A DNA stretch of 64,000 bases from Lewinella cohaerens DSM 23179 (GCF_000379805.1 NZ_KB903554.1:80324-144323); one strand, 5' to 3'; shown: positions 1 to 64,000, numbered from the stretch's first letter. Made by a program: numbers and translations. Notes: a model not told the origin generated them from the sequence alone.

Positions 1-367
1 TAGCAAAAGCTACGCGAGAGGCCAGTGATCCGGTTTTTGTTCCAGGAAAAGACCGATTAACATCTTTCCCATCGGGCACCTCTCTGGAAAAGTTAATAAA
101 CCCGTAGGTATTAAGGATAGGTATAGCTATAACATTTCCGGCCTTAAGGCTATTGAACATACCGCTTTCAATAGCTTGCCTGATAATCTCCATCCCATTG
201 ATCTCATCGCCATGAACGCCCGCCAAAAAAAGCACTGTAGGTCCAGGCTTTTTCGACCTGAAAACATGCGCCGAAACAATAATGGTATTCCCACTAGGAA
301 GCTGCCCTACAGGTATTTTGATCAATTGCTTTTTCCCGGGAGCTACCGTCGTATCAAGGATTTTCAT
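1..367 (-). CDS. succinylglutamate desuccinylase/aspartoacylase-family zinc hydrolase (3' end outside window)
   Basis: Only the first 122 codons are in the window; the gene continues past the left edge. The reading starts at the ATG at 365-367 with MKILDTTVAPGKKQ. It contains GVHGDEING, the His/Glu zinc-binding signature of M14-like aspartoacylase/succinylglutamate desuccinylase enzymes, and further on DVNRSFPG, also typical of the family. Members hydrolyse N-acyl amino acids or trim C-terminal residues in the cytoplasm. It begins 5 bp after the end of the rimK-like gene on the same strand, so the two are probably one transcript. Pairing with a glutamate ligase suggests one adds and the other removes amino-acid groups from a shared substrate, but that is inference. 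The remaining zinc ligand and the catalytic Glu cannot be checked here. Confidence 0.85.
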   Translation of the reverse strand, partial: MKILDTTVAPGKKQLIKIPVGQLPSGNTIIVSAHVFRSKKPGPTVLFLAGVHGDEINGMEIIRQAIESGMFNSLKAGNVIAIPILNTYGFINFSREVPDGKDVNRSFPGTKTGSLASRVAFA

Positions 368-372
368 AAAAT

Positions 373-1266
373 TTAATCTTTCCTGTTATTCGCTTTAACT
401 TTCCTTTCCACCAACTTAATAATAGTACCTGCTACATCTTTGCCTGTTGTGCCTTCAATACCCTCTAAACCTGGACTGGCATTGACCTCCATCACCAAAG
501 GTCCTTTTGACGATGGTAAAATATCCACACCTGCTACTTCAATGTTCAACACCTTGACAACCTCTTTTACCAAGGCTTCTTCTTCCGGCTTTAGCTGAAT
601 AGCCAAAGAGCTTGCTCCCCTGTGTAAATTGGAGCGAAATTCTCCCGGCTTCGCCTGCCTGCGCATACTCGCGATAATTTGCCCGTCAACCACCAACACT
701 CGGGTATCAGCACCTCTTGCTTCTGCGATATACTCCTGCATCAAAAGCCGGTCTTCATCACGAAAAAAACTGGCTGTAATACGCTGTAAAGCCCAATAGT
801 TGTGTGCAAGTTCCACCCCTTCTCCATGCGTACTTTCCAACATCTTCACGACCACAGGAAAGCCCCCTAGCTGTGCTACCGCATCGTGTAGATTTCCATA
901 AGGGTTGATCATAATGGTCTTAGGAACAGGCACCTGGTTTTGCACCAAAGCCTGAAAACTTCTTAATTTATCCCTAGCTAACTGTAGTGCCTCCGGGCTT
1001 GTTGGACTAACAATACCCATCAATTCGAATTGGCTGATCACCGCCGCCCCTAAGCCCGTAACACTGGCCCCAATTCTGGGAATAATTGCATCCAGAAAAT
1101 CAAGAGGCTTCGATTTATAAAAAATATTAGGCGCTTCAGCATCAATCATCAAACTGCACCGTGTATGGTCAATCACGTGCATAGTATGCCCTTTTCGCTT
1201 ACCAGCTTTATAAAGGCTGCGAGTAGAATAAAGTTCCGTACTGCGAGAAAGGATTCCGATGTTCAT
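373..1266 (-). CDS. rimK: RimK-family ATP-grasp alpha-L-glutamate ligase
   Basis: 297-residue ATP-grasp enzyme starting MNIGILSRSTELYSTRSL; the ATG at 1264-1266 fits better than a TTG 39 bp upstream. RimK enzymes ligate glutamate to a protein C-terminus (ribosomal protein S6 in E. coli) or to small molecules, using ATP. Visible family marks are the ATP-grasp lysine region GGFPVVVKML, the loop EFRSNLHRGA, and the metal-binding end VMEVNASPGLEGIE. Length matches E. coli RimK (about 300). The downstream gene encodes a desuccinylase/aspartoacylase-type hydrolase 5 bp away, forming a two-gene operon. It is divergent from the transporter at 1351 with an 84 bp shared promoter region. The substrate cannot be told from sequence; S6 is the default guess. 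Confidence 0.88.
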   Translation of the reverse strand: MNIGILSRSTELYSTRSLYKAGKRKGHTMHVIDHTRCSLMIDAEAPNIFYKSKPLDFLDAIIPRIGASVTGLGAAVISQFELMGIVSPTSPEALQLARDKLRSFQALVQNQVPVPKTIMINPYGNLHDAVAQLGGFPVVVKMLESTHGEGVELAHNYWALQRITASFFRDEDRLLMQEYIAEARGADTRVLVVDGQIIASMRRQAKPGEFRSNLHRGASSLAIQLKPEEEALVKEVVKVLNIEVAGVDILPSSKGPLVMEVNASPGLEGIEGTTGKDVAGTIIKLVERKVKANNRKD

Positions 1267-1350
1267 AACGGCACGAAAGGTAAGTGTTTTTAATAAGCAA
1301 ACCAATTCTCAAGATTCTTGTATCTTGACGATTCTAAACTACCAATCTCC

Positions 1351-2679
1351 ATGGATATTCTGGATACGCCGAACGCACCTGTACTTAAGAATAATCGTCG
1401 TACCCTTAATGGATGGGCAATGTTCGACTGGGCCAACTCTGCTTTCGCCCTTGTTATTACGGTCGCTATTTTCCCTCCTTATTTCCTAAGCGTCACCAAT
1501 GACATCATCCATATTGGCGCTTTAGAAGTTTCCAATAGTAGCTTATTTGCATTTGCAATTTCTGCCGCCTACATCCTAATCGCACTGGTATCCCCATGGC
1601 TATCAGGAATTGCAGATGCCGGAGGAAGAAAAATGTGGTTCCTGAAGTTCTTTACTACATTCGGAGCTATTGGCTGTTTGTCACTACTTTGGTTCAATGG
1701 AATGTCGACTTTATGGGTGGGTACTGTTGGCTTTATTATGGCCATGATCGGTTTTGCTGGCGGCTTGGTTTTTTACAATAGCTACCTTCCTGATATTGCT
1801 ACCGAAGACATGTACGACCGTGTAAGTGCCCGAGGCTTCGCCTTTGGCTACGTTGGAAGCGTTTTATTATTGATCATAAACCTGGTTATGATCCTCAAAC
1901 CAGAAGTTTTCGGACTTCCAGCAGAAGACACGCTTCCTGCAAGAATATCTTTCGTAATGGTTGGTTTATGGTGGATCGGGTTTTCCCAGATCTCCTTTCG
2001 CAGACTACCCAAAGACCAACGGCGTGGCAGTGACAAAATCAGCACCATGGCCAAGCAAGGCTATCAGGAGATAAAAAAAGTATGGAAAGATCTCAAGGGC
2101 CAACAAGAAGTCAAACGTTTCCTTTATAGCTTCTTTTGCTATAGCATGGGTGTTCAGACCATCTTGTACCTCGCTTCGGTTTTTGCAGAGAAAGAGCTTG
2201 CCTTCGCGGCAGAAGAATTAATTTACGTAGTCCTTATTCTCCAGGTTGTTGCCATTGGTGGGGCTTATCTTTTTGCGCTGATTTCTGAATATAGAGGTAA
2301 CGTTTTCAGCCTGGCAAGTATGCTCATCATCTGGATTCTTATTTGTCTTTTTGCCTACTTCGTTGAAGGAAAAACAGAGTTTTACTATATCGCAGGTGCG
2401 GTGGGTTTAGTCATGGGCGGCATCCAATCGCTTTCCAGGTCTACCTATTCAAAACTTCTCCCTGAAGGCACAGAAGATACCACCTCCTATTTCAGCTTTT
2501 ACGACGTGCTAGAAAAAGTAGCTATCGTATCTGGCACTTTTATTTTCGGCCTCGCAGAGCTTATTACCGGTAATATTCGTAACAGTGTTTTGGTGCTGGG
2601 TGTCTTTTTTCTTATTAGCCTGGTGCTCCTTCTTCGACTAAAAGTAGAGCGGCCTAAACGTAAAGCGGCGAAAGGGTAG
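1351..2679 (+). CDS. MFS transporter, UMF1/Atg22-like family
   Basis: 442-residue polytopic inner-membrane protein with about 12 hydrophobic segments. The N-terminal signature LNGWAMFDWANSAFALVI is characteristic of the UMF1 (unknown major facilitator 1; Atg22-related) family. Other marks are the loop SGIADAGGRKMW, equivalent to the MFS loop 2-3 motif, and LSRSTYSKLLPEG near the last third. The ATG at 1351 (MDILDTPNAP) was preferred to an in-frame TTG/ATG further upstream because homologous starts lie shortly before the GWAMFDWAN motif. The protein ends in a basic tail, KRKAAKG, as usual for a cytoplasmic C-terminus. The substrate is unknown; yeast Atg22 exports vacuolar amino acids, which is only a hint. 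Divergent from rimK. Confidence 0.85.
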   Translation: MDILDTPNAPVLKNNRRTLNGWAMFDWANSAFALVITVAIFPPYFLSVTNDIIHIGALEVSNSSLFAFAISAAYILIALVSPWLSGIADAGGRKMWFLKFFTTFGAIGCLSLLWFNGMSTLWVGTVGFIMAMIGFAGGLVFYNSYLPDIATEDMYDRVSARGFAFGYVGSVLLLIINLVMILKPEVFGLPAEDTLPARISFVMVGLWWIGFSQISFRRLPKDQRRGSDKISTMAKQGYQEIKKVWKDLKGQQEVKRFLYSFFCYSMGVQTILYLASVFAEKELAFAAEELIYVVLILQVVAIGGAYLFALISEYRGNVFSLASMLIIWILICLFAYFVEGKTEFYYIAGAVGLVMGGIQSLSRSTYSKLLPEGTEDTTSYFSFYDVLEKVAIVSGTFIFGLAELITGNIRNSVLVLGVFFLISLVLLLRLKVERPKRKAAKG

Positions 2680-2945
2680 TCGATCTAATAAGAGCTGAGT
2701 TTCTTTTGGGGCTATGCCTTCTCCCGACTGATGCAGTCGGGATAGGCACCGGGCTTTCCAGTCGCTACCGCTCCTTTCTATCCCTTATCCTTGGTCACTC
2801 CGTGCCCCGTGCTCCGGCCTATTGGCCTGCGCACCAATTTAAGCTACACTCATACGATCCCGTCAATCATTCTTGATCTACTCAAAAAGATGCCCAATGC
2901 GTATAAAACAATAGCTAATCTTAATATAAAATCATGCCCTGGCTC
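2680..2945. repeat. intergenic region with strong hairpin, possible dispersed repeat
   Basis: No gene is seen in this 266 bp between convergent genes. It holds a perfect 9-bp stem at 2722-2730/2734-2742 (arms TCCCGACTG and CAGTCGGGA, loop ATG), enclosed by a short GCCT/AGGC pairing. Further G+C-rich pairings follow around 2800-2840. Composition is clearly richer in G+C than most intergenic DNA here, which suggests a copy of a dispersed intergenic repeat. That is not proven, since only one copy is visible in the window. It may also end transcription from both sides, though there is no T-tract directly after the stem. Confidence 0.4.
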
Positions 2946-4388
2946 CTAAAATCGATACCGTAAACCCAATTGCCCGCCCAAAAGCTGATAGCGCTCCGTA
3001 AAAGGAGATTCCTCTGCGGAAAAGTCCTGCAAATTATAACGGACACTTCCTCCTGCAAGGATATCTAACTGCGAGGTAATAGGGTATGCCAATTGTAACC
3101 CTCCTTGCAGACTTACGCCCAAGCCTGTACGGTACCAATCAGTCGTAGACAAATCCTGGAATTCATTCTCCAGACTCTGGTTAAGGACAGTCCCCTCCCA
3201 ACTGCGCTGAAGCCTTAGGCGCACACCGGCTTCTGCCAGTAAAGTCAAGCGTCCTAGTTCAAAATTGTAGCCTCCCAAAAGGGGCAATTCCCATTGACGA
3301 ATACTATTATAGGTTTTCCTTTCCCTAGTTTGCGTTTCATAGTAAGCTACAGGCCCCAAAACAGAATCGACAGAATTTCCGGGTCCATAAATCAACATCG
3401 TCACTCCAGTTACCGTATCAACGGTTTGTGTGACTGCCGTACTTTCAAAGAGTGTATTCAGTTGCGTATAACCTAGCCCACCTCGCACTTGCCATCCATC
3501 TGGGCTACGGTATCCAAAGCTGACATCTGCACTTAGGCCTTCAAGCACTTCTTCTGAATTGACTCTTTTACTAACCCAGGAAACGCCTAATGAGTCTTTG
3601 TTCTCCAGTTGCCGCTGAACGCCAAGGTAGGCTACATCAACTTGTGCGAAAAACGGACTCGCCTTTCTATTCCGGCTTGGTAAATCTCCTAAAGTGATTA
3701 TAGGCAACTCCTCTTCACCTTCAGTAAGGGATACTTCATAAGCAAGTGTACCTATATTTTGTACCGCTTTTGTGAATACGGGGTTGTTACTAACGGTAAC
3801 TGAAGCGTCTTCTGTTACCGCCTCTGCTGTTCTATCTTCAGCATTATCTTCATCAATAGTATTCCCACTTGATGCTTCATTGGTAATATTTCCTAATACT
3901 CGTGTATCTTGTTCAGGCTTTTCATTTGCCACTACCAAGTTGGTATTAACAGCTTCTTCTGTTACCTGTATTTCGGTATCGCCAACAGTTGTATTCTTAG
4001 CTACTGATGTTAAAGAGCTTGTAGTGTTTTTAGTTGCTAGTACGCTCATGGGTACCTTGTCCGCTAACAACATATCATCTTGTGGCTCTAAACCACTAGC
4101 TGCCTGATTTGCAGTTTCTTGATAGGTTTCATCACTTGTATTACCTTCTTCATTTGCAACTGTAGCATTACTAACAACTTGCTGCGAATCAACTACTGTT
4201 TCGCTTCCATCATCAGACCATAGCCAAAGTCCTCCGGCGATAGCTACCGCTCCAAACAATGCTAGGAACCACAACCACGGCATACGCCTTTTAGGTGGCT
4301 TAACAGCTTCCCAAAGCGCCTCTGCATCTACATTAGACTCGTACCGTCCCAGGGTTTCCCCTATATGCTTATCCAACTCGTTTGACAT
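2946..4388 (-). CDS. membrane-anchored beta-barrel protein encoded with an ECF sigma factor (possible anti-sigma fusion)
   Basis: 480 residues. Residues 1-35 are a charged cytoplasmic segment (MSNELDKHIGETLGRYES...), followed by one transmembrane helix at about 37-56 (MPWLWFLALFGAVAIAGGLW). A long Ser/Thr/Glu/Asn-rich low-complexity linker covers about 60-225. A C-terminal region of about 240 residues has alternating beta-strands ending in LGGQLGLRYRF, with the terminal Phe typical of an outer-membrane barrel strand. The start overlaps the end of the sigma-factor gene by 20 bp, so the two are translationally linked. Anti-sigma factors are usually encoded directly after their ECF sigma, and the short cytosolic head plus helix fits that role. 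No known anti-sigma domain is recognisable. One chain with both an inner-membrane anchor and a barrel-like end is unusual. The function is inferred from architecture only. Confidence 0.6.
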   Translation of the reverse strand: MSNELDKHIGETLGRYESNVDAEALWEAVKPPKRRMPWLWFLALFGAVAIAGGLWLWSDDGSETVVDSQQVVSNATVANEEGNTSDETYQETANQAASGLEPQDDMLLADKVPMSVLATKNTTSSLTSVAKNTTVGDTEIQVTEEAVNTNLVVANEKPEQDTRVLGNITNEASSGNTIDEDNAEDRTAEAVTEDASVTVSNNPVFTKAVQNIGTLAYEVSLTEGEEELPIITLGDLPSRNRKASPFFAQVDVAYLGVQRQLENKDSLGVSWVSKRVNSEEVLEGLSADVSFGYRSPDGWQVRGGLGYTQLNTLFESTAVTQTVDTVTGVTMLIYGPGNSVDSVLGPVAYYETQTRERKTYNSIRQWELPLLGGYNFELGRLTLLAEAGVRLRLQRSWEGTVLNQSLENEFQDLSTTDWYRTGLGVSLQGGLQLAYPITSQLDILAGGSVRYNLQDFSAEESPFTERYQLLGGQLGLRYRF

Positions 4389-4920
4389 AAGTCTCCTTTT
4401 CTTGTTGTAAAATCATGGCTTGTAATTTTTGCCGGGCACGCACCAATTGCGAGCGAGAAGTACCGGGAGCAATACCTAGTATTCCTGCGATCTCGTCATG
4501 AGCGTATCCTTCTACAACATATAAGTTAAAAACGTCCCGAAAACCCTCGGGTAATTTCTGTATCAAAGCGATCAACGCTTCTGCACCTAATTGCTGAACA
4601 ATATTGGGTGACACCAAAGGATGAGTAATCTCTTCCAGTCCTGCTTGCTCTCTTTGATAAGAAGCCTTTTCTTTGGATTGCAAAGCGATGTTAATCACAA
4701 TTCGTCGCAACCAAGCAACAAAAGACCCCGTTTCCTGATAGCGATCAATCGCTCGGAAGATGCGTATAAATGCCTCTTGCAGCACATCTTTCGCAGCATG
4801 ATCATCCCTGCAGTAGCGCCGGGCTACTGTCATCATCATGGGCGAGTAGCGAAGTACCAGTGCTTTCTGGTACTTCGCTTTTCCTCGTTGACAACCGCGA
4901 ATGATTTCGCTTTCAGTCAT
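4369..4920 (-). CDS. ECF-type sigma-70 family RNA polymerase sigma factor
   Basis: 183-residue ECF sigma factor. Region 2 is visible around residues 25-90 (YSPMMMTVARRYCRDD, DVLQEAFIRIFRAIDRY, FVAWLRRIVINIAL). Region 4, the -35 binding helix-turn-helix, is at about 125-175 (LPEGFRDVFNLYVVEGYAHD, GIAPGTSRSQLVRARQKLQ). Length and layout match the family. It would direct RNA polymerase to a small regulon, usually controlled by an anti-sigma encoded next to it; here the following gene overlaps it by 20 bp and has a membrane helix. The upstream sequence at about 4925-4950 has a small CGGAT/ATCCG inverted repeat that could be part of its own promoter, but this is weak. Confidence 0.93.
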   Translation of the reverse strand: MTESEIIRGCQRGKAKYQKALVLRYSPMMMTVARRYCRDDHAAKDVLQEAFIRIFRAIDRYQETGSFVAWLRRIVINIALQSKEKASYQREQAGLEEITHPLVSPNIVQQLGAEALIALIQKLPEGFRDVFNLYVVEGYAHDEIAGILGIAPGTSRSQLVRARQKLQAMILQQEKETYVKRVG

Positions 4921-4995
4921 AAATTATCGGATGCGTTTTATATCCGGCAAGTAGTAAGAAATATTTTTTCTCACAACTTACTGTTATTCATCTAA

Positions 4996-6813
4996 TTACT
5001 GCGGAATTCTCACCCTGAAAGTTCCACTCACAGGAGCATCAAGAACTTGTTGCTGTTGACTACCCCACCAGCCATTGGCAGTACCTGAATAGTTGCCCTC
5101 TAGAAACCCTCCAGGACCTTCATTATTGGTAATATTCACTGTAATGCTGCCACAAGGAGGGTAACAGTACAACAGACTGCTGTTGCCATTTGGGCTGTTA
5201 GAATAAATGCTATAGTTGTACCCTACATCTATACCCGTGTACGACCCAAGTCCAAGTTCATTAAGGTATAGCATAATAGTATGCTGATTGTTATCCTCAT
5301 CAAAACCACGTCCACTAATAACACTATAGGTTTCGAAAATAATACTGTCTGGAGAAAGCTCAATCGTATCAATGGCTAAGGTAAGATCATAAAAATCAAG
5401 CAAAGTGCCATTCGCATCACTGCTCAAGTAGCTTTCCAGTTCTACACCACAAGCCGCAATTGTTCCGAGATCTAGGTCTTCCGTTAAAGTATAGCTGGCT
5501 GGTTCAGATGATTCTAAGTTATCAAAATCATAGACAACGATATTCAATTCCGTGCTAGAACAACCAGAATAAGTATAGGAGAAGTTTCCATTCTCATCAG
5601 CTACAGCAACCTGCGAGTACCACCAGATACTGTGATTGAGCATAACGATAGCGCCATCAACGGGGTCTCCACTACAGTCAACAACTTGGCCACTGATTGT
5701 AGCATCATCGGCAGACTCTAAAATAAAGCAACCCGTCACTTCTGTATCTTCAGAGAATGGCCCAGCAGTAAATACCTGGCTTCCTCCACAAGGGTTACTG
5801 AAGTAAAAATTCAAGGTTTCTCCTGTTGGTACTGGGCCATAATAGTGGCCAGCATCATCAGTCGTTCCCCAAATAATAGTTCCTTGACCTTCTACACCTA
5901 CCGTAAAGGACTCAAAAGGTGCAATTGATCCATCTTCAAATTTCACACAGCCTGATATGTCAACAGTCTCTGTACCATAAGGGAAATCTACATTCCAGAA
6001 AGTAAAGTGACTTACTTCTCCATAGTAGAAATCACCTTCCATAATGGCTTTGCCATCTTCGATCCAAACACCATCGGTTTCGTCAAAATACCAGAGTGGG
6101 ATTTCTACTGGTGCAATAGATCGGAGTTCTGCGGGCACGGGGTAGCTCAACATTGCTTCCTGTCCAGGAGCCATCTGCAGCTCATTGCCAGACTGGTCGT
6201 ACAACTCTACGGCAAGCATCCCCATTGAAGTCATGGTTACTTCCTGGCCAGCTTCGTTTACACCAAATAATCCACCTGGCATAAAGTCGCCAAGGTTATC
6301 ATCGGTTGGATCAAGCCACTGAGCGTATACCTTCACATCGCCAGTAACAACTTGGCCTTGTGGATTAACCACACTGTTTGCGGGAAGCTCAATACTAGCG
6401 CCTTCCACTTCAATTGTTCCACCCTGGTTTCCGGTAATCGTTGCTGCCAGGGTCTTAGGTAACAACTGAATACGATTTACATTCCGGGAACCATTCGCTG
6501 GATAAAAACGGTCAGAACCTAAAAAGTATCCTTCTTTAGTAACGGTAACATAAGTTCCCTTGGCGTTCATCTGAATATCACGAAACTGATAAAGTCCTGC
6601 ATCATTGGTAACAGCAACCTCGCTACCTAAACGAACCATCGCATTCTCAATGCCTATACCATTAAGGTCAACAACTTGTCCTGCCAAGTTTGCGGTAACA
6701 ATTATAGTAGGGGCCTCATAACCCGAACCTGTGGTTGTAGTAATATCATTGTCTTTTCGACAACTAAAAATAACTAGTGGCAGTGCCAGTAAAAGGAAAA
6801 TCCAATTTTTCAT
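4996..6813 (-). CDS. carboxypeptidase-regulatory-like domain lipoprotein
   Basis: 605-residue predicted lipoprotein. The signal peptide MKNWIFLLLALPLVIFSC ends in a lipobox with Cys at residue 18, followed by RKDND. Residues about 43-115 form a carboxypeptidase-regulatory-like beta-sandwich (LAGQVVDLNGIGIENAMVRL, GTYVTVTKEGYF). Residues about 128-200 resemble a ZU5-type segment (GGTIEVEGASIELPANSV). Another regulatory-like Ig fold lies at about 375-450 (ISGQVVDCSGDPVDGAIVML). Such proteins are anchored in the outer membrane and often face outward in Bacteroidota. No catalytic residues are seen. It lies 75 bp upstream of the ECF sigma gene on the same strand, but with enough space for a separate promoter. 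The specific role is unknown. Confidence 0.75.
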   Translation of the reverse strand: MKNWIFLLLALPLVIFSCRKDNDITTTTGSGYEAPTIIVTANLAGQVVDLNGIGIENAMVRLGSEVAVTNDAGLYQFRDIQMNAKGTYVTVTKEGYFLGSDRFYPANGSRNVNRIQLLPKTLAATITGNQGGTIEVEGASIELPANSVVNPQGQVVTGDVKVYAQWLDPTDDNLGDFMPGGLFGVNEAGQEVTMTSMGMLAVELYDQSGNELQMAPGQEAMLSYPVPAELRSIAPVEIPLWYFDETDGVWIEDGKAIMEGDFYYGEVSHFTFWNVDFPYGTETVDISGCVKFEDGSIAPFESFTVGVEGQGTIIWGTTDDAGHYYGPVPTGETLNFYFSNPCGGSQVFTAGPFSEDTEVTGCFILESADDATISGQVVDCSGDPVDGAIVMLNHSIWWYSQVAVADENGNFSYTYSGCSSTELNIVVYDFDNLESSEPASYTLTEDLDLGTIAACGVELESYLSSDANGTLLDFYDLTLAIDTIELSPDSIIFETYSVISGRGFDEDNNQHTIMLYLNELGLGSYTGIDVGYNYSIYSNSPNGNSSLLYCYPPCGSITVNITNNEGPGGFLEGNYSGTANGWWGSQQQQVLDAPVSGTFRVRIPQ

Positions 6814-6940
6814 TTTCTATTCTTTTGCTTTTCAAATGATGCATCGAAAAGCGGTGATAAGTTTTGTTTTGACAACGTTCTCACCCTTAGAATAGGACAA
6901 GTGCAACATCCGCTGCACGGGCACTGGATTTTTTTATTTT

Positions 6941-7966
6941 TTATTGCAAGCCAAGCAAAAATGCCATCGTATCCACACCATCTGCATAATCACTTAGCCC
7001 TGGCTGCTGGGCATCTCCTAACTTATATGGAGATAAACCAGCCAATGGAAATTGACTCACTACCAGTTGAATCTCATCTTCCCTCAACAATAGTGTTGTC
7101 GTAACTGCCTCTACACTCGAATAGTATTCATAATGCAATGTTGCTATCGGCGACTGAAGAGACGTATTCTCTGTCATTAACACACATCCGTTAGCCTCAT
7201 AAGGCACCCTATTCAAAACGTATAGCGCGTAGTTGTAATCAAAGTTGTTCTTGTACTTCGTGTGATTGATCAATTGATGGCGGTATTCATGAAGCGCCTC
7301 TAAAAGTGGTTTAAAATCATACCCCTCTGGCAAATACAATTTCGACACATTGCGACAGCCCAACCCAAAGTAATCAAATATGTCATGCCCCAGCGCTAAC
7401 AATTCCTCCTTGGACTCTTCTCCCGTCAATACAGCAACAGCATTACGGTTTTGACGAATGATATGTGGATATGCCGCAAAATATTCTTTAAAATACCGCG
7501 CAGAGTTATTACTACCTGTGGCGATGACAGCTTCAAAGCCTGCTAGCTTAGTTACAATTTTGAAATAATTAGCAGTACGCTCGTCAATGAGTTTTAAGGT
7601 TCGCAAAATCGCAGGGATTAAGTAAGGATCCTTATCAGACAACTTCAGGATTGCCTGATGGCCACTCATAAATACGGCCAGCAAATCATGAAAACCTACC
7701 AATGGTAAATTACCAGCCATGACTACCCCTACTTGTTTCGCAACCGTAGTTTCTGACAAATCGTAAGCCCCTAGCCATTCCGTCAACGCTCTAGGCTCGA
7801 GCATCTGTGTTGCTATAGCCTTTATGGCCTGCTGCTGATTAGCCTCCGTAAACCAACCATTGTGAATAGCCGAACGTTTAATACTTGCTTGTAAAAACTC
7901 GTCGTTCCCTTCTCGCAATAGTTCTCCTAAGCGTACTAGCGCATTAAATCTTTCTTCCTTAGTCAT
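6941..7966 (-). CDS. LuxC-type acyl-CoA reductase
   Basis: 341-residue protein of the LuxC/acyl-CoA reductase family (aldehyde dehydrogenase superfamily), which reduces acyl-CoA or acyl-enzyme to the fatty aldehyde with NADPH. Recognisable segments are VMAGNLPLVGFHDLLAVFMS, KLSDKDPYLIP, EAVIATGSNNSARYF, and FGLGCRNVSKLYLPEG, which carries the presumed catalytic Cys. The start is the ATG at 7964-7966 (MTKEERF), which overlaps the end of the DUF1415 gene by 8 bp. It is the last gene of a tight three-gene unit with an RluD-like synthase. Bacteroidota encode such enzymes without luminescence genes, so the physiological substrate is open. Confidence 0.85.
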   Translation of the reverse strand: MTKEERFNALVRLGELLREGNDEFLQASIKRSAIHNGWFTEANQQQAIKAIATQMLEPRALTEWLGAYDLSETTVAKQVGVVMAGNLPLVGFHDLLAVFMSGHQAILKLSDKDPYLIPAILRTLKLIDERTANYFKIVTKLAGFEAVIATGSNNSARYFKEYFAAYPHIIRQNRNAVAVLTGEESKEELLALGHDIFDYFGLGCRNVSKLYLPEGYDFKPLLEALHEYRHQLINHTKYKNNFDYNYALYVLNRVPYEANGCVLMTENTSLQSPIATLHYEYYSSVEAVTTTLLLREDEIQLVVSQFPLAGLSPYKLGDAQQPGLSDYADGVDTMAFLLGLQ

Positions 7967-8498
7967 GATGTCCAATACGTAAATTCTCTAATACTTTTTT
8001 ACTCAAGGTCCGCAGATAAGTGGCGTTGCGTTCTGGAATTTGATCTATTTCTGAAAATTGAGAAATGGCATCCTCCACACTCTCTTCTCTCAGAAGATGA
8101 ATGAGCGGGTAAGGAGATCGGTTGGTATAGTTTGCCAAATCATCTTGATCACTCTCTCCAAAATAGAAATCTGGGTGAAACCCTACCAATTGAATCAAAC
8201 CTTCCGTTTTACTCGCAACTAGGAGCTCTTGGGTCCATTCCCAATACGCCCAAAAATCGTCAAATTCAGGAAACAAATTCGGAAAAACCAGTAAAGTAGT
8301 TTCCAACCGAGCACGTTCAACAGTAACCAAATCACTCAATTCCTCCAGCAAAGCTTTTGTCAGTACTTCCTCATCGTTGGTTTCCACCACTCGGATTCGA
8401 ATTCGATCTTGGGTGAATGGACGTTTTGCAAATGGGCATATATTATGCTCAATCACAAACTTGACTAACCACGATTGTACAACCTGATTTTCACTCAA
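7959..8498 (-). CDS. DUF1415 family protein
   Basis: 179-residue soluble protein with the features of the DUF1415 family: EHNICPFAKRPF near the N-terminus, with a conserved Cys, then LLVFPNLFPEFDDFWAYWEW, LVGFHPDFYFG, and NYTNRSPYPLIHLLREESV. The biochemical function of the family is unknown. The start is a TTG at 8496-8498 (MSENQVVQSW) that overlaps the TGA of the upstream pseudouridine synthase in the sequence TTGA. No in-frame ATG exists nearby on either side, so the TTG and coupled translation are the best reading. The gene overlaps the acyl-CoA reductase start by 8 bp. The tight packing suggests co-expression, not necessarily a shared pathway. Confidence 0.85.
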   Translation of the reverse strand: MSENQVVQSWLVKFVIEHNICPFAKRPFTQDRIRIRVVETNDEEVLTKALLEELSDLVTVERARLETTLLVFPNLFPEFDDFWAYWEWTQELLVASKTEGLIQLVGFHPDFYFGESDQDDLANYTNRSPYPLIHLLREESVEDAISQFSEIDQIPERNATYLRTLSKKVLENLRIGHHD

Positions 8499-9544
8499 GG
8501 CATGTTCTTTTTTCCAGCTTTACGCTGAGCTACATAATCTCGCCAAAGGTTCATTCCTGTTTGAAAATCTTCTGGCAGTTCCGAATCAAACAACATACGC
8601 TCCCCTGTTCGTGGGTGTTCAAATCCTATAGACTTTGCATGTAGTGCCTGACGAGGCATTGCCGTAAATATCTTTTCTACGTACTGCTTATACTTAGAGT
8701 AGACCGTCCCTTTTACGATTTTATCTCCGCCATAGTGGCGATCGCTAAACAAAGGGTGCCCCAGATGCTGCATATGTACTCTTATCTGATGCGTACGCCC
8801 GGTTTCAAGGTTACATTTTACCAGCGTAGTATAATACATCCGTTCGATAACCTCGTAGTGGGTGATGGCCAACTTGCCATCCTCTCCTTCTTCGTAGACC
8901 CGATTAACACGTGGATTACGGTCATCACGCCCCACATAATTTGAGATCGTTCCCTTATCCTGTTCCAAGTCTCCCCATACCAGGGCATAATAAGTTCGCT
9001 CAATGGTATGATCAAAGAACTGTTTTGCCAAATGGGTCATTGCCAAGTCACTTTTCGCCACGACCATCAGCCCCGAAGTATCTTTATCAATCCGGTGTAC
9101 CAAACCAATTCGGTTATGGCCATTGCCTTCCAGTACCGGCAGCTCTTTCCCAAAATGGAAAGCTAAAGCATTCGCTAAAGTTCCTGTCCAGTTGCCTACT
9201 CCCGGATGAACGACCAGGCCTGGTGGTTTATGCAGGATCAGTAAATCTTCGTCTTCAAAGCGAATATCCAATGCAATATCTTCCGCGAGCAAGGGGGATT
9301 CAGCACCATAGTAACGAGGTAAAACCATTTTAATTAATTCCCCCGGCTTCACCTTGTGATTTGCTTTAATCTGTTTATCGTCAACCGTAATACTTCCAGC
9401 CTTAATAGCATCCTGGATTCTATTACGGGAAAATTGCGTACGGATCTGCAAAAATTTATCGATCCTCAGTGGCGATTGCTTTCCATCGACCTTGATTTCC
9501 GAAATTTCAAACAAGTCATCATTCTCTTTCTCTTCCTCCTGCAT
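8495..9544 (-). CDS. RluD-like 23S rRNA pseudouridine synthase with S4 domain
   Basis: 349-residue RluA-family pseudouridine synthase. An N-terminal S4 RNA-binding domain (about 20-85: SPLRIDKFLQIRTQFSRNRI) is followed by the catalytic domain. The active-site motif HRIDKDTSGLMVVAK carries the catalytic Asp, and GRTHQIRVHMQHLGHPLFSD follows. S4 plus this layout is that of RluC/RluD enzymes, which modify uridines in 23S rRNA; RluD (helix 69) is the likeliest match. Start ATG at 9542-9544, with an acidic leader typical of the group. First gene of an overlapping operon with DUF1415 and acyl-CoA reductase. A TACTTTTG -7-like element on this strand lies at 9691-9698. Confidence 0.9.
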   Translation of the reverse strand: MQEEEKENDDLFEISEIKVDGKQSPLRIDKFLQIRTQFSRNRIQDAIKAGSITVDDKQIKANHKVKPGELIKMVLPRYYGAESPLLAEDIALDIRFEDEDLLILHKPPGLVVHPGVGNWTGTLANALAFHFGKELPVLEGNGHNRIGLVHRIDKDTSGLMVVAKSDLAMTHLAKQFFDHTIERTYYALVWGDLEQDKGTISNYVGRDDRNPRVNRVYEEGEDGKLAITHYEVIERMYYTTLVKCNLETGRTHQIRVHMQHLGHPLFSDRHYGGDKIVKGTVYSKYKQYVEKIFTAMPRQALHAKSIGFEHPRTGERMLFDSELPEDFQTGMNLWRDYVAQRKAGKKNMP

Positions 9545-9574
9545 ACTTATTGGCTATTCGTATTGCGCAAAAAA

Positions 9575-9665
9575 TAAGTTGAGCCTTCTCTTAGGTTTTT
9601 CAAATAGCAGCCACGCTTAAAATGAACCGCTTAGCCATCTTTTTGAAAAACGAAGACTCAACTTA
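9575..9665. promoter_or_regulatory. imperfect long inverted repeat upstream of the RluD-like gene
   Basis: Outer arms TAAGTTGAG (9575-9583) and CTCAACTTA (9657-9665) are perfect complements. Inner arms GTTTTTCAAA (9595-9604) and TTTGAAAAAC (9642-9651) are also perfect, and CCTTC/GAAG pairs between them. On the minus strand this lies in the probable 5' leader of the pseudouridine synthase gene. It could be a structured leader or a two-part operator. Confidence 0.45.
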
Positions 9666-9707
9666 CTTTTGTGCTGTTCTTTAACAACTGCAAAAGTAGT
9701 AATTTTG
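9664..9707. promoter_or_regulatory. probable divergent Bacteroidota promoters (TAnnTTTG -7 motifs)
   Basis: Three exact TAnnTTTG matches cluster here: TACTTTTG at 9664-9671 (+), TACTTTTG on the minus strand at 9691-9698, and TAATTTTG at 9700-9707 (+). They sit between the RluD-like gene (-) and the PLP enzyme gene at 9766 (+), where divergent promoters are expected. No convincing -33 TTTG at the usual distance was established. Start sites would need mapping. Confidence 0.45.
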
Positions 9708-9765
9708 GCACTACGCCAGCAGTTTTCATTTACTACTGCATTCTGAATCTCAAGAAAAGTAACCT

Positions 9766-10968
9766 ATGTCTAAGCAACCTCTTGGTCCTGCATCCATTAG
9801 CGCCCGTGATCCACAGTGGACAGCAGGTAATCCTCCTCATCAATTACCTATTTATGCAGCATCCTCTTTTACTTTTGAAAGTATAGAGCAGGGAATAGCC
9901 ATTTTTGAAGGAAATACCCCCGGAAACATCTATTCCCGTTTTGGTAATCCAACAATTGATGCTGTAGCAGATAAAATCGCCCGCTTGGAAGGCCGTGGGT
10001 TACCCGGAGATACATACGGACTTTTGACCAGCTCAGGAATGGCAGCAATATCACTTATTGGACTAGGTTTGCTAAACCCAGGAGATGTGGTACTGACACA
10101 AGCTGACTTATACGGCGGTACGGTTGCTCTTTTTCGTGATGTTTTACAACCATTAGGCATCAAGATGATTATCCATGACCTTCGCGATGAAGAAGGGCTG
10201 ACACGTATCCTGGAAGAAAATGATCAGATAAAAATGATCTATACTGAAACACCCTCCAATCCTACTTTACGTTGTGTAGATTTAGAGCGTCTCGCTGCTT
10301 TTGCCAAAGCATATGATTGCTTTACGGTAGTTGACAATACCTTTGCCACACCAATACTACAGCAACCTCTCGCTTACGGAATTGATTTTGTTTTGCATTC
10401 TACCACAAAGTACCTGAATGGTCATGCCACAGGCACTGCTGGTGTTCTGGTAAGCCAGCATAAAGACCTCATGCAGCAACAATTGTTAACCAAGCTACGC
10501 TTATTGGGTTGCACAGCAAGCCCCTGGGAAGCATGGTTGCTTCATAATGGTATGAAAACCCTCGCACTTCGGATGGAACGCCATTGCCAAAATGCACAGA
10601 TGGTAGCAGAGATGCTCTTGGCTCAAGAGAATGTAGCCACTGTCCATTATCTCGGCCTCCCCGACCACCCTGATCACGAACTTGCTAAAACCCAAATGCA
10701 AGGGCCGGGTGGCATGATCAGCTTTGAACTAGCGGGCGGTTTAACCGCAGGAAAAGTCTTTCTCAATCGTCTGAAATTTTGCACCCTCACTCCTACGCTT
10801 GGAGATGTCGACACCTTGATTCTCCATCCCGCCACGATGTCACACCGCGCAATAGCCCCTGAGGTACGCCGTGCTCATGGTATAAGTGATGGCTTGATCC
10901 GAATCTCGGTAGGAATAGAAGACATAGCCGATATTCTGTATGATTTAGAACAAGCTATCAATAGTTAA
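9766..10968 (+). CDS. trans-sulfuration family PLP enzyme (cystathionine gamma-synthase/gamma-lyase or methionine gamma-lyase type)
   Basis: 400-residue member of the Cys/Met metabolism PLP-dependent family. The PLP-binding lysine is Lys215 in HSTTKYLNGHATGTAG. Other family motifs are YSRFGNPTIDAVADKIARLE (cofactor/subunit contact), ETPSNPTLRCVDLE, VVDNTFATP, and the C-terminal SVGIEDIADILYDLEQA. These enzymes interconvert homoserine esters, cystathionine, homocysteine and cysteine, or cleave methionine. The residues seen do not separate synthase from lyase. The full length matches the family. Its promoter region is shared with the RluD-like gene. No other sulfur-metabolism gene is adjacent, so the exact reaction remains open. 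Confidence 0.88.
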   Translation: MSKQPLGPASISARDPQWTAGNPPHQLPIYAASSFTFESIEQGIAIFEGNTPGNIYSRFGNPTIDAVADKIARLEGRGLPGDTYGLLTSSGMAAISLIGLGLLNPGDVVLTQADLYGGTVALFRDVLQPLGIKMIIHDLRDEEGLTRILEENDQIKMIYTETPSNPTLRCVDLERLAAFAKAYDCFTVVDNTFATPILQQPLAYGIDFVLHSTTKYLNGHATGTAGVLVSQHKDLMQQQLLTKLRLLGCTASPWEAWLLHNGMKTLALRMERHCQNAQMVAEMLLAQENVATVHYLGLPDHPDHELAKTQMQGPGGMISFELAGGLTAGKVFLNRLKFCTLTPTLGDVDTLILHPATMSHRAIAPEVRRAHGISDGLIRISVGIEDIADILYDLEQAINS

Positions 10969-11136
10969 TTGTATTCACAACCTTTCCTTAACAATACTTA
11001 ACAAGCTTTAACCAAGGCCAATTCTCCTTTAACCATTCCTTAGCGACAGGGATGAGAGGCCTCCCTTATCTTTATTATATGAAACGAAAAGGCCTGAAAG
11101 ACACAGGCTAATTTGACGCCCATAAAATTTTGAGTT

Positions 11137-12333
11137 ATGAAACGTATCACCCCAGCCTTCGTTTACTTGATCCTGGTTTTATTCACTTTCCAATCTTGTG
11201 TAAGTGCTGAAAAGCTCGTCGAGACCGGCAACTACGATCAAGCCATTGCTTTGGCACAAAGAAAACTTAGTGGCAAGCAGCGTAAAAATCCCAAGCTTGT
11301 TTTGGCAGCAGAAGAAGCTTTTGCAAAAATCACTGCCCGGGAAATGCGCGAACTGGAACGTCTTCAGCGTGCAAACAGAGAAGACAGCTGGGGGCGGATC
11401 AACGAATTGACTCGTAACATTCGCAAACGTCAGGAAGCGATTAGTTCTTTACTTCCTCTTACCGACAAAAACGGATATACTGCAACTTTCAATTTCGTGA
11501 CGGTTGATGCCCTTGAGCAGGAAAGCCGCGACAAAGCTGCCGCTTACCACTACCGGCAGGCTAACGAACTCCTTCGTCAAGCCGAACAAGGCAACAAAGA
11601 AGCTGCTCGTTCTGCTTATCGCGAATTGGAAGAAACCCAACGTTATTTCCGTGCTTACCAAAACACGGTAGCACTGCAACAGAAAGCACACGAACTGGGC
11701 ACCACTCATATCTTGGTACGTGTAGAAAACAATGCTCCTGTTGTTACTCCTGCTGCTTTTGAACAACGTCTTGCTCAGGTTAATACGGCTAACCTAAACA
11801 ACTTCTGGCAGCAGTACCATATCAGAAATGATCGTCAGTTTGATTTTGACTACGAAGTCAAGCTACGCATTACCGATATCATTGTTAGCCCTGAAGTAAT
11901 TCGCGAACGCGAATACGTAGATACCAAAAACATTACCGACGGGTACGAGTATGTTTTAGACAATAACGGCAATGTAGTCAAGGATTCTCTAGGTAACGAT
12001 GTAAAAGTCCCCAAAGAGATCACCGTAAAAGCTTGGGTTATCGAAACCCTTCAGCAAAAAGAAGCTAATGTAGAGGGTGTGGTAGAAGTATATAACTTAC
12101 GAACCAATCGCCTTATACGGTCACAGCCTTTAGCTGCTGCTGCCATCTTCGAAAACTATGCTTCTACTTTCCGTGGAGACAATCGGGCACTGAGCAAAGA
12201 TACCCGGAGAAGAATTGGTAACCGCCCAATACCTTTTCCTAGCAACGAAGCCCTTATTTTGCAAGCCGCAGATCAATTGAAGCCCGCCCTGCTTGATCGA
12301 ATCCTAGACTACAATTACCTGGTAGAAGTCTAG
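11137..12333 (+). CDS. lipoprotein of unknown function with N-terminal helical repeats
   Basis: 398 residues. A signal peptide ends in a lipobox, FTFQSC, with Cys at about 21, so the mature protein is probably a lipoprotein. The segment after it (EKLVETGNYDQAIALAQRKL) looks like a TPR-type helix pair, and residues about 35-190 are strongly helical and rich in Arg/Glu/Gln. The C-terminal half (about 190-398) is more beta-like, with YEVKLRITDIIVSPEVIRER and KAWVIETLQQKEANVEGVVE. No catalytic motif is seen and I do not recognise a named family. Start ATG at 11137. It ends 20 bp before a strong terminator shared with the convergent large gene. A role in envelope assembly is plausible but unproven. 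Confidence 0.7.
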   Translation: MKRITPAFVYLILVLFTFQSCVSAEKLVETGNYDQAIALAQRKLSGKQRKNPKLVLAAEEAFAKITAREMRELERLQRANREDSWGRINELTRNIRKRQEAISSLLPLTDKNGYTATFNFVTVDALEQESRDKAAAYHYRQANELLRQAEQGNKEAARSAYRELEETQRYFRAYQNTVALQQKAHELGTTHILVRVENNAPVVTPAAFEQRLAQVNTANLNNFWQQYHIRNDRQFDFDYEVKLRITDIIVSPEVIREREYVDTKNITDGYEYVLDNNGNVVKDSLGNDVKVPKEITVKAWVIETLQQKEANVEGVVEVYNLRTNRLIRSQPLAAAAIFENYASTFRGDNRALSKDTRRRIGNRPIPFPSNEALILQAADQLKPALLDRILDYNYLVEV

Positions 12334-12353
12334 TAAACAGAAACATAAAAAAT

Positions 12354-12395
12354 AAAAGGGTAGATGGATAAAATTGATTATCCATCTACCCTTTT
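12354..12395. terminator. bidirectional rho-independent terminator
   Basis: A perfect 18-bp stem (12354-12371 with 12378-12395) has a 6-nt loop AATTGA. The left arm begins with AAAAGGG and the right arm ends CCCTTTT followed by more T, so it has a T-tract in both directions. It lies between convergent genes ending at 12333 (+) and 12434 (-). Confidence 0.92.
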
Positions 12396-12433
12396 TTCAT
12401 GCCTAAGACCTTAGTCTTTTAGCTGAAATCAAC

Positions 12434-15400
12434 TTACTGTACTGCCTGAATTCGGCGAAGAAATAAGTTGGCAGAACTTAATTCCACAGGCACAATCTCG
12501 AACGTTTCTCCATCGTCCATTTTCATAATTAAATCCTTAACTTTCATGCCTTCCAACTGCTGCATAAAGACCGTATTGTTAGAGGTTATGCTAAGAATTC
12601 CTTGCTTGAAGCCGAAGAAATAAAATAACCCACTGGGTGACTTCAGGTAAACATACAAACGATCGTCGGCATCGGAACTAGGCATTTTTAGCTCTACATA
12701 ACATTCAACCTGTTTATTCAAAGGTTCTCCGTTAATTGAAATTACGCCATTGTTTTTTTCTGTAGAAACGAAAGACTGGTAATCCTGATGCCACTTCATT
12801 GGTAATCGGCTAAACAGAAAATCATAAGGATTCAATCTTTTGGGAACATTCAGCGCTCCTAACCCAAGACCAGCCAGCGCATCATCACGCTCCTTGCCAG
12901 CGGGAAATATCTCTCTTACCGTCTTTTGATAAAAAGAAATATCCGTTAAATAACCAATCGCCCTGGATTCAAAAGATGCAGATTCAAAATCATTCTGAAC
13001 AATCTTCAACAGGTTTTCCGGTATTCTCATTTTCAAGCCCATCATCCACTCTGCTGTAAAAGCTATCTGTGATGGATCAAAAGCGACTGTTTCTTCTGGC
13101 TCTTCCGTTACGAGCGGGTCTTCTGCTAACATAATGCCACCAGTTTCTTCCTCTTCTGGTATTTCTTCAGGAGCTGGAGGCGGGAAAGCTGTCGATGCCC
13201 TTCCTGCTGCATCTACCTGCATATACCGCAGCTCAGACCCCAAGGTGAATTTACCTTCGGCCTCTACTGATCCGTCGACATTTTTAAACAGCATTTTGTT
13301 ACCCACTATCTCATTTCCCAAGACAATTGCCGAATCACCTAAAATGAATTGATCTTTGTCCTCCAGATACTTAATCACCCCTGTCGACAAATCCAGTATC
13401 CGGCGATCCTTACGAAAGTAAAGTGGTGTAATAATCCTTGGGTAGACACGGCTGAATTCCTTAGAAAGAAACAATCCTGAAAACAAGGGATCATTCTCAT
13501 AGGAACTAGGAACATCGTAATCAATAACGAGGTCATTTTTATCACCGGCAAAGCTTACCGTAAACCAGTATTTATTCGGAAGGTTTTCTGCATTAAACCG
13601 AGCATAACCATTAAAATTAAGGCTCTTCTCCTCTGCGTCCAGGCTAATTGTTCCTCGGAATTGTGTCTTGTGATCGATATAAAAAGTATCCGTAGGTTGA
13701 ATTTCACCTGTCGCTCTTGTTACCGAACGTTTGTCTTTGTATGATCCTTTCCCAATAGGCTGCCCAATGATATTGTCCAGCTCAAATTCTTGCTCGTGTG
13801 GTCCAACATTGTATTCGTAAAAACCGCTGGCTTCATAAACCCTCCGACCTTTAATTTCGACAGTAGCACGATTAATTACATGGTATTTACTGGTCGTATC
13901 GGCAATAATTTGAGCATTTTCCAGCTTCGCCATTTCCGCATCAGCGGATATTTCAATGTACTGGCTATCTGGGTAAATAAAGGCATCGGAAGAAACTATG
14001 TATTCTACCCCTTCAATGGCCAAGAGGCTGCTTTTTAAATCATAAGTAGCTTCTTCTCCTCTGAATTGCAAAGAGTCCTGGTCAGGGTGAATTGATGTAA
14101 ACAATGCAGGATTATCCTTATCTGATTCGAATGTGATCGTACTCCCCTTCATGTCCCAATCAAACTTGTTCATTGATGTGGTATACTGATTATAGGGCAA
14201 AGTGGTTATTACACTTTCATCATTGGCCTCAAAATGACCGATACCCTCATCATAATCCAGCAGTCCATTGACATTGCTGGTTTCCAGGCCCAGTCGATCA
14301 TCAACTTCAAGGACATTGATTCTGATCTGCATCGTATCCGCAACAGCTGAATTTGCACCAAAAGAAAAGATTTTAGAGTTCGCTTCCCCTAAACTCCATC
14401 CCAGCTTTCCAGATCCTCTCAAACCAGAAGGCGTTAAAACCAAAGTACCTTCCAACTGATGGTCATTTTCCTGATACAGCTCAAATGGCGCATCAGCACT
14501 TTTCACAATCAAGCTATCACTATAAGGCCGCCATTCCAAGTTTACTGCCTCACCATGAACTTCTGGAACCGGTATCTCCCCCACTCTATCTTCTTCCAAA
14601 TCAAAGGCATCGGCACTTGCTGTTGTTCGCTTTGGCATGAAGGTAAAATCCTCCGCATCTACTACTGCCTGTAAGTAATTGAGTCTCCCTTTTCCGAGTA
14701 GCCCATTATTATCCAGCTTCATTTCACCAGTAAAGGTTCCTTTATCATCATAGGCAGGATACCCCTCCGTCGGCGTTTCTGTAACAAACCCCAAGGATTG
14801 ATCTTCTTGTAAGACCAAGGTTTCTTTAATCTCTGGAAACATGCCATTACTGAACAGTTCGCCTTTAAAGTGAACATCCTGTGGTCCGTAGCGATCCAGG
14901 TGATCGAAGCTAAAAGGGGCTATTTCAAAGTAAAAGGAGTCACGGGTATACACCCCATTTTGGGTATCGGAACGATCATAAAAAACATAGCTATTCCCTT
15001 TACTTTGCAAAGAAGGGAAAATAGGAATGTCCTTCCGGCCAGATTTGTTATTTGGAGCATCTACCAATAACACCCCGTTCAAATGTTCGATTCTCGAACC
15101 AATACTAAACGCTTCCGGCTTGTTGTTCTCATCCAGGTTTCCGGTAGGTACAAATAGGTCAAAATAGCGTACAGAGTCAAGGTTAATCTGATTGCTTTCG
15201 TATTGAAAATGGAAGTCTTTTCCTTCCATGACACTGTAACCAGCGAACAGTTTGCCATCGAAGTCAAAATTGCGATTGCCCTTCAAGAAAACCTGATTTC
15301 CAGAGGGTAACGTAGAGACTCTTTGCGGTTTACTAAAATCAATTCGCTTGACACCATTCAGTACGGTGTAACCATCCCCTAAGCCAATAGAGGCATTAAT

Positions 15401-17029
15401 CGTGTCAGTCGTTGATACCAACTGGAGGTAATCATAATCTACATTACCCGCATCTGCGTTAACGTAATGGTAGATTTTCTCTTTCATTTCTATCTCATTC
15501 GTTTCCGGGTCGTAGGCGATGAACCCCTTACTTACCAGATCGTAAATAAGTGGACGGATGTTCTCGATAGTAAACTTAGAATTGATTCGATTCGCCAGTA
15601 GAGAAGCCGACATAAAGTTGGTTCCTTCTCTTTCTGCTGTCGCCTTCATGATAGCAAGAGGGTTGGCAGTAGCAATATTTTGAACTCGATTGTATTCCCG
15701 TGGGTCAAAATAATTAAGCGACTCAAAGATAACGTCTCCTTTGTTCACAAAACTGGCCGTGGGGCGACCAATAATAAGAGAATCTTCATTCAAGAATACC
15801 TTGATAAAGTCTGCATCAATATTCATCTGGTGCAGGCTGTGGTAGAACGGATATCGATCCGTACCTTTTTTACCACGCGTAAGCTCCATGCTAAGGTCAT
15901 TCAGGTTCAAGCGAACATTGACCGATGGATGATAGAGGCTATCGGCACCTAAGTAAAGAATAGAATTAACCCCTGAACCAACAATACGATCTTGGTCTTT
16001 GATGGTTACCAGATTTCCTATGCCTTGAAAACGTGGTTGATTACGATCATTCAGTACCAACAGTTCTGCCGGGGCTTGCTTAGAACCTACTGCATATACC
16101 GTAGCCCCATGAAGACGGAAACCACCACGCAGTCTTACCCCCTCCCGCACATTGGGGATATTAATATAGCTCTCCGTTGATTCAAACCGTGGGTAAGAGG
16201 TACGGCTATCGTCAGAAACCAGCTTGTCGGTAAAAGTTCCCTTGATTTTTCTGGCATCAAAATACTGAGGATAAGTAAGATAGGCTACTTCTGCTTCATA
16301 TATACTCCGAATAGTTTCTACTTCGTATCGTTCAAGGTCTACAAAAACGGTTGTGCCTAACTCCGTACGCTGCCAGGTTGTTTTACCACCACTTCCTTTC
16401 AGCTTATTTTCTAATGGGTAATAATCGAAATTGGTCTGGTTGATTACAATGGTATCGTTAGATCTCAAGCCAGTTAAGTCTGCATTCTCAACTTGCAAGA
16501 TGGGCTCTTTGTCATAAGTCCAGTCGAATTTTTCAGTAAAGACAAACCAACTAACACTTGCTGGCGAATACTTAATGGCCTGCAACCCAAAGAAGTCGTT
16601 AGAAAACTTCAAAAAAGTGCCTACATTATTTACCGTAAAATTAGCATCATCATTGATCATTCTCTCTAAAACACGATGCCACGCAGTAAACTGCTCTGCG
16701 TAGACAGTATTTTGTTTGATCTTTGCTAAAGTTTCAAGATAGTACTGAAAATGAGGACTCGCTCCCAGTCTTTTCGAACGCATTAAAAGTCCTGTATTTG
16801 TTACCTGTGTTTGCTCTTCGGGTGTAAAAGCACCTGAACTGAAAATTTGGGCAAAATTTTCGTACGCTTCCTCTACGGGCTTAGGCTTCCCGTTCGTCAT
16901 TAAATCTTCTAATTCCGCAAGGAAATCAGCTTGAACTTCCGCAGGAGAAAGCGAATCCTGAGCCATCTGTGCAGAAAGCAGGCCATGCCCTCCCAAGAAG
17001 AGCATCATCAACAGTAACTGTCGCAACAT
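12434..17029 (-). CDS. very large exported protein of unknown function
   Basis: 1531 residues with a cleavable signal peptide (MLRQLLLMMLFLGGHG, then LLSAQ). There is no T9SS sorting domain at the C-terminus (ends FLRRIQAVQ) and no transmembrane helix, so it is probably periplasmic or outer-membrane associated. Residues 20-200 look helical. Most of the rest is predominantly beta, with many short strands separated by Asp/Asn turns. A Pro/Glu-rich acidic linker lies at about 1270-1325 (FPPPAPEEIPEEEE). Stretches such as about 1010-1070 resemble layered beta-sheets of the OstA/LptA type, but this is only an impression. It follows prmA by 15 bp, on the same transcript as folD-prmA. I do not recognise the family, so no function is assigned. 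Confidence 0.7.
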   Translation of the reverse strand: MLRQLLLMMLFLGGHGLLSAQMAQDSLSPAEVQADFLAELEDLMTNGKPKPVEEAYENFAQIFSSGAFTPEEQTQVTNTGLLMRSKRLGASPHFQYYLETLAKIKQNTVYAEQFTAWHRVLERMINDDANFTVNNVGTFLKFSNDFFGLQAIKYSPASVSWFVFTEKFDWTYDKEPILQVENADLTGLRSNDTIVINQTNFDYYPLENKLKGSGGKTTWQRTELGTTVFVDLERYEVETIRSIYEAEVAYLTYPQYFDARKIKGTFTDKLVSDDSRTSYPRFESTESYINIPNVREGVRLRGGFRLHGATVYAVGSKQAPAELLVLNDRNQPRFQGIGNLVTIKDQDRIVGSGVNSILYLGADSLYHPSVNVRLNLNDLSMELTRGKKGTDRYPFYHSLHQMNIDADFIKVFLNEDSLIIGRPTASFVNKGDVIFESLNYFDPREYNRVQNIATANPLAIMKATAEREGTNFMSASLLANRINSKFTIENIRPLIYDLVSKGFIAYDPETNEIEMKEKIYHYVNADAGNVDYDYLQLVSTTDTINASIGLGDGYTVLNGVKRIDFSKPQRVSTLPSGNQVFLKGNRNFDFDGKLFAGYSVMEGKDFHFQYESNQINLDSVRYFDLFVPTGNLDENNKPEAFSIGSRIEHLNGVLLVDAPNNKSGRKDIPIFPSLQSKGNSYVFYDRSDTQNGVYTRDSFYFEIAPFSFDHLDRYGPQDVHFKGELFSNGMFPEIKETLVLQEDQSLGFVTETPTEGYPAYDDKGTFTGEMKLDNNGLLGKGRLNYLQAVVDAEDFTFMPKRTTASADAFDLEEDRVGEIPVPEVHGEAVNLEWRPYSDSLIVKSADAPFELYQENDHQLEGTLVLTPSGLRGSGKLGWSLGEANSKIFSFGANSAVADTMQIRINVLEVDDRLGLETSNVNGLLDYDEGIGHFEANDESVITTLPYNQYTTSMNKFDWDMKGSTITFESDKDNPALFTSIHPDQDSLQFRGEEATYDLKSSLLAIEGVEYIVSSDAFIYPDSQYIEISADAEMAKLENAQIIADTTSKYHVINRATVEIKGRRVYEASGFYEYNVGPHEQEFELDNIIGQPIGKGSYKDKRSVTRATGEIQPTDTFYIDHKTQFRGTISLDAEEKSLNFNGYARFNAENLPNKYWFTVSFAGDKNDLVIDYDVPSSYENDPLFSGLFLSKEFSRVYPRIITPLYFRKDRRILDLSTGVIKYLEDKDQFILGDSAIVLGNEIVGNKMLFKNVDGSVEAEGKFTLGSELRYMQVDAAGRASTAFPPPAPEEIPEEEETGGIMLAEDPLVTEEPEETVAFDPSQIAFTAEWMMGLKMRIPENLLKIVQNDFESASFESRAIGYLTDISFYQKTVREIFPAGKERDDALAGLGLGALNVPKRLNPYDFLFSRLPMKWHQDYQSFVSTEKNNGVISINGEPLNKQVECYVELKMPSSDADDRLYVYLKSPSGLFYFFGFKQGILSITSNNTVFMQQLEGMKVKDLIMKMDDGETFEIVPVELSSANLFLRRIQAVQ

Positions 17030-17044
17030 ATTTTTATTCTTTTT

Positions 17045-17878
17045 TTAATCCCTCCGATAGTGTAGAAGAAGCCAACCGTCTCTTTCTCGGGTTAGTACTT
17101 TTTGCCAGCCTTCTTCTGCCGCTTTTTGATCAACCAAAGTTTGATCTTGCTGCAAAATACCTGACACCAATAAATCTCCCCCTTCGACGGTCCTTGCGTA
17201 TAACGCGTCTAGGCTAGACAGTATTACGTTACGATTGATATTCGCTAGAATGACATTATTTTTAGTCGCCGGCACGGCACTAATATCTCCAGTAAAAACT
17301 TCAACACCATCAACGTCATTAGCCGCCATATTTACCAATGTATTTTCGGTAGCAGCTTCTTCAATGTCTACAGCGGTAATGGGTTGGGCCCCTAATTTAC
17401 GGGCCAAAATCGCTAAAATTCCTGTTCCACAGCCGTAATCAAAAACAGATTTATTATTAAAATCTAATTCCTGCATACGTTCCATCACCAAATAGGTAGT
17501 CGCATGATGACCTGTCCCGAACGCCATTCTAGGGTGAATAATAAGGTCGTGGGCCACTTCAACAAACGGAGCATGAAACTCTGCCCGAATGCCTACAAAA
17601 TCACCAACCTGGACGGGTTTAAAGGAAGCTTCCCATTGTTCATTCCAGTTTTGCCCGGGAACAAACTCACGTTCATAAGTACAGTTATGTATATCTGACA
17701 GGATTGCAATACTAGAAATCACCTCTTCTGTCAAATCTTCAACATCGATATAAGCAATCAAGTGCTTGGTCTTTTCTTCAAAGCCAAGCATGGGTAAATC
17801 ATCTAATACGCCAATAAACTCTTCCCGTTCATCCCCAACCACGGCAAAGGAATACGCCCAATAGGAGTGCTTATCCAT
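17045..17878 (-). CDS. prmA: ribosomal protein L11 methyltransferase
   Basis: 277-residue SAM-dependent methyltransferase. PrmA trimethylates ribosomal protein L11 at several amino groups. The SAM-binding motif I is VFDYGCGTGILAILARKLGA. The region just before it, HPRMAFGTGHHATTYLVME, is a PrmA hallmark. The downstream NVILANINRNVI corresponds to the catalytic NxxxN strand of the family. The N-terminal substrate-binding domain is present (about 1-95), so the protein is full length. The ATG at 17876-17878 (MDKHSYWAY) overlaps the end of folD by 8 bp; an upstream GTG would give a longer overlap and is less likely. Part of a folD-prmA-large-gene unit. Confidence 0.93.
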   Translation of the reverse strand: MDKHSYWAYSFAVVGDEREEFIGVLDDLPMLGFEEKTKHLIAYIDVEDLTEEVISSIAILSDIHNCTYEREFVPGQNWNEQWEASFKPVQVGDFVGIRAEFHAPFVEVAHDLIIHPRMAFGTGHHATTYLVMERMQELDFNNKSVFDYGCGTGILAILARKLGAQPITAVDIEEAATENTLVNMAANDVDGVEVFTGDISAVPATKNNVILANINRNVILSSLDALYARTVEGGDLLVSGILQQDQTLVDQKAAEEGWQKVLTRERDGWLLLHYRRD

Positions 17879-18752
17879 AAATGGCCTTTTTACTTGCACT
17901 TAAAGTATTCATAAGCAGAGAAACAACCGTCATTTGGCCAACGCCACCAGGAACCGGTGTGATGTAACTTGCTTTAGGGCTAACTCCCGGAAAATCAACA
18001 TCACCTACCAAGCGGTAACCGCGTGCTGCCTCAGGGTCATCAATACGGTTAATACCAACATCAATAACTACTACTCCCTCTTTCACCATATCTGCGGTAA
18101 TGGTATTTGGCTTACCTATTGATGCGATAAGGATATCTGCACGGCGGGTATGTTCTGCGAGGTTTGCTGTTCGACTATGGCAAAGCGTCACAGTCGCATT
18201 GCCTACTTTTTCTTTACGTGAAAGCAAAATACTAATAGGAGTACCCACTATGTTTGATCGCCCAACAACGACTACTTCTTTTCCTGAGGTAGGAATTTCA
18301 TAGCGCTTCAGGATTTCTACAATTCCACAAGGTGTTGCAGGCAGATAACAAGGAAGCCCCAAGGCCATCCTGCCAATGTTTACCGGATGGAAACCATCGA
18401 CATCTTTCTTTGGATCAATTGCCAGCGTAACTTTTTCTTCATCAAGATGAGCAGGTAATGGCAGCTGTACGATGAAACCATCAATTCCATCATCGTTATT
18501 CAACTCATGAATAATGTGCAACAACTCTTCTTGGGAAATATCAACAGGCTTCTTGATCAACGTGGAATGGAAGCCAATCTGTTCACAAGACCGTACCTTA
18601 TTGCGTACATAAACCTGACTAGCGGGGTTATCTCCCACCAATACAGCAGCTAAGTGAGGTACCTTTCCTCCTGCCGCAATCTGGGCGGCAGTTTCTTTCG
18701 CTAATTCGTCTTTTACCTGGCGAGCCAGGAGTTTTCCATCCAGTATTTGCAT
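17871..18752 (-). CDS. folD: bifunctional methylenetetrahydrofolate dehydrogenase/methenyltetrahydrofolate cyclohydrolase
   Basis: 293-residue FolD, which interconverts 5,10-methylene-, methenyl- and 10-formyl-tetrahydrofolate with NADP in the cytoplasm. Marks are VGDNPASQVYVRNKVRSCEQ, with the catalytic Tyr and Lys, GFIVQLPLPAHLDEE, VVGRSNIVGTPISILL for the dinucleotide fold, and the terminal PGGVGQMTVVSLLMNT. Length is standard. The ATG at 18750-18752 (MQILDGKLLA) is chosen over a TTG 24 bp upstream because the family starts just before the conserved LDGK. It overlaps prmA by 8 bp. Its promoter must lie in the 460 bp gap upstream. Confidence 0.95.
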   Translation of the reverse strand: MQILDGKLLARQVKDELAKETAAQIAAGGKVPHLAAVLVGDNPASQVYVRNKVRSCEQIGFHSTLIKKPVDISQEELLHIIHELNNDDGIDGFIVQLPLPAHLDEEKVTLAIDPKKDVDGFHPVNIGRMALGLPCYLPATPCGIVEILKRYEIPTSGKEVVVVGRSNIVGTPISILLSRKEKVGNATVTLCHSRTANLAEHTRRADILIASIGKPNTITADMVKEGVVVIDVGINRIDDPEAARGYRLVGDVDFPGVSPKASYITPVPGGVGQMTVVSLLMNTLSASKKAIYG

Positions 18753-19212
18753 GCCTTCATTTTCTGTGAGTTGCAAATATAGACTTTAGCTTTTGCTTGG
18801 CCGAGCTCTAAAGCGCAATATTTACCAATAGTAAGGCAAAGATGGTTCTCTGTAAGACAGGCAGCGAATAGCCTTCAGAGAGGGTCTACCTAGCAAAGAA
18901 GGATATACTATTTGTCGGATAACCATCCGAATCTTATAAGGAAAAAAGGGTCGGTCTCAGAAATAAAAAATACATTTGTCACCCTAGAATGGAGGATAAA
19001 ACAATTTGGGGAATAATTAGGCTAATTAATCTGAGATGTTTACATTTGCTAAGCACGCAGCAACTTTTCAAACTTCTCTTTACTGGATTCCCCGGTATTT
19101 ATTTTGCCCTTCCCATGAACTGCATCCCAGTTCGAATGCTAATAATGTCTGACTGCTTTGCAGACAGACATGAGCTTTGTAACCCGTTAATTTGAAACAA
19201 AAAAGGTCATCC
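18753..19212. promoter_or_regulatory. intergenic region between divergent folD and the T9SS adhesin gene
   Basis: No gene is recognised in these 460 bp. Two exact TAnnTTTG elements on the plus strand, both TACATTTG, lie at 18971-18978 and 19041-19048. Either could drive the surface-protein gene, leaving a long leader. A 7-bp inverted repeat at 19145-19151/19165-19171 (ATGTCTG/CAGACAT) sits about 40 nt before the start codon and could form a leader hairpin. An unusually long leader may indicate post-transcriptional control, but there is no direct evidence. Confidence 0.35.
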
Positions 19213-22200
19213 ATGGGACAACTTTTACCCAGACACATCTGGACATTCCTGTTTTTTATGGGAATTTGTTCTTTCAGTCTCTCTGCCCAGAGCTACACTA
19301 TGAACGGAAATCCTATCACAGATTGTGAAGGTTTTTTCCAAGACAGCGGAGGTGGTTCCGCTAATTACGGGTTGAATGAAAATTTCACTACTGTAATTTG
19401 TAGTGACGGTACCGAAGGCACCCACATTCAGCTGATTTTCTCTAGTATTGACATTGGCCCAGGAGAAAGCATCACCTTTTATGATGCAGACAATCCTGAC
19501 CCCGCTTTCGCGGTTGACGGAGCGTTTCTTCTCGACCCTACCAATCCTTTCATCATTCAGGCAACGGCAGCCAACCTCAGTGGTTGTATCACTGTAGTAT
19601 TTACTTCCGATGGTACCGATGAGGGCAATACCGGCTGGAGTGCTGACATCAACTGTATAGCTGCTTGTCAGATTATTCTTGCAGACTTGGTAAACACCAC
19701 ACCTGCTATGATGCCTGTGGATACCGGCTGGATAGATATTTGTCCCGGAGATAGAGTCAGTTTTAATGGCTCTGGTATATACCCTCAAGATGGCCTGGTC
19801 TACAACCATAGTGATCAGACCAGTACTTTCGAGTGGGATTTTGGTAATGGTAACACGGCCATTGGCCCTAATGTTACCAATGTTTTCGATGAACCCGGAG
19901 GTTATATTGTACAACTAGAAATCAGGGATCAATTTGGTTGTGAAAACACTAATTTTATCTCTCAAAGAATTAGAGTATCCCCCTACCCTTCTTATCAATT
20001 TGGAGGTTCACTTGACCCTACCATTTGTAGTGGAGATTCTATCATGGTGACTTCCTCTATAGACCCGGCGAGCAGTTCTAACGTAACTGTTTTTCCTAAT
20101 ACGGGGACGTTTGCTCAAGCTGGCGTTAGGTCCGACACCCTTTTATTACCTGACGGTAGCGGTGGCCAGTACCAAGAGAGCATTAGTTTTACTCAATTTC
20201 GACCAGGAGCTACGCTTACCAATCCTTCGGATATTTGTTCGGTTACATTAGATTTAGAGCACTCCTATAGTGGTGACCTTGACATTGAACTAATTTGCCC
20301 TGACGGAACTTCTATCTATATTCTAGATTATCCCTCTGGCTTAGGCTCTACTAATTTTGGAGAACCTTTTGCTAGTAACCCCGTAGATGGGCAGTCTAGT
20401 GATGTTACGCCAGGAATACCCTACACTTATACCTTCACAGAAACTGCTGCCAACGGAACATTGCCTGATTTCGACGGCATGGCTCCTACCTACACCTATA
20501 CAACTGTACCAAGTGACAACAATGGAAATACGTTCACCTATACAGATAGTTATTTCCCGGAAGGAGAGTACCAGCCTGAAGAAAGTTTTGCCAACTTCCT
20601 AGGATGCCCACTAAATGGTGACTGGACGATCCGCGTGACAGATAACCTGGGACTTGATAATGGCTGGCTATTTGAATGGAGTATCACTTTCAAAGACTAC
20701 TTATTTCCAGATGTAGAGACCTTTACGCCCACTTTTGTTGACTATGGATGGGAAACTAATCCGACTGTCATAAGTGCTACCCAAGACAGCATCTTGGCAT
20801 CGCCTGTCAATGCTGGTTTTGCAGCTTATACTTTCTTCGTCTTAGACGATTTTGGCTGTTTAAATGATACTACTCTTAATTTCGAGGTACTTCCTCCCAC
20901 TCATCCGGATTGCTATAATTGTAATATCGAATTTGAAGAACAAGAGGACGTAGTATTGTGCGAAGGCGAAACGGCTAACCTTGACCTTTCACAAATCCCA
21001 CCTATTGCTCAACCTATTACATTTGAGCGGTTCCCACAATATCCTGTAGGCAATGCAAATCACCCTCCGGGAAATGCATACCGCAGCCCACTCAATGTCA
21101 ACAGTATAAACCCTATTATTATAACGAATCCACTATCGGATATTGAATCGGTGTGTTTTAGTTTAACTACAGACTTTGCTGCCGATGTAAACGTTAGCTT
21201 GGAGGCACCAGATGGAAGTATTGTTCCCCTGTCAACTGCCAATGGCGGTGGATCTAATCAGGGCTTTATCAACACCTGCTTTTCGCCATCAGCCCTTGTA
21301 TCCATTAATGCTGGAACTCCGCCTTACACAGGTGAATTCCAGCCTGAAGGCAACTGGAACAGCCTCATAGGTTCTCCGATAAACGGAGAATGGGAACTCT
21401 TGATTACAGATGCCTTTGGACCACTCCAGTTTGGAGAACTTTTAGAATGGTCCATCACCTTTAACAATGAGAACGAATATACTTACACTTGGACACCAAG
21501 TGGCGGGCTCAATTGTACGGATTGCCCGACCCCCGTTGCCAGCCCATCTTCCAGTACCTTGTATGAGATATTGATAGAAGATGAATACGGCTGTAGCGTT
21601 ATTGACAGTGTACTTGTTGCCGTCATAGAAGATGTTCCTGCTCCTGTCGTTTCTTGTGACGAGCAGGGTGGCGATCTACTATTCAGCTGGCTACCAATAC
21701 CTGGTGTTACAGAATATGAATACAACCTGATACTGCCAAGTGGTCCTCAAGGTTGGATGGGGCCTATTACTGATCTTGAATTGTTGGTTCAAGGTTTAAA
21801 TAACGGCGACGAAGTGACCATAGAAGTTCGTGCATTTTTCAATGGTACCAATAACAACTGTATTGTTCCACTTGGGTCCAGTACCTGCACCTCTTCTTTC
21901 TGTGATTTAGAGATTTCCTTACCCGTCTTAACAGATGTAAGTTGCTTTGGATTCTCTGATGGTGAAGCCGTAATAAATATTGATGCCGGAGAAGCACCTT
22001 TCAGTATTCTAATTGATGGTATGACTTATTCCGACCCCACAATCGGAAATTTGACTGCTGGTGATTATGACTACACAGTTATGGATGCACTGGGTTGTGA
22101 AATTATGTCTTCGTTTACCATCAACACCCCTGATAGTTTATATGCAGATGCAGCCCAAACACTACAAAGCTGCGCAGGGCTCGATGAAAGTGAAACGATG

Positions 22201-23841
22201 GTCGTTGCTGGTGGTGGCGGTGGTTCTTACACCTACGCTTGGAGCGATGGACAAAATGATGCTACTGCAACAGATCTTGCGGTAGGCGCTTACGATGTAA
22301 CAGTTACGGACAACCTCGGTTGCCAGGTTGTTGCTGCGACCACTGTCGCAGAATTAGCCCCCATCACCTTCAATTTTATTGCCGAGCGCCCTACTTGTAA
22401 CGGGTACAGTGATGGAGGCGTAGGAATTAACCAGATTATGGGTGGCTTAGGAATGTCAGAAACCGATTATAGCTATGAATGGGAAGACGGTACCAACAGC
22501 CTTGTTCGGACCGGTGTTCCTGGAGGTGTTCTATATTCCGTTACCGTTACCGATGCACAAGGATGTTCAGCATCACAAGATCGTTTCCTTATGGATCCTG
22601 AAGCTGTAGATTTTGGCTTTATGGTTGCAGAACCTAGCTGTAATGGTTATGACGATGGAGCCATCGAAGTTATCAACCCTAGCGGTCCTAACGGTGGTGA
22701 TTTCACCTTCCAATGGGGACCTGCTGCTGGTAACCAAACCACTGCTCAGGTTGACGATATTCCGGCAGGTACCTATACGGTAACTGTGCGTGATGAAGAA
22801 GGCTGTGAGACTACGCTCTCAGAGATTGTAGATGAACCGACTGGTTTGTCTGTTGATTTTAGCATTAAGGACAATGAATGTTTTGGGTACAATGATGGCT
22901 CAATTGGCATTAGTGTAACCGGTGGAATACCCGGCTACAATTACAGCTGGCCAAGTGGCTCCACTGCTTCCTCCCTTGACAATCTTATTGCAGGTAATTA
23001 TGAAATTACGATCACAGACGCTAATGGCTGTGAAGACATTCGCACAGCGACGATCGACCAACCAGTAGCACTAATAGCGACGATTGATAGCCAGGATGTT
23101 AGTTGTTATGGTGAGCGTGATGGAATGCTTACCATTAATACAGAAGGTGGTACCCCGCCATTCCGCTTTAGTCTTGACAATCAAAACTATATTGGCAGCA
23201 ATGTATTAATAGGCTTGTTCGGTGGTGATTATAACATCTTTATTGAAGATGCCAATGGCTGTCAATTTTTGACTAACGCAACAGTTGTTGAGCCAGGTGA
23301 ATTCATTGTAGATGCAGGACCTGATCTCGAAATTGTTTATGGAGACAGCATTGAACTTGCAGGAACAACGACCAATGCCCAAGGTGATGTTGAATATGTC
23401 TGGTATGCTCCTTACGAAGGTACATTAAGTTGTAAAGAATGCCAATACCCTTTTGCATCTCCTGAATCAACTATTGATTACGAGCTCTATGCTATTGATG
23501 AAAACGGTTGTGAAGACACTGATCTACTACGAGTGTTCGTAGACAAACCCAAACTGGCAGTTGTACCTACTGGTTTCACACCAAACGGTGATGGCATCAA
23601 TGATTTACTTCTAGTACATGGCAGGCCAGGTACTCAGGTTATCTTATTCCAAATTTTTGACCGTTGGGGCGAAATGCTCTACGCTGAAGAAGATTTCCCC
23701 GTAAACAGCCCAAATAAAGGCTGGGATGGAAGCTACCGGGGAGAACCGCTCAATGGTGGTGTATTTGTTTGGTCACTTACAGTACTCCATGAAGACGGAA
23801 CAGAAGAAATTCTGAAAGGCCAAACAACTCTTATCCGTTAA
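19213..23841 (+). CDS. giant T9SS-secreted surface protein with CUB, PKD, P-domains, SprB repeats and gliding-type C-terminal domain
   Basis: 1542 residues. Signal peptide 1-25 (ATG at 19213; an upstream TTG at 19192 was rejected). Domains in order: CUB-like about 28-150; PKD about 175-265 (FEWDFGNGNTAIGPN); proprotein-convertase P-like domain about 330-500 (LEHSYSGDLDIELICPDGTS); a second P-like domain about 625-745; a fibronectin-like segment about 805-890; six SprB-type repeats about 900-1365, each with a CxGxxDG start and DxxGC end; a PKD-like segment; and a C-terminal sorting domain (TGFTPNGDGINDLLLV, IFDRWGEMLY, GWDGSYRGEPLNGGVF) of the gliding-motility/CHU_C class. It is probably exported by Sec and T9SS and displayed on the surface or released. 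A PorP/SprF gene follows, the usual partner of this sorting class. Ligand unknown. Confidence 0.93.
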   Translation: MGQLLPRHIWTFLFFMGICSFSLSAQSYTMNGNPITDCEGFFQDSGGGSANYGLNENFTTVICSDGTEGTHIQLIFSSIDIGPGESITFYDADNPDPAFAVDGAFLLDPTNPFIIQATAANLSGCITVVFTSDGTDEGNTGWSADINCIAACQIILADLVNTTPAMMPVDTGWIDICPGDRVSFNGSGIYPQDGLVYNHSDQTSTFEWDFGNGNTAIGPNVTNVFDEPGGYIVQLEIRDQFGCENTNFISQRIRVSPYPSYQFGGSLDPTICSGDSIMVTSSIDPASSSNVTVFPNTGTFAQAGVRSDTLLLPDGSGGQYQESISFTQFRPGATLTNPSDICSVTLDLEHSYSGDLDIELICPDGTSIYILDYPSGLGSTNFGEPFASNPVDGQSSDVTPGIPYTYTFTETAANGTLPDFDGMAPTYTYTTVPSDNNGNTFTYTDSYFPEGEYQPEESFANFLGCPLNGDWTIRVTDNLGLDNGWLFEWSITFKDYLFPDVETFTPTFVDYGWETNPTVISATQDSILASPVNAGFAAYTFFVLDDFGCLNDTTLNFEVLPPTHPDCYNCNIEFEEQEDVVLCEGETANLDLSQIPPIAQPITFERFPQYPVGNANHPPGNAYRSPLNVNSINPIIITNPLSDIESVCFSLTTDFAADVNVSLEAPDGSIVPLSTANGGGSNQGFINTCFSPSALVSINAGTPPYTGEFQPEGNWNSLIGSPINGEWELLITDAFGPLQFGELLEWSITFNNENEYTYTWTPSGGLNCTDCPTPVASPSSSTLYEILIEDEYGCSVIDSVLVAVIEDVPAPVVSCDEQGGDLLFSWLPIPGVTEYEYNLILPSGPQGWMGPITDLELLVQGLNNGDEVTIEVRAFFNGTNNNCIVPLGSSTCTSSFCDLEISLPVLTDVSCFGFSDGEAVINIDAGEAPFSILIDGMTYSDPTIGNLTAGDYDYTVMDALGCEIMSSFTINTPDSLYADAAQTLQSCAGLDESETMVVAGGGGGSYTYAWSDGQNDATATDLAVGAYDVTVTDNLGCQVVAATTVAELAPITFNFIAERPTCNGYSDGGVGINQIMGGLGMSETDYSYEWEDGTNSLVRTGVPGGVLYSVTVTDAQGCSASQDRFLMDPEAVDFGFMVAEPSCNGYDDGAIEVINPSGPNGGDFTFQWGPAAGNQTTAQVDDIPAGTYTVTVRDEEGCETTLSEIVDEPTGLSVDFSIKDNECFGYNDGSIGISVTGGIPGYNYSWPSGSTASSLDNLIAGNYEITITDANGCEDIRTATIDQPVALIATIDSQDVSCYGERDGMLTINTEGGTPPFRFSLDNQNYIGSNVLIGLFGGDYNIFIEDANGCQFLTNATVVEPGEFIVDAGPDLEIVYGDSIELAGTTTNAQGDVEYVWYAPYEGTLSCKECQYPFASPESTIDYELYAIDENGCEDTDLLRVFVDKPKLAVVPTGFTPNGDGINDLLLVHGRPGTQVILFQIFDRWGEMLYAEEDFPVNSPNKGWDGSYRGEPLNGGVFVWSLTVLHEDGTEEILKGQTTLIR

Positions 23842-23861
23842 GTAATCCTGTCATTCCATTT

Positions 23862-23895
23862 ACCCGAGCAGCAGCATACAGGCTGCTGCTCGGGT
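23862..23895 (+). terminator. perfect hairpin between the adhesin gene and the PorP/SprF gene
   Basis: 14-bp perfect stem (23862-23875 with 23882-23895; arms ACCCGAGCAGCAGC and GCTGCTGCTCGGGT) with loop ATACAG. The sequence after it (TACAAAAC) has no T-tract, so it is not a classic terminator. It more likely reduces read-through or protects the 3' end of the long upstream message, giving unequal expression of the two genes. Confidence 0.6.
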
Positions 23896-23910
23896 TACAA
23901 AACTTTTAGC

Positions 23911-24990
23911 ATGAAAATTAACTCTACTTTATACGCACTTCTTTTTCTTATTGGACTAGGCATTCTGGCTCCTATCACGCTTAGTGCGCAAGATGCCCAT
24001 TTTAGCCAGTTTTATTCTTCTCCTCTACAGATGAACCCCGCGCTTACTGGTGTTTTTCCCGGAGAATACCGGTTTACAGCCAATTACCGAACACAGAATT
24101 ATGCCGTACTGGGAAACCAGGCATACAAGAGTATCGCAGCCTCATTTGAAGGCCGTCGTCCGGTTGGCCGCGATGATTATTATAGCTTGGGAATTGCTAT
24201 TCTTCGTGACCAAGTAGGAGAATCTCAATTTAGCCAGTCGCGAGCGGTCCTCAGCGGTTCTTATCTCAAACATATTGGGAGCGGTCGTTCTCGTGGGTCT
24301 GGTCAATTCTTGATTGGTGGTGCACAACTAGGTATAGCCCAGTGGTCGTATGATTGGAATGACCTTTGGTTTACGGAACAATTCGAGGTGATGCCTGGAA
24401 GCCAAACCGCCTTTATTAATTTTGCTTCTTCTAATGGTGAAGCACTCAGCATGATGGAAACAGATCTTTTTATGGAGTTCAATGCTGGCGTACTTTACTA
24501 CAACGTTATCGATGAAGACAACAGCTTTTATCTGGGAGGTGCCCTTCACCATCTTACAGAGCCTAATGTATCTTTCCTTGATGATCAAAGTGAAATGCTG
24601 CACAGCCGCTGGGTAGGTCAGGCAGGAGGCCAAGTTAGCCTTACTCGAGAAGCTAGTCTTCTTCCAGCTATTGCAGTTATGGGACAAGGACCTTCCTTCC
24701 TTGGCATTGGAGGAATGAATCTGCGTTACAGCAATCGCGATTGGCGTGAAGTAGCCATCAGAGCGGGCCTTTGGGGCAGAGTAGCGAATCAGGGCGAAAG
24801 CGGCATGGGGCTCGACGCCATGGTTGTCAGTGCTATCCTGGAAGTAGAGCGCTGGCAATTTGGCTTAAGCTACGACGTCACTGTTTCGGACCTTTCAACA
24901 GCGAACAATTCTCGTGGAGCCTTTGAACTCTCCCTTATTTATGTTCACCCAAGTAAAGACCGCTTTAAAGTTATTTGTCCGAAATTCTAA
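23911..24990 (+). CDS. PorP/SprF family type IX secretion system outer-membrane protein
   Basis: 359 residues with a signal peptide ending LSAQ. The family signature follows at once: DAHFSQFYSSPLQMNPALTG, then FPGEYRFTANYRTQNY. The rest alternates strands typical of an outer-membrane barrel. PorP/SprF proteins work with the T9SS to export or anchor cargo with gliding-type C-terminal domains, and are usually encoded directly after that cargo gene, as here (69 bp gap containing a hairpin). Start ATG at 23911. The 3' end overlaps the convergent amidase stop by 4 bp. In F. johnsoniae SprF is needed for SprB secretion, so this protein most likely serves the upstream adhesin. Confidence 0.93.
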   Translation: MKINSTLYALLFLIGLGILAPITLSAQDAHFSQFYSSPLQMNPALTGVFPGEYRFTANYRTQNYAVLGNQAYKSIAASFEGRRPVGRDDYYSLGIAILRDQVGESQFSQSRAVLSGSYLKHIGSGRSRGSGQFLIGGAQLGIAQWSYDWNDLWFTEQFEVMPGSQTAFINFASSNGEALSMMETDLFMEFNAGVLYYNVIDEDNSFYLGGALHHLTEPNVSFLDDQSEMLHSRWVGQAGGQVSLTREASLLPAIAVMGQGPSFLGIGGMNLRYSNRDWREVAIRAGLWGRVANQGESGMGLDAMVVSAILEVERWQFGLSYDVTVSDLSTANNSRGAFELSLIYVHPSKDRFKVICPKF

Positions 24991-26264
24991 TTAGAACTAT
25001 CGTTCATGAGTCCTTCCAGCATCCAATCAGCAAGCAATTCGCGATTTCGTTGAATAATGATGCGTTGCTGATCATGGGTATTCCGAATGTTGGCCAACTC
25101 CACATATACAGAAGTCGGCTTACATTCTCTTAGCATGTGGAGGTCGCGAGCAGTAACCGTTCCATGATATTCGCCATTTGCACGATACCGGCGGTATTTT
25201 TGCCGCATAATTCGTTGCATTTGGCGAGCCAACTCTCTGCCACTTTCGCTGGAGGGATGATGATAGAAAAACAAATCTGTCCGTTGGCTATGGCTACGAG
25301 AATCAACATGAACAACTATTACCTTCTGATCGGTCACTCCTTGTAAGCGATGTTTTTCGTAGAGTTCATTAATGACATCAGAACGTTGGGTCAGCCGTAT
25401 TTTTTGATTAGACGATTGGCGGATATCGCCCCAAACGACTTCGTCTGTATCGCATTCTAAAAATTTATCATTACGAATACCATCATTAGGGTCTCTATTA
25501 ATCATATATGCCGTAGCACCATGCGCAATTAAGTTTCTGCATAATCGCAAGGCAACATCATAGGCGTATTCGTCTTCACATAGTCGATAGTTTCCGCGCT
25601 GGCCAATGGCTCCTGGATCCGGGCCACCATGCCCACCAACTACATAAAAAACTTTGCCCCTAAGCTTAGTACTGGCTAAAGGAGTGTAAGCATATTCAGA
25701 GCCAAATATTGGAAATATTCGTCGCCCGCCACTATTGGACACACCACCCGCCTCGGCGGAGGCTATACTTGTATTTATTGCTGATTCTTCTTCTGGATCA
25801 GTCGCTACTGGTGCAGCAATGGAGACTGTTTCGTCCGTACAATTTTGAATATGGAAAGGCACCAATAATTTAAGGCTCTTATCGTAGTTTGATTCCAACA
25901 AGCCCAGCTCTACCAAGGCTTGGTTATAATCTCGAATTTCCACAGCAGTATTCCAGTCATTTTCGCCAATGGTAGAACGAATAGTCCGACCATCAAAATC
26001 AAACACCTGAATAGGCAAAGAATAGAGTTTACCAACCCTTAGGCCCGTGTTTTTATTGAGGCTATTGAGTTCATAGAATTGGTCAAAATTGCAACGATGT
26101 CCATCTAGTTTATAGCGACGTAGCATACTATAGATGCCATCACCAGCGAGTGCTTTTGTTTGGTAATAAGTAACCTCTGCCCAACACATGCCCAGGCTCA
26201 TCATGAAGCAAAAGGCCGTTAGGGATAATGCACGAAAAGATTTAATAAAGTGGTAGGTATTCAT
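24987..26264 (-). CDS. exported N-acetylmuramoyl-L-alanine amidase
   Basis: 425-residue exported protein; the ATG at 26262-26264 (MNTYHFIKSF) gives a proper signal peptide. Residues about 30-90 look LysM-like (GDGIYSMLRRYKLDG, LRVGKLYSLPIQVF), likely binding peptidoglycan. The C-terminal catalytic region (about 200-425) is Amidase_3-like. VVGGHGGPDPGAIG carries the first zinc His, a Glu lies in LCEDEYAYDVALRL, VHVDSRSHSQRTDLFF replaces the usual SIHxN strand, and VYVELANIRN carries the catalytic Glu. The enzyme cleaves the amide between MurNAc and the stem peptide. The VHVDSR variant differs from the common form. It converges on the PorP/SprF gene with a 4 bp stop overlap. Confidence 0.82.
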   Translation of the reverse strand: MNTYHFIKSFRALSLTAFCFMMSLGMCWAEVTYYQTKALAGDGIYSMLRRYKLDGHRCNFDQFYELNSLNKNTGLRVGKLYSLPIQVFDFDGRTIRSTIGENDWNTAVEIRDYNQALVELGLLESNYDKSLKLLVPFHIQNCTDETVSIAAPVATDPEEESAINTSIASAEAGGVSNSGGRRIFPIFGSEYAYTPLASTKLRGKVFYVVGGHGGPDPGAIGQRGNYRLCEDEYAYDVALRLCRNLIAHGATAYMINRDPNDGIRNDKFLECDTDEVVWGDIRQSSNQKIRLTQRSDVINELYEKHRLQGVTDQKVIVVHVDSRSHSQRTDLFFYHHPSSESGRELARQMQRIMRQKYRRYRANGEYHGTVTARDLHMLRECKPTSVYVELANIRNTHDQQRIIIQRNRELLADWMLEGLMNDSSN

Positions 26265-26455
26265 GTAATTTCTCAAAGTTGTTACCGAAGCTGTCTAAAG
26301 CTTAATTATTTGCAAATATACATCAGCTGTTGTTTTAAATGGAAGTTGTTCTAAGAAACCTGCGGCAATCTCATAACCTTGCAGTGTATTGCGATATTTA
26401 GGTAAAAATCCAACCATTCAGCACCAAACAAATGTCTTAAGAAATGACGATTTGT

Positions 26456-26463
26456 TACCTTTG
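26456..26463 (+). promoter_or_regulatory. TACCTTTG -7 promoter element upstream of ccmB
   Basis: Exact match to the Bacteroidota -7 consensus TAnnTTTG, ending 7 bp before the ATG at 26471. If used, transcription would start at or just before that codon, which argues against the earlier ATG at 26444 and suggests a very short or missing leader. No clear -33 TTTG is seen. Confidence 0.4.
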
Positions 26464-26470
26464 CGATCAG

Positions 26471-27130
26471 ATGAACATGTTACAACAGACGATGCGCCTA
26501 CTTTGGCGCGACTGGATATTAGAATGGCGAACTCGTTATGCCCTTAGTGGCATAGTGCTGTACGTACTAGCTACTATTGTCTTGGTTTATTCCGCCCTTA
26601 TTGATATTCAGCCCAAGGTCTGGAACGCGATTTTCTGGGTAATTATTCTTTTTGCAGCAGTAAGTGCCATTGTCAAAAGCTTTGTACAAGAGAGCCAAAG
26701 CCGACAACTGTATTATTACAACCTGGTTCACCCATTGGCTTTGTTGCTGGCAAAAATGATATACAATACCAGTCTCCTATTTTTACTAAGTCTTTTAAGC
26801 TGGGGTGCATTGGCATTGCTCACAGGAAACCCTGTGAAGGAAACAGGCTTATTTATTCTGGCTATTTTTCTGGGTAGCATGGGGCTATCAATCGCCTTTA
26901 CTTTTGTTTCAGCAATATCAGCTAAAGCCCAAAACAGCGCTACCTTAATGGCGATTTTGGGGTTTCCTGTAATCATCCCTATACTCCTTACTTTGGTCAA
27001 AATTGGAGCTAATGCTCTACGACTAATTCAAGACACCTCCATTTCAAGTGATATTCTTATCTTGGTCGCCATAAATTTGGTATTACTAAGCGTATCGATA
27101 TTGCTTTACCCCTTTCTCTGGCGAGATTAA
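26471..27130 (+). CDS. ccmB: heme exporter subunit CcmB
   Basis: 219-residue inner-membrane protein with six hydrophobic segments, matching CcmB of system I cytochrome c maturation. CcmB is the permease part of the CcmAB(CD) ABC complex that releases holo-CcmE on the periplasmic side. Family-like parts are LLWRDWILEWRTRYALSG at the N-terminus, FVQESQSRQLYYYNLVHPL, and the late helices FPVIIPILLTLVKIGANAL. The ATG at 26471 is preferred because a promoter-like element lies between it and an earlier ATG at 26444; the ATG at 26477 is also possible. ccmC follows 16 bp later. No ccmA ATPase or ccmE is in the window. Confidence 0.88.
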   Translation: MNMLQQTMRLLWRDWILEWRTRYALSGIVLYVLATIVLVYSALIDIQPKVWNAIFWVIILFAAVSAIVKSFVQESQSRQLYYYNLVHPLALLLAKMIYNTSLLFLLSLLSWGALALLTGNPVKETGLFILAIFLGSMGLSIAFTFVSAISAKAQNSATLMAILGFPVIIPILLTLVKIGANALRLIQDTSISSDILILVAINLVLLSVSILLYPFLWRD

Positions 27131-27146
27131 CAAACAGAAAACCATT

Positions 27147-28238
27147 ATGGAAAAACTTATCCGTCAATATTGGTGGAAAGCACTAGGTGTACTAATTCTG
27201 CTTTACGTTTTTGTTGTAGGTATGCTTGTGCCTTTAAAACCAGGCATTACGCTGGTAGCACCTTCTTCTGCTAAAACAGGACAGGAGTTAATTCTAGAAA
27301 TAGAAGGTTATAATACCAATTTTGACAAAGCAGAAGACACGCTGCGGATGTGGCTAAAAATGGACAACGAACGTAGTCTTGCCGCAAAAAGCATTGACGT
27401 TATAGGTCCGCGGAACGCCCGCGTCGCATTTAACATCCCTGATTATCTTCCTAGCAGCCAGCGGGTTCAAGATTTTGCACTCGTCATTGACAATCCTATT
27501 GATGGTGCCTCTGTACGCCCGAATGCTGTGCTTATCACACAAGACTCCATAGACCCGGATCAAGGAATACAACAGTGGGTCAACGAAAATATGACTGGGC
27601 TACACGAAAAGCAGGGCATTACCTTTCCTTTTCGGAATATTCTAGGAGAGACTATCCGGAATACCTACTTCCACGTTTCCCTGTGGTTAGCGATGATGAT
27701 TATTTTTATTGCAGCCATGGTTTATAGTATTAAGTACTTACGCCGGTTAGATAACCGCTATGATTATTGGGCCTCGGCACTCACCAGTGTTGGACTACTA
27801 CTAGGCGGTTTAGGTTTGTTGACTGGCGCTATCTGGGCCGAATACACCTGGGGGAAATTTTGGAGTTGGGATATCAAGCAGTTCACCACCCTTATTGCGC
27901 TTTTGATTTACATGGCCTACTTCGTACTTCGCAGTGCATTTCCTGACGAAGCGCAGCGCGCACGAATTTCTGCTGTATACAACATCTTTGCATTCATCGC
28001 TCTGATTCCTCTAATTTATGTGCTTCCTCGCCTTACAGACAGTCTACACCCAGGTAACGGAGGTAATCCTGCCCTTGGAGGAGAAGATCTCGACAACACC
28101 ATGCGAATGGTTTTTTACCCAGCAGTAATAGGTTGGACACTCGTCAGTTCATGGATTGCCAGCCTGCTCTACCGAACGTCTCAGATAGAAGAATATCTCT
28201 GGGATAAATGGGACGAGGACGACAATTATGAAAAATAG
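27147..28238 (+). CDS. ccmC: CcmC/CcsA-type heme handling protein with an extra periplasmic domain
   Basis: 363-residue membrane protein of the CcmC family, which presents heme to CcmE. The tryptophan-rich heme motif appears as TWGKFWSWDIKQF (about residues 232-244), with flanking helices and conserved His in NTYFHVSLWLAMM and in the DSLHPGNGG loop. CcmC proteins normally have about 220-250 residues. The excess comes from about residues 30-165, between the first helix and the second, and looks like a soluble Ig-like beta domain (LVAPSSAKTGQELILEIEGY ... VQDFALVIDNPIDGASVR). The insertion would face the periplasm near the heme site. Part of a ccmB-ccmC-ccmD cluster. The family call is firm; the role of the insert is unknown. 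Confidence 0.85.
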   Translation: MEKLIRQYWWKALGVLILLYVFVVGMLVPLKPGITLVAPSSAKTGQELILEIEGYNTNFDKAEDTLRMWLKMDNERSLAAKSIDVIGPRNARVAFNIPDYLPSSQRVQDFALVIDNPIDGASVRPNAVLITQDSIDPDQGIQQWVNENMTGLHEKQGITFPFRNILGETIRNTYFHVSLWLAMMIIFIAAMVYSIKYLRRLDNRYDYWASALTSVGLLLGGLGLLTGAIWAEYTWGKFWSWDIKQFTTLIALLIYMAYFVLRSAFPDEAQRARISAVYNIFAFIALIPLIYVLPRLTDSLHPGNGGNPALGGEDLDNTMRMVFYPAVIGWTLVSSWIASLLYRTSQIEEYLWDKWDEDDNYEK

Positions 28239-28323
28239 TTCGCAGAAACAAGTAAAAGAAAGCCCCTAAAAAGCGGCAGATTTATAAAATTTATCGACTT
28301 TAGCCCCCGCAAAATAATCCATT

Positions 28324-28542
28324 ATGAAAGCTACAAACTGGATCCTTACTGCTTTTCTAGTATTTTTTACCCTCACCACTGGTGCTGCACAGACTGGTTC
28401 AACCGACTTTATGCGTAGCATGGGCAAAATGTACGTAGTAGTAGCGGTGATTGTAGCTGTATTTATTGGACTTGTTTTGTTCTTGGTCGTTCTCGACCGA
28501 AGACTAACCAAAATTGAAAATCAAATTAATGACCATGGCTAA
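28324..28542 (+). CDS. ccmD: CcmD family small membrane protein
   Basis: 72 residues. An N-terminal hydrophobic leader (MKATNWILTAFLVFFTLTTG) is followed by the CcmD-like core, FMRSMGKMYVVVAVIVAVF, one transmembrane helix and a charged cytoplasmic tail LDRRLTKIENQIN. CcmD stabilises the CcmABC complex and helps release heme-loaded CcmE. Position after ccmB and ccmC supports the call. Its last 8 bp overlap the start of the dehydrogenase gene, so the dehydrogenase may be translated by coupling from this operon. Confidence 0.8.
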   Translation: MKATNWILTAFLVFFTLTTGAAQTGSTDFMRSMGKMYVVVAVIVAVFIGLVLFLVVLDRRLTKIENQINDHG

Positions 28543-29962
28543 TAACAAGCCGGACGTATTTTACGAAAGTGTACAAAAGTACTTCGACAGCGCAGCAACC
28601 CACACGGGTTTACCTGATGGATTACTTCAACAGATTAAAGTCTGTAACGCTGTTTATCGAATTCATTTCCCGGTAAAATTCGGAAGTGAAGTAAAAGTAA
28701 TTGAGGCTTACCGTGTACAACACAGCCACCACCGCAGTCCAACCAAAGGTGGTATTCGTTACAGTAATCATGTTAACCAGGAAGAAGTAATGGCCCTGGC
28801 GACCTTGATGACTTATAAATGTGCAATCGTAGATGTACCCTTTGGTGGTGCAAAAGGAGGAGTAAAAATTAACCCTTGGGAATATACTCCTGGCCAGTTG
28901 GAAAAAATTACCCGTCGTTATACCACGGAGCTCGTTCGTCGTAATTTCATTGGCCCATCAGTTGATGTCCCAGCGCCTGATTACGGAACTGGCCCCCGAG
29001 AAATGTCTTGGATTTACGATACTTACCGTTCATTTAACCCCACTGACATTAATGCAGCAGGGTGTGTAACGGGTAAACCTGTTACACAAAACGGTATCCA
29101 AGGTCGTACAGAAGCTACAGGACGAGGCGTCTACTACGGTATACGTGAAGCTCTTTCTGTTGCGGAAGACATGAAAAAGCTTGGTATTACCCCTGGTACA
29201 GAAGGGAAAACAATGGTTGTACAGGGCCTCGGAAACGTAGGTTCCTACACCGCCAAAATATCTCAAGACGAAGGAGGTATTTCAATCGTAGGTGTATCGG
29301 AGGTTGAAGGTGCCATCTACAAAAAAGACGGTATTGATATTCATGATTTGCTAAAGTTCCGGGCAGAAACCGGGTCTATTCTCAACTACCCAGGTGCCAA
29401 ATCTTTCCCGAAAGAACGCCGTAGAGAAGTGATGGAATTTGAATGCGACATTCTTGTTCCAGCCGCACTTGAGAATCAAATCAACAAAGAGAATGCTGCA
29501 CGGATTAAGGCCAAAATCATTGCCGAAGCTGCAAATGGTCCCGTAACTGCTGAAGCGCAACAAATTATGGTTGAAGCAGGTAAAATGATTCTACCTGACC
29601 TTTACCTTAATGCAGGAGGCGTTACTGTTTCCTATTTTGAATGGTTGAAAAACCTTTCACACATGCGCTTCGGAAGAATGGATAAGCGATTTAATCAGCA
29701 GACCTATAATAATATCATCAATGTTGTGGAAGAGCTTACTGGAAAAACAGTAAATTCCGCACAACGTAACATGATTGCTCGTGGTGCTGATGAAATTGAC
29801 TTGGTTCGCAGTGGTTTGGAAGAAACCATGATTGTAGCTTACCATCAAATTCGCGAGATCAAAAAGCGCAAACGTAATATTAAAGATTTACGAACAGCCG
29901 CATTTGTTAACGCAATTAATAAAATTGCCAGCGATTACACCTCTTTTGGTGTTTGGCCATAG
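28535..29962 (+). CDS. Glu/Leu/Phe/Val dehydrogenase
   Basis: 475-residue NAD(P)-dependent amino-acid dehydrogenase of the glutamate dehydrogenase family. Residues KGGIRYSNHVNQEEVMALA and CAIVDVPFGGAKGGVKINP contain the substrate-binding and catalytic lysines. VDVPAPDYGTGPREMSWI follows, and the NAD fold motif is VVQGLGNVGSYTAKI. It most likely interconverts glutamate with 2-oxoglutarate and ammonia. The ATG at 28535 (MANNKPDVFYES) overlaps ccmD by 8 bp; a TTG/ATG slightly upstream is less likely. A strong terminator follows. An Lrp-type regulator, a family that often controls amino-acid genes, lies 225 bp downstream, so regulation by it is a reasonable guess. Confidence 0.93.
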   Translation: MANNKPDVFYESVQKYFDSAATHTGLPDGLLQQIKVCNAVYRIHFPVKFGSEVKVIEAYRVQHSHHRSPTKGGIRYSNHVNQEEVMALATLMTYKCAIVDVPFGGAKGGVKINPWEYTPGQLEKITRRYTTELVRRNFIGPSVDVPAPDYGTGPREMSWIYDTYRSFNPTDINAAGCVTGKPVTQNGIQGRTEATGRGVYYGIREALSVAEDMKKLGITPGTEGKTMVVQGLGNVGSYTAKISQDEGGISIVGVSEVEGAIYKKDGIDIHDLLKFRAETGSILNYPGAKSFPKERRREVMEFECDILVPAALENQINKENAARIKAKIIAEAANGPVTAEAQQIMVEAGKMILPDLYLNAGGVTVSYFEWLKNLSHMRFGRMDKRFNQQTYNNIINVVEELTGKTVNSAQRNMIARGADEIDLVRSGLEETMIVAYHQIREIKKRKRNIKDLRTAAFVNAINKIASDYTSFGVWP

Positions 29963-29992
29963 GATAATAATGGTTAGCTTTCAGCGTTAATT

Positions 29993-30037
29993 AACCCGTT
30001 GGTAGAGATAGTCTCCGCCAACGGGTTTCTTTTTTTC
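29993..30037 (+). terminator. rho-independent terminator after the dehydrogenase gene
   Basis: A 10-bp perfect stem AACCCGTTGG (29993-30002) / CCAACGGGTT (30018-30027) has a loop that can pair further (GAGA/TCTC), followed by a run TTTCTTTTTTTC. Typical intrinsic terminator 30 bp after the stop codon. Confidence 0.93.
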
Positions 30038-30085
30038 ATCAAAGTATTACCGAATTTTATTAAAGTCCACCCCTAGTAAAAAGGC

Positions 30086-30138
30086 TTGAAATAAAATTTT
30101 GATAGGCTTTTTTGTAAAAAAATTGCAATTTATTTCAA
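30086..30138. promoter_or_regulatory. inverted repeat upstream of the Lrp-type regulator, possible operator
   Basis: Perfect 10-bp arms TTGAAATAAA (30086-30095) and TTTATTTCAA (30129-30138) lie 50 bp before the regulator's start codon in very AT-rich DNA, with matching GC/GC just outside. Lrp-family proteins often bind AT-rich dyads and control their own gene, so this is a candidate autoregulatory site. The spacing of 33 bp between arms is about three helical turns. Confidence 0.45.
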
Positions 30139-30187
30139 AGCTACCTATCTTAGCTTTTTCTTTTGATTAACGAATAATAAAGTTGTA

Positions 30188-30661
30188 ATGGCAGATAAAC
30201 TGGATAAAATCGATCTGAAAATTTTGAAGATCCTCCAGGAGAATAGTAAAATAACCAACCTAGACCTCTCCAAGAAAATTGGCCTTTCCCCTGCTCCAAC
30301 CCTTGAACGTGTCAAGAAATTAGAACAGAGTGAGATCATTCAAAGCTACCATGCTCAGGTTAACCCACAGGCTATTGGGCTTAATGTGAAAACTTTTGTA
30401 TTGGTATCCCTGGCTTGGCAAAAGGAGAACGCACTCAATCATTTCCTCGAAAAAATTAAAGGAATTGAAGAGATTGTAGAGTGTTATATTATTACAGGAG
30501 ACGCTGATTTCTTGATCAAAATCGTTTGTCAGGATATTCCTACTTACGAGAAATTACTGTTCAAGACACTCTCTCAAATTGAAGAAATTGAGCGTTTAAA
30601 AACACTCATGACACTTTCTTCTGTAAAAGATAGCAAAGTACTTCCTTTTAAGTACGAATAA
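30188..30661 (+). CDS. Lrp/AsnC family transcriptional regulator
   Basis: 157 residues. N-terminal helix-turn-helix at about 5-60 (IDLKILKILQENSKITNLDL, KKIGLSPAPTLERVKKLE), then the RAM ligand-binding/oligomerisation domain at about 70-150 (IEEIVECYIITGDADFLIKI). Length is standard. Such regulators respond to amino acids and form octamers that wrap DNA. The gene follows a glutamate-type dehydrogenase gene but has its own upstream region with a dyad at 30086-30138. A hairpin at 30674-30715 follows the gene. Confidence 0.93.
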   Translation: MADKLDKIDLKILKILQENSKITNLDLSKKIGLSPAPTLERVKKLEQSEIIQSYHAQVNPQAIGLNVKTFVLVSLAWQKENALNHFLEKIKGIEEIVECYIITGDADFLIKIVCQDIPTYEKLLFKTLSQIEEIERLKTLMTLSSVKDSKVLPFKYE

Positions 30662-30673
30662 GCGCTTACTATC

Positions 30674-30715
30674 TCAGTCCAATAGTCATGCAATAGCAAA
30701 TGACTATTGGACTGA
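30674..30715 (+). terminator. hairpin after the Lrp-type gene
   Basis: Perfect 16-bp stem (30674-30689 with 30700-30715; arms TCAGTCCAATAGTCAT and ATGACTATTGGACTGA), 10-nt loop. It lies 12 bp after the stop codon. It is followed by a C/T-rich stretch rather than a clean T-run, so termination strength is uncertain. Confidence 0.65.
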
Positions 30716-30752
30716 ACTCCTCTCTATTGTGCTCCTTCCTGATCTGTAAAAT

Positions 30753-30821
30753 ATTCGACGTGTAATGTCGAATTCCTACCGTTACTATTTAGTGTGCATC
30801 CCGTCAAATCTACTATCTTTG
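30753..30821 (+). promoter_or_regulatory. promoter region of the 1726-residue surface protein gene
   Basis: TATCTTTG at 30814-30821 is an exact Bacteroidota -7 match, with a possible degraded -33 (TTTAG) about 22 bp upstream. Upstream, a 7-bp dyad ATTCGAC (30753-30759) / GTCGAAT (30767-30773) could be a regulator site. The start codon is at 30891, giving a leader of about 60 nt. Confidence 0.45.
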
Positions 30822-30890
30822 AATAATTCTTATTCAAGGATGATACGCGTTATTTTGTAACCGGCATTTTCCTAGGAACACAACTTCAAA

Positions 30891-33800
30891 ATGAATCACC
30901 CCCCTAGCTTAAGGGCCTTGCTACTCCTTCTTTTGCCAACTATGCTTCTTGCCATTAGTGCTCGATTGCAGGCACAGTCTGATACCATATCAGCATTGAC
31001 AAGTACAGATGGTGAGTATCTCATTCGGGAGGTATTCTTAGGAGGAGGAGAATGTTTCGAAGTTTCTAATATTCAACTTCGCGGTGAAGTGGGTCAGGCA
31101 GGCGTTTTCACGAATGGCTCCTCTTCCATAGGCTTTGCAGAAGGTATTATTCTCTCCAATGGAAATGTAGAGGAAATTATGGGCCCCAATATTGGCATTA
31201 ACCTCGGTGATCCTAATACACTATCCACAAATTATGGTGTCACAAGTGCTGACCCCGACTTAGTCATTCTTTCTGAGTTGGAAGGCAACCTCAATCCTAA
31301 TTTTTTTGATCCCGTAGTTCTAGAGTTTGACTTTGTCCCTACACTAGATAGCATCTCATTTGAGTTCGTTTTTGCCTCTGAGGAATATTGTCAGTATTCA
31401 CTTTCTACCTTCATTGATTTATTTGGCTTCTTTATTGATGGCCCAGGCCTTAATGGTCCATTCACTAATAACGGAATCAATATTGCTGTTGTACCCGAAA
31501 CTAATCAAGCGATTACTGCCCAAAGTATCAACCCTTTTTTCAATAATACCTTTTATCGCAACAATATACCTCCTGGACAAATAGGCTGTAGTTTAAACCA
31601 GCCTGCACCTGCTTCTGATTTTAACGCTTTTAATGGATTTACAGTACCCTTAGTTGCTTCTGCAAGAGTTATTCCTTGTGAAACCTATCACCTTAAGCTA
31701 GTAGTAAGTGATCGTGGTTTTGACCCCGAATTGGATGCTGCTGTTTTCCTCAAGGCCAACAGTTTTGCGGCTGGTCTTACCTCTCGGGTTGCAAGTCAGG
31801 TAACAGGGCCTAGCCAAAGCAATGATTCTTCCTACGAAGGCTGTGGTTCAACATCTATCATTTTCACAAGAGGAGATTCTGTACTCACCGATGATCTTAC
31901 GGTATTTTATTCTCTGCTCCCCTCTAGCACAGCAACAGCAGGGCTGGATTATACCGCTCTGCCGGATTCTATCGTTATTCCTGCTGGCGTATTTGCCGAT
32001 ACTGTCGTTATCGACTTCTTTTCTGATAATATCATTGAAGGAACTGAAACTTTCACGCTCAAACTAAGGAACCCTTGTGATTGTAGCGAGTCAGAATTAA
32101 CTATTTATATTCTTGAAACACAATCACTCACAGGCAGTATCCTTGGCCCTAGCAGTGTCTGTTCTGGTGATGGCCTGGAACTTGCAGCCATACCTATAGG
32201 CGGCACTGGCGATATTAGTTACCAATGGCCCAATGGTGACCAGGATTCTATATTCAATATCGTTCCGATGGTGGATGATACGATCCAACTTATCATAAGT
32301 GACGAATGCGGGGCTACTGACACCTTGTACCACATGGTTCATGTTCAGTCTCCAGCAGGTTTATTGGACGGAGATTTTGTTCTCTGTGATGGTCGGCCCA
32401 ACGTAGCTTTACCTATTACCTTAACAGATGGAAGTAGTTTTTCTTTCGATTTCCTTTCCAATGGCTCTCCGACAACCTACACCAATATATCTGAGGGTGT
32501 TTTTCAAATACCTATTACAAATACGGGGGTCTATGAAATTACTAACCTCAGTGCAGATGGTTGTACTGGATCAACAGATGGCGAAGCTCAGGTCTTGGTC
32601 GTAGATATTACGACAACGACACAGGTTGATACCATTGATTGTTTTGGAGCAGCCAATGGAGGTATTGAGTTGTTCCCGTCAGGAGGTACTGGCGTTTACA
32701 CTTACATATGGAGTCATCAAGTAGGATTAGATACTGCGATTGTAAACGACCTGGATATTGGCACCTATAATGCCTTTATCAATGATAGCAATGGTTGTTT
32801 GGATACTATTTCAGTTACGTTGGGCCAACCAGATTTGCTCGAAGTAACCATCGACACCCTCAATCTTTTTGCTGATTGTCAAAGTTTGGGAAGCCTTGAA
32901 GGACAAGTTAGTGGAGGAATTACACCTTATTCATATGCTTGGTCGGATGGAAACATGAATGCTTTAAATGATAATTTAGTCAGTGGAGCATACGACCTTA
33001 TTGTCACAGATGCCAATAATTGCACCAACACACTCTCCACTACCATTATTGGCGATAGTATACTTCCAGTTGTACTCATTGATGCGATAGACTCCCTTGA
33101 CTGCGCTACATCCTCCATTACGCTAGACGCTAGCAACTCAAGCCAAGGTAGCAACTATTCTTACCAATGGACAGACGCCACTAATACGATTATTCCAGCC
33201 CCGAATCCTCTCATGCTAAGTGTTACGACACCCGACACTTACACCTTAAGTATTGTAGACAATGACAATAATTGCTCAGCAACAACGAGTATACAGGTAG
33301 ATGTTTATTCTTCCGATTTAAACCCAATGATTGGCGGAGCAGCCAGCCTTAGTTGTTTACAGGATACGGTTCAATTATCTGTGGCCAATCCTGATCCAGA
33401 CTGGGCCTTCAGCTGGGAAGACATCAATGGCACTTCATTACTTACGAATTCGCCTACGCTGTCGGTATCCACACCTGATACTTATGTATTAATAGCGACC
33501 CAAAATGGTACATCCTGTACAGGCAGAGATACGATCATCGTTACTGGAGATTTTATTGCTCCTGAGGTTATGCTTGCCAACTTACCAGACACACTGGATT
33601 GTGATCTTAATCAGGTAGATATAGATGTAAATATCCTCAATGGATCAGGCAACTACAGCTTTCAGTGGGATGGGCCGATGGGAGGAATCAATGGAAGTTC
33701 ACAAGTCGAGGATATAACCGTACTCGAACCAGGTGATTATCAACTCATCGCAGAAGATATCACCAATGGCTGTAGGGACACTTTACTCAGCACGGTATTC

Positions 33801-36071
33801 GAAGACTTGTCATCGCTGACCATTGATCCTATTCCTGATACGCTTTTGAACTGTTTCTTTCCCACACTAAACCTTACAGCAACAAGCCCTAATACAGGAA
33901 ATCTTAGCTTTAGCTGGGAAAACCCATCGGGTATGACGATTAGTCAAACGGCTAATGCTCAAATTAATACACCGGGCACTTACCTTGTCATGCTATCAGA
34001 TGCAGATAACGGATGTACCCAAACGACTCAATTCCAGGTCGCAATAGATACCTTGACACCAAGAGTTATACCAGATTTACCCGGCGATATCGATTGTAAC
34101 AATGAGACTGTAACCTTGAGCACCAGCTCCGGCCCGGCAAACTATACACCTATCTGGAGAAATGCGATGGGTGACATTTTGCCCAGTACAACATGGGAAC
34201 AAACGGTAGACCAAGCCGGAGGCTATTCCCTCACCATCAGGGATGAAGCGAATGGCTGTAGAAGTACTATTCTCTTTGATGTAGGAATAGATACGATTGC
34301 TCCTATTGTAAACTTCAATCTACCAGACACACTTACTTGTAGTATTGACACCATTGATATTAATTCTAATATCAGCAATGGTCCAGGGGATTATTCCTAT
34401 CAGTGGAATGGTCCAGGGGGTGGTATAGTCAGTCCTTCCGATCTATCTGATGTTGCTGTTGTGCTAGCCGGAAACTATTCTCTTATTACGACCGATCAGC
34501 GTAATGGCTGTGCTGATACCTTGCAAACAATAGTTACAGAGCAACGAGAAATTCCGGTTTTCGAACCGCTCAACGATACCCTCATCAATTGTTATCAACC
34601 CAGTATTGTTATCACTGGAAACAGCAATTCTCCTGGAAGCCTTTCCTTTGGTTGGTATGATGAAAGCCAGACATTATTAAGCAGCAATGCGGACCTAATG
34701 GTCGATCAAGAAGGTACCTATACCCTAAGCTTGATTAATAACGACAATGATTGTTCTAACGAAACAAATATCAACGTAAGTACCAATTTTACCGCACCAA
34801 ATGCCAATGCCGGTGATGATGTAAGCATTGGTTGTCTTGATATAAACGCTAATTTACAAGGCGAGGCAGGCCCCATCAATTGGGTACCTAACTGGGTAAG
34901 CCCTGATGGCACACCAATAAGTACCGGTAGCTGGGAACTGACCACCAACCTAACAGGCAACTTTCAACTCAACGTTATTGACACACTCAATGGCTGTACA
35001 GCTAACGATATTGTGAATGTTGCTCTTGATCAAGATGCCCCCACTGCTGAAGCAGGCCCGGCGATAAACATTCTTGATTGCTTTACCGGCAATGCAGTCA
35101 TTGATCTCAGCAACTCAAGCCAAGGAGTCAATATTATTTATACTATTCTTGACGCAGCAGGTGTCACGGTAGCCGAAGGAGTTCTAAATAATTTCACAAC
35201 AAGTACTCCTGGGAACTACGAGCTTGTTGTCACCAATACCGACAATGATTGCCAGTCTAGTGATATTTTTAATGTTGTTATTGAAGAACCCAGCATTGAA
35301 ACCCTCATTACCAATAATATTGCTTGTGGTGAAGAAACCGGCAGTATTGTATTTGATGAAGTAAGCAACGGCAGCCCTCCATATTTGTACAGTATTGATG
35401 GCGGTGATAACTTTGTGGGTGCCCCTGTGTTTCTAAACCTGCCTATTGGTACTTACGACCTTGTTGTACAGGATATCAATGGTTGCGAAGTTTTTGCCGT
35501 AACCAGTATTAGTCAAGCTACGGGTATCAATATTTTTTTAGAGGAACAAGTAGAATTAAAGCTGGGAGAACAATACACACTGGAACCTCTTTTTGATCAA
35601 GCTATTGATCAAATCGCTAGTATTCAGTGGAGCAGCGATCCACAATTAAGCTGTACAGATTGCCTGAATCCTGTTTTCACAGCTCAACAGACCACCTTCC
35701 TTGAATTGTTCGTGACTGATGTTAATGGTTGCAGCTCAAAAGCAAAAATTCTGTTACTCGTCGACGAAACGGTTCCTGTCTATGTTCCCAATGTGTTTTC
35801 GCCTAATAATGTCGATGGCATCAACGATCGCTTCACTATTTATGGCGATCCGCAGCAAATTACAGAAATAGTCTCTCTGAATATTTTTGACCGCTGGGGT
35901 GGCTTGGTTTTTGTAAATCAAAACTTCCAAGTCAATGATCCATCACAAGGTTGGGATGGAAAAACAAGAGGGAAACGCCTTAACAAGGCCATCTTCGTCT
36001 ACTGGGCAGAATTGCGTTTACAAAATGGAGAGACAATCATCATAGAAGGGGATGTCTTATTGATGGACTAA
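30891..36071 (+). CDS. giant T9SS-secreted surface protein with choice-of-anchor L, Calx-beta and tandem Ig-like repeats
   Basis: 1726 residues with a signal peptide (about 1-29, ends LQAQ). Residues about 40-300 form a choice-of-anchor-L domain (VLEFDFVPTLDSISFEFVFA, EEYCQYS). Residues about 305-405 are Calx-beta-like (GDSVLTDDLTVFYSL, IIEGTETFTLKL). About 410-1600 is a run of roughly fourteen Ig-like/SprB-like repeats of about 80 residues, most with a DxxxC start and a D...NGC end. The C-terminus (about 1635-1726) is a gliding-type sorting domain: YVPNVFSPNNVDGINDRF, IFDRWGGLVF, GWDGKTRGKRLN. It is probably secreted by T9SS and surface displayed. Within the repeats a three-unit block is tandemly duplicated (33549-34289 and 34290-35027). 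No enzyme domain is seen. Confidence 0.92.
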   Translation: MNHPPSLRALLLLLLPTMLLAISARLQAQSDTISALTSTDGEYLIREVFLGGGECFEVSNIQLRGEVGQAGVFTNGSSSIGFAEGIILSNGNVEEIMGPNIGINLGDPNTLSTNYGVTSADPDLVILSELEGNLNPNFFDPVVLEFDFVPTLDSISFEFVFASEEYCQYSLSTFIDLFGFFIDGPGLNGPFTNNGINIAVVPETNQAITAQSINPFFNNTFYRNNIPPGQIGCSLNQPAPASDFNAFNGFTVPLVASARVIPCETYHLKLVVSDRGFDPELDAAVFLKANSFAAGLTSRVASQVTGPSQSNDSSYEGCGSTSIIFTRGDSVLTDDLTVFYSLLPSSTATAGLDYTALPDSIVIPAGVFADTVVIDFFSDNIIEGTETFTLKLRNPCDCSESELTIYILETQSLTGSILGPSSVCSGDGLELAAIPIGGTGDISYQWPNGDQDSIFNIVPMVDDTIQLIISDECGATDTLYHMVHVQSPAGLLDGDFVLCDGRPNVALPITLTDGSSFSFDFLSNGSPTTYTNISEGVFQIPITNTGVYEITNLSADGCTGSTDGEAQVLVVDITTTTQVDTIDCFGAANGGIELFPSGGTGVYTYIWSHQVGLDTAIVNDLDIGTYNAFINDSNGCLDTISVTLGQPDLLEVTIDTLNLFADCQSLGSLEGQVSGGITPYSYAWSDGNMNALNDNLVSGAYDLIVTDANNCTNTLSTTIIGDSILPVVLIDAIDSLDCATSSITLDASNSSQGSNYSYQWTDATNTIIPAPNPLMLSVTTPDTYTLSIVDNDNNCSATTSIQVDVYSSDLNPMIGGAASLSCLQDTVQLSVANPDPDWAFSWEDINGTSLLTNSPTLSVSTPDTYVLIATQNGTSCTGRDTIIVTGDFIAPEVMLANLPDTLDCDLNQVDIDVNILNGSGNYSFQWDGPMGGINGSSQVEDITVLEPGDYQLIAEDITNGCRDTLLSTVFEDLSSLTIDPIPDTLLNCFFPTLNLTATSPNTGNLSFSWENPSGMTISQTANAQINTPGTYLVMLSDADNGCTQTTQFQVAIDTLTPRVIPDLPGDIDCNNETVTLSTSSGPANYTPIWRNAMGDILPSTTWEQTVDQAGGYSLTIRDEANGCRSTILFDVGIDTIAPIVNFNLPDTLTCSIDTIDINSNISNGPGDYSYQWNGPGGGIVSPSDLSDVAVVLAGNYSLITTDQRNGCADTLQTIVTEQREIPVFEPLNDTLINCYQPSIVITGNSNSPGSLSFGWYDESQTLLSSNADLMVDQEGTYTLSLINNDNDCSNETNINVSTNFTAPNANAGDDVSIGCLDINANLQGEAGPINWVPNWVSPDGTPISTGSWELTTNLTGNFQLNVIDTLNGCTANDIVNVALDQDAPTAEAGPAINILDCFTGNAVIDLSNSSQGVNIIYTILDAAGVTVAEGVLNNFTTSTPGNYELVVTNTDNDCQSSDIFNVVIEEPSIETLITNNIACGEETGSIVFDEVSNGSPPYLYSIDGGDNFVGAPVFLNLPIGTYDLVVQDINGCEVFAVTSISQATGINIFLEEQVELKLGEQYTLEPLFDQAIDQIASIQWSSDPQLSCTDCLNPVFTAQQTTFLELFVTDVNGCSSKAKILLLVDETVPVYVPNVFSPNNVDGINDRFTIYGDPQQITEIVSLNIFDRWGGLVFVNQNFQVNDPSQGWDGKTRGKRLNKAIFVYWAELRLQNGETIIIEGDVLLMD

Positions 36072-36158
36072 GAGACATTGTCCTTAAAGATTGGCAGTCC
36101 TTCTAAGAAAAAGCCATAGAATTCTCTTTTTTGCCAAATTTCTCAGCACCTTTGCAGA

Positions 36159-37292
36159 ATGGAAATGTTGGTAAAAACACTGGCCGGGCTTGAAGATGTT
36201 CTTGCAGGAGAACTACAAAACCTAGGCGCAAAAAATATTACGGTCTTAAAAAGAGCCGTTACCTGTGAAGGAGATCAGGCACTGCTCTACCGAGCAAACC
36301 TATGGTTGCGTTGTGGCGTACGGATTTTAATTCCCATCAAGCAGTTCCACGCTCCCAATGAACAAGGGCTTTATGACGCTTTAAGGGAGATAGATTGGTC
36401 AAAGTATTTGCAACTGCATCAGACCTTTGCCATCCAGGCGGTTACCCAATCTCACCAGATGACTCACAGCCAGTATTTGGCACTAAAAACCAAAGATGCT
36501 ATTGCAGATTGGTTTCGTGACAAAACTGGAAAACGCCCAAGTGTCAATCCCAAATCGCCAGATATTCGGTTCAATCTGCACTTAGACAGCCGTAATGAGG
36601 CGACCCTTTCGCTAGACAGTTCAGGCGATGGCCTCCACCGGCGTGGCTATCGTACCGATGGTGGTGCGGCTCCATTAAATGAAGTCTTGGCTGCAGGAAT
36701 GGTCCAACTATCGGGTTGGAAAGCGGATCAGCCTTTTGTAGATATCATGTGTGGTTCTGGTACTATTCTTATCGAAGCTGCAATGTTTGCTGCCCGCCAA
36801 GCTCCAGGAATGTACCGAGATTTTGCTTTCCAAAACTGGCAGGACTTCTCGCCAGGTCTTTGGAAAGAAATAAAAATGGAAGCTCGAGCACAACGCCAAC
36901 CTTACGATATTCCAATTCTTGGTTGTGACAAGGATTTCAAAGCCATCAGAATAGCAGAAAACAATATCAACGCAGCCAACCTTGGTTCGTACATCCGAGT
37001 AAAGCGTAGTAGCTTCCAGCGATTCCTCCCTCCTGAAGGGCCTGGAACGGTAGTCACCAACCCACCTTATGGTTTGAGAATTGATCCGGAAGACATCAAT
37101 GGCCTTTACGGTGAAATCGGAGATAAACTAAAGACAGACTTTACGGGTTATCAGGCTTGGATACTCTCAGGTAACTTAAGAGCCATAAAAAGTGTCGGAC
37201 TGCGACCTTCTCGTAAGATTCATTTGTTAAACAGTCAGATTCCCTGTAAATTTCATAAATTCGAATTATACGCCGGGACGAAGAAGGGCTAG
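36159..37292 (+). CDS. THUMP-domain class I RNA methyltransferase (RlmL N-terminal type)
   Basis: 377 residues. An N-terminal THUMP RNA-binding region (about 1-155: VKTLAGLEDVLAGELQNLGA) precedes a Rossmann methyltransferase domain (UPF0020-type). Motif I is FVDIMCGSGTILIEAAMFA and the catalytic NPPY-type motif is VVTNPPYGLRI, used by enzymes that methylate the N2 of guanine. It corresponds to the RlmL half of E. coli RlmKL, which modifies G2445 of 23S rRNA; the RlmK half is absent, as is usual outside gammaproteobacteria. ATG at 36159, with a near -7 match CACCTTTG just upstream. Confidence 0.88.
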   Translation: MEMLVKTLAGLEDVLAGELQNLGAKNITVLKRAVTCEGDQALLYRANLWLRCGVRILIPIKQFHAPNEQGLYDALREIDWSKYLQLHQTFAIQAVTQSHQMTHSQYLALKTKDAIADWFRDKTGKRPSVNPKSPDIRFNLHLDSRNEATLSLDSSGDGLHRRGYRTDGGAAPLNEVLAAGMVQLSGWKADQPFVDIMCGSGTILIEAAMFAARQAPGMYRDFAFQNWQDFSPGLWKEIKMEARAQRQPYDIPILGCDKDFKAIRIAENNINAANLGSYIRVKRSSFQRFLPPEGPGTVVTNPPYGLRIDPEDINGLYGEIGDKLKTDFTGYQAWILSGNLRAIKSVGLRPSRKIHLLNSQIPCKFHKFELYAGTKKG

Positions 37293-37317
37293 GCGCATAT
37301 CTTTAAACAACTACCGC

Positions 37318-37722
37318 ATGAACAAATATTTATTGATTGGTTTGGGGTTCATGCTACTAGGCTGTAATTCCTTGTTTGGGCAAACAAAAGAAGTTATTGA
37401 GCAGCCAATGCTCTTGCTGCAAGAAAAGATAGCGTCTACTACTCCCCTTTCTTCTTTTATCAAAATATTCCCCGTTGGACTACCTTCTTTTTCAGAGGTA
37501 TCAACGGCCCCTGCTTACTTATCTCCTTTGACGCTAAGTAGTTCCTCCTTAGCACTCGAACAACAACCTAATTGTTATTCCGCCGCAGACTTGGCTTTCT
37601 TTTGCCGATTGGAAGTAAAGCTAGAGCAGGCAACAAAAATGCCCGTTCGTTTCCGATTAGGAGATGTACAACAAGTTGATTATCTGGAAGGAAAATTCAC
37701 AGGTTGGCGCTACGGATACTAA
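37318..37722 (+). CDS. small hypothetical lipoprotein
   Basis: 134 residues. The N-terminus MNKYLLIGLGFMLLGC is a signal peptide with a likely lipobox (LLGC, Cys16). The mature part has no recognisable domain. It has a Ser/Thr/Leu-rich middle, two further Cys (in PNCYSAADLAFFC, about residues 83-93) that may form a disulfide, and ends FTGWRYGY. It lies 25 bp after the RNA methyltransferase gene and could share its transcript. Codon use looks like that of its neighbours, and the short N-terminal signal supports a real gene. No function is assigned. Confidence 0.6.
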   Translation: MNKYLLIGLGFMLLGCNSLFGQTKEVIEQPMLLLQEKIASTTPLSSFIKIFPVGLPSFSEVSTAPAYLSPLTLSSSSLALEQQPNCYSAADLAFFCRLEVKLEQATKMPVRFRLGDVQQVDYLEGKFTGWRYGY

Positions 37723-37845
37723 AGCCTATCTTGATAGCTTTCGTAGAAACGCAAAATTCAGACTTCACAATTTTATCGATACTGGTTATATTACTTGCTG
37801 GTTGCTGCTATGATGGTGACAAAGGGCTTTCGCACTAGCGTAAAG

Positions 37846-37853
37846 TACTTTTG
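37846..37853 (+). promoter_or_regulatory. TACTTTTG -7 promoter element upstream of pyruvate carboxylase
   Basis: Exact TAnnTTTG match 54 bp before the start codon at 37908. No strong -33 element is visible. Likely the promoter of the pyc gene because the gap of 185 bp upstream contains no other gene. Confidence 0.4.
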
Positions 37854-37907
37854 TGTCGCTTTTTCTAACACTTAGCCGAACCACACACTAAAAAATCAAC
37901 TGTCCCC

Positions 37908-40900
37908 ATGCCCAAAAAGATCCAAAGGTTCAAAAAAATTCTTGTCGCCAATCGGGGCGAAATTGCTATCCGTATTCTCCGTGCAGCCTCTGAGTTGAAG
38001 TTGCGGACCATGGCGATGTATACCTTTGAGGACCGTTATAGCCTGCACAGATATAAAGCTGATGAAGCTTATCAAATTGGACCGGATGATGAGCCTTTAA
38101 AGCCTTATCTCGATATAGAAGCGATTATCAAACTAGCCAAAGAAAAGGGCGTTGATGCCATCCATCCAGGCTACGGTTTCCTTAGCGAAAATGTTAATTT
38201 TGCCCGTCGCTGTCGGGAAGAAGGCATTGCTTTTGTAGGGCCCAGCCCTGAGGCTATGGAACGTCTCGGGGATAAGATGGCGGCTAAAGTGCTTGCCCGG
38301 GCAGTAGATGTGCCACTCATTGAAGATTCTCAGCAGGATCTTGACAATGCTGAAATTGCACTGGCCGAAGCTCAGAGAATAGGTTATCCTATTATGATCA
38401 AAGCCGCCTCTGGTGGTGGCGGACGCGGAATGCGAGTCGTTCGCAATGATGAACAACTGGTAACGGAGTATCACGAAGCAAAAGGAGAAGCTAAGACTGC
38501 ATTTGGAGACGACACCGTCTTTCTTGAAAAATATATTGAAGAACCCAAGCACATTGAGGTTCAGATACTTGGAGACCAGCAGGGCAATATTGTACACCTT
38601 TACGAACGCGACTGCTCTGTACAACGCAGGTTCCAGAAAGTTGTTGAAGTTGCGCCAAGTATTACCCTGAAAAAGGAAACGAGGGAGAAGCTTTACGAAT
38701 ATGCCATTCGCCTTGGCAAGGAAGTTAATTACAGTTGTGCCGGGACCGTAGAGTTCCTCGTAGACAAGGAGGAAAATATTTATTTCATTGAGGTAAATCC
38801 TCGGATTCAGGTAGAGCATACCATTACAGAAGAGATTACAGGTATTGATCTGGTGCGGTCTCAAATCCTCATCACTATGGGGTATCCTCTTGCACATAAG
38901 ACGATCTTTATCAGAAACCAGGATGATGTAAAAATCAATGGTTTCGCTATTCAGTGCCGTGTAACGACAGAAGACCCTCAGAATGGCTTTAAGCCAGATT
39001 ATGGCACCTTAATCGCCTATCGTTCAGCTTCCGGCATGGGTATCCGCCTCGATGCAGGTAGTGCGTTCCCTGGTGCTAAGATCAGCCCCTATTTTGACTC
39101 CATGCTCGTAAAGGTTACCGCTTGGGGTAGAACGCTTGACGGAGCTAGTGAACGTCTTCACCGTGCCTTACGTGAATTCCGTATTCGTGGTGTAAAAACC
39201 AACATTGGGTTCTTGCTAAATCTTTTGCAAAATCCAACTTTCAAGAAAGGACAGGCGACGGTAGGTTTTATTCCTGCCCACCCCGAGCTACTAAAAACAC
39301 CCAACTGGAAAGACCGCGGCACCAAACTGGTGAGCTATCTCGCAGAGGTTAATATCAACGGTAATGCTGATGTTAAATACCACGACAAAACGAAGGTTTT
39401 CCTAAAACCTCAGGTGCCTGCTTTTGTAAAAGAAAATCCATTCCCGCAAGGCAGTAAAGATCGTCTTACGCAATTAGGCCGCGAAGGTTTTATCGCAGAC
39501 CTAAAGGCAGACTCGAAAATTCATTACACCGATACTACCTTCCGCGATGGGCACCAGAGTTTACTAGCGACGCGCATGCGCACTTTTGACATGCTCCAGG
39601 TTGCCGAAAGCTTTGCCCAACAGCACGGTGCCGACGTCTTCAGTATGGAAGTATGGGGCGGTGCTACTTTTGATGTGGCCATGCGTTTCCTCAAGGAAGA
39701 CCCCTGGAAACGATTAGCTCAGCTACGCAAAGCAATGCCTAACGTACTGTTGCAGATGCTTTTGCGTGGATCAAATGCAGTAGGCTATACTGCTTATCCA
39801 GACAACTTAGTTGTTCGCTTTATTGAGGAAGCTGCCGAAACGGGTGTTGATATTTTCCGCATTTTCGACTCCCTTAACTGGGTCGATAATATGGCCACCA
39901 GTATTAAGACCGTGAGGGAAAACACCAACAGTTTGGCCGAAGCCTGTATCTGTTATTCCGGGGATATTACCGATCCTGGCAAGACTAAATTCACCCTTCA
40001 GTATTACCTGGACATGGCCAAGGAGCTGGAGGATCACGGTGCTCACATCATCGCCATTAAAGACATGGCAGGACTATTGAAACCGTTAGCGGCAGAGCTT
40101 TTGGTTAGCAGGTTAAAAGAAACTGTCGACACGCCGATTCACTTGCATACGCATGATACGAGTAGCATACAAGCGGCAACCTATCTAAAAGCTATTGAAG
40201 CTGGCGTAGATGTGGTGGATGTATCAATAAGTGCCCTCTCGGGGCTCACTTCACAGCCCAATTTCAATTCTGTGGTCGCGATGATGCAAGGCCATGAACG
40301 GGAGAACAAAATTGACTTGCCTTCACTCAATGCTTACAGTGCTTACTGGGAAAGCGTGAGGGCTTACTACTACCCTTTCGAGACGGAGTTACGCGCCGGT
40401 ACTGCCAGCGTTTACGAGCACGAAATCCCCGGTGGACAATACTCGAACCTGCGGCCACAAGCCCGGGGATTGGGGTTGGAAGAACAGTTTGAAACCATCA
40501 AAGCCAATTACCAAGCGGCCAACGATCTTTTTGGTGGCTTAATCAAGGTGACTCCTTCTTCCAAGGTCGTGGGAGATATGGCCATGTTTATGACCAGCAA
40601 CGACCTCACAAAGGAAGACGTTCTCGAAAGAGGCAACAAGCTGGCCTTCCCTGACAGTGTAAAAGCACTGATGCGTGGAGATTTGGGTCAGATAAACGGA
40701 GGGTTTCCTAAAGAGATTCAACAGCTGGTCCTCAAGGAAGAAGTCCCTTACACCGAGCGCCCTAATGCTCACATGGAACCCATTGATTTTGACAAGGAAC
40801 TCAAGGCTTTCAAAAAGAACTTCGGTAAGGATTTAGGGATCAAAGATTTACTTTCCTATCTGCTTTATCCCAAAGTTTATCAAGATTATTCCGACTTCCG

Positions 40901-41360
40901 CGAAGAGTTTGGTGAAATCAGCAACTTGCCTAGTCCTGCTTTCTTTTATGGTTTGAAACCTAATGAAGAAATCATGGTGACCATTGCTCCTGGTAAAACC
41001 ATCATGATCAGGTATCTCAACAGCACTGCTGCTGATGACCTGGGTAACAGACTCGTATTCTTTACTTTAAACGGGCAGACTCGGTCTGTACAGCTTCGCG
41101 ATCGCAATCTGAAGGTTGAGCGTGTAATGAATCGTAAAGCCAGTGGCGATAAAGAAATCGGCGTACCACTGCAAGGAAATCTCAGCAAGATATTGGTGAA
41201 AGAAGGGCAGGAAATCAAAGAGAATGCTCCTCTATTCATCATTGAAGCGATGAAAATGGAGAGTACTATTACTTCGCCCGTAGCCGGTATCGTGAAGAAG
41301 GTTCACTTGAAAGAGAAGACGCTGGTACAGCAGGATGATTTGGTAATAGAGTTGGAATAA
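37908..41360 (+). CDS. pyc: pyruvate carboxylase
   Basis: 1150-residue single-chain biotin enzyme that carboxylates pyruvate to oxaloacetate with ATP and bicarbonate, feeding the citrate cycle and gluconeogenesis. Biotin carboxylase domain about 1-460 (KILVANRGEIAIRILRAASE, ATP-grasp KAASGGGGRGMRVVR, FIEVNPRIQVEHTITEEITG). Carboxyltransferase domain about 540-820 (DTTFRDGHQSLLATRMRT, with metal ligands HLHTHDTSS). PYC/OADA allosteric region about 830-1050. Biotinyl domain about 1080-1150, with the carrier lysine in FIIEAMKMEST. The length is normal and all catalytic parts are present. Monocistronic by position. Confidence 0.97.
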   Translation: MPKKIQRFKKILVANRGEIAIRILRAASELKLRTMAMYTFEDRYSLHRYKADEAYQIGPDDEPLKPYLDIEAIIKLAKEKGVDAIHPGYGFLSENVNFARRCREEGIAFVGPSPEAMERLGDKMAAKVLARAVDVPLIEDSQQDLDNAEIALAEAQRIGYPIMIKAASGGGGRGMRVVRNDEQLVTEYHEAKGEAKTAFGDDTVFLEKYIEEPKHIEVQILGDQQGNIVHLYERDCSVQRRFQKVVEVAPSITLKKETREKLYEYAIRLGKEVNYSCAGTVEFLVDKEENIYFIEVNPRIQVEHTITEEITGIDLVRSQILITMGYPLAHKTIFIRNQDDVKINGFAIQCRVTTEDPQNGFKPDYGTLIAYRSASGMGIRLDAGSAFPGAKISPYFDSMLVKVTAWGRTLDGASERLHRALREFRIRGVKTNIGFLLNLLQNPTFKKGQATVGFIPAHPELLKTPNWKDRGTKLVSYLAEVNINGNADVKYHDKTKVFLKPQVPAFVKENPFPQGSKDRLTQLGREGFIADLKADSKIHYTDTTFRDGHQSLLATRMRTFDMLQVAESFAQQHGADVFSMEVWGGATFDVAMRFLKEDPWKRLAQLRKAMPNVLLQMLLRGSNAVGYTAYPDNLVVRFIEEAAETGVDIFRIFDSLNWVDNMATSIKTVRENTNSLAEACICYSGDITDPGKTKFTLQYYLDMAKELEDHGAHIIAIKDMAGLLKPLAAELLVSRLKETVDTPIHLHTHDTSSIQAATYLKAIEAGVDVVDVSISALSGLTSQPNFNSVVAMMQGHERENKIDLPSLNAYSAYWESVRAYYYPFETELRAGTASVYEHEIPGGQYSNLRPQARGLGLEEQFETIKANYQAANDLFGGLIKVTPSSKVVGDMAMFMTSNDLTKEDVLERGNKLAFPDSVKALMRGDLGQINGGFPKEIQQLVLKEEVPYTERPNAHMEPIDFDKELKAFKKNFGKDLGIKDLLSYLLYPKVYQDYSDFREEFGEISNLPSPAFFYGLKPNEEIMVTIAPGKTIMIRYLNSTAADDLGNRLVFFTLNGQTRSVQLRDRNLKVERVMNRKASGDKEIGVPLQGNLSKILVKEGQEIKENAPLFIIEAMKMESTITSPVAGIVKKVHLKEKTLVQQDDLVIELE

Positions 41361-41384
41361 GCGCTAAGAACTTGTTCCATTTGG

Positions 41385-41460
41385 TAAGGTGTAAGTCACT
41401 ATTTTAAATTAAATATTGATTTTAAAAAATTGATTGTTAATTTTAGTGAATTACACCTTA
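41385..41460. promoter_or_regulatory. inverted repeat flanking an AT-rich stretch upstream of the CUB/P-domain protein gene
   Basis: Perfect 10-bp arms TAAGGTGTAA (41385-41394) and TTACACCTTA (41451-41460), with ACT/AGT also pairing inside, enclose 56 bp of very AT-rich DNA. The right arm ends 14 bp before the ATG at 41475. It could be an operator pair, a leader hairpin masking the start region, or a terminator-like fold after pyc. Confidence 0.4.
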
Positions 41461-41474
41461 CTAAACACCAACTA

Positions 41475-43427
41475 ATGCGCACTCTCAAATTTTTCTTCTC
41501 AGTTCTATTTCTTTTTCTAGGCATTTATTCCCCAATCATCGCCCAAGATTACATTATGGACGGCAGTCCAATAACGGATTGTAGCGGCGTTTTTTTTGAT
41601 CCAGGAGGAGACGATGATTACGAAGCTAACACGACCCTCTCTACATTGATTTGCAGTGATGGTACAGGAAGCACTCATAGCTTATTGCAGTTTTCTAGCA
41701 TCCAGGTGCTGCCTGGCGATACCCTGCGATTCTATGACGGCAACGATGCCTCTGCGCCATTGCTCACCCCGCCGGTGAGCATTCATTCAGGTATTCCATT
41801 TTCCGTGCAAGCGACAGCCGCTAATTTGACCGGTTGCCTTTACGTGGAATTTAGCAGTGATGATGAAGGGGAAAGCGATGGTTGGGAAGCTACAATTGCC
41901 TGCTTATCCTCCTGTCAACCCATAATAGCGGACATAGCGAGCATGCCACCTGCCATACCGAACACCCCTTTTATCGATATCTGCCCTGGCGATACAGTAC
42001 GCTTTGATGCACAAGCCATTTTCCCTCAGAACGGACTTGTTTATCCTCAAGACTTGACGACCAGTACGATCAATTGGCAGTTTGGTGACGGAACCTTTAA
42101 TAACAGCTCTCAGGTTGAGAAGGTCTTTACCGAGCCTGGATTCTATTTGGTGCAACTGAACATTACCGATGAAATGGGTTGTCCTACCGTAAATATTCCT
42201 TTCCGTTTTGTCAGGGTGTCTCCGGGAATTAGCCTTGCTGCAAGCGAATTGCTACAAGATACCTATTGCTGGGGCGATACTATTCTATTGTATACCCTGC
42301 TCGACTCACTTAATAACATTCCCGGTTTTACCCTTCTACCTTCCACTTTGGTTACTTACAGTGCGGGAGCACTTGGTGACACGCTACTGCTGCCCGATGG
42401 GTCAGGAGGACAATATGAATCGGCGATTACTTTTAATCAGTTTCCGGCAGGTGCTACCGTCGGTGACGAAAATCCATTAGACAGCCTTTGGATGGATTTA
42501 GAACATTCCTACTCCGGAGACTTGGACATAGAATTGGTTTGTCCCAATGGAAATAGTATTTATCTACTAGACTACCCTAGCGGAATTGGGTCTACCAACT
42601 TTGGAGAACCCTTTGCCAATAACCCTGTTGACGGTGTATCTTCCGATATCACTTTTGGTATCCCCTACCGATACACCTTTGTTCCAGAAAGCACCAATGG
42701 CACCTTGATCGAATTTGATGTCAACGCCCCAACTTATTCTTACACCACAGTTCCCAGTGATGTCGATGGCAACATTTACACCTATACGGACACTTATTTC
42801 CCGGCAGGAAGCTACGAGCCTGAAGATAGCTTCAACGATTTGCAAGGCTGCCCATTAAATGGAGAATGGAAGATAAGAGTAACAGATAATTTAGGCCTGG
42901 ATAATGGCGTCATCTTCTCGTGGGGGATCAATGTAGAAGGCGAGATTGAAGCTAATGGAGAAGAAATCGTAAGCGCTGCTACCTGGTACTGGGAAAATAG
43001 CGACGATATCCTCTTTCAAAACCTGGACAGTATTATTATCCTCCCACTAGGCATTGGCCTGACGACCTTACAGTTTACCATTGAAGATAATCTAGGCTGC
43101 CTTACCGATACCACCATCACACTGGAAATCCTCCCCAGTGATGATCCAAACTGTATGGTTAACGATGCCGAATACCTTTTAGAGAACGACGCCTGGGCCA
43201 TCTACCCCAACCCTTTCAATGACAACTTCACGGTAAAAATTAACGATTCTCCGGCCCGCTATCAGCTTGAAGTCTACAATGCTTTAGGTCAAAAAACGAT
43301 AAGCAAGAATTTTGCAAATGAGGAAAATATTTCTACAGAAAATTGGTCCGCAGGTATCTATTTTTTACGAATAAAAGATCAAGAAGGCCACGTTTTGGTA
43401 GTGGATCAGTTGGTGAAGGTGCGGTAG
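41475..43427 (+). CDS. T9SS type A sorted surface protein with CUB, PKD and P-domains
   Basis: 650 residues; the ATG at 41475 (MRTLKFFFSVLFLFLGIYS) gives a clean signal peptide ending IIAQ, unlike the upstream TTG at 41430. Domains: CUB-like about 26-145, PKD about 170-260 (INWQFGDGTFNNSSQVEK), P-like domain about 320-505 (LEHSYSGDLDIELVCPNGNS). A linker follows, and then a C-terminal type A sorting domain (about 575-650) starting AIYPNPFNDNFTVKI and ending LVVDQLVKVR. The first 500 residues closely match the N-terminus of the 1542-residue protein at 19213, including almost identical stretches, so the two are paralogues. The tail differs, which predicts a different attachment after T9SS export. 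Ligand unknown. Confidence 0.92.
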   Translation: MRTLKFFFSVLFLFLGIYSPIIAQDYIMDGSPITDCSGVFFDPGGDDDYEANTTLSTLICSDGTGSTHSLLQFSSIQVLPGDTLRFYDGNDASAPLLTPPVSIHSGIPFSVQATAANLTGCLYVEFSSDDEGESDGWEATIACLSSCQPIIADIASMPPAIPNTPFIDICPGDTVRFDAQAIFPQNGLVYPQDLTTSTINWQFGDGTFNNSSQVEKVFTEPGFYLVQLNITDEMGCPTVNIPFRFVRVSPGISLAASELLQDTYCWGDTILLYTLLDSLNNIPGFTLLPSTLVTYSAGALGDTLLLPDGSGGQYESAITFNQFPAGATVGDENPLDSLWMDLEHSYSGDLDIELVCPNGNSIYLLDYPSGIGSTNFGEPFANNPVDGVSSDITFGIPYRYTFVPESTNGTLIEFDVNAPTYSYTTVPSDVDGNIYTYTDTYFPAGSYEPEDSFNDLQGCPLNGEWKIRVTDNLGLDNGVIFSWGINVEGEIEANGEEIVSAATWYWENSDDILFQNLDSIIILPLGIGLTTLQFTIEDNLGCLTDTTITLEILPSDDPNCMVNDAEYLLENDAWAIYPNPFNDNFTVKINDSPARYQLEVYNALGQKTISKNFANEENISTENWSAGIYFLRIKDQEGHVLVVDQLVKVR

Positions 43428-43457
43428 TGGTGTACTGAAATCAGAGTAAGGAGCTGG

Positions 43458-43814
43458 ATGAATGAATACTCATTTATAGTACCTATGAAAATGAATCCCA
43501 AACAGTATTTTTTGACACTGGGAGTAATACTCTTATTCTTAGGATTTGTACTCCTATTTTCCTTAAATAGTACAACAACTCTCCATTTTGGAGCAGGTAT
43601 TGTTGATGTCTTCTATTGTTTTGGTATTGGTATTCTTGAGGTAATATTGTTGGTGTACCTTTTGGATAACATCTATTACAAAACAGTTAAAGTCATAGAA
43701 TTACAGCATTATGAAATTCTTGTTTTTTATGTTATAATGTCTCTACTGATATTCCTCAAATTTACATTTCTAAGAGGCTCAATGAGTCCTTGGAATGGTC
43801 AAATTTTTTTTTAG
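43458..43814 (+). CDS. small hypothetical membrane protein
   Basis: 118 residues with three hydrophobic segments at about 18-36, 45-70 and 84-103. The ATG at 43458 is preceded by GGAGCTGG; an internal ATG (MKMNPKQYFL) at 43485 is an alternative. No known family is recognised. It sits in a patch of low-GC DNA between two T9SS surface-protein genes, next to another small membrane protein and a toxin-like relic, so it is probably accessory DNA. It could be a real gene of unknown role. Confidence 0.5.
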   Translation: MNEYSFIVPMKMNPKQYFLTLGVILLFLGFVLLFSLNSTTTLHFGAGIVDVFYCFGIGILEVILLVYLLDNIYYKTVKVIELQHYEILVFYVIMSLLIFLKFTFLRGSMSPWNGQIFF

Positions 43815-43994
43815 ATCGCCCGACGACTGATTAGTTATCTGATTTGTGCGTGAGTATGGCCGAAGAGCCTGCACTAAGTGCAATATAGCCTCCCAGTCAG
43901 CAGATAACTAGCTAGTAGCCGCCGGTTGGGAGACCAGCGAAATATACATGTTAGTTTGGAAACTAACATGCGCGATGCAATACTACCCCTAATT
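43815..43994. repeat. dyad-rich intergenic segment in the low-GC islet
   Basis: Several perfect dyads are packed together: AGTTATCTG near 43840 pairs with CAGATAACT near 43900, TGCACT/AGTGCA lies around 43870, and an 11-bp palindrome CATGTTAGTTT (43947-43957) / AAACTAACATG (43960-43970) has only two bases between the arms. The nested arrangement suggests a structured RNA or remains of a small mobile element. No family is recognised. Confidence 0.35.
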
Positions 43995-44417
43995 ATGAAA
44001 AAGTTCATTGACCTCTATGTAAGTCTTTTTGTTGAGATCTCCGAGTTCAGAAGAATTAACATGCATGGTAAGAATAATGAATTCCCAACGCTGCTTTTAA
44101 TATCTATCATTAGTTACTTGTACCTAGTAATTATACTGTATTTATTATCCTATCTAATGGGTTTTCAAGCAGAGTTCTTCTTGGTTATGGGAAATAAATA
44201 CTGCTCACTAGTATTCTTAACCACCAGTGCTTTCATACACTGGTGGTTATTTTTTAAAAAATACGGACTTAGTCAAATATCAAACGATGTTGAAGATATA
44301 TCTAAGGGAAAAATGTTTTTTCATAGAAAGATAAGGAAAGGGGCAATGATTCTGTACGTAACATTACCATTCGTTATAACCTTCTCATTTCTCTTATATA
44401 AATCTATTAATGGTTAG
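43995..44417 (+). CDS. small hypothetical membrane protein
   Basis: 140 residues from the ATG at 43995 (MKKFIDLYVSLFVEI); an in-frame ATG at 43968 lies inside a palindrome and is less likely. Three hydrophobic segments are seen at about 30-55, 65-85 and 112-133, with a basic tail. No family is recognised. Base composition is clearly AT-richer than the surrounding surface-protein genes. Together with the protein at 43458 and the toxin-like fragment at 44493, this marks an accessory islet. Function unknown. Confidence 0.5.
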   Translation: MKKFIDLYVSLFVEISEFRRINMHGKNNEFPTLLLISIISYLYLVIILYLLSYLMGFQAEFFLVMGNKYCSLVFLTTSAFIHWWLFFKKYGLSQISNDVEDISKGKMFFHRKIRKGAMILYVTLPFVITFSFLLYKSING

Positions 44418-44492
44418 TGTTTTATTTTAATACGCTCATACAAAAGGAGATAGAATCTGTGATTTCACCTAGTTATTAGAGGCTGAATCACA

Positions 44493-44570
44493 ATGGCTAA
44501 CATCTATAAAGTAGTTGTAACGCATGATGCAAAAAACAACCTTCGCGAGATTATCGAGTACAAAGGGTAG
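44493..44570 (+). pseudogene. remnant of a ParE/RelE-type toxin gene
   Basis: A 25-codon reading frame starts at the ATG at 44493: MANIYKVVVTHDAKNN, then LREIIEYKG and a stop. The pattern matches the usual beginning of ParE/RelE toxins (short strand YKVxxxxxA, then a helix DLxEIIxYI), which are normally about 95-100 residues. The rest of the toxin is missing and no antitoxin gene is next to it, so it looks like a decayed toxin-antitoxin module. Similarity is short, so this is a moderate call. It sits in the low-GC islet. Confidence 0.45.
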
Positions 44571-44658
44571 CTAAAAAAAATACCGTAAATTTAGGCCGGT
44601 TACGAGCTTGTTTAGACCTTATTCCTACTGCGAACTAACGCTTTACGAACCTGACTTC

Positions 44659-44702
44659 GCTGCAAAATACTCGTTTAGCCCGCTAAACTCGAATTTTGCA
44701 GC
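44659..44702. repeat. imperfect 21-bp inverted repeat
   Basis: The left arm 44659-44679 begins GCTGCAAAAT and ends TTTAGC. The right arm 44682-44702 begins GCTAAA and ends ATTTTGCAGC. They pair at 18 of 21 positions, with the mismatches near the centre of each arm and two bases between them. It may be a transcription terminator without T-tract or one copy of a dispersed palindromic repeat. It lies 72 bp upstream of the 1915-residue protein gene. Confidence 0.5.
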
Positions 44703-44773
44703 TTCGCCAGAACCGTAAATCTTTAATTCTCGTGACGAAAGCGTTCAAAACAAACTCTTAAAAATCCTAAAAC

Positions 44774-47700
44774 ATGCGTTTCCCCAAAAGCTTCCTTTTC
44801 CTACTCCTTTTTTCCCTGAGTAACATAAGCTTCCTGTTTGCTGCCGATTATTTTTGGATCGGTGGAAGTGGCAACTGGTCAGATATCAGCCATTGGGCTA
44901 CCAGCTCTGGTGGTGCCATCACCCATCCACAAGCACCAACTGCCGATGATGATATTTTCTTTGATGGAAACTCCTTCACTGCACCAGGGCAAACGGTGAC
45001 TATGAATACCGATATCATTTTTTGTCGAAGCATGAGTTGGGTGGGCGTCACCAATAACCCGACCTTTATTGGTGGTGCCAACGTGACCTTAAACATTTAT
45101 GGCTCGCTAGACTTGGCGCCTACCATGACCTTCTCATTTACCGGGCGAACAGTCTTCACAGGCACACTCCCTACAAATACCATCAGCTACGGTACGCAGC
45201 CAGCCGGGCAAGACGTCTTCTTTGATGGTACTGCCACCTGGCTACTCAACAGTGGGATTACCGTAGACAGCGCTTTTGTCTTAAACGAGGGCAACCTACA
45301 AACCAATGGTCAAAACATTGATTGCAAATACTTTGAAAGTCGTACCAATAACAACAGAACGCTAGACTTAGCGGGGTCGATTATCACCATTCGTGGTACT
45401 ACAATTGATCCTTTTAGCGGGAATGTCCCAGAGCAGATCATCCAGCCACTGCGGTTGCATGCAAGCAATCTGACGATGATTGCTGGAACCTCCACCTTTA
45501 TCCTTATTGATCCGGTCGTTGATATTTGGATGGAAGGGCCTGGTGTTATTAATTTCAATCGAGTGATCCTAAGCAGTCCGATGGGGAATAGTCGCATTAT
45601 TCCTTGGATACCTAGTGGCAATGGTGCCGATGCGCCTACCATGAACTACAACGAGCTGGATCTCTTTCACCTGACCCTACTCAACGGCAGCCCCACCATT
45701 GGTAATCTTATTTTACACCCCGGTCAACGTTATCAATTTGAGGCTGGCGAAACCTTTACGCTAGGGGCGATTGATGCACAAGGCGATTGTCTACAAAGCA
45801 TCGGAATAGAATCTAGCTCCGCTGGTAATGCGACCAACTTTGCTACAGGCAGTAACGTGGCGGTCGACTTCGTCTCCCTTCGTGACATAAATGCTACGGG
45901 AGCTTTCACCGCCGATAACGTGGTCGATTTAGGCAACAATACAGGTTGGACACTCAATCCACGCCCCTCACAAGATTTCTTCTGGGTAGGCGGTACTGGC
46001 AACTGGAACGACCCTATGCACTGGTCATTTACCAGCGGCGGACCGGGCAGTGGTTGTATTCCCTCCCAATTGGATGACGTGTATTTTGACGCCAACTCCT
46101 TCAATGCCGCTGGCCAATCTGTAACCATAAATGTAGAAAACGCCTACTGCCGGAGCATGGACTGGACAGGAGCTACCAATATGCCCGACCTTACTGGTTT
46201 AGCCAATAATTCACTGCGATTGGGTGGTTCGCTGACTTTTATAACAGCCATGCAACACACCTTTGCGGGTGCTTACTACTTTGAATCCGACCAACTAGGG
46301 AACACCATCACCAGTGCCGGGCAGCCCTTTAATTTTGATGTGAATTTTTCCGGCACCGGAGGCGAATGGATTCTTCAAGATGATTTGTACGTAGACTTCA
46401 ACCTCTATTTCTTTTCTGGTATCCTGCGCACCAATGACCAGGATATGGAAGTCAATCGCTTCTATTCCGAATTTGCTAGCCCACGGGAATTGTACCTTGG
46501 GTCCTCTTATATCCGGGTAAATCTTCATAATTTCTTCGCGCCTATTTGGGAGGTTAACACCGACAATCTGTTACTCGATGCCGGAACCTCAACCATTGAG
46601 CATCTGGGACAATTTTCCTCACTACACCGAACCTTTGGCAGTGCCACAGCAGCCTACCACAAGGTGATCTTTAGCTCTTACGAAGGCCGCCTGTTTTCCT
46701 TAATTGATTTTCCAGGTACGGATGTAACCATCGATTCTCTATGGTTTTACCAAGAAGGAGCTATTTCCGGTAATAACACCGTCGATTACTGGTACCTGGC
46801 TCCCGGCCATCAATACAATTTTGTTAGTGATGTCACCCAAACCATCAATGAGCTGGATGCCAATGGTAATTGCCTAGATGGAATGATCTATATTCGTACC
46901 AACAGCACCGGCTATACCACCAACTTCAACATTGCTAACGATCATACTTTTGATCGTATCTTTCTACACGGTATCATACAAACCGGCACCGGGAATTTGC
47001 AAGCCAACAACTCAATTGACGATGGTGGGAATGTAAACTGGAACTTCGCCAACTTTGCTGGTCGAACCCTCTATTGGGTAGGCGATGCCGGAGACTGGAA
47101 CGACGAAAACAATTGGTCGCTAAGCTCAGGTGGCCCTGGCGGCGAGTGTATCCCAACCCCAATTGATGATGTTATTTTTGATGCCAATTCATTTTCTTCG
47201 GTCAACCCTTTAGTGAATAACTTGCTAGGCAACAATATGTATTGCCACGATATGACCTGGGAGGCAGGCATTGCCAATACACCTAATTACAACTCCAATT
47301 ACCTACAGATATTTGGTTCATTGACCATCGAAAGCCTAATGACCTGGAACGTTTTCCTCATTAAATTTAACGGCAGTAATAATCATACGATAACAACTAC
47401 GGGAGTAAGGCTCTACACCCTCTTTTTTGAAGGAACTGGTTCCTACCAACTTACCGACCCATTGAATGCATCTACGATTAGTCTCAACCGTGGCACCTTT
47501 GATACCAACGATCAATCCATTCTCGCAGAAGATATTGTAGCAGTAGGTCTACCCAATCCAAAAACCTTACTGTTACGAGATTCAGAAATAGAACTGACTG
47601 GTAACAATCCAAGTCCGTTTATCTCCACTTTTACCGTCTTCTCATCAGGGCTTGATTTACAGCCTGGTAACTCTAATATCTATTTCACCAATACCTTACC

Positions 47701-50521
47701 CGGCATCCGTTTTGACTATCCACTTTCACTGAACAATGTTTACTTCACGGAGCCAGCAGGAGACGCCACGATTGACACAGACAATGGTACATTCAATGCG
47801 ATTACCCTTAATGGGAATGCACGATTGTTGCGCCAACAAAGTATGGACACTCTCCTGTGTGCGCCGGGAAAAGCCTACCGTTTTGACGCTTTCTTCACCC
47901 AGACGATCAATGAATACTGGCAGATCATTGGCAACAACTGTACGCCGATCAGCTTGTCTTCGACCATGCTCAATTCGCTAGCCAACGTAAATATGCCTGC
48001 TAGTGGCAATATCCTTGCCGACTTTATCCAGATGCGCGACATACAGGCCGTAGGTGGCGCTAACTTCCTCGCAGGAGCCCGCAGTACGGATATTGACAAC
48101 ACCAACGTAGGCTGGATCTTTGACAGTGCACCAGAGTTTATCGACGTAGGTTTCCTGGGGCCTGACCAAGCACTTTGCAATGGTGATCCATTGACTCTAA
48201 ATGCCTATTCCTACACCATAGGAGAAACCTACCTCTGGCAAGATGGCTCCACCGATTCTACTTTGGTGATTACACAATCAGGTTCTTATGCCGTAGAGGT
48301 TAATTTTCAGACCAGCTGTGTTATAAGAGATACCATTGAAGTCATTGCCGCCCAAGATTTCGCAGTAGACCTTGTAGATGACCCGATAGTTTGTAGTGGT
48401 GAAACGCTTACGCTAGAGCCCGGTATTACCATTAATGGTGCAAGCTACTTATGGCAAGATGGGTCTACCGATCCTACTTTTACGCTAAATGCGGCTGGAG
48501 AATACAGCGTGGTCGTCAATATTGGCGGCTGTGAGGCCGGTGATACCACCATGGTTAGCCTGGCTACGGCCCCCATTGTCGACCTTGGTTTAGATATTAA
48601 TCTTTGTGATGGAGAAACCTTTGACTTGACCTCTAATGTCACCGCAGATACTTACCTATGGCAAGACGCAAGCACTAATAATAGTTTTTCCGGTAATGCG
48701 CCCGGAATCTACTGGCTGGAAGCAGCCAACAGTGGTTGTAGCACCCGCGACACCGTACTCGTCAACTATTCTAGTGTACCAATCATTGACTTAGGCAATG
48801 ATACCTTAGTGTGTGACCAGCCCAGTCTTATACTAGGATTTCCTGCTTCTGATATTAGCTATACTTGGTCAACAGGAAGCACAATGAATGGGATCACCGT
48901 CTTCCAATCCGACCTTTATTGGGTAGAGGGCAACAGAATGGGCTGTAGCAGTCGCGACTCCATTAACGTTACTTTCCAGGATAATCCAACCATTGAGTTT
49001 GGCGATGAAATATTTGCCTGCCAGGGAGATGTGATCAACCTCACTTCCCCTGCAGTAGCCGATGCTTACGCTTGGAGCGACGGAGATATGGATGCTAATT
49101 TTTCAACGACCACAGCAGGCACCTATTTTCTTGATGCTACCTTTGGAAGTTGTATCGTCCGAGAGTATTTTGAGGTCATCCTAAGTGATGGTCCTGTAAT
49201 TACACCATTAGGTGCTGACACTACACTTTGTGAAGGCGAAAGCCTCAACCTGATGGCTATTACAGATAGCGGCACCGTCTCATGGCAGGATGGGAGTACG
49301 GCAACTAACTTTACGGTTAGCAATGCTGGAGAATATTGGTTTATAGCCGACAACATGGGCTGTACCGCCAGCGACACCATTCTTGTAGCAATAACAGACC
49401 TACCAGAACTCGACTTTGATCCATTTTACGAAAGTTGTGAAGGCAGTACTTTTACACTAGATTCCCCAATAACAGCAGATAGTTACCAGTGGAGCAATGG
49501 TGACACTGGCCCCACTTTTACGGAAACTACACCTGGAGGTTATGACCTGACCGCCACGATTGGTAACTGTACTTTAAACGATGATTTCACCCTTAACTTT
49601 CTGACTGCTCCAGCAATTGACTTGGGTCCCGATCAAATGCCTTGTGAAGGTGCTCCAGTTGTATTAAATGCAGGCCAAGATGGCCTTTGGCAGGATGGTT
49701 CCTCCTCTTCTGTTTACCTTGTTGAAGACAGCGGCCTCTATTTCGTACAAGTAGCCAATGGTGACTGTACTAGCCGCGACTCTGTAGTTATTGATTTCCT
49801 TCCTTCTCCTGATTTTGATCTAGGAAGCGACATCATCGCCTGTGAAGGGGAAGCTATTTCGCTCAATGCGCCTTCAAACCTTGGCGCCATAAGCTGGGAC
49901 GATGGAAGCACAGACCAAAATCGAAATCTAAATACTCCTGGCATCTATTGGCTTGACATCACCGGCGCAAATGGCTGTATCAGTCGCGACTCGGTCAATC
50001 TAGCTTTTGCACCGCTCCCTTTACTGGAATTAGGAATGGACACTATCGTGTGCGAAAACCAGTCTTTTGAGGTACAACCAGTGGTTGGTCAAGGAGTCTT
50101 CCAGTGGTTTGATGGCACAACAAGAGACAACTATCTAGTGGAAAGCCCTGGATTAATTACCGCTACTTTGGATAATAACGGGTGTATTATAACAGACTCA
50201 ATTCTCGTCCAATTCAAGGAATGCAAAGTTTTTCAAGCTTTCATACCAAACATCTTTTCACCCAATGAAGATGGTGTCAACGATGCTTTCTTTATCCAAG
50301 TAGACCCATCCGTACTCGTTTTGGAATACGAATTACAAGTCTATGATCGCTGGGGCGGTCAAATCTTCGTGAGCAATAATCTCAGCGAAGGCTGGAATGG
50401 CAAAACACGCGGAGAGTTAATGCCCGCCGGGGTCTACGTTTATTTTGTCAATATCACCTACAGTGATGATCTTGGCATCAACAAGGAGGTTTTGATGGGG
50501 GATGTGACTTTGGTTAGATAA
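44774..50521 (+). CDS. giant T9SS-secreted surface protein with three large N-terminal repeats and ten Ig-like repeats
   Basis: 1915 residues with a signal peptide (about 1-23, ends LFAA). Three large repeats of about 360-375 residues begin near 25, 400 and 763. Each opens with a Trp-rich motif (FWIGGSGNWSDISHW; FWVGGTGNWNDPMHW; YWVGDAGDWNDENNW), followed by DDIFFD-type and CRSMSW-type motifs, and reads like a beta-helix or beta-sandwich. From about 1122 to 1815 there are ten Ig-like repeats of about 65-70 residues with a C-x-G-E start, a WQDGS-type centre and an RD(S/T) end. The C-terminus (about 1825-1915) is a gliding-type sorting domain: IPNIFSPNEDGVNDAFFI, VYDRWGGQIF, GWNGKTRGELMPAG. Likely a surface adhesin or structural protein. 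No PorP/SprF gene is next to it. Confidence 0.92.
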   Translation: MRFPKSFLFLLLFSLSNISFLFAADYFWIGGSGNWSDISHWATSSGGAITHPQAPTADDDIFFDGNSFTAPGQTVTMNTDIIFCRSMSWVGVTNNPTFIGGANVTLNIYGSLDLAPTMTFSFTGRTVFTGTLPTNTISYGTQPAGQDVFFDGTATWLLNSGITVDSAFVLNEGNLQTNGQNIDCKYFESRTNNNRTLDLAGSIITIRGTTIDPFSGNVPEQIIQPLRLHASNLTMIAGTSTFILIDPVVDIWMEGPGVINFNRVILSSPMGNSRIIPWIPSGNGADAPTMNYNELDLFHLTLLNGSPTIGNLILHPGQRYQFEAGETFTLGAIDAQGDCLQSIGIESSSAGNATNFATGSNVAVDFVSLRDINATGAFTADNVVDLGNNTGWTLNPRPSQDFFWVGGTGNWNDPMHWSFTSGGPGSGCIPSQLDDVYFDANSFNAAGQSVTINVENAYCRSMDWTGATNMPDLTGLANNSLRLGGSLTFITAMQHTFAGAYYFESDQLGNTITSAGQPFNFDVNFSGTGGEWILQDDLYVDFNLYFFSGILRTNDQDMEVNRFYSEFASPRELYLGSSYIRVNLHNFFAPIWEVNTDNLLLDAGTSTIEHLGQFSSLHRTFGSATAAYHKVIFSSYEGRLFSLIDFPGTDVTIDSLWFYQEGAISGNNTVDYWYLAPGHQYNFVSDVTQTINELDANGNCLDGMIYIRTNSTGYTTNFNIANDHTFDRIFLHGIIQTGTGNLQANNSIDDGGNVNWNFANFAGRTLYWVGDAGDWNDENNWSLSSGGPGGECIPTPIDDVIFDANSFSSVNPLVNNLLGNNMYCHDMTWEAGIANTPNYNSNYLQIFGSLTIESLMTWNVFLIKFNGSNNHTITTTGVRLYTLFFEGTGSYQLTDPLNASTISLNRGTFDTNDQSILAEDIVAVGLPNPKTLLLRDSEIELTGNNPSPFISTFTVFSSGLDLQPGNSNIYFTNTLPGIRFDYPLSLNNVYFTEPAGDATIDTDNGTFNAITLNGNARLLRQQSMDTLLCAPGKAYRFDAFFTQTINEYWQIIGNNCTPISLSSTMLNSLANVNMPASGNILADFIQMRDIQAVGGANFLAGARSTDIDNTNVGWIFDSAPEFIDVGFLGPDQALCNGDPLTLNAYSYTIGETYLWQDGSTDSTLVITQSGSYAVEVNFQTSCVIRDTIEVIAAQDFAVDLVDDPIVCSGETLTLEPGITINGASYLWQDGSTDPTFTLNAAGEYSVVVNIGGCEAGDTTMVSLATAPIVDLGLDINLCDGETFDLTSNVTADTYLWQDASTNNSFSGNAPGIYWLEAANSGCSTRDTVLVNYSSVPIIDLGNDTLVCDQPSLILGFPASDISYTWSTGSTMNGITVFQSDLYWVEGNRMGCSSRDSINVTFQDNPTIEFGDEIFACQGDVINLTSPAVADAYAWSDGDMDANFSTTTAGTYFLDATFGSCIVREYFEVILSDGPVITPLGADTTLCEGESLNLMAITDSGTVSWQDGSTATNFTVSNAGEYWFIADNMGCTASDTILVAITDLPELDFDPFYESCEGSTFTLDSPITADSYQWSNGDTGPTFTETTPGGYDLTATIGNCTLNDDFTLNFLTAPAIDLGPDQMPCEGAPVVLNAGQDGLWQDGSSSSVYLVEDSGLYFVQVANGDCTSRDSVVIDFLPSPDFDLGSDIIACEGEAISLNAPSNLGAISWDDGSTDQNRNLNTPGIYWLDITGANGCISRDSVNLAFAPLPLLELGMDTIVCENQSFEVQPVVGQGVFQWFDGTTRDNYLVESPGLITATLDNNGCIITDSILVQFKECKVFQAFIPNIFSPNEDGVNDAFFIQVDPSVLVLEYELQVYDRWGGQIFVSNNLSEGWNGKTRGELMPAGVYVYFVNITYSDDLGINKEVLMGDVTLVR

Positions 50522-50568
50522 AATGGTTGGATGGTTGGAAAAAACCACTTGCAATTAGGTTTTGCCAT

Positions 50569-50584
50569 TAGACTGAACAGTCTA
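50569..50584. repeat. short inverted repeat between convergent genes
   Basis: TAGACTG (50569-50575) and CAGTCTA (50578-50584) with two bases between lie 48 bp after the giant gene's stop. There is no T-tract, so a terminator role is possible but weak. It marks the left side of the AT-rich methyltransferase island. Confidence 0.3.
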
Positions 50585-50652
50585 GCTATCAGGGAATGGG
50601 CCAAGCTTATCCTGTTTTCTTACGTTCTTAGCTAGGTATTGTTCTCTACATT

Positions 50653-51657
50653 CTAAATATTAATATCGAAATAGTTTGGGTACCTACGATAATGCTTAAA
50701 ATACTGATTTAAAATCCTTTTCGAAATCTCTGGGTCATTATCCAATTGAAAAGGTAAAATTTCATCATGGATTTCATCGATCGATTTACAATACAATTTT
50801 GAGTCAATTAACAATCTCTCTTTTAATGAGAGGCTCGGAATATTTATTTTTTTTACATCTTCAGAGTTATCCGGCATGAATTCCCAGTCGGAATTAAGAG
50901 AAACTCTAGTTCGCTCTATTTCAGTCTCGCTACCATAGAGTTTATATGCAACATTTAACATCTTATGAGTACCATCACTATAAGCAAAAGACAACACATT
51001 TAAAGCGTACAAATCCTCCCGCAAGCCTGAAATCAAAGACAATTCAACTCCTCTTCTAATTACATTAACAAACTTCTTGTTTGTTATATCGTTTTTATCA
51101 AATTTTTCGTCATCAAAATATTCACTAATCTGAGATCTTATTCTTTTAAACCTTCTCTCTTGTAATTCTTCACCAGATTCTTCATTACTCTGTCTTTGCC
51201 CTAATGAGGTTGGATTCACATTTATTGTTATCTTAACCAGATCACCGCTATTAAGTGTTGACACTAACGATTGGAACTCACTAAGTTGTTCGTATCTTTC
51301 ATTAGCTGCGGCATAGTCTAACCAAATTATATAGTCTTCTTCAGGGTATCGCTCATCTATATCAGCAAAATTAGATATCATTTCATTTACGGACTGTAAT
51401 TCGCAATGAATGCAACCAGGTCTTAAATTAAATATTTGTCGATCAAATACATTCGGATCGGATTCTATTGAATAGAGTTTCTTAAACCCCAATTCATAGT
51501 GCATCAGCTTATGATCTACTAACTGTGGACCTCCCATAGATATATATGCATAATTATCTCTTGGTTTATCACAAAGGAGACTAAGCAAATCGACAAAAAG
51601 ACGACGCTCGATGTGCTTGTTCGGTCTGAGGTTATATGAAATATTTTCACCGGCCAT
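50653..51657 (-). CDS. protein of unknown function in a methyltransferase/GHKL ATPase operon, possible Rossmann-like fold
   Basis: 334 residues, soluble, no signal peptide. I do not recognise a named family. Residues 37-44 (AYISMGGP) followed by KKLYSIESDPNVFDRQIF (about 59-76) resemble the first two strands of a SAM-methyltransferase-like Rossmann fold, with the acidic ESDP at 65-68. EEDYIIWLDYAAANERY (about 106-122) resembles strand 4 with an acidic pair. The C-terminal half is charged and helical, with the tail YFKHYRRYPNYFDI. No nuclease motif (PD-(D/E)xK, HNH, GIY-YIG) could be picked out by eye. The ATG overlaps the ATPase stop in TAATG, so translation is coupled. It probably acts with the methyltransferase and ATPase. 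It could instead be a diverged restriction or recognition subunit. Confidence 0.65.
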   Translation of the reverse strand: MAGENISYNLRPNKHIERRLFVDLLSLLCDKPRDNYAYISMGGPQLVDHKLMHYELGFKKLYSIESDPNVFDRQIFNLRPGCIHCELQSVNEMISNFADIDERYPEEDYIIWLDYAAANERYEQLSEFQSLVSTLNSGDLVKITINVNPTSLGQRQSNEESGEELQERRFKRIRSQISEYFDDEKFDKNDITNKKFVNVIRRGVELSLISGLREDLYALNVLSFAYSDGTHKMLNVAYKLYGSETEIERTRVSLNSDWEFMPDNSEDVKKINIPSLSLKERLLIDSKLYCKSIDEIHDEILPFQLDNDPEISKRILNQYFKHYRRYPNYFDINI

Positions 51658-53066
51658 TAGAGTTCTTCTTTAGCAAGTTCGTATTGCTTTTCAAAAGCAA
51701 AATCTCCGATATCGGAGGGATTTGCAGCGGAATCACCATATATATATTCAGCTACTAATTTTACTTCTTCTTTTTCCCTATAAAATGTTATCCTTACTTT
51801 CGTGTTTCTTCTTGCTGGTTTAGGTAAACTAGGATTTACTCTTTTCTCATTGAATCTTCCTTTCGGTACAGCACGCCAGCTTACCTTCTCTTCATTTTCA
51901 TTGATCATTTTGATAGGATCTTGATAGGTCGCTTTCTCGAAAAATGACTTTACCTCGCTTTCTTTCCCTTTCCATTGATTGGTGAAGTCCGTAAATTTTT
52001 TCACTCCTTCCTTTATGTATTCTAGTGCGTACCAATAAATTTTTGCAGAAAGATTCAATCCTCTTTTTGTCGTTGTAAGTGGCAGGTTTTCGCTGTTAGC
52101 GCTACTAAATCTAACTATTCCTGCAATCGGTAAGAACTGATTATGGAATGATGGGACAGGCTTACTTCCCCAACCCGTAATGTGAGATTTATCTCTAAAA
52201 AGTACTATTCTATCATTACATATAATTGTAATTCCTGCATTTGCAGCTGATCGACTTAGCCTATTTTCTTCTTCTACTTCGTCTATTGAAGCAAGTGGCC
52301 TGTAGAACCCAATAGCAATATCAATCATTACATCGTTATACTCCGATTTGAGCTGATAAGTTTCAATACCGTCTTTTTGATCTTCTATCTCATCTGTTTG
52401 AAGAAGATCAAAAGAAACTGGTGAAACCTCCACATCATTCACCGTTACAACAAATCCTTTTTTGATGATGAGTGCAAAAATTCGACCTACCTCATCTCTC
52501 AACTCTTTTGCAAAGCCTCTACGCTGTGAAAAGCGATCAGATATCTCATCATGAAGATTGTTTACAATTATTGATGTCCCTTCATGACTCGTCCCTAATA
52601 ATTTCAGGTTTTCCAAATTAAGCATCCAATCATTATCATCTTCAAGCCATTCTGGAGGTATTTCCACTGTATACCTATTTTCTTTATGTTGACTTTCAAC
52701 AAGTATATGCGTCCCCATTTTAAAGACTGCTCTTTTCATTCCAATTCCATACATTCCAACAGTCTCTAACTGTGCATCTCTCTCAGGATTAGTTCTTCCG
52801 AATTTAAACGCTTCTTCAATTGCTATTTTCATTGGAATACCTCCACAATTATCATGGATTTCGAACTTCTGTTCATCTAAAACAATATCTGCTCGGAACC
52901 CTTTATATACATTTTCACCTTCTAACGTTTTTAGGTCTTTGGACCTAACTACACCATCTATGCAATTATCTAGTAGATCAAGAATTGCGTCTTTTAGTTC
53001 AATGTCGCGAGTTAGACTATTTACAAAGAACCTCTTTGTGGGTGTTGCTTGTACAGGAGTGCTCAT
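51657..53066 (-). CDS. GHKL ATPase (Hsp90/MutL/MORC-like) in a DNA-modification operon
   Basis: 469 residues. GHKL ATP-binding motifs are visible in order: N-box DAILDLLDNCIDG (about 26-38), with Asn34 as likely magnesium ligand; G1 box HDNCGGIP (71-78); G2 box VGMYGIGMKRAVFKMG (about 103-118); and a GTSIIV-type strand at about 168-173. After the ATPase part is a transducer-like region with Lys in TTTKRGLNL (about 328-336), then a basic C-terminal part (RVNPSLPKPARRNTKVRI). No MutL-type endonuclease motif is seen. Such ATPases dimerise around DNA or partner proteins. It lies 1 bp after the cytosine methyltransferase and overlaps the next gene, so all three are one operon. MutL/MORC-type ATPases are known from predicted bacterial restriction-modification operons. 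Confidence 0.85.
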   Translation of the reverse strand: MSTPVQATPTKRFFVNSLTRDIELKDAILDLLDNCIDGVVRSKDLKTLEGENVYKGFRADIVLDEQKFEIHDNCGGIPMKIAIEEAFKFGRTNPERDAQLETVGMYGIGMKRAVFKMGTHILVESQHKENRYTVEIPPEWLEDDNDWMLNLENLKLLGTSHEGTSIIVNNLHDEISDRFSQRRGFAKELRDEVGRIFALIIKKGFVVTVNDVEVSPVSFDLLQTDEIEDQKDGIETYQLKSEYNDVMIDIAIGFYRPLASIDEVEEENRLSRSAANAGITIICNDRIVLFRDKSHITGWGSKPVPSFHNQFLPIAGIVRFSSANSENLPLTTTKRGLNLSAKIYWYALEYIKEGVKKFTDFTNQWKGKESEVKSFFEKATYQDPIKMINENEEKVSWRAVPKGRFNEKRVNPSLPKPARRNTKVRITFYREKEEVKLVAEYIYGDSAANPSDIGDFAFEKQYELAKEEL

Positions 53067-53067
53067 T

Positions 53068-54159
53068 CTAACTTAAAATTTTTGCGATCGTATGCCCTAT
53101 GGACTCCGATAAATGTGGAGGTACTGAATTTCCTATTTGCATCATTCCATACCATTTCGTAGGGTAAAATACGAACCAATCCGGAAATGAATGTAATCTT
53201 GCAGCTTCTCTTGTCGTAATACATCGATTAAACACTGGATGAATGGGCCTGGGAGCCATAAATTGGCCCATTCCTCTTTTTGTACCTGCTCTCAGTGTTG
53301 GACTTAAACCATCCAGCGCTAACCTCTTATATCTACTAATAGGCTCCCTATTCCCTGGAGTTGTAGCTGCAAATCTTTTTACTACTTCAGGTGTGTGGTT
53401 TGTAGTCATACATCCAGTTAGACATTGAATTTTATTCAAAGCACCTGTGATATCTATATCATCAGCAGTAGCATTAGATAACTTTTTAGAGTATGAAGAA
53501 GACTTGCCAAATCTTCCATTATAGCAATCTGAGGTATTAGGTTCTAAATTTACATCTAAAATATCACACAATGCATCTCTTACCGTAACGTATTTATCAG
53601 TACAAAAACCAGATCTAACTTTAGCTGTTATACGTATAGAGTCAATTTTATTTTTCAGCCCAATAAAAAATACTCTTTTGCGGTTTTGAGGAATAAAGAA
53701 ATCCATAGCATTTAGTACCAAAGGATCGTATACAGTATATCCATTTTTCTTTAGAAATTCCGAAAAACTTGCAAGGCGGTCAGAGAATTTTTTATTCAAA
53801 ATCCCACTTACATTTTCCATGATAAAACACCTAGGATTCAGTTGAACTACTAATCTTGCGAATTTCATGATTTGATCATTCCGCAAATCATCAACTTTCT
53901 GCTTGCCACCATTTGAAAAACCTTGACATGGTGGTCCACCAAACACAAGATCTAAATCACTGCAATCCACACCGAAATCATCTATATCGAAATCAATATT
54001 CGATATATCTTGTACGATAGATAAATTACCTAAGAAATTCTTATTATAAGTTTCAACATGCCTCCAATCAATCTCAAATGCAGCCTTAACATCAAACCCT
54101 GCTCTCTTCATACCTAAACTGAACCCCCCAACACCTGAATAAAATTCGATTGCTTTCAT
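53068..54159 (-). CDS. DNA (cytosine-5-)-methyltransferase
   Basis: 363-residue C5-cytosine DNA methyltransferase with the motifs in standard order: I (EFYSGVGGFSLGMKRAGF, SAM binding), IV (FGGPPCQGFSNGG, catalytic Cys78), VI (CFIMENVSGIL, catalytic Glu115), VIII (FIPQNRKRVFFIGLK), a target-recognition region at about 190-290, IX (TTREAARLHSFPDWF) and X (MMQIGNSVPPHLSESIG). All catalytic residues are present, so it is probably active. The recognition sequence cannot be read from the protein. It is the first gene of a three-gene operon with a GHKL ATPase and an unknown protein, in DNA visibly poorer in G+C than flanking genes, consistent with horizontal transfer. No separate restriction enzyme is found. 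Confidence 0.96.
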   Translation of the reverse strand: MKAIEFYSGVGGFSLGMKRAGFDVKAAFEIDWRHVETYNKNFLGNLSIVQDISNIDFDIDDFGVDCSDLDLVFGGPPCQGFSNGGKQKVDDLRNDQIMKFARLVVQLNPRCFIMENVSGILNKKFSDRLASFSEFLKKNGYTVYDPLVLNAMDFFIPQNRKRVFFIGLKNKIDSIRITAKVRSGFCTDKYVTVRDALCDILDVNLEPNTSDCYNGRFGKSSSYSKKLSNATADDIDITGALNKIQCLTGCMTTNHTPEVVKRFAATTPGNREPISRYKRLALDGLSPTLRAGTKRGMGQFMAPRPIHPVFNRCITTREAARLHSFPDWFVFYPTKWYGMMQIGNSVPPHLSESIGHTIAKILS

Positions 54160-54429
54160 TCCTATTATTATTTTCGTAGGACAATGATACGAACGACGGT
54201 TCTACTTTACCAAGATTATAGCTCAGTACTTCTAATTAACTGTGGTAAAATAGCGGTAAAAAATGAGGTTCTCTGACAATTTTTGTGTGCGATAGAGCTC
54301 TGGTTAGCATCGGTCTACAAAAGACACTGATAATCAAAATGTTGCAACGATTCGTTTTATCGTAATATCAGCTGACCGCAAAAAATATCAGAAAACCAAA
54401 AATGATAAAAACATTTACGACTTGCTACT
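54160..54429. promoter_or_regulatory. divergent control region between the methyltransferase operon and the sulfotransferase gene
   Basis: No gene in 270 bp. Direct repeats GGTAAAA at 54244-54250 and 54255-54261 are spaced 11 bp, one helical turn, about 85-100 bp upstream of the methyltransferase start. A second pair, AATATCAG at 54364-54371 and 54384-54391, is spaced 20 bp near the sulfotransferase start. Both are candidate regulator sites. No separate control (C) protein gene is seen. Confidence 0.35.
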
Positions 54430-55158
54430 ATGAAAATCATAAACCTATGGTCAAGCCCTAGAAATATATCTACGGCTTTGATGTACAGTTTTGCACAACG
54501 GCCAGACACAACGGTCGTTGATGAACCCTTGTATGCCTACTACTTAGCGCATACCAATAGCGAGGCCGAACATCCAGGGGTTCCCGAAATTATGGCTAGC
54601 CAATCAGCTGATGGAGATGACGTGGTGAATAAGGTAATTATGGGTGGCCACTACCCTACTCCTGTTGTTGTACACAAGCAAATGACGCACCATTTACTTG
54701 ATTTGAATCGCAGTTTTCTACACCAATGCGATAACGTGATGCTCATCCGCGATCCGCGGGCTATCCTGGCTTCCTATACCAAGGTTATCAAGCAACCTAC
54801 GCCCTATGATATCGGCATTCCTCAGCAAGATGATTTGTATGCTTATCTGAAGGAACACCACCTGCTAAAAGCCATCGTTGATGCTCGAATATTGCTACAA
54901 AACCCCAGGGATATTCTACAAAAGCTTTGCGATCAACTAGAGATTCCATTCACAGAACAAATGCTTAGCTGGACCGCAGGAGCACTTCCTGAAGATGGCG
55001 TTTGGGCCAAATACTGGTACAGCAATGTTCATTCCTCCACCGGATTCAAACCTTATCAGGAGAAGATTATTGAACTGCCAACGCATTTAGAGGAGATTGC
55101 ACAGCAATGCCTGCCAGCTTATGAGATGTTGTTGAGAGAGGAGTTATTGGTGAGATGA
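54430..55158 (+). CDS. sulfotransferase family protein
   Basis: 242 residues resembling P-loop-like sulfotransferases that use PAPS. The 5'-phosphosulfate loop is NLWSSPRNISTALMYSFAQR near the N-terminus, and the 3'-phosphate site is NVMLIRDPRAILASYTKVI (about 102-120). The following parts (QKLCDQLEIPFTEQMLSW, GVWAKYWYSNVHSSTGF) are typical of a bacterial subgroup annotated as sulfotransferase family. The acceptor is unknown. ATG at 54430. It stands alone, divergent from the AT-rich methyltransferase operon, and its base composition looks like the chromosomal background again. Confidence 0.82.
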   Translation: MKIINLWSSPRNISTALMYSFAQRPDTTVVDEPLYAYYLAHTNSEAEHPGVPEIMASQSADGDDVVNKVIMGGHYPTPVVVHKQMTHHLLDLNRSFLHQCDNVMLIRDPRAILASYTKVIKQPTPYDIGIPQQDDLYAYLKEHHLLKAIVDARILLQNPRDILQKLCDQLEIPFTEQMLSWTAGALPEDGVWAKYWYSNVHSSTGFKPYQEKIIELPTHLEEIAQQCLPAYEMLLREELLVR

Positions 55159-55186
55159 GGTTTTGGTACATGGTACTAGGTACCTG

Positions 55187-55497
55187 GTACTTGGATTCAA
55201 AAAGCGCTCCATCCGAGTCAGAGTTGATTGGTTCTGAATGCGCTTAAGTTCGTGCCCAATTAAAGGGATCTACGTGTCCTCCTTTGGAGGAGGTGCCCGA
55301 AGGGCGGAGGAGGGTTGCCCTAGTCGCAAGGGCAACCCTCCCTCGATCCTGTGGATCGGTCCCTCCAGCGGGACACATTTGTTCCTGCTAGTAGCATGAA
55401 TACCATTGGTTAACGGAGGTGGCATTACGTTAATCTGGCTTTTGGAGGACGTTCTTTGGTAAAAGGCATAGAACCAATCAACTCTGCATCCAAGTAC
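55187..55497. repeat. nested inverted-repeat element, MITE-like or multi-hairpin
   Basis: No gene is seen from 55159 to 55514. A 17-bp perfect inverted repeat, CAGAGTTGATTGGTTCT (55219-55235) with its complement at 55470-55486, is bracketed by a second perfect pair, GTACTTGGAT (55187-55196) / ATCCAAGTAC (55488-55497). Inside are further hairpins: GTGTCC/GGACAC (55274-55279/55371-55376), a 10-bp stem GGGTTGCCCT/AGGGCAACCC around 55313-55339, GCCC-GAA-GGGC, and CGATCC/GGATCG. Repeated GGTAC words lie just outside the left end. This looks like a non-coding mobile or dispersed element of about 310 bp. Neither target duplication nor other copies can be checked here. Confidence 0.55.
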
Positions 55498-55514
55498 TAA
55501 GTACTTTATACCGT

Positions 55515-56300
55515 TCAAATCCCTATTTCGCCCTCAAAAACAAAAGTTGCCGGACCACACAACCAAGGTAAAAAGACGTTACCATCATAATCCACTTTTA
55601 CTTCCAATGCGCCACCTTTGGCAAGAACGGGCACGGTGAATTGCCCCGGCTTTCCATTGCGTTGAACGGCTACAATTGCCGCTGCGGTAACGCCCGTGCC
55701 ACAGGCTAGTGTCTCTGCTTCAACCCCACGTTCATAAGTCGAAATGGTTAGGCCTTTGACATCGCCATTAATGAAATTAACATTGGTACCACCGGGAGAA
55801 AAGGTTTCGTTATTTCTCAATGCACGCCCTTGGGCATCTACATCAATGTTGGCCAAATTGTCGTGCCACTCCAAATAATGGGGAGAACCCGTATCCAAAA
55901 AGCAGCCATTAAGGACTGTTTCAATTTTGTCCACTTTGCCCATCTCCAACTGAATCCAATCAGGGCGTTCAACTATTGCCCGGTGGATTCCGTCTACGGC
56001 ATGGAAAATCGTTTTTTCTGCAATCACCCCTAACTGGAAAGCATACGCCACCAAGCAACGCCCTCCATTACCACACATAGTGCTGGGCCGTCCGTCCGAG
56101 TTGTAGTATTTCATCTCGAAATCCAGCTCAGGGTGCGGCTCCAATAGCATGAGGCCATCACCACCAATACCGAAACGTCGATCACAGAGGCGGGCAATGT
56201 TCTCCACAGAAAGGTCTGTCAAAACAGCGCCTTCCAAATGATTGACAATAATAAAATCATTGCCCGCACCCTGATATTTTACGAAAGAAAATTCCTTCAT
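55515..56300 (-). CDS. dapF: diaminopimelate epimerase
   Basis: 261 residues. DapF converts LL- to meso-diaminopimelate for lysine and peptidoglycan synthesis without a cofactor, using two cysteines. Both are present: STMCGNGGRCLVAYA and ETLACGTGVTAAA. The N-terminal KYQGAGNDFIIVNH and the segment GTNVNFI are also family features. ATG at 56298-56300 (MKEFSFVKY); an upstream TTG was rejected. The gene begins 2 bp after the end of the RluA-type synthase gene on the same strand, so they are probably co-transcribed. Confidence 0.95.
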   Translation of the reverse strand: MKEFSFVKYQGAGNDFIIVNHLEGAVLTDLSVENIARLCDRRFGIGGDGLMLLEPHPELDFEMKYYNSDGRPSTMCGNGGRCLVAYAFQLGVIAEKTIFHAVDGIHRAIVERPDWIQLEMGKVDKIETVLNGCFLDTGSPHYLEWHDNLANIDVDAQGRALRNNETFSPGGTNVNFINGDVKGLTISTYERGVEAETLACGTGVTAAAIVAVQRNGKPGQFTVPVLAKGGALEVKVDYDGNVFLPWLCGPATFVFEGEIGI

Positions 56301-56302
56301 AA

Positions 56303-56998
56303 CTATCTTTTCCAAAAGCCTTTAAACAAGTCCCAAATATCTTCCTTGGGTGGATTAGCATAGATCGTCACTCGCTCTTTCTTGACGGGATGGATAAAGG
56401 AAAGTTGACGACAATGCAGATTGATATTACCGTCTAAATTGGTCGTAGTAGCGCCGTATTTAATATCTCCTCGAATAGGTGTCTTATTCTTAGACAGCTG
56501 TACTCGAATCTGGTGAGGGCGCCCCGTTTTGGGCTTCACTTCCTGCAATGAGTAGGTACTGATGCGGCCAAGCATCTTATAAGTCAACTCTGCTTTTTTA
56601 GCACCATCAGCACGATTACTCATAAAGTCGAAAGCTTTGGCAAAGTTTCGATCTTTCTCTTTACGGATATAATGAACCAACTCTCCCTCCATAGGGTCGG
56701 GTTGAAGCTCCGTAATCGCCCAATAGGTTTTGTCGACCTCACGTTGCTTAAACAACTCGTTCATTCGCGTCAGGCCCTTGCTGGTCCGTGCAAATAGCAG
56801 AACGCCGCTTACCGGGCGATCCAAACGGTGAATAACGCCAAGGAAGACGTCACCAGGTTTGTTGTATTGAACTTTGATGTAATTCTTTACATATTCCGCC
56901 AAAGTAGTATCTCCGGTATGGTCACCTTGAACCAGGTAGCCCGCAGGCTTGTTAATGGCAATGAGGTGGTTATCCTCGTAAAGCACTTGTAAGTGCAT
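56303..56998 (-). CDS. RluA-family pseudouridine synthase without S4 domain
   Basis: 231 residues. The catalytic motif is HRLDRPVSGVLLFARTSKG, with the active Asp, followed by RPHQIRVQLSKNKTPIRGDI. The N-terminus goes straight into the catalytic fold (VLYEDNHLIAINKPAGYLVQ), so unlike the synthase at 8495 it lacks an S4 RNA-binding domain. This suits a tRNA- or small-target enzyme of the TruC/RluA group, but the substrate is not certain. ATG at 56996-56998. It is divergent from mqnD, with 27 bp between start codons, and followed by dapF. Confidence 0.88.
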   Translation of the reverse strand: MHLQVLYEDNHLIAINKPAGYLVQGDHTGDTTLAEYVKNYIKVQYNKPGDVFLGVIHRLDRPVSGVLLFARTSKGLTRMNELFKQREVDKTYWAITELQPDPMEGELVHYIRKEKDRNFAKAFDFMSNRADGAKKAELTYKMLGRISTYSLQEVKPKTGRPHQIRVQLSKNKTPIRGDIKYGATTTNLDGNINLHCRQLSFIHPVKKERVTIYANPPKEDIWDLFKGFWKR

Positions 56999-57025
56999 AG
57001 TTTCTTGAATTTAGGCCACAAAATT

Positions 57026-57859
57026 ATGAAATTATCTCTAGGGTTTTCTCCTTGTCCTAACGACACTTTTATTTTTGATGCTTTAGTCCACCAAAAAGTC
57101 GATACTGAAGGGCTCGAATTCGACGTAATACTGGCCGATGTAGAGGAGTTGAATCAAAAAGCAGTACAAGGCGTTTTAGACATTACCAAGCTTAGTTATC
57201 ACGCTTACGCTCACTTGACCAATCAATATATATTGCTCGATGCAGGCTCCGCGCTGGGGCGCAATTGTGGACCTTTACTTATTGCCAAACGCCCGCTAAG
57301 CGCAGAAGAAATTAAAAAGGGGCCAATCGCCATCCCCGGAAAATTAACCACAGCCAACTTTTTACTCAGTCTTGCCTACCCTGAAGCACAAAACAAGCAG
57401 GAGTTTCTTTTTTCCGACATTGAAAAAGCCGTACAGCAAGAAGAAGTTATTGCCGGATTGATCATTCACGAAAATCGTTTCACCTATCAAGATAAAGGCC
57501 TCGTAAAAATTCAGGACTTAGGCGAGTTCTGGGAAAGTAGTACCGGCCATCCTATTCCCTTAGGAGGAATTGTGGCACACCGTCGTTTAGCTACTGATAT
57601 TCAGCATAAAATAAATAGAGTGATGGCAAGAAGTGTCGCTTACGCACAACAGCACCCTTTAGCAACCCGCGACTATGTAAGTGCTCACGCCCAGGAAATG
57701 AACGAGGAAGTCATGTACGCTCACATAGGTCTTTATGTAAATGATTATACCCGCGATCTCGGAACGGAAGGTCGTGCTGCTATAGCGGCTTTGTTTCAGA
57801 AAGCAGAAGCCCTTAATGTTGTTCCTGCCATAAAGGAAGAGATTTTTCTAAATAAATAA
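57026..57859 (+). CDS. mqnD: 1,4-dihydroxy-6-naphthoate synthase (futalosine menaquinone pathway)
   Basis: 277 residues. MqnD converts cyclic dehypoxanthine futalosine to 1,4-dihydroxy-6-naphthoate in the alternative menaquinone route. Family marks are the start LSLGFSPCPNDTFIFDALVH, LDITKLSYHAYAHL, ALGRNCGPLLIAKRPL, and GLIIHENRFTY with the conserved His. MqnA is a relative but lacks the SPCPNDTF start. ATG at 57026 chosen; an earlier in-frame ATG overlaps the divergent synthase. No other menaquinone gene is nearby. The presence of MqnD suggests menaquinone respiration through futalosine. Confidence 0.92.
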   Translation: MKLSLGFSPCPNDTFIFDALVHQKVDTEGLEFDVILADVEELNQKAVQGVLDITKLSYHAYAHLTNQYILLDAGSALGRNCGPLLIAKRPLSAEEIKKGPIAIPGKLTTANFLLSLAYPEAQNKQEFLFSDIEKAVQQEEVIAGLIIHENRFTYQDKGLVKIQDLGEFWESSTGHPIPLGGIVAHRRLATDIQHKINRVMARSVAYAQQHPLATRDYVSAHAQEMNEEVMYAHIGLYVNDYTRDLGTEGRAAIAALFQKAEALNVVPAIKEEIFLNK

Positions 57860-57863
57860 GATA

Positions 57864-59696
57864 TTAACTCACACTCAACTTCGTTCGCTTCGCCAACATC
57901 ACTTCTTTTTTGTTGTGGTACTGTTCCATGTCTTTCAGGATCTTGTCCAACAACTCAATGGCATCGTTGATGTAAGCTCCTTTATTCAACATGACACATT
58001 CAGCTCGCAAAGAAGTGGTCGTATCAGTTATCTCAGCGCGCGAAGGCAGGCCGTTTTTAGCCATATTCTCCAGTACTTGTGTGGCCCACACCACTGGCAG
58101 GTGAGCAGCACTACAGTGGGCAAGAATTTCATCCTGAACCAAGCCTATATTGTCCCAACCAGTCTCTACAGCAAGGTCACCCCGGGCAATCATTACGCCT
58201 ACCTGCTTGGACTGCATCGCAGTCATCAGTATCTCCGAAAGATTATTGTAGGCTAAACGGGTTTCGATTTTTAAAATCACGCCCAATTGATTGAGCGCAC
58301 CAAGCTGTTCCAGTTCCACAAATAGCTCTTCTACATCAGCTTTGGAATTTACAAACGAGAAATTAACAATATCAGCATACTGGGCTACAAATTTTAAATC
58401 TTCCTTATCCTTGGCTGTCAATCCACTTATTCCCAGTTCCGTTTGGGGAAAATTGATGCCCTTCTCAGCACGCAGTTTTGCCCCTTTTTCCGAGGCTCTC
58501 AAAATGGTCACCTGGAAATAGTCCTCATTTACTTCCGTGACTTTAGTGAATATCTTTCCGTCATCAAACAATACAGTATGGTCCTTCTTGATTTTGTTAA
58601 AGACTTCTGGCAACTGACAAGATATATGTGCCGATTTGATACAATTTCCTTCCTGGTCGTAGACCGCAGATTCACCAGGAATCGCAGCTCGAGTCACCTG
58701 AAGGGTATCCCCTTCTTTTAACAAGAGATAGTGTTCTTTAGGCGGCAATTTACCAACAACCAAAACCTTACCGGATGCTTTAGAGTGTTCCAACACCATA
58801 CCGCTTGCTACATAAGTTGTTTTCCGACAGGTGGCTACCAAATGGCCTTCCGCATTTCGATCAATGATGGAAATTTTCCTTTTCTTATTGCGCGTATCTC
58901 TCAATCGCAGTTCATCGCCGATAGCTAAATCGTCCAGCGCTAGTTGACCAACAGGCAAAGTATTCTCCGCTGATGTTTCTCCCAATTCCGGAACCAACAA
59001 GATGATCGCTGGTTGGATAATCTGCCCCAACTCATTTCGAAGAGGCTTAAATTTACGAACCTCTGGTCCTTCGGTAATGGCTCCTGTCCTAATTTTGGGC
59101 CCTGCCAAATCCATGGCTATTTTCACCTTCCGGCCCGACGCTTTCGCTGCTCGTTGAGCATTCTCAATGATTGCCCACCAAACTTCAGGCGTATCGTGGG
59201 CGCAATTGACTCGCACCACGTTCATCCCTTTTTTCACCAATTGTTCTACCAGCTCATAATTATTGGCAGCTTCGCTGGGTTGGGTCACCATGATTCTCAC
59301 CCGCCTGCCCGGAGAGCGATACCCCAAAAGTTGTTTGGTGTGACTGGCCAACAAACGCCGAGCACGCTTGATAGACAAGCCTGATTTTAGCAGCTGCTTT
59401 CCATCGTCCTTGATAAGCGCCTGCAAAATCAAGCGAGTATTGAGTAAGCTAGCTCTAATGTGGCCCTCTGCATTAGCAAAACGAGAAAGCCCTAAGTCTC
59501 GCATACTTTTTTGAAAATCACGGAGGTCAAATGTCCGGAAAGCGCGGTAGTGCACCAAGTTGCGGGCGCTCTTACGATAAGGTTTTGCAACCTTCTCCAA
59601 ACTGTCCAACTGATGTTTTTCAGCTTCGTTGATCGCTAAGAGGAACTCATCAATTTGCTCAAGCAAACTTTTTAACTTTTCCACCTTGATTCTCAT
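57864..59696 (-). CDS. atypical pyruvate kinase with N-terminal extension and no C-terminal regulatory domain
   Basis: 610 residues. A helical extension of about 130 residues precedes the (beta/alpha)8 barrel, which begins around RRVRIMVTQPSEAANNYELV. Pyruvate kinase features include NVVRVNCAHDTPEVW, KIAMDLAGPKIRTG, FDDGKIFTKV, VILKIETRLAYNNL, GVMIARGDLAVETGW and WATQVLENMAKNGLPSRAEI. The region normally reading MLSGETA is MLNKGAYI, a variant seen in a distinct subgroup. The B-domain-like insertion is long (about 225-370). The chain stops soon after the barrel (KDMEQYHNKKEVMLAKRT), so the usual allosteric C-domain is absent. It probably makes pyruvate and ATP from PEP, but regulation and even the reaction direction could differ. 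Convergent with mqnD, 4 bp apart. Confidence 0.82.
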   Translation of the reverse strand: MRIKVEKLKSLLEQIDEFLLAINEAEKHQLDSLEKVAKPYRKSARNLVHYRAFRTFDLRDFQKSMRDLGLSRFANAEGHIRASLLNTRLILQALIKDDGKQLLKSGLSIKRARRLLASHTKQLLGYRSPGRRVRIMVTQPSEAANNYELVEQLVKKGMNVVRVNCAHDTPEVWWAIIENAQRAAKASGRKVKIAMDLAGPKIRTGAITEGPEVRKFKPLRNELGQIIQPAIILLVPELGETSAENTLPVGQLALDDLAIGDELRLRDTRNKKRKISIIDRNAEGHLVATCRKTTYVASGMVLEHSKASGKVLVVGKLPPKEHYLLLKEGDTLQVTRAAIPGESAVYDQEGNCIKSAHISCQLPEVFNKIKKDHTVLFDDGKIFTKVTEVNEDYFQVTILRASEKGAKLRAEKGINFPQTELGISGLTAKDKEDLKFVAQYADIVNFSFVNSKADVEELFVELEQLGALNQLGVILKIETRLAYNNLSEILMTAMQSKQVGVMIARGDLAVETGWDNIGLVQDEILAHCSAAHLPVVWATQVLENMAKNGLPSRAEITDTTTSLRAECVMLNKGAYINDAIELLDKILKDMEQYHNKKEVMLAKRTKLSVS

Positions 59697-59910
59697 AAAT
59701 CAATCATTGTTTGATGGGGTAATAATGATTAAACAACCGAAGCGTAAATTCGATGCGCCAAGGTCAATAATCAATCGCTTTATCCTGGTGATTTATGATA
59801 GCAGATTACAACCACAAGTGTCAATTATGAGCAATACCTAGATGTGAGCATAGTTACTTGAGTTATCAAATTAGTTTACAGTGCTTTTTTGCATAAAACA
59901 TAGAAAACCA

Positions 59911-62670
59911 TTACTCAAAAGCACGGCTTCCATCGGCATTGTTACGCTGATAAGGTACTTTGAGAAAATCGAGGGTACCCGGTTTCACCCGGAGATAAAA
60001 GGAGTAGGTATTCCGGGTAGGTGCCCAGTTGAAACCCATTTCCCAGCAGTGAAGATCTCGGCGCAAGCCAAGATAAGGATAGGTAGTTTGCTTACGTGCA
60101 AAATCATAACCAATAGAACCAATGTCTACATTCCAATTTGGGGTAAGCCCCAAACTTCCTCGAAGTTCAAGGCTATGGGTATTCACCTGAAAGGTATCAC
60201 GGTCAGCCGACAGAGGAGTAACGCCAAAGGTCAGGTTGTGGCGAATAGAGAAATTTTCAAATAAGCTGAGAAAATCGGTTTCATCTACCGGCCGAAGTTC
60301 GTTGCCATCACGGTCTACTTCTTCTACTATTTCTTCTTCCTTACCTTGAAAAAGAGCTCTGATTTTTGAAACAGTCAAATTGGTATTGAAACGGAAGGTT
60401 GCATTGACAAACTCAAAGGGTTTACCGTTTTGCTGCCAAGTCGTCTGGTTTATTCGTTGAAAGACACCAGAGCCCTCACTTGTTTCTTGTCGTATATGCG
60501 GATCAAAAGTGGTATTGAACGAAAAGGTTGTTGCTCCTTTAAACAGTCGAGTTGTACCCGTTATCGCAATAGGTGACCACTTTAAAGTATCCGCCGCAAA
60601 GTTGTAATTACCATTGATGTAGATGTTATCGAAAAGCTTAATGTTTCTTTCCGTTGAATCCTTGCGAGAGAAAATCTTGGCTTCAAAAATATTGGTGATA
60701 CTATAGTTTAGGGCCATCTGCATTTCTGAGCTGGGTGGGGCCCCAAATATGCCATCCTGATAGCGAGAAACCAAGCGATTGGTCGTTATATCCAAGGTAT
60801 CCGTGACCGAATCATAATAATTTCTATTATTGATATAATCCGGCTGATAACCAATCGAAATATTGGGCTTTATGACGTGCCGAAGTCCGCGAATCCTCCC
60901 TTTATCAAAGCGGTAAGTACCAAAAATCTGAGTATTTAAACTCAGATTAGCACTGTACGTCCGGTAGGAGGTGAAGCCTGGCACTGTATCTTGAATCCAG
61001 GTACCAAAGTCTACAGTCTCTATCAGAGGATCGCCGTTAGGCAGATACGTGGTATCTTGTACTACGCCATTTTCGCTATCAAAAGTCAGATCTAATTCTT
61101 CCATGTACCATACCTCCTTCATGTTTACCCCTGGGTTGAGGTTGAAGTATTTAAGTACCTTGAAGGAAGTACCGGCACTAGCCGTTTGTTGCATACCATA
61201 ACGGGCATTGTCGAGCGTCTGACGTTCGAAAAAGGCGGTGTCTGGTGCGGTAAAATTCGCCCTCGCTTCATTGGTATAACGCAAAGTGATGTCTTCGTAC
61301 CAGCGCTTGGCCCCTACCCTTTCCTTTTTGCGGAACGGGTACAAGGCCTGGGTTTGAAATTGAAAGGTGGGAAAATCCACGTTCATGCTCCGCGTCCGCG
61401 TATTCTGGCTGTGGCGGAAAGCAACACTCATTGAAATCGGCTTATCCAACCAATTCCGCGAAAAGGTAAAGTTAGAGTTAATCACATTTGTTCCCACCGA
61501 GCGAGCATCATTGAAAACCCGCTGCTGGAAATTATTCGTCTGAAAGTTGATCGACCCACCCAGCCTGTTCATCGGGTGAGCAGCAGCGTCTTGATTGTGT
61601 GACCAGTTGAGTAAGATACCATTGGCACGGCGAAAAACCGATTCTTGCACAATGTTCCCATTAGGGCCTATCATTGTTTCGCCAGTATCAGGGTCAAGCA
61701 CATTAAGTATTTCTTCCTGGCGGCGGCTATCAAAACGGAAATTAAAATTGCCATTATAGCCATACCTCTTACGATACTGAACGGCTGCTCCCAAACCATA
61801 AGTCCCTTCCAGATAAATATCACCCGCCACTGTGAGGTTGAAGTTATCCCCTAAAGGGAAAAACCAGCCGATCTGTTTCAAACCAAAGCCCCATTGTTCT
61901 GAATATTCATAATCTCTGGGAAAGATAAGCCCGGTACTACGCCCTCCTGAGACCGGAAAAAAGCCAAAAGGCAACCACAGAGGTGTGGGTACATCCATGA
62001 TTTCCAGATTAGAAGGGCCTATTACAACCAACTTATTAGGAATCACTTTCTGTTTTCTGCTACGAATACCAAAATGAGGGTGATCAGCCGTACACGTCGT
62101 AAAGATGGCATCTTCGCTATAGATAATATCGTGCGCCGTCGTATCACCAGGAGGAGCGCTGATGAACTTAGAGCGAGCGCCTTTTACCCGAATATCGTCT
62201 TCTTCTGTTGTAACATCGTAAACGATTCCTTTCCGGGTTTCAAAATTGTAGCGCATCCGTTTCGCAACAAAAGTATTTTCTCCTTCCGTAAACTCTGGCG
62301 TCCCTTCCAGCACGCCAGTAGTATCATTTCTTACTCCTTGAGCCAACACTTCACTTTTCGACCAATCCAGTTCAATATAATCCGCTTTTAGTGTAATATT
62401 GGTATAGGAAACAAAAGCATTGCCGTAGAGATAAATTTTCTGGTTGCGGGCATTAAGCTTCATGGTATCCGCGTTATAATCCACGGCAGCTTCCAGGGCA
62501 TCCTGGGAAACAGGTACACCAAGACTGATGCTCAGGCTAGAATCCTGCCCCAGCGTATCCACTTGAATGGTTTCTGGAAAGGTATCCTGTTGCACCAACG
62601 TAGTATCCTGAGCAGACAAGATGCTGAATACTAGGAAGAACCAAAATGAAAAGAGTAACTTTGTCTTCAA
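59911..62670 (-). CDS. lptD: LptD/OstA-family LPS assembly outer-membrane protein
   Basis: 919 residues. The TTG at 62668-62670 gives MKTKLLFSFWFFLVFSILSA, an ideal signal peptide; no in-frame ATG exists near the start, and an earlier TTG would add an implausible leader. An N-terminal OstA-like beta domain lies at about 50-160 (IYLYGNAFVSYTNITLKADY, VAKRMRYNFETRKGIVYD). It is followed by the LptD plug and barrel: PTPLWLPFGFFPVSGGRSTG, FGLKQIGWFFPLGD, and many barrel strands to the end. LptD inserts lipopolysaccharide into the outer leaflet with LptE. The length is typical of Bacteroidota. It is divergent from the amidase gene at 62719, 48 bp between starts. Confidence 0.9.
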   Translation of the reverse strand: MKTKLLFSFWFFLVFSILSAQDTTLVQQDTFPETIQVDTLGQDSSLSISLGVPVSQDALEAAVDYNADTMKLNARNQKIYLYGNAFVSYTNITLKADYIELDWSKSEVLAQGVRNDTTGVLEGTPEFTEGENTFVAKRMRYNFETRKGIVYDVTTEEDDIRVKGARSKFISAPPGDTTAHDIIYSEDAIFTTCTADHPHFGIRSRKQKVIPNKLVVIGPSNLEIMDVPTPLWLPFGFFPVSGGRSTGLIFPRDYEYSEQWGFGLKQIGWFFPLGDNFNLTVAGDIYLEGTYGLGAAVQYRKRYGYNGNFNFRFDSRRQEEILNVLDPDTGETMIGPNGNIVQESVFRRANGILLNWSHNQDAAAHPMNRLGGSINFQTNNFQQRVFNDARSVGTNVINSNFTFSRNWLDKPISMSVAFRHSQNTRTRSMNVDFPTFQFQTQALYPFRKKERVGAKRWYEDITLRYTNEARANFTAPDTAFFERQTLDNARYGMQQTASAGTSFKVLKYFNLNPGVNMKEVWYMEELDLTFDSENGVVQDTTYLPNGDPLIETVDFGTWIQDTVPGFTSYRTYSANLSLNTQIFGTYRFDKGRIRGLRHVIKPNISIGYQPDYINNRNYYDSVTDTLDITTNRLVSRYQDGIFGAPPSSEMQMALNYSITNIFEAKIFSRKDSTERNIKLFDNIYINGNYNFAADTLKWSPIAITGTTRLFKGATTFSFNTTFDPHIRQETSEGSGVFQRINQTTWQQNGKPFEFVNATFRFNTNLTVSKIRALFQGKEEEIVEEVDRDGNELRPVDETDFLSLFENFSIRHNLTFGVTPLSADRDTFQVNTHSLELRGSLGLTPNWNVDIGSIGYDFARKQTTYPYLGLRRDLHCWEMGFNWAPTRNTYSFYLRVKPGTLDFLKVPYQRNNADGSRAFE

Positions 62671-62718
62671 TTGTCTATGATTCGAAATCAAAACATCCCC
62701 GGACTTAACGTGCCACCA

Positions 62719-64000
62719 ATGACACAAACCCTGAAACTAATCCTTTTCTCAACGCTGCTTCTATTGTTTTCGCCGCTCAAAGCTGCATTTTTTAACAATA
62801 CTTTAGCAAGCGTTAAATTAGAACTTCCTACTGGGAAGTATCCACTTGAACAAAAGACCGAAGCCTTGGCTGAACGGCTCAAAGGTATCTTAAAGTTGGC
62901 AAACACCAAGCCTCCTTTTCGGATTAAAACCATTGTTATCGATGCTGGCCACGGTGGGCACGACCCAGGATGCTCAGGAGCAGGCTCTCATGAAAAGCAT
63001 CTCGCACTGGCCATTGCCAAAGCTTTTGCAGCAAATATCAAAGCCAACTACGCTGATATACAAGTGATTCTCACCCGTGACAAAGATGTTTTCATTCCAT
63101 TACATGAAAGAGCAGCCATCGCAAACAGGGCTCATGCCGACCTTTTTATTTCTATTCACTGCAATGCCATGCCTCCTAATAATCGTGCTACCGCTGGTAC
63201 CGAGACTTACGTGATGGGTTTACACACCGCAGGGCACAACCTCGATGTAGCCAAGCGGGAGAACAATGCGATCCTGTTGGAAGAAAACTATGAGCATAAT
63301 TACGATTATGATCCTAATTCTCCGGAAGGTCACATTTTGCTGAGTATGTTTCAGAATGCCTTTCTTGAGCAAAGTATTCTTTTTGCTGAAAGAGTAGAAC
63401 ACCACTTTCACGTCACTGCTGAACGAAAAAGCAGAGGCGTAAAACAAGCGGGTTTTGTGGTATTAAAAGAAACAGCAATGCCCAGCGTTTTGGTAGAAAC
63501 AGGCTTTCTTACCAACAAAGGAGACGAAGCTTTTCTTGATTCTACCGAAGGGCAAGCGCTCATGGCCAATGCGCTACTCGCTGCATTTAGCGAATACAAG
63601 GCACTGATCGAAGGCGAAGAAGTTGCTCCAGTTCAACCTGTTAATTTTGCTATAGCAAAAGAAGAAACACCCAACAGCTCTTCTCAAAACAATCCAAATA
63701 ACGCGCCTCAAGTGCCAGGAAAAGGAACTACTCCGGCTACCGTAAGTTACACGCCACCTCCGGCCCCAGCAACTACTCGCCCCGAAGTACCAGGAACCTA
63801 CACCTATTCCAATAGCACAACCAACGCACCTTCTAGCAATGTGCAGGCAGAGCCATTAATCACACCAGCAAGGCCCGCTCAAGAGCGGTACAGCGCTCCT
63901 GTGCCCGCCCGTGAACGTGCGCTACAACCTAAGGGATCAAGCGATACCAGCTGGGCAGCTAAGCTGGGGCATGACGAAACAAGCAAAACTGCTGACGGAC
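62719..64000 (+). CDS. N-acetylmuramoyl-L-alanine amidase (3' end outside window)
   Basis: About 427 codons are present and the gene runs off the right edge. ATG at 62719 (MTQTLKLILFSTLLLLFSPL) gives a signal peptide; an earlier in-frame ATG at 62677 would lengthen it and nearly touch lptD. The Amidase_3 catalytic domain spans about 70-295: IVIDAGHGGHDPGCSG (zinc His), an EKHLALAIA-type Glu strand, LFISIHCNAM (zinc His), and SVLVETGFLTN (catalytic Glu). A Pro/Ala/Ser/Thr-rich low-complexity linker follows from about residue 305, probably leading to a C-terminal peptidoglycan-binding or LysM domain outside the window. The enzyme cleaves septal or lateral peptidoglycan between MurNAc and L-Ala. 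Confidence 0.92.
   Translation, partial: MTQTLKLILFSTLLLLFSPLKAAFFNNTLASVKLELPTGKYPLEQKTEALAERLKGILKLANTKPPFRIKTIVIDAGHGGHDPGCSGAGSHEKHLALAIAKAFAANIKANYADIQVILTRDKDVFIPLHERAAIANRAHADLFISIHCNAMPPNNRATAGTETYVMGLHTAGHNLDVAKRENNAILLEENYEHNYDYDPNSPEGHILLSMFQNAFLEQSILFAERVEHHFHVTAERKSRGVKQAGFVVLKETAMPSVLVETGFLTNKGDEAFLDSTEGQALMANALLAAFSEYKALIEGEEVAPVQPVNFAIAKEETPNSSSQNNPNNAPQVPGKGTTPATVSYTPPPAPATTRPEVPGTYTYSNSTTNAPSSNVQAEPLITPARPAQERYSAPVPARERALQPKGSSDTSWAAKLGHDETSKTADG

Follow-up and report, generated by a model that had tools for sequence, protein, structure and literature searches.

What do a cytosine-5 (C5) DNA methyltransferase, a GHKL ATPase and a third protein accomplish together when none of the three is a recognizable nuclease? 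The question is raised by a locus of Lewinella cohaerens DSM 23179, which we analysed within a 64,000-nucleotide stretch of DNA, hereafter the window. The genes lie on the minus strand and are therefore transcribed in the order C5 methyltransferase (54159–53068; 363 aa), MORC-type GHKL ATPase (53066–51657; 469 aa, with an S5 domain and a C-terminal tail of ~100 aa) and a 334-aa protein of family PF20553 that we call MT35 (51657–50653). The ORF map bears out the initial annotation to the base: the trio is intact and co-directional, with 1 bp between the methyltransferase and ATPase genes and a 1-base overlap, within TAATG, between those of the ATPase and MT35. Scans for promoters, terminators and repeats at the locus gave results that were at chance level or uninformative.

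Composition and insertion of the locus

The GC content of the trio is 35.5% (ATPase 36.5%, methyltransferase 35.8%, MT35 33.7%), compared with 44.0% over the remainder, and no other 3.5-kb stretch of the window is as low. Its flanks hold genes for a gliding-type protein and a sulfotransferase, and dapF. In a genome of the same genus (G395, locus L175), the site is empty, the orthologue of 44774–50521 ending where the sulfotransferase orthologue begins. Because the flanking genes abut there and the ATPase was not found in the 30 relatives searched, three of them of the same genus, the segment 50522–54429, its extent taken from that junction, is best read as a recent insertion, with loss from the relatives as a less likely alternative. 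Low GC and the empty site support a horizontal origin of the trio, as had been suspected from base composition. The gene at 44774–50521 encodes a repetitive protein of the secreted type, 1915 aa long, whose C-terminal end is of the gliding type; its orthologue adjoins the sulfotransferase gene in G395, and near that place in a further genome (G396) only weak similarity was seen.

The first gene encodes a complete C5 methyltransferase, in agreement with the earlier reading: Pfam DNA_methylase (PF00145) is covered over its whole profile (E 7.4e-60), PADLOC MTase_II is matched at 7.4e-101, and the catalytic Cys78 lies within PPCQG. The closest solved chain, 3g7u, is identical over ~367 residues to the C5 methyltransferase of the O157:H7 prophage version of the cassette; no paper on 3G7U was found in the literature searched. 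We propose that this protein is the self-marking enzyme of the cassette.

The ATPase and its partner

The second protein matches Pfam HATPase_c_3 (E 2.9e-11) and contains the N, G1 and G2 boxes previously noted in it, with core residues invariant in 90 relatives. Asp30 is likewise invariant across relatives, and MutL and eukaryotic MORC proteins have a catalytic Glu at the matching position. A PDB search with the single ATPase sequence gave no convincing relative; the structural model (pLDDT 93.3) matches the MORC3 ATPase–S5 module over residues 8–366 at Z 22.7, with Hsp90 near Z 21. According to Iyer, Abhiman and Aravind (2008, PMC2292703), the MORC family is defined by the motif GhXhhpXXRhl in the S5 domain, which the window ATPase carries as GITIICNDRIV and which was present in 86 of the 90 relatives versus 12 of 922 other ORFs of at least 300 aa. 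Both features expected of prokaryotic MORC proteins were found, namely GHKL boxes with an S5 domain and the family motif; the initial label of MutL/MORC-like, sound as to the boxes, narrows to MORC-type. The protein is proposed to be an ATP-driven DNA clamp or sensor. A second, longer MORC group comprises GHKL ORFs of 546–610 aa (at L017, L021, L033, L052, L076, L086 and L159–L161) with variable C-terminal regions, one of them Ymh/HEPN. Its members adjoin a C5 methyltransferase, and several are immediate neighbours of the ATPase–MT35 cassette.

MT35 had been described as unrecognized, which did not hold. It belongs to PF20553 (Methyltransf_35), named 'putative O-methyltransferase' in Pfam, with residues 1–333 aligned to positions 1–308 of the 309 in the profile (E 2.5e-67; 227.9 bits against a curated cut-off of 27). 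Its AlphaFold2 model, built on an alignment of 88 relatives, has a pLDDT of 95.1 and a class I, Rossmann-like methyltransferase fold. A PDB search with the single MT35 sequence gave no convincing relative; the solved folds nearest to the model form a tied group at Z 12–14 (Trm1, RlmJ, YhhF and METTL16), mostly nucleic acid methyltransferases, with Trm1 at Z 14.3 and an rmsd of 4.0 over 220 residues. Invariant residues are R18, Y38, D48, R73, W112, E280 and P327; position 65 is acidic (E/D) in 88 of 88 relatives and D114 is near-invariant, and these two positions agree with a predicted cofactor site. No paper mentioning PF20553 or Methyltransf_35 was found in the literature searched. We propose that MT35 is an effector or co-sensor.

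No nuclease had been recognized initially; whole-protein queries of Pfam, PADLOC and NCBIfam likewise found no nuclease family in any of the three proteins, and no PADLOC model matches the ATPase or MT35. A classical Type II restriction–modification (R-M) system was rejected on the first of these grounds and on the gliding-type, sulfotransferase and dapF flanks: the C5 methyltransferase resembles a Type II marking enzyme, but the trio has the ATPase and MT35 where a cognate endonuclease would be. MZA was also rejected, at 15.6 bits against the NCBIfam MzaB cut-off of 850.

Recurrence of the pair

A scan with the ATPase alignment retrieved 268 confirmed genomic loci, the best 80 of which were read; a single MT35 sequence used as a query against genome contigs gave no match. 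By tree labels, the best 80 of the 268 loci span Chloroflexota, Planctomycetota, Pseudomonadota, Bacillota, Cyanobacteriota, Bacteroidota, Nitrospirota, Acidobacteriota, Campylobacterota and others. MT35 lies directly 3′ of the ATPase in 77 of these 80, a 4-base overlap being the commonest arrangement (42 loci); the ATPase stands without MT35 at L075 and L084, and one of the exceptions to pairing is a contig end. When 395 genomes of the phylum to which the window belongs were surveyed separately, the 4 with MT35 were exactly the 4 with a strong ATPase match. Distance matrices for 74 non-redundant loci gave r 0.76 between ATPase and MT35 versus 0.42 between ATPase and C5 methyltransferase. Given this pairing, the shared genomes and the two correlations, the ATPase and MT35 form the core, and the methyltransferase is swapped more freely. 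The three-gene unit first described does recur, then, with the qualification that its conserved part is the pair and the methyltransferase is exchangeable. The gene order is not unique to this genome, being found in many phyla and in defence slots (the P2 old/tin site and a Pf phage). Far from being decaying pseudogenes, the ATPase and MT35 genes are the most conserved part of the unit, and MT35, a PF20553 member that tracks the ATPase, is not an unrelated housekeeping enzyme.

Of the best 80 of the 268 loci, 70 have a C5 methyltransferase within 6 kb, a fraction that may be overstated for the whole family because these 80, as the top of the 268, lean towards the window's own branch. The methyltransferase is upstream on the same strand in 34, as in the window, and downstream and convergent in 32; the density of C5 genes within 3 kb of the ATPase is 23 times that in the outer flanks. 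In a cyanobacterial branch (L019, L025, L027, L029, L030 and L046), the ATPase and MT35 have no C5 methyltransferase within 6 kb, and the marking enzyme may lie elsewhere in the genome or be absent. Flank scans returned scattered defence genes (HNH, GajB-like, PD-T4-6 and others) together with many housekeeping genes, and we therefore do not claim a general enrichment in defence islands. NgoMIV, EcoRII and Eco29kI endonucleases lie beside the cassette at L045, L056 and L062; each brings its own second C5 methyltransferase, so these loci look like stacked systems.

Other loci show the exchange directly. Pfam assigns the third gene of G322 to PF01555, a methyltransferase of the N4/N6 type, and that of G039 is of the same type, a TSPPYH protein similar to that of G322. 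Two DISARM operons, one on a Microvirga plasmid and one in G165, which belongs to the same phylum as the window, have the ATPase–MT35 pair inserted after DrmMI and before DrmA; PADLOC models identified DrmMI and DrmA in both, and DrmB, DrmC and DrmD in G165. DISARM genes (the DrmA helicase and DrmB) surround L005 and L007, whereas the ORFs neighbouring the trio in the window include no DrmA, DrmB or DrmC. Each methyltransferase variant forms its own branch in the ATPase tree, a quick tree with long branches. At L092 (IMGVR_UViG_3300001213_000114), the ATPase falls in the DISARM branch with a C5 methyltransferase upstream; the contig ends just after MT35, and DrmA could lie downstream.

Mobile elements provide a further setting. 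In P2-like prophages of Escherichia coli, the trio lies between the portal and replication-endonuclease genes (for example at 1459918–1463433 of NZ_CP083503.1), a slot that a published functional selection reported to house tin, old and numerous defence systems (PMC9519451). A second E. coli version occurs in a prophage of O157/O111 strains (172 genomes), and both versions together are found in ~220 of 5426 complete genomes (~4%). The Pf filamentous phage PfAC20 also carries the trio. Most of its sister phages have known defence systems, and the system of PfAC20 itself was classed as incomplete, a cytosine methyltransferase being all that was scored (PMC11878078); its ATPase and MT35 went unrecognized there, in agreement with the lack of matching PADLOC models, and the trio accounts for this 'incomplete' orphan methyltransferase. 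Such locations suggest that the cassette acts against phages.

Relation to known systems and proposed function

The association of MORC proteins with neighbouring R-M genes or methylases has been known since 2008 (PMC2292703), and that of GHKL pairs with C5 methylases since 2021 (PMC8011034). The accessible part of the former describes operons that share with ours a GHKL and S5 ATPase with the MORC motif, C5 methylases, Vsr and a scattered, laterally mobile distribution; most MORCs described there accompany helicases of SFII and nucleases of the REase fold, fewer of them having methylases without a helicase, and that part names no methyltransferase-fold partner such as PF20553. The HEF_HK/Response_reg_2 pairs (Bellieny-Rabelo 2021, PMC8011034) are likewise two-gene units of a GHKL protein and a partner, with a C5 methyltransferase and often Vsr, but their partner is a receiver-like domain, whereas that in the window has a methyltransferase fold. 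Identity with HEF_HK was rejected, as a Pfam search with an E limit of 1 listed neither HEF_HK nor Response_reg_2 for the window proteins. No description was found of a fixed MORC–PF20553 pair with exchangeable marking enzymes, or of its place in DISARM operons and the P2 slot, in a search outside which most subscription papers and preprints fell; nor did the literature searched yield a described function for a bacterial MORC with a partner like MT35, or a paper on HATPase and Vsr as an anti-phage combination.

We read the trio as a mobile, methylation-gated defence cassette, with a probability of about one half. We infer defence activity, the sensing of unmethylated DNA and an effector role for MT35, and the steps might be as follows. 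The C5 methyltransferase would mark host DNA as self, and the MORC-type ATPase would load on unmarked incoming DNA, as suggested by eukaryotic relatives that dimerize and clamp DNA. The ATPase and its obligate partner would then stop the invader without a recognizable nuclease, MT35 either modifying phage or host nucleic acid or locking the clamp in place. By analogy, MT35 may be placed in the effector position, and it is the likeliest effector because it occupies the place where related MORC proteins carry a HEPN/Ymh effector domain; the long MORC proteins beside C5 methyltransferases, which sometimes adjoin the trio, include one that ends in such a domain. PrrC and RloC are RNases that act when restriction is compromised. 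The paraMORC–Ymh(HEPN) fusions, proposed as functional analogues of PrrC and RloC (PMC3710099), resemble our unit in that a C5 methyltransferase lies beside a MORC-type ATPase carrying an effector, and they sometimes adjoin the cassette; the effector there is a fused HEPN RNase-like domain, whereas here it would be the separate PF20553 protein.

More tentatively, the cassette may carry out nuclease-free restriction, in which the MORC clamp would read the missing methyl mark and unleash, or cooperate with, MT35, whose modification of nucleic acid would disable either the invader or the host. MORC–MT35 would in that case be a portable reader and effector that can be combined with marking enzymes of the C5, N4/N6 or DISARM kind. 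The literature searched yielded no test of the cassette with phages or plasmids. Bacterial MORC proteins are the proposed ancestors of eukaryotic MORC silencing factors. Here a small MORC unit, whose partner is fixed and whose DNA-marking enzyme is exchangeable, is present in E. coli prophages, where phage tests are easy. Such a cassette would reveal which signal a bacterial MORC recognizes and how it acts on it, and would tell whether restriction in a defence system can be carried out by a methyltransferase. The six cyanobacterial loci with no C5 methyltransferase within 6 kb, and L075 and L084 with no MT35, count against the defence reading, and the Vsr or HhH-GPD glycosylase genes that accompany a minority of loci would also suit a role in repair.

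The strongest competitor, which we nevertheless think unlikely, is a protective or epigenetic methylation island, where the C5 methyltransferase would protect the mobile element against restriction by the host, and its activity would be modulated, or a second modification added, by the ATPase and MT35. Prophages often carry the cassette, and the predicted methyltransferase fold of MT35 and the lack of a nuclease family would fit; this reading leaves unexplained why the pair is better conserved than a methyltransferase that is exchanged or absent, and the embedding of the pair in DISARM operons and the occupied P2 slot, a known anti-phage hotspot, also argue against it. More doubtful still is a conventional restriction system with an unrecognized nuclease activity in MT35 or in the tail of the ATPase: the neighbourhood resembles that of R-M systems and three loci adjoin the endonucleases named above, but each of those has its own second C5 methyltransferase, MT35 is modelled as a methyltransferase at pLDDT 95 and no nuclease family was matched in the whole-protein queries. 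The least probable reading is maintenance of 5-methylcytosine (5mC), with no defence by itself, in which the MORC protein would act like MutL in very-short-patch repair, preventing the prophage C5 methyltransferase from mutating its host, and MT35 would be accessory: Vsr occurs in 28 of the best 80 of the 268 loci, HhH-GPD glycosylases lie beside others and Iyer et al. (PMC2292703) compared MORC with MutL, but a 5mC-repair module is unlikely because most of these 80 loci lack Vsr and the pair also accompanies methyltransferases that do not produce 5mC (N4/N6 or DrmMI), and MT35 tracks the ATPase rather than the methyltransferase. The HhH-GPD glycosylase-type genes adjoin the cassette at L080:7064–7819 and L013:11595–12242, where they possibly stand in for Vsr in the repair of deaminated 5mC.
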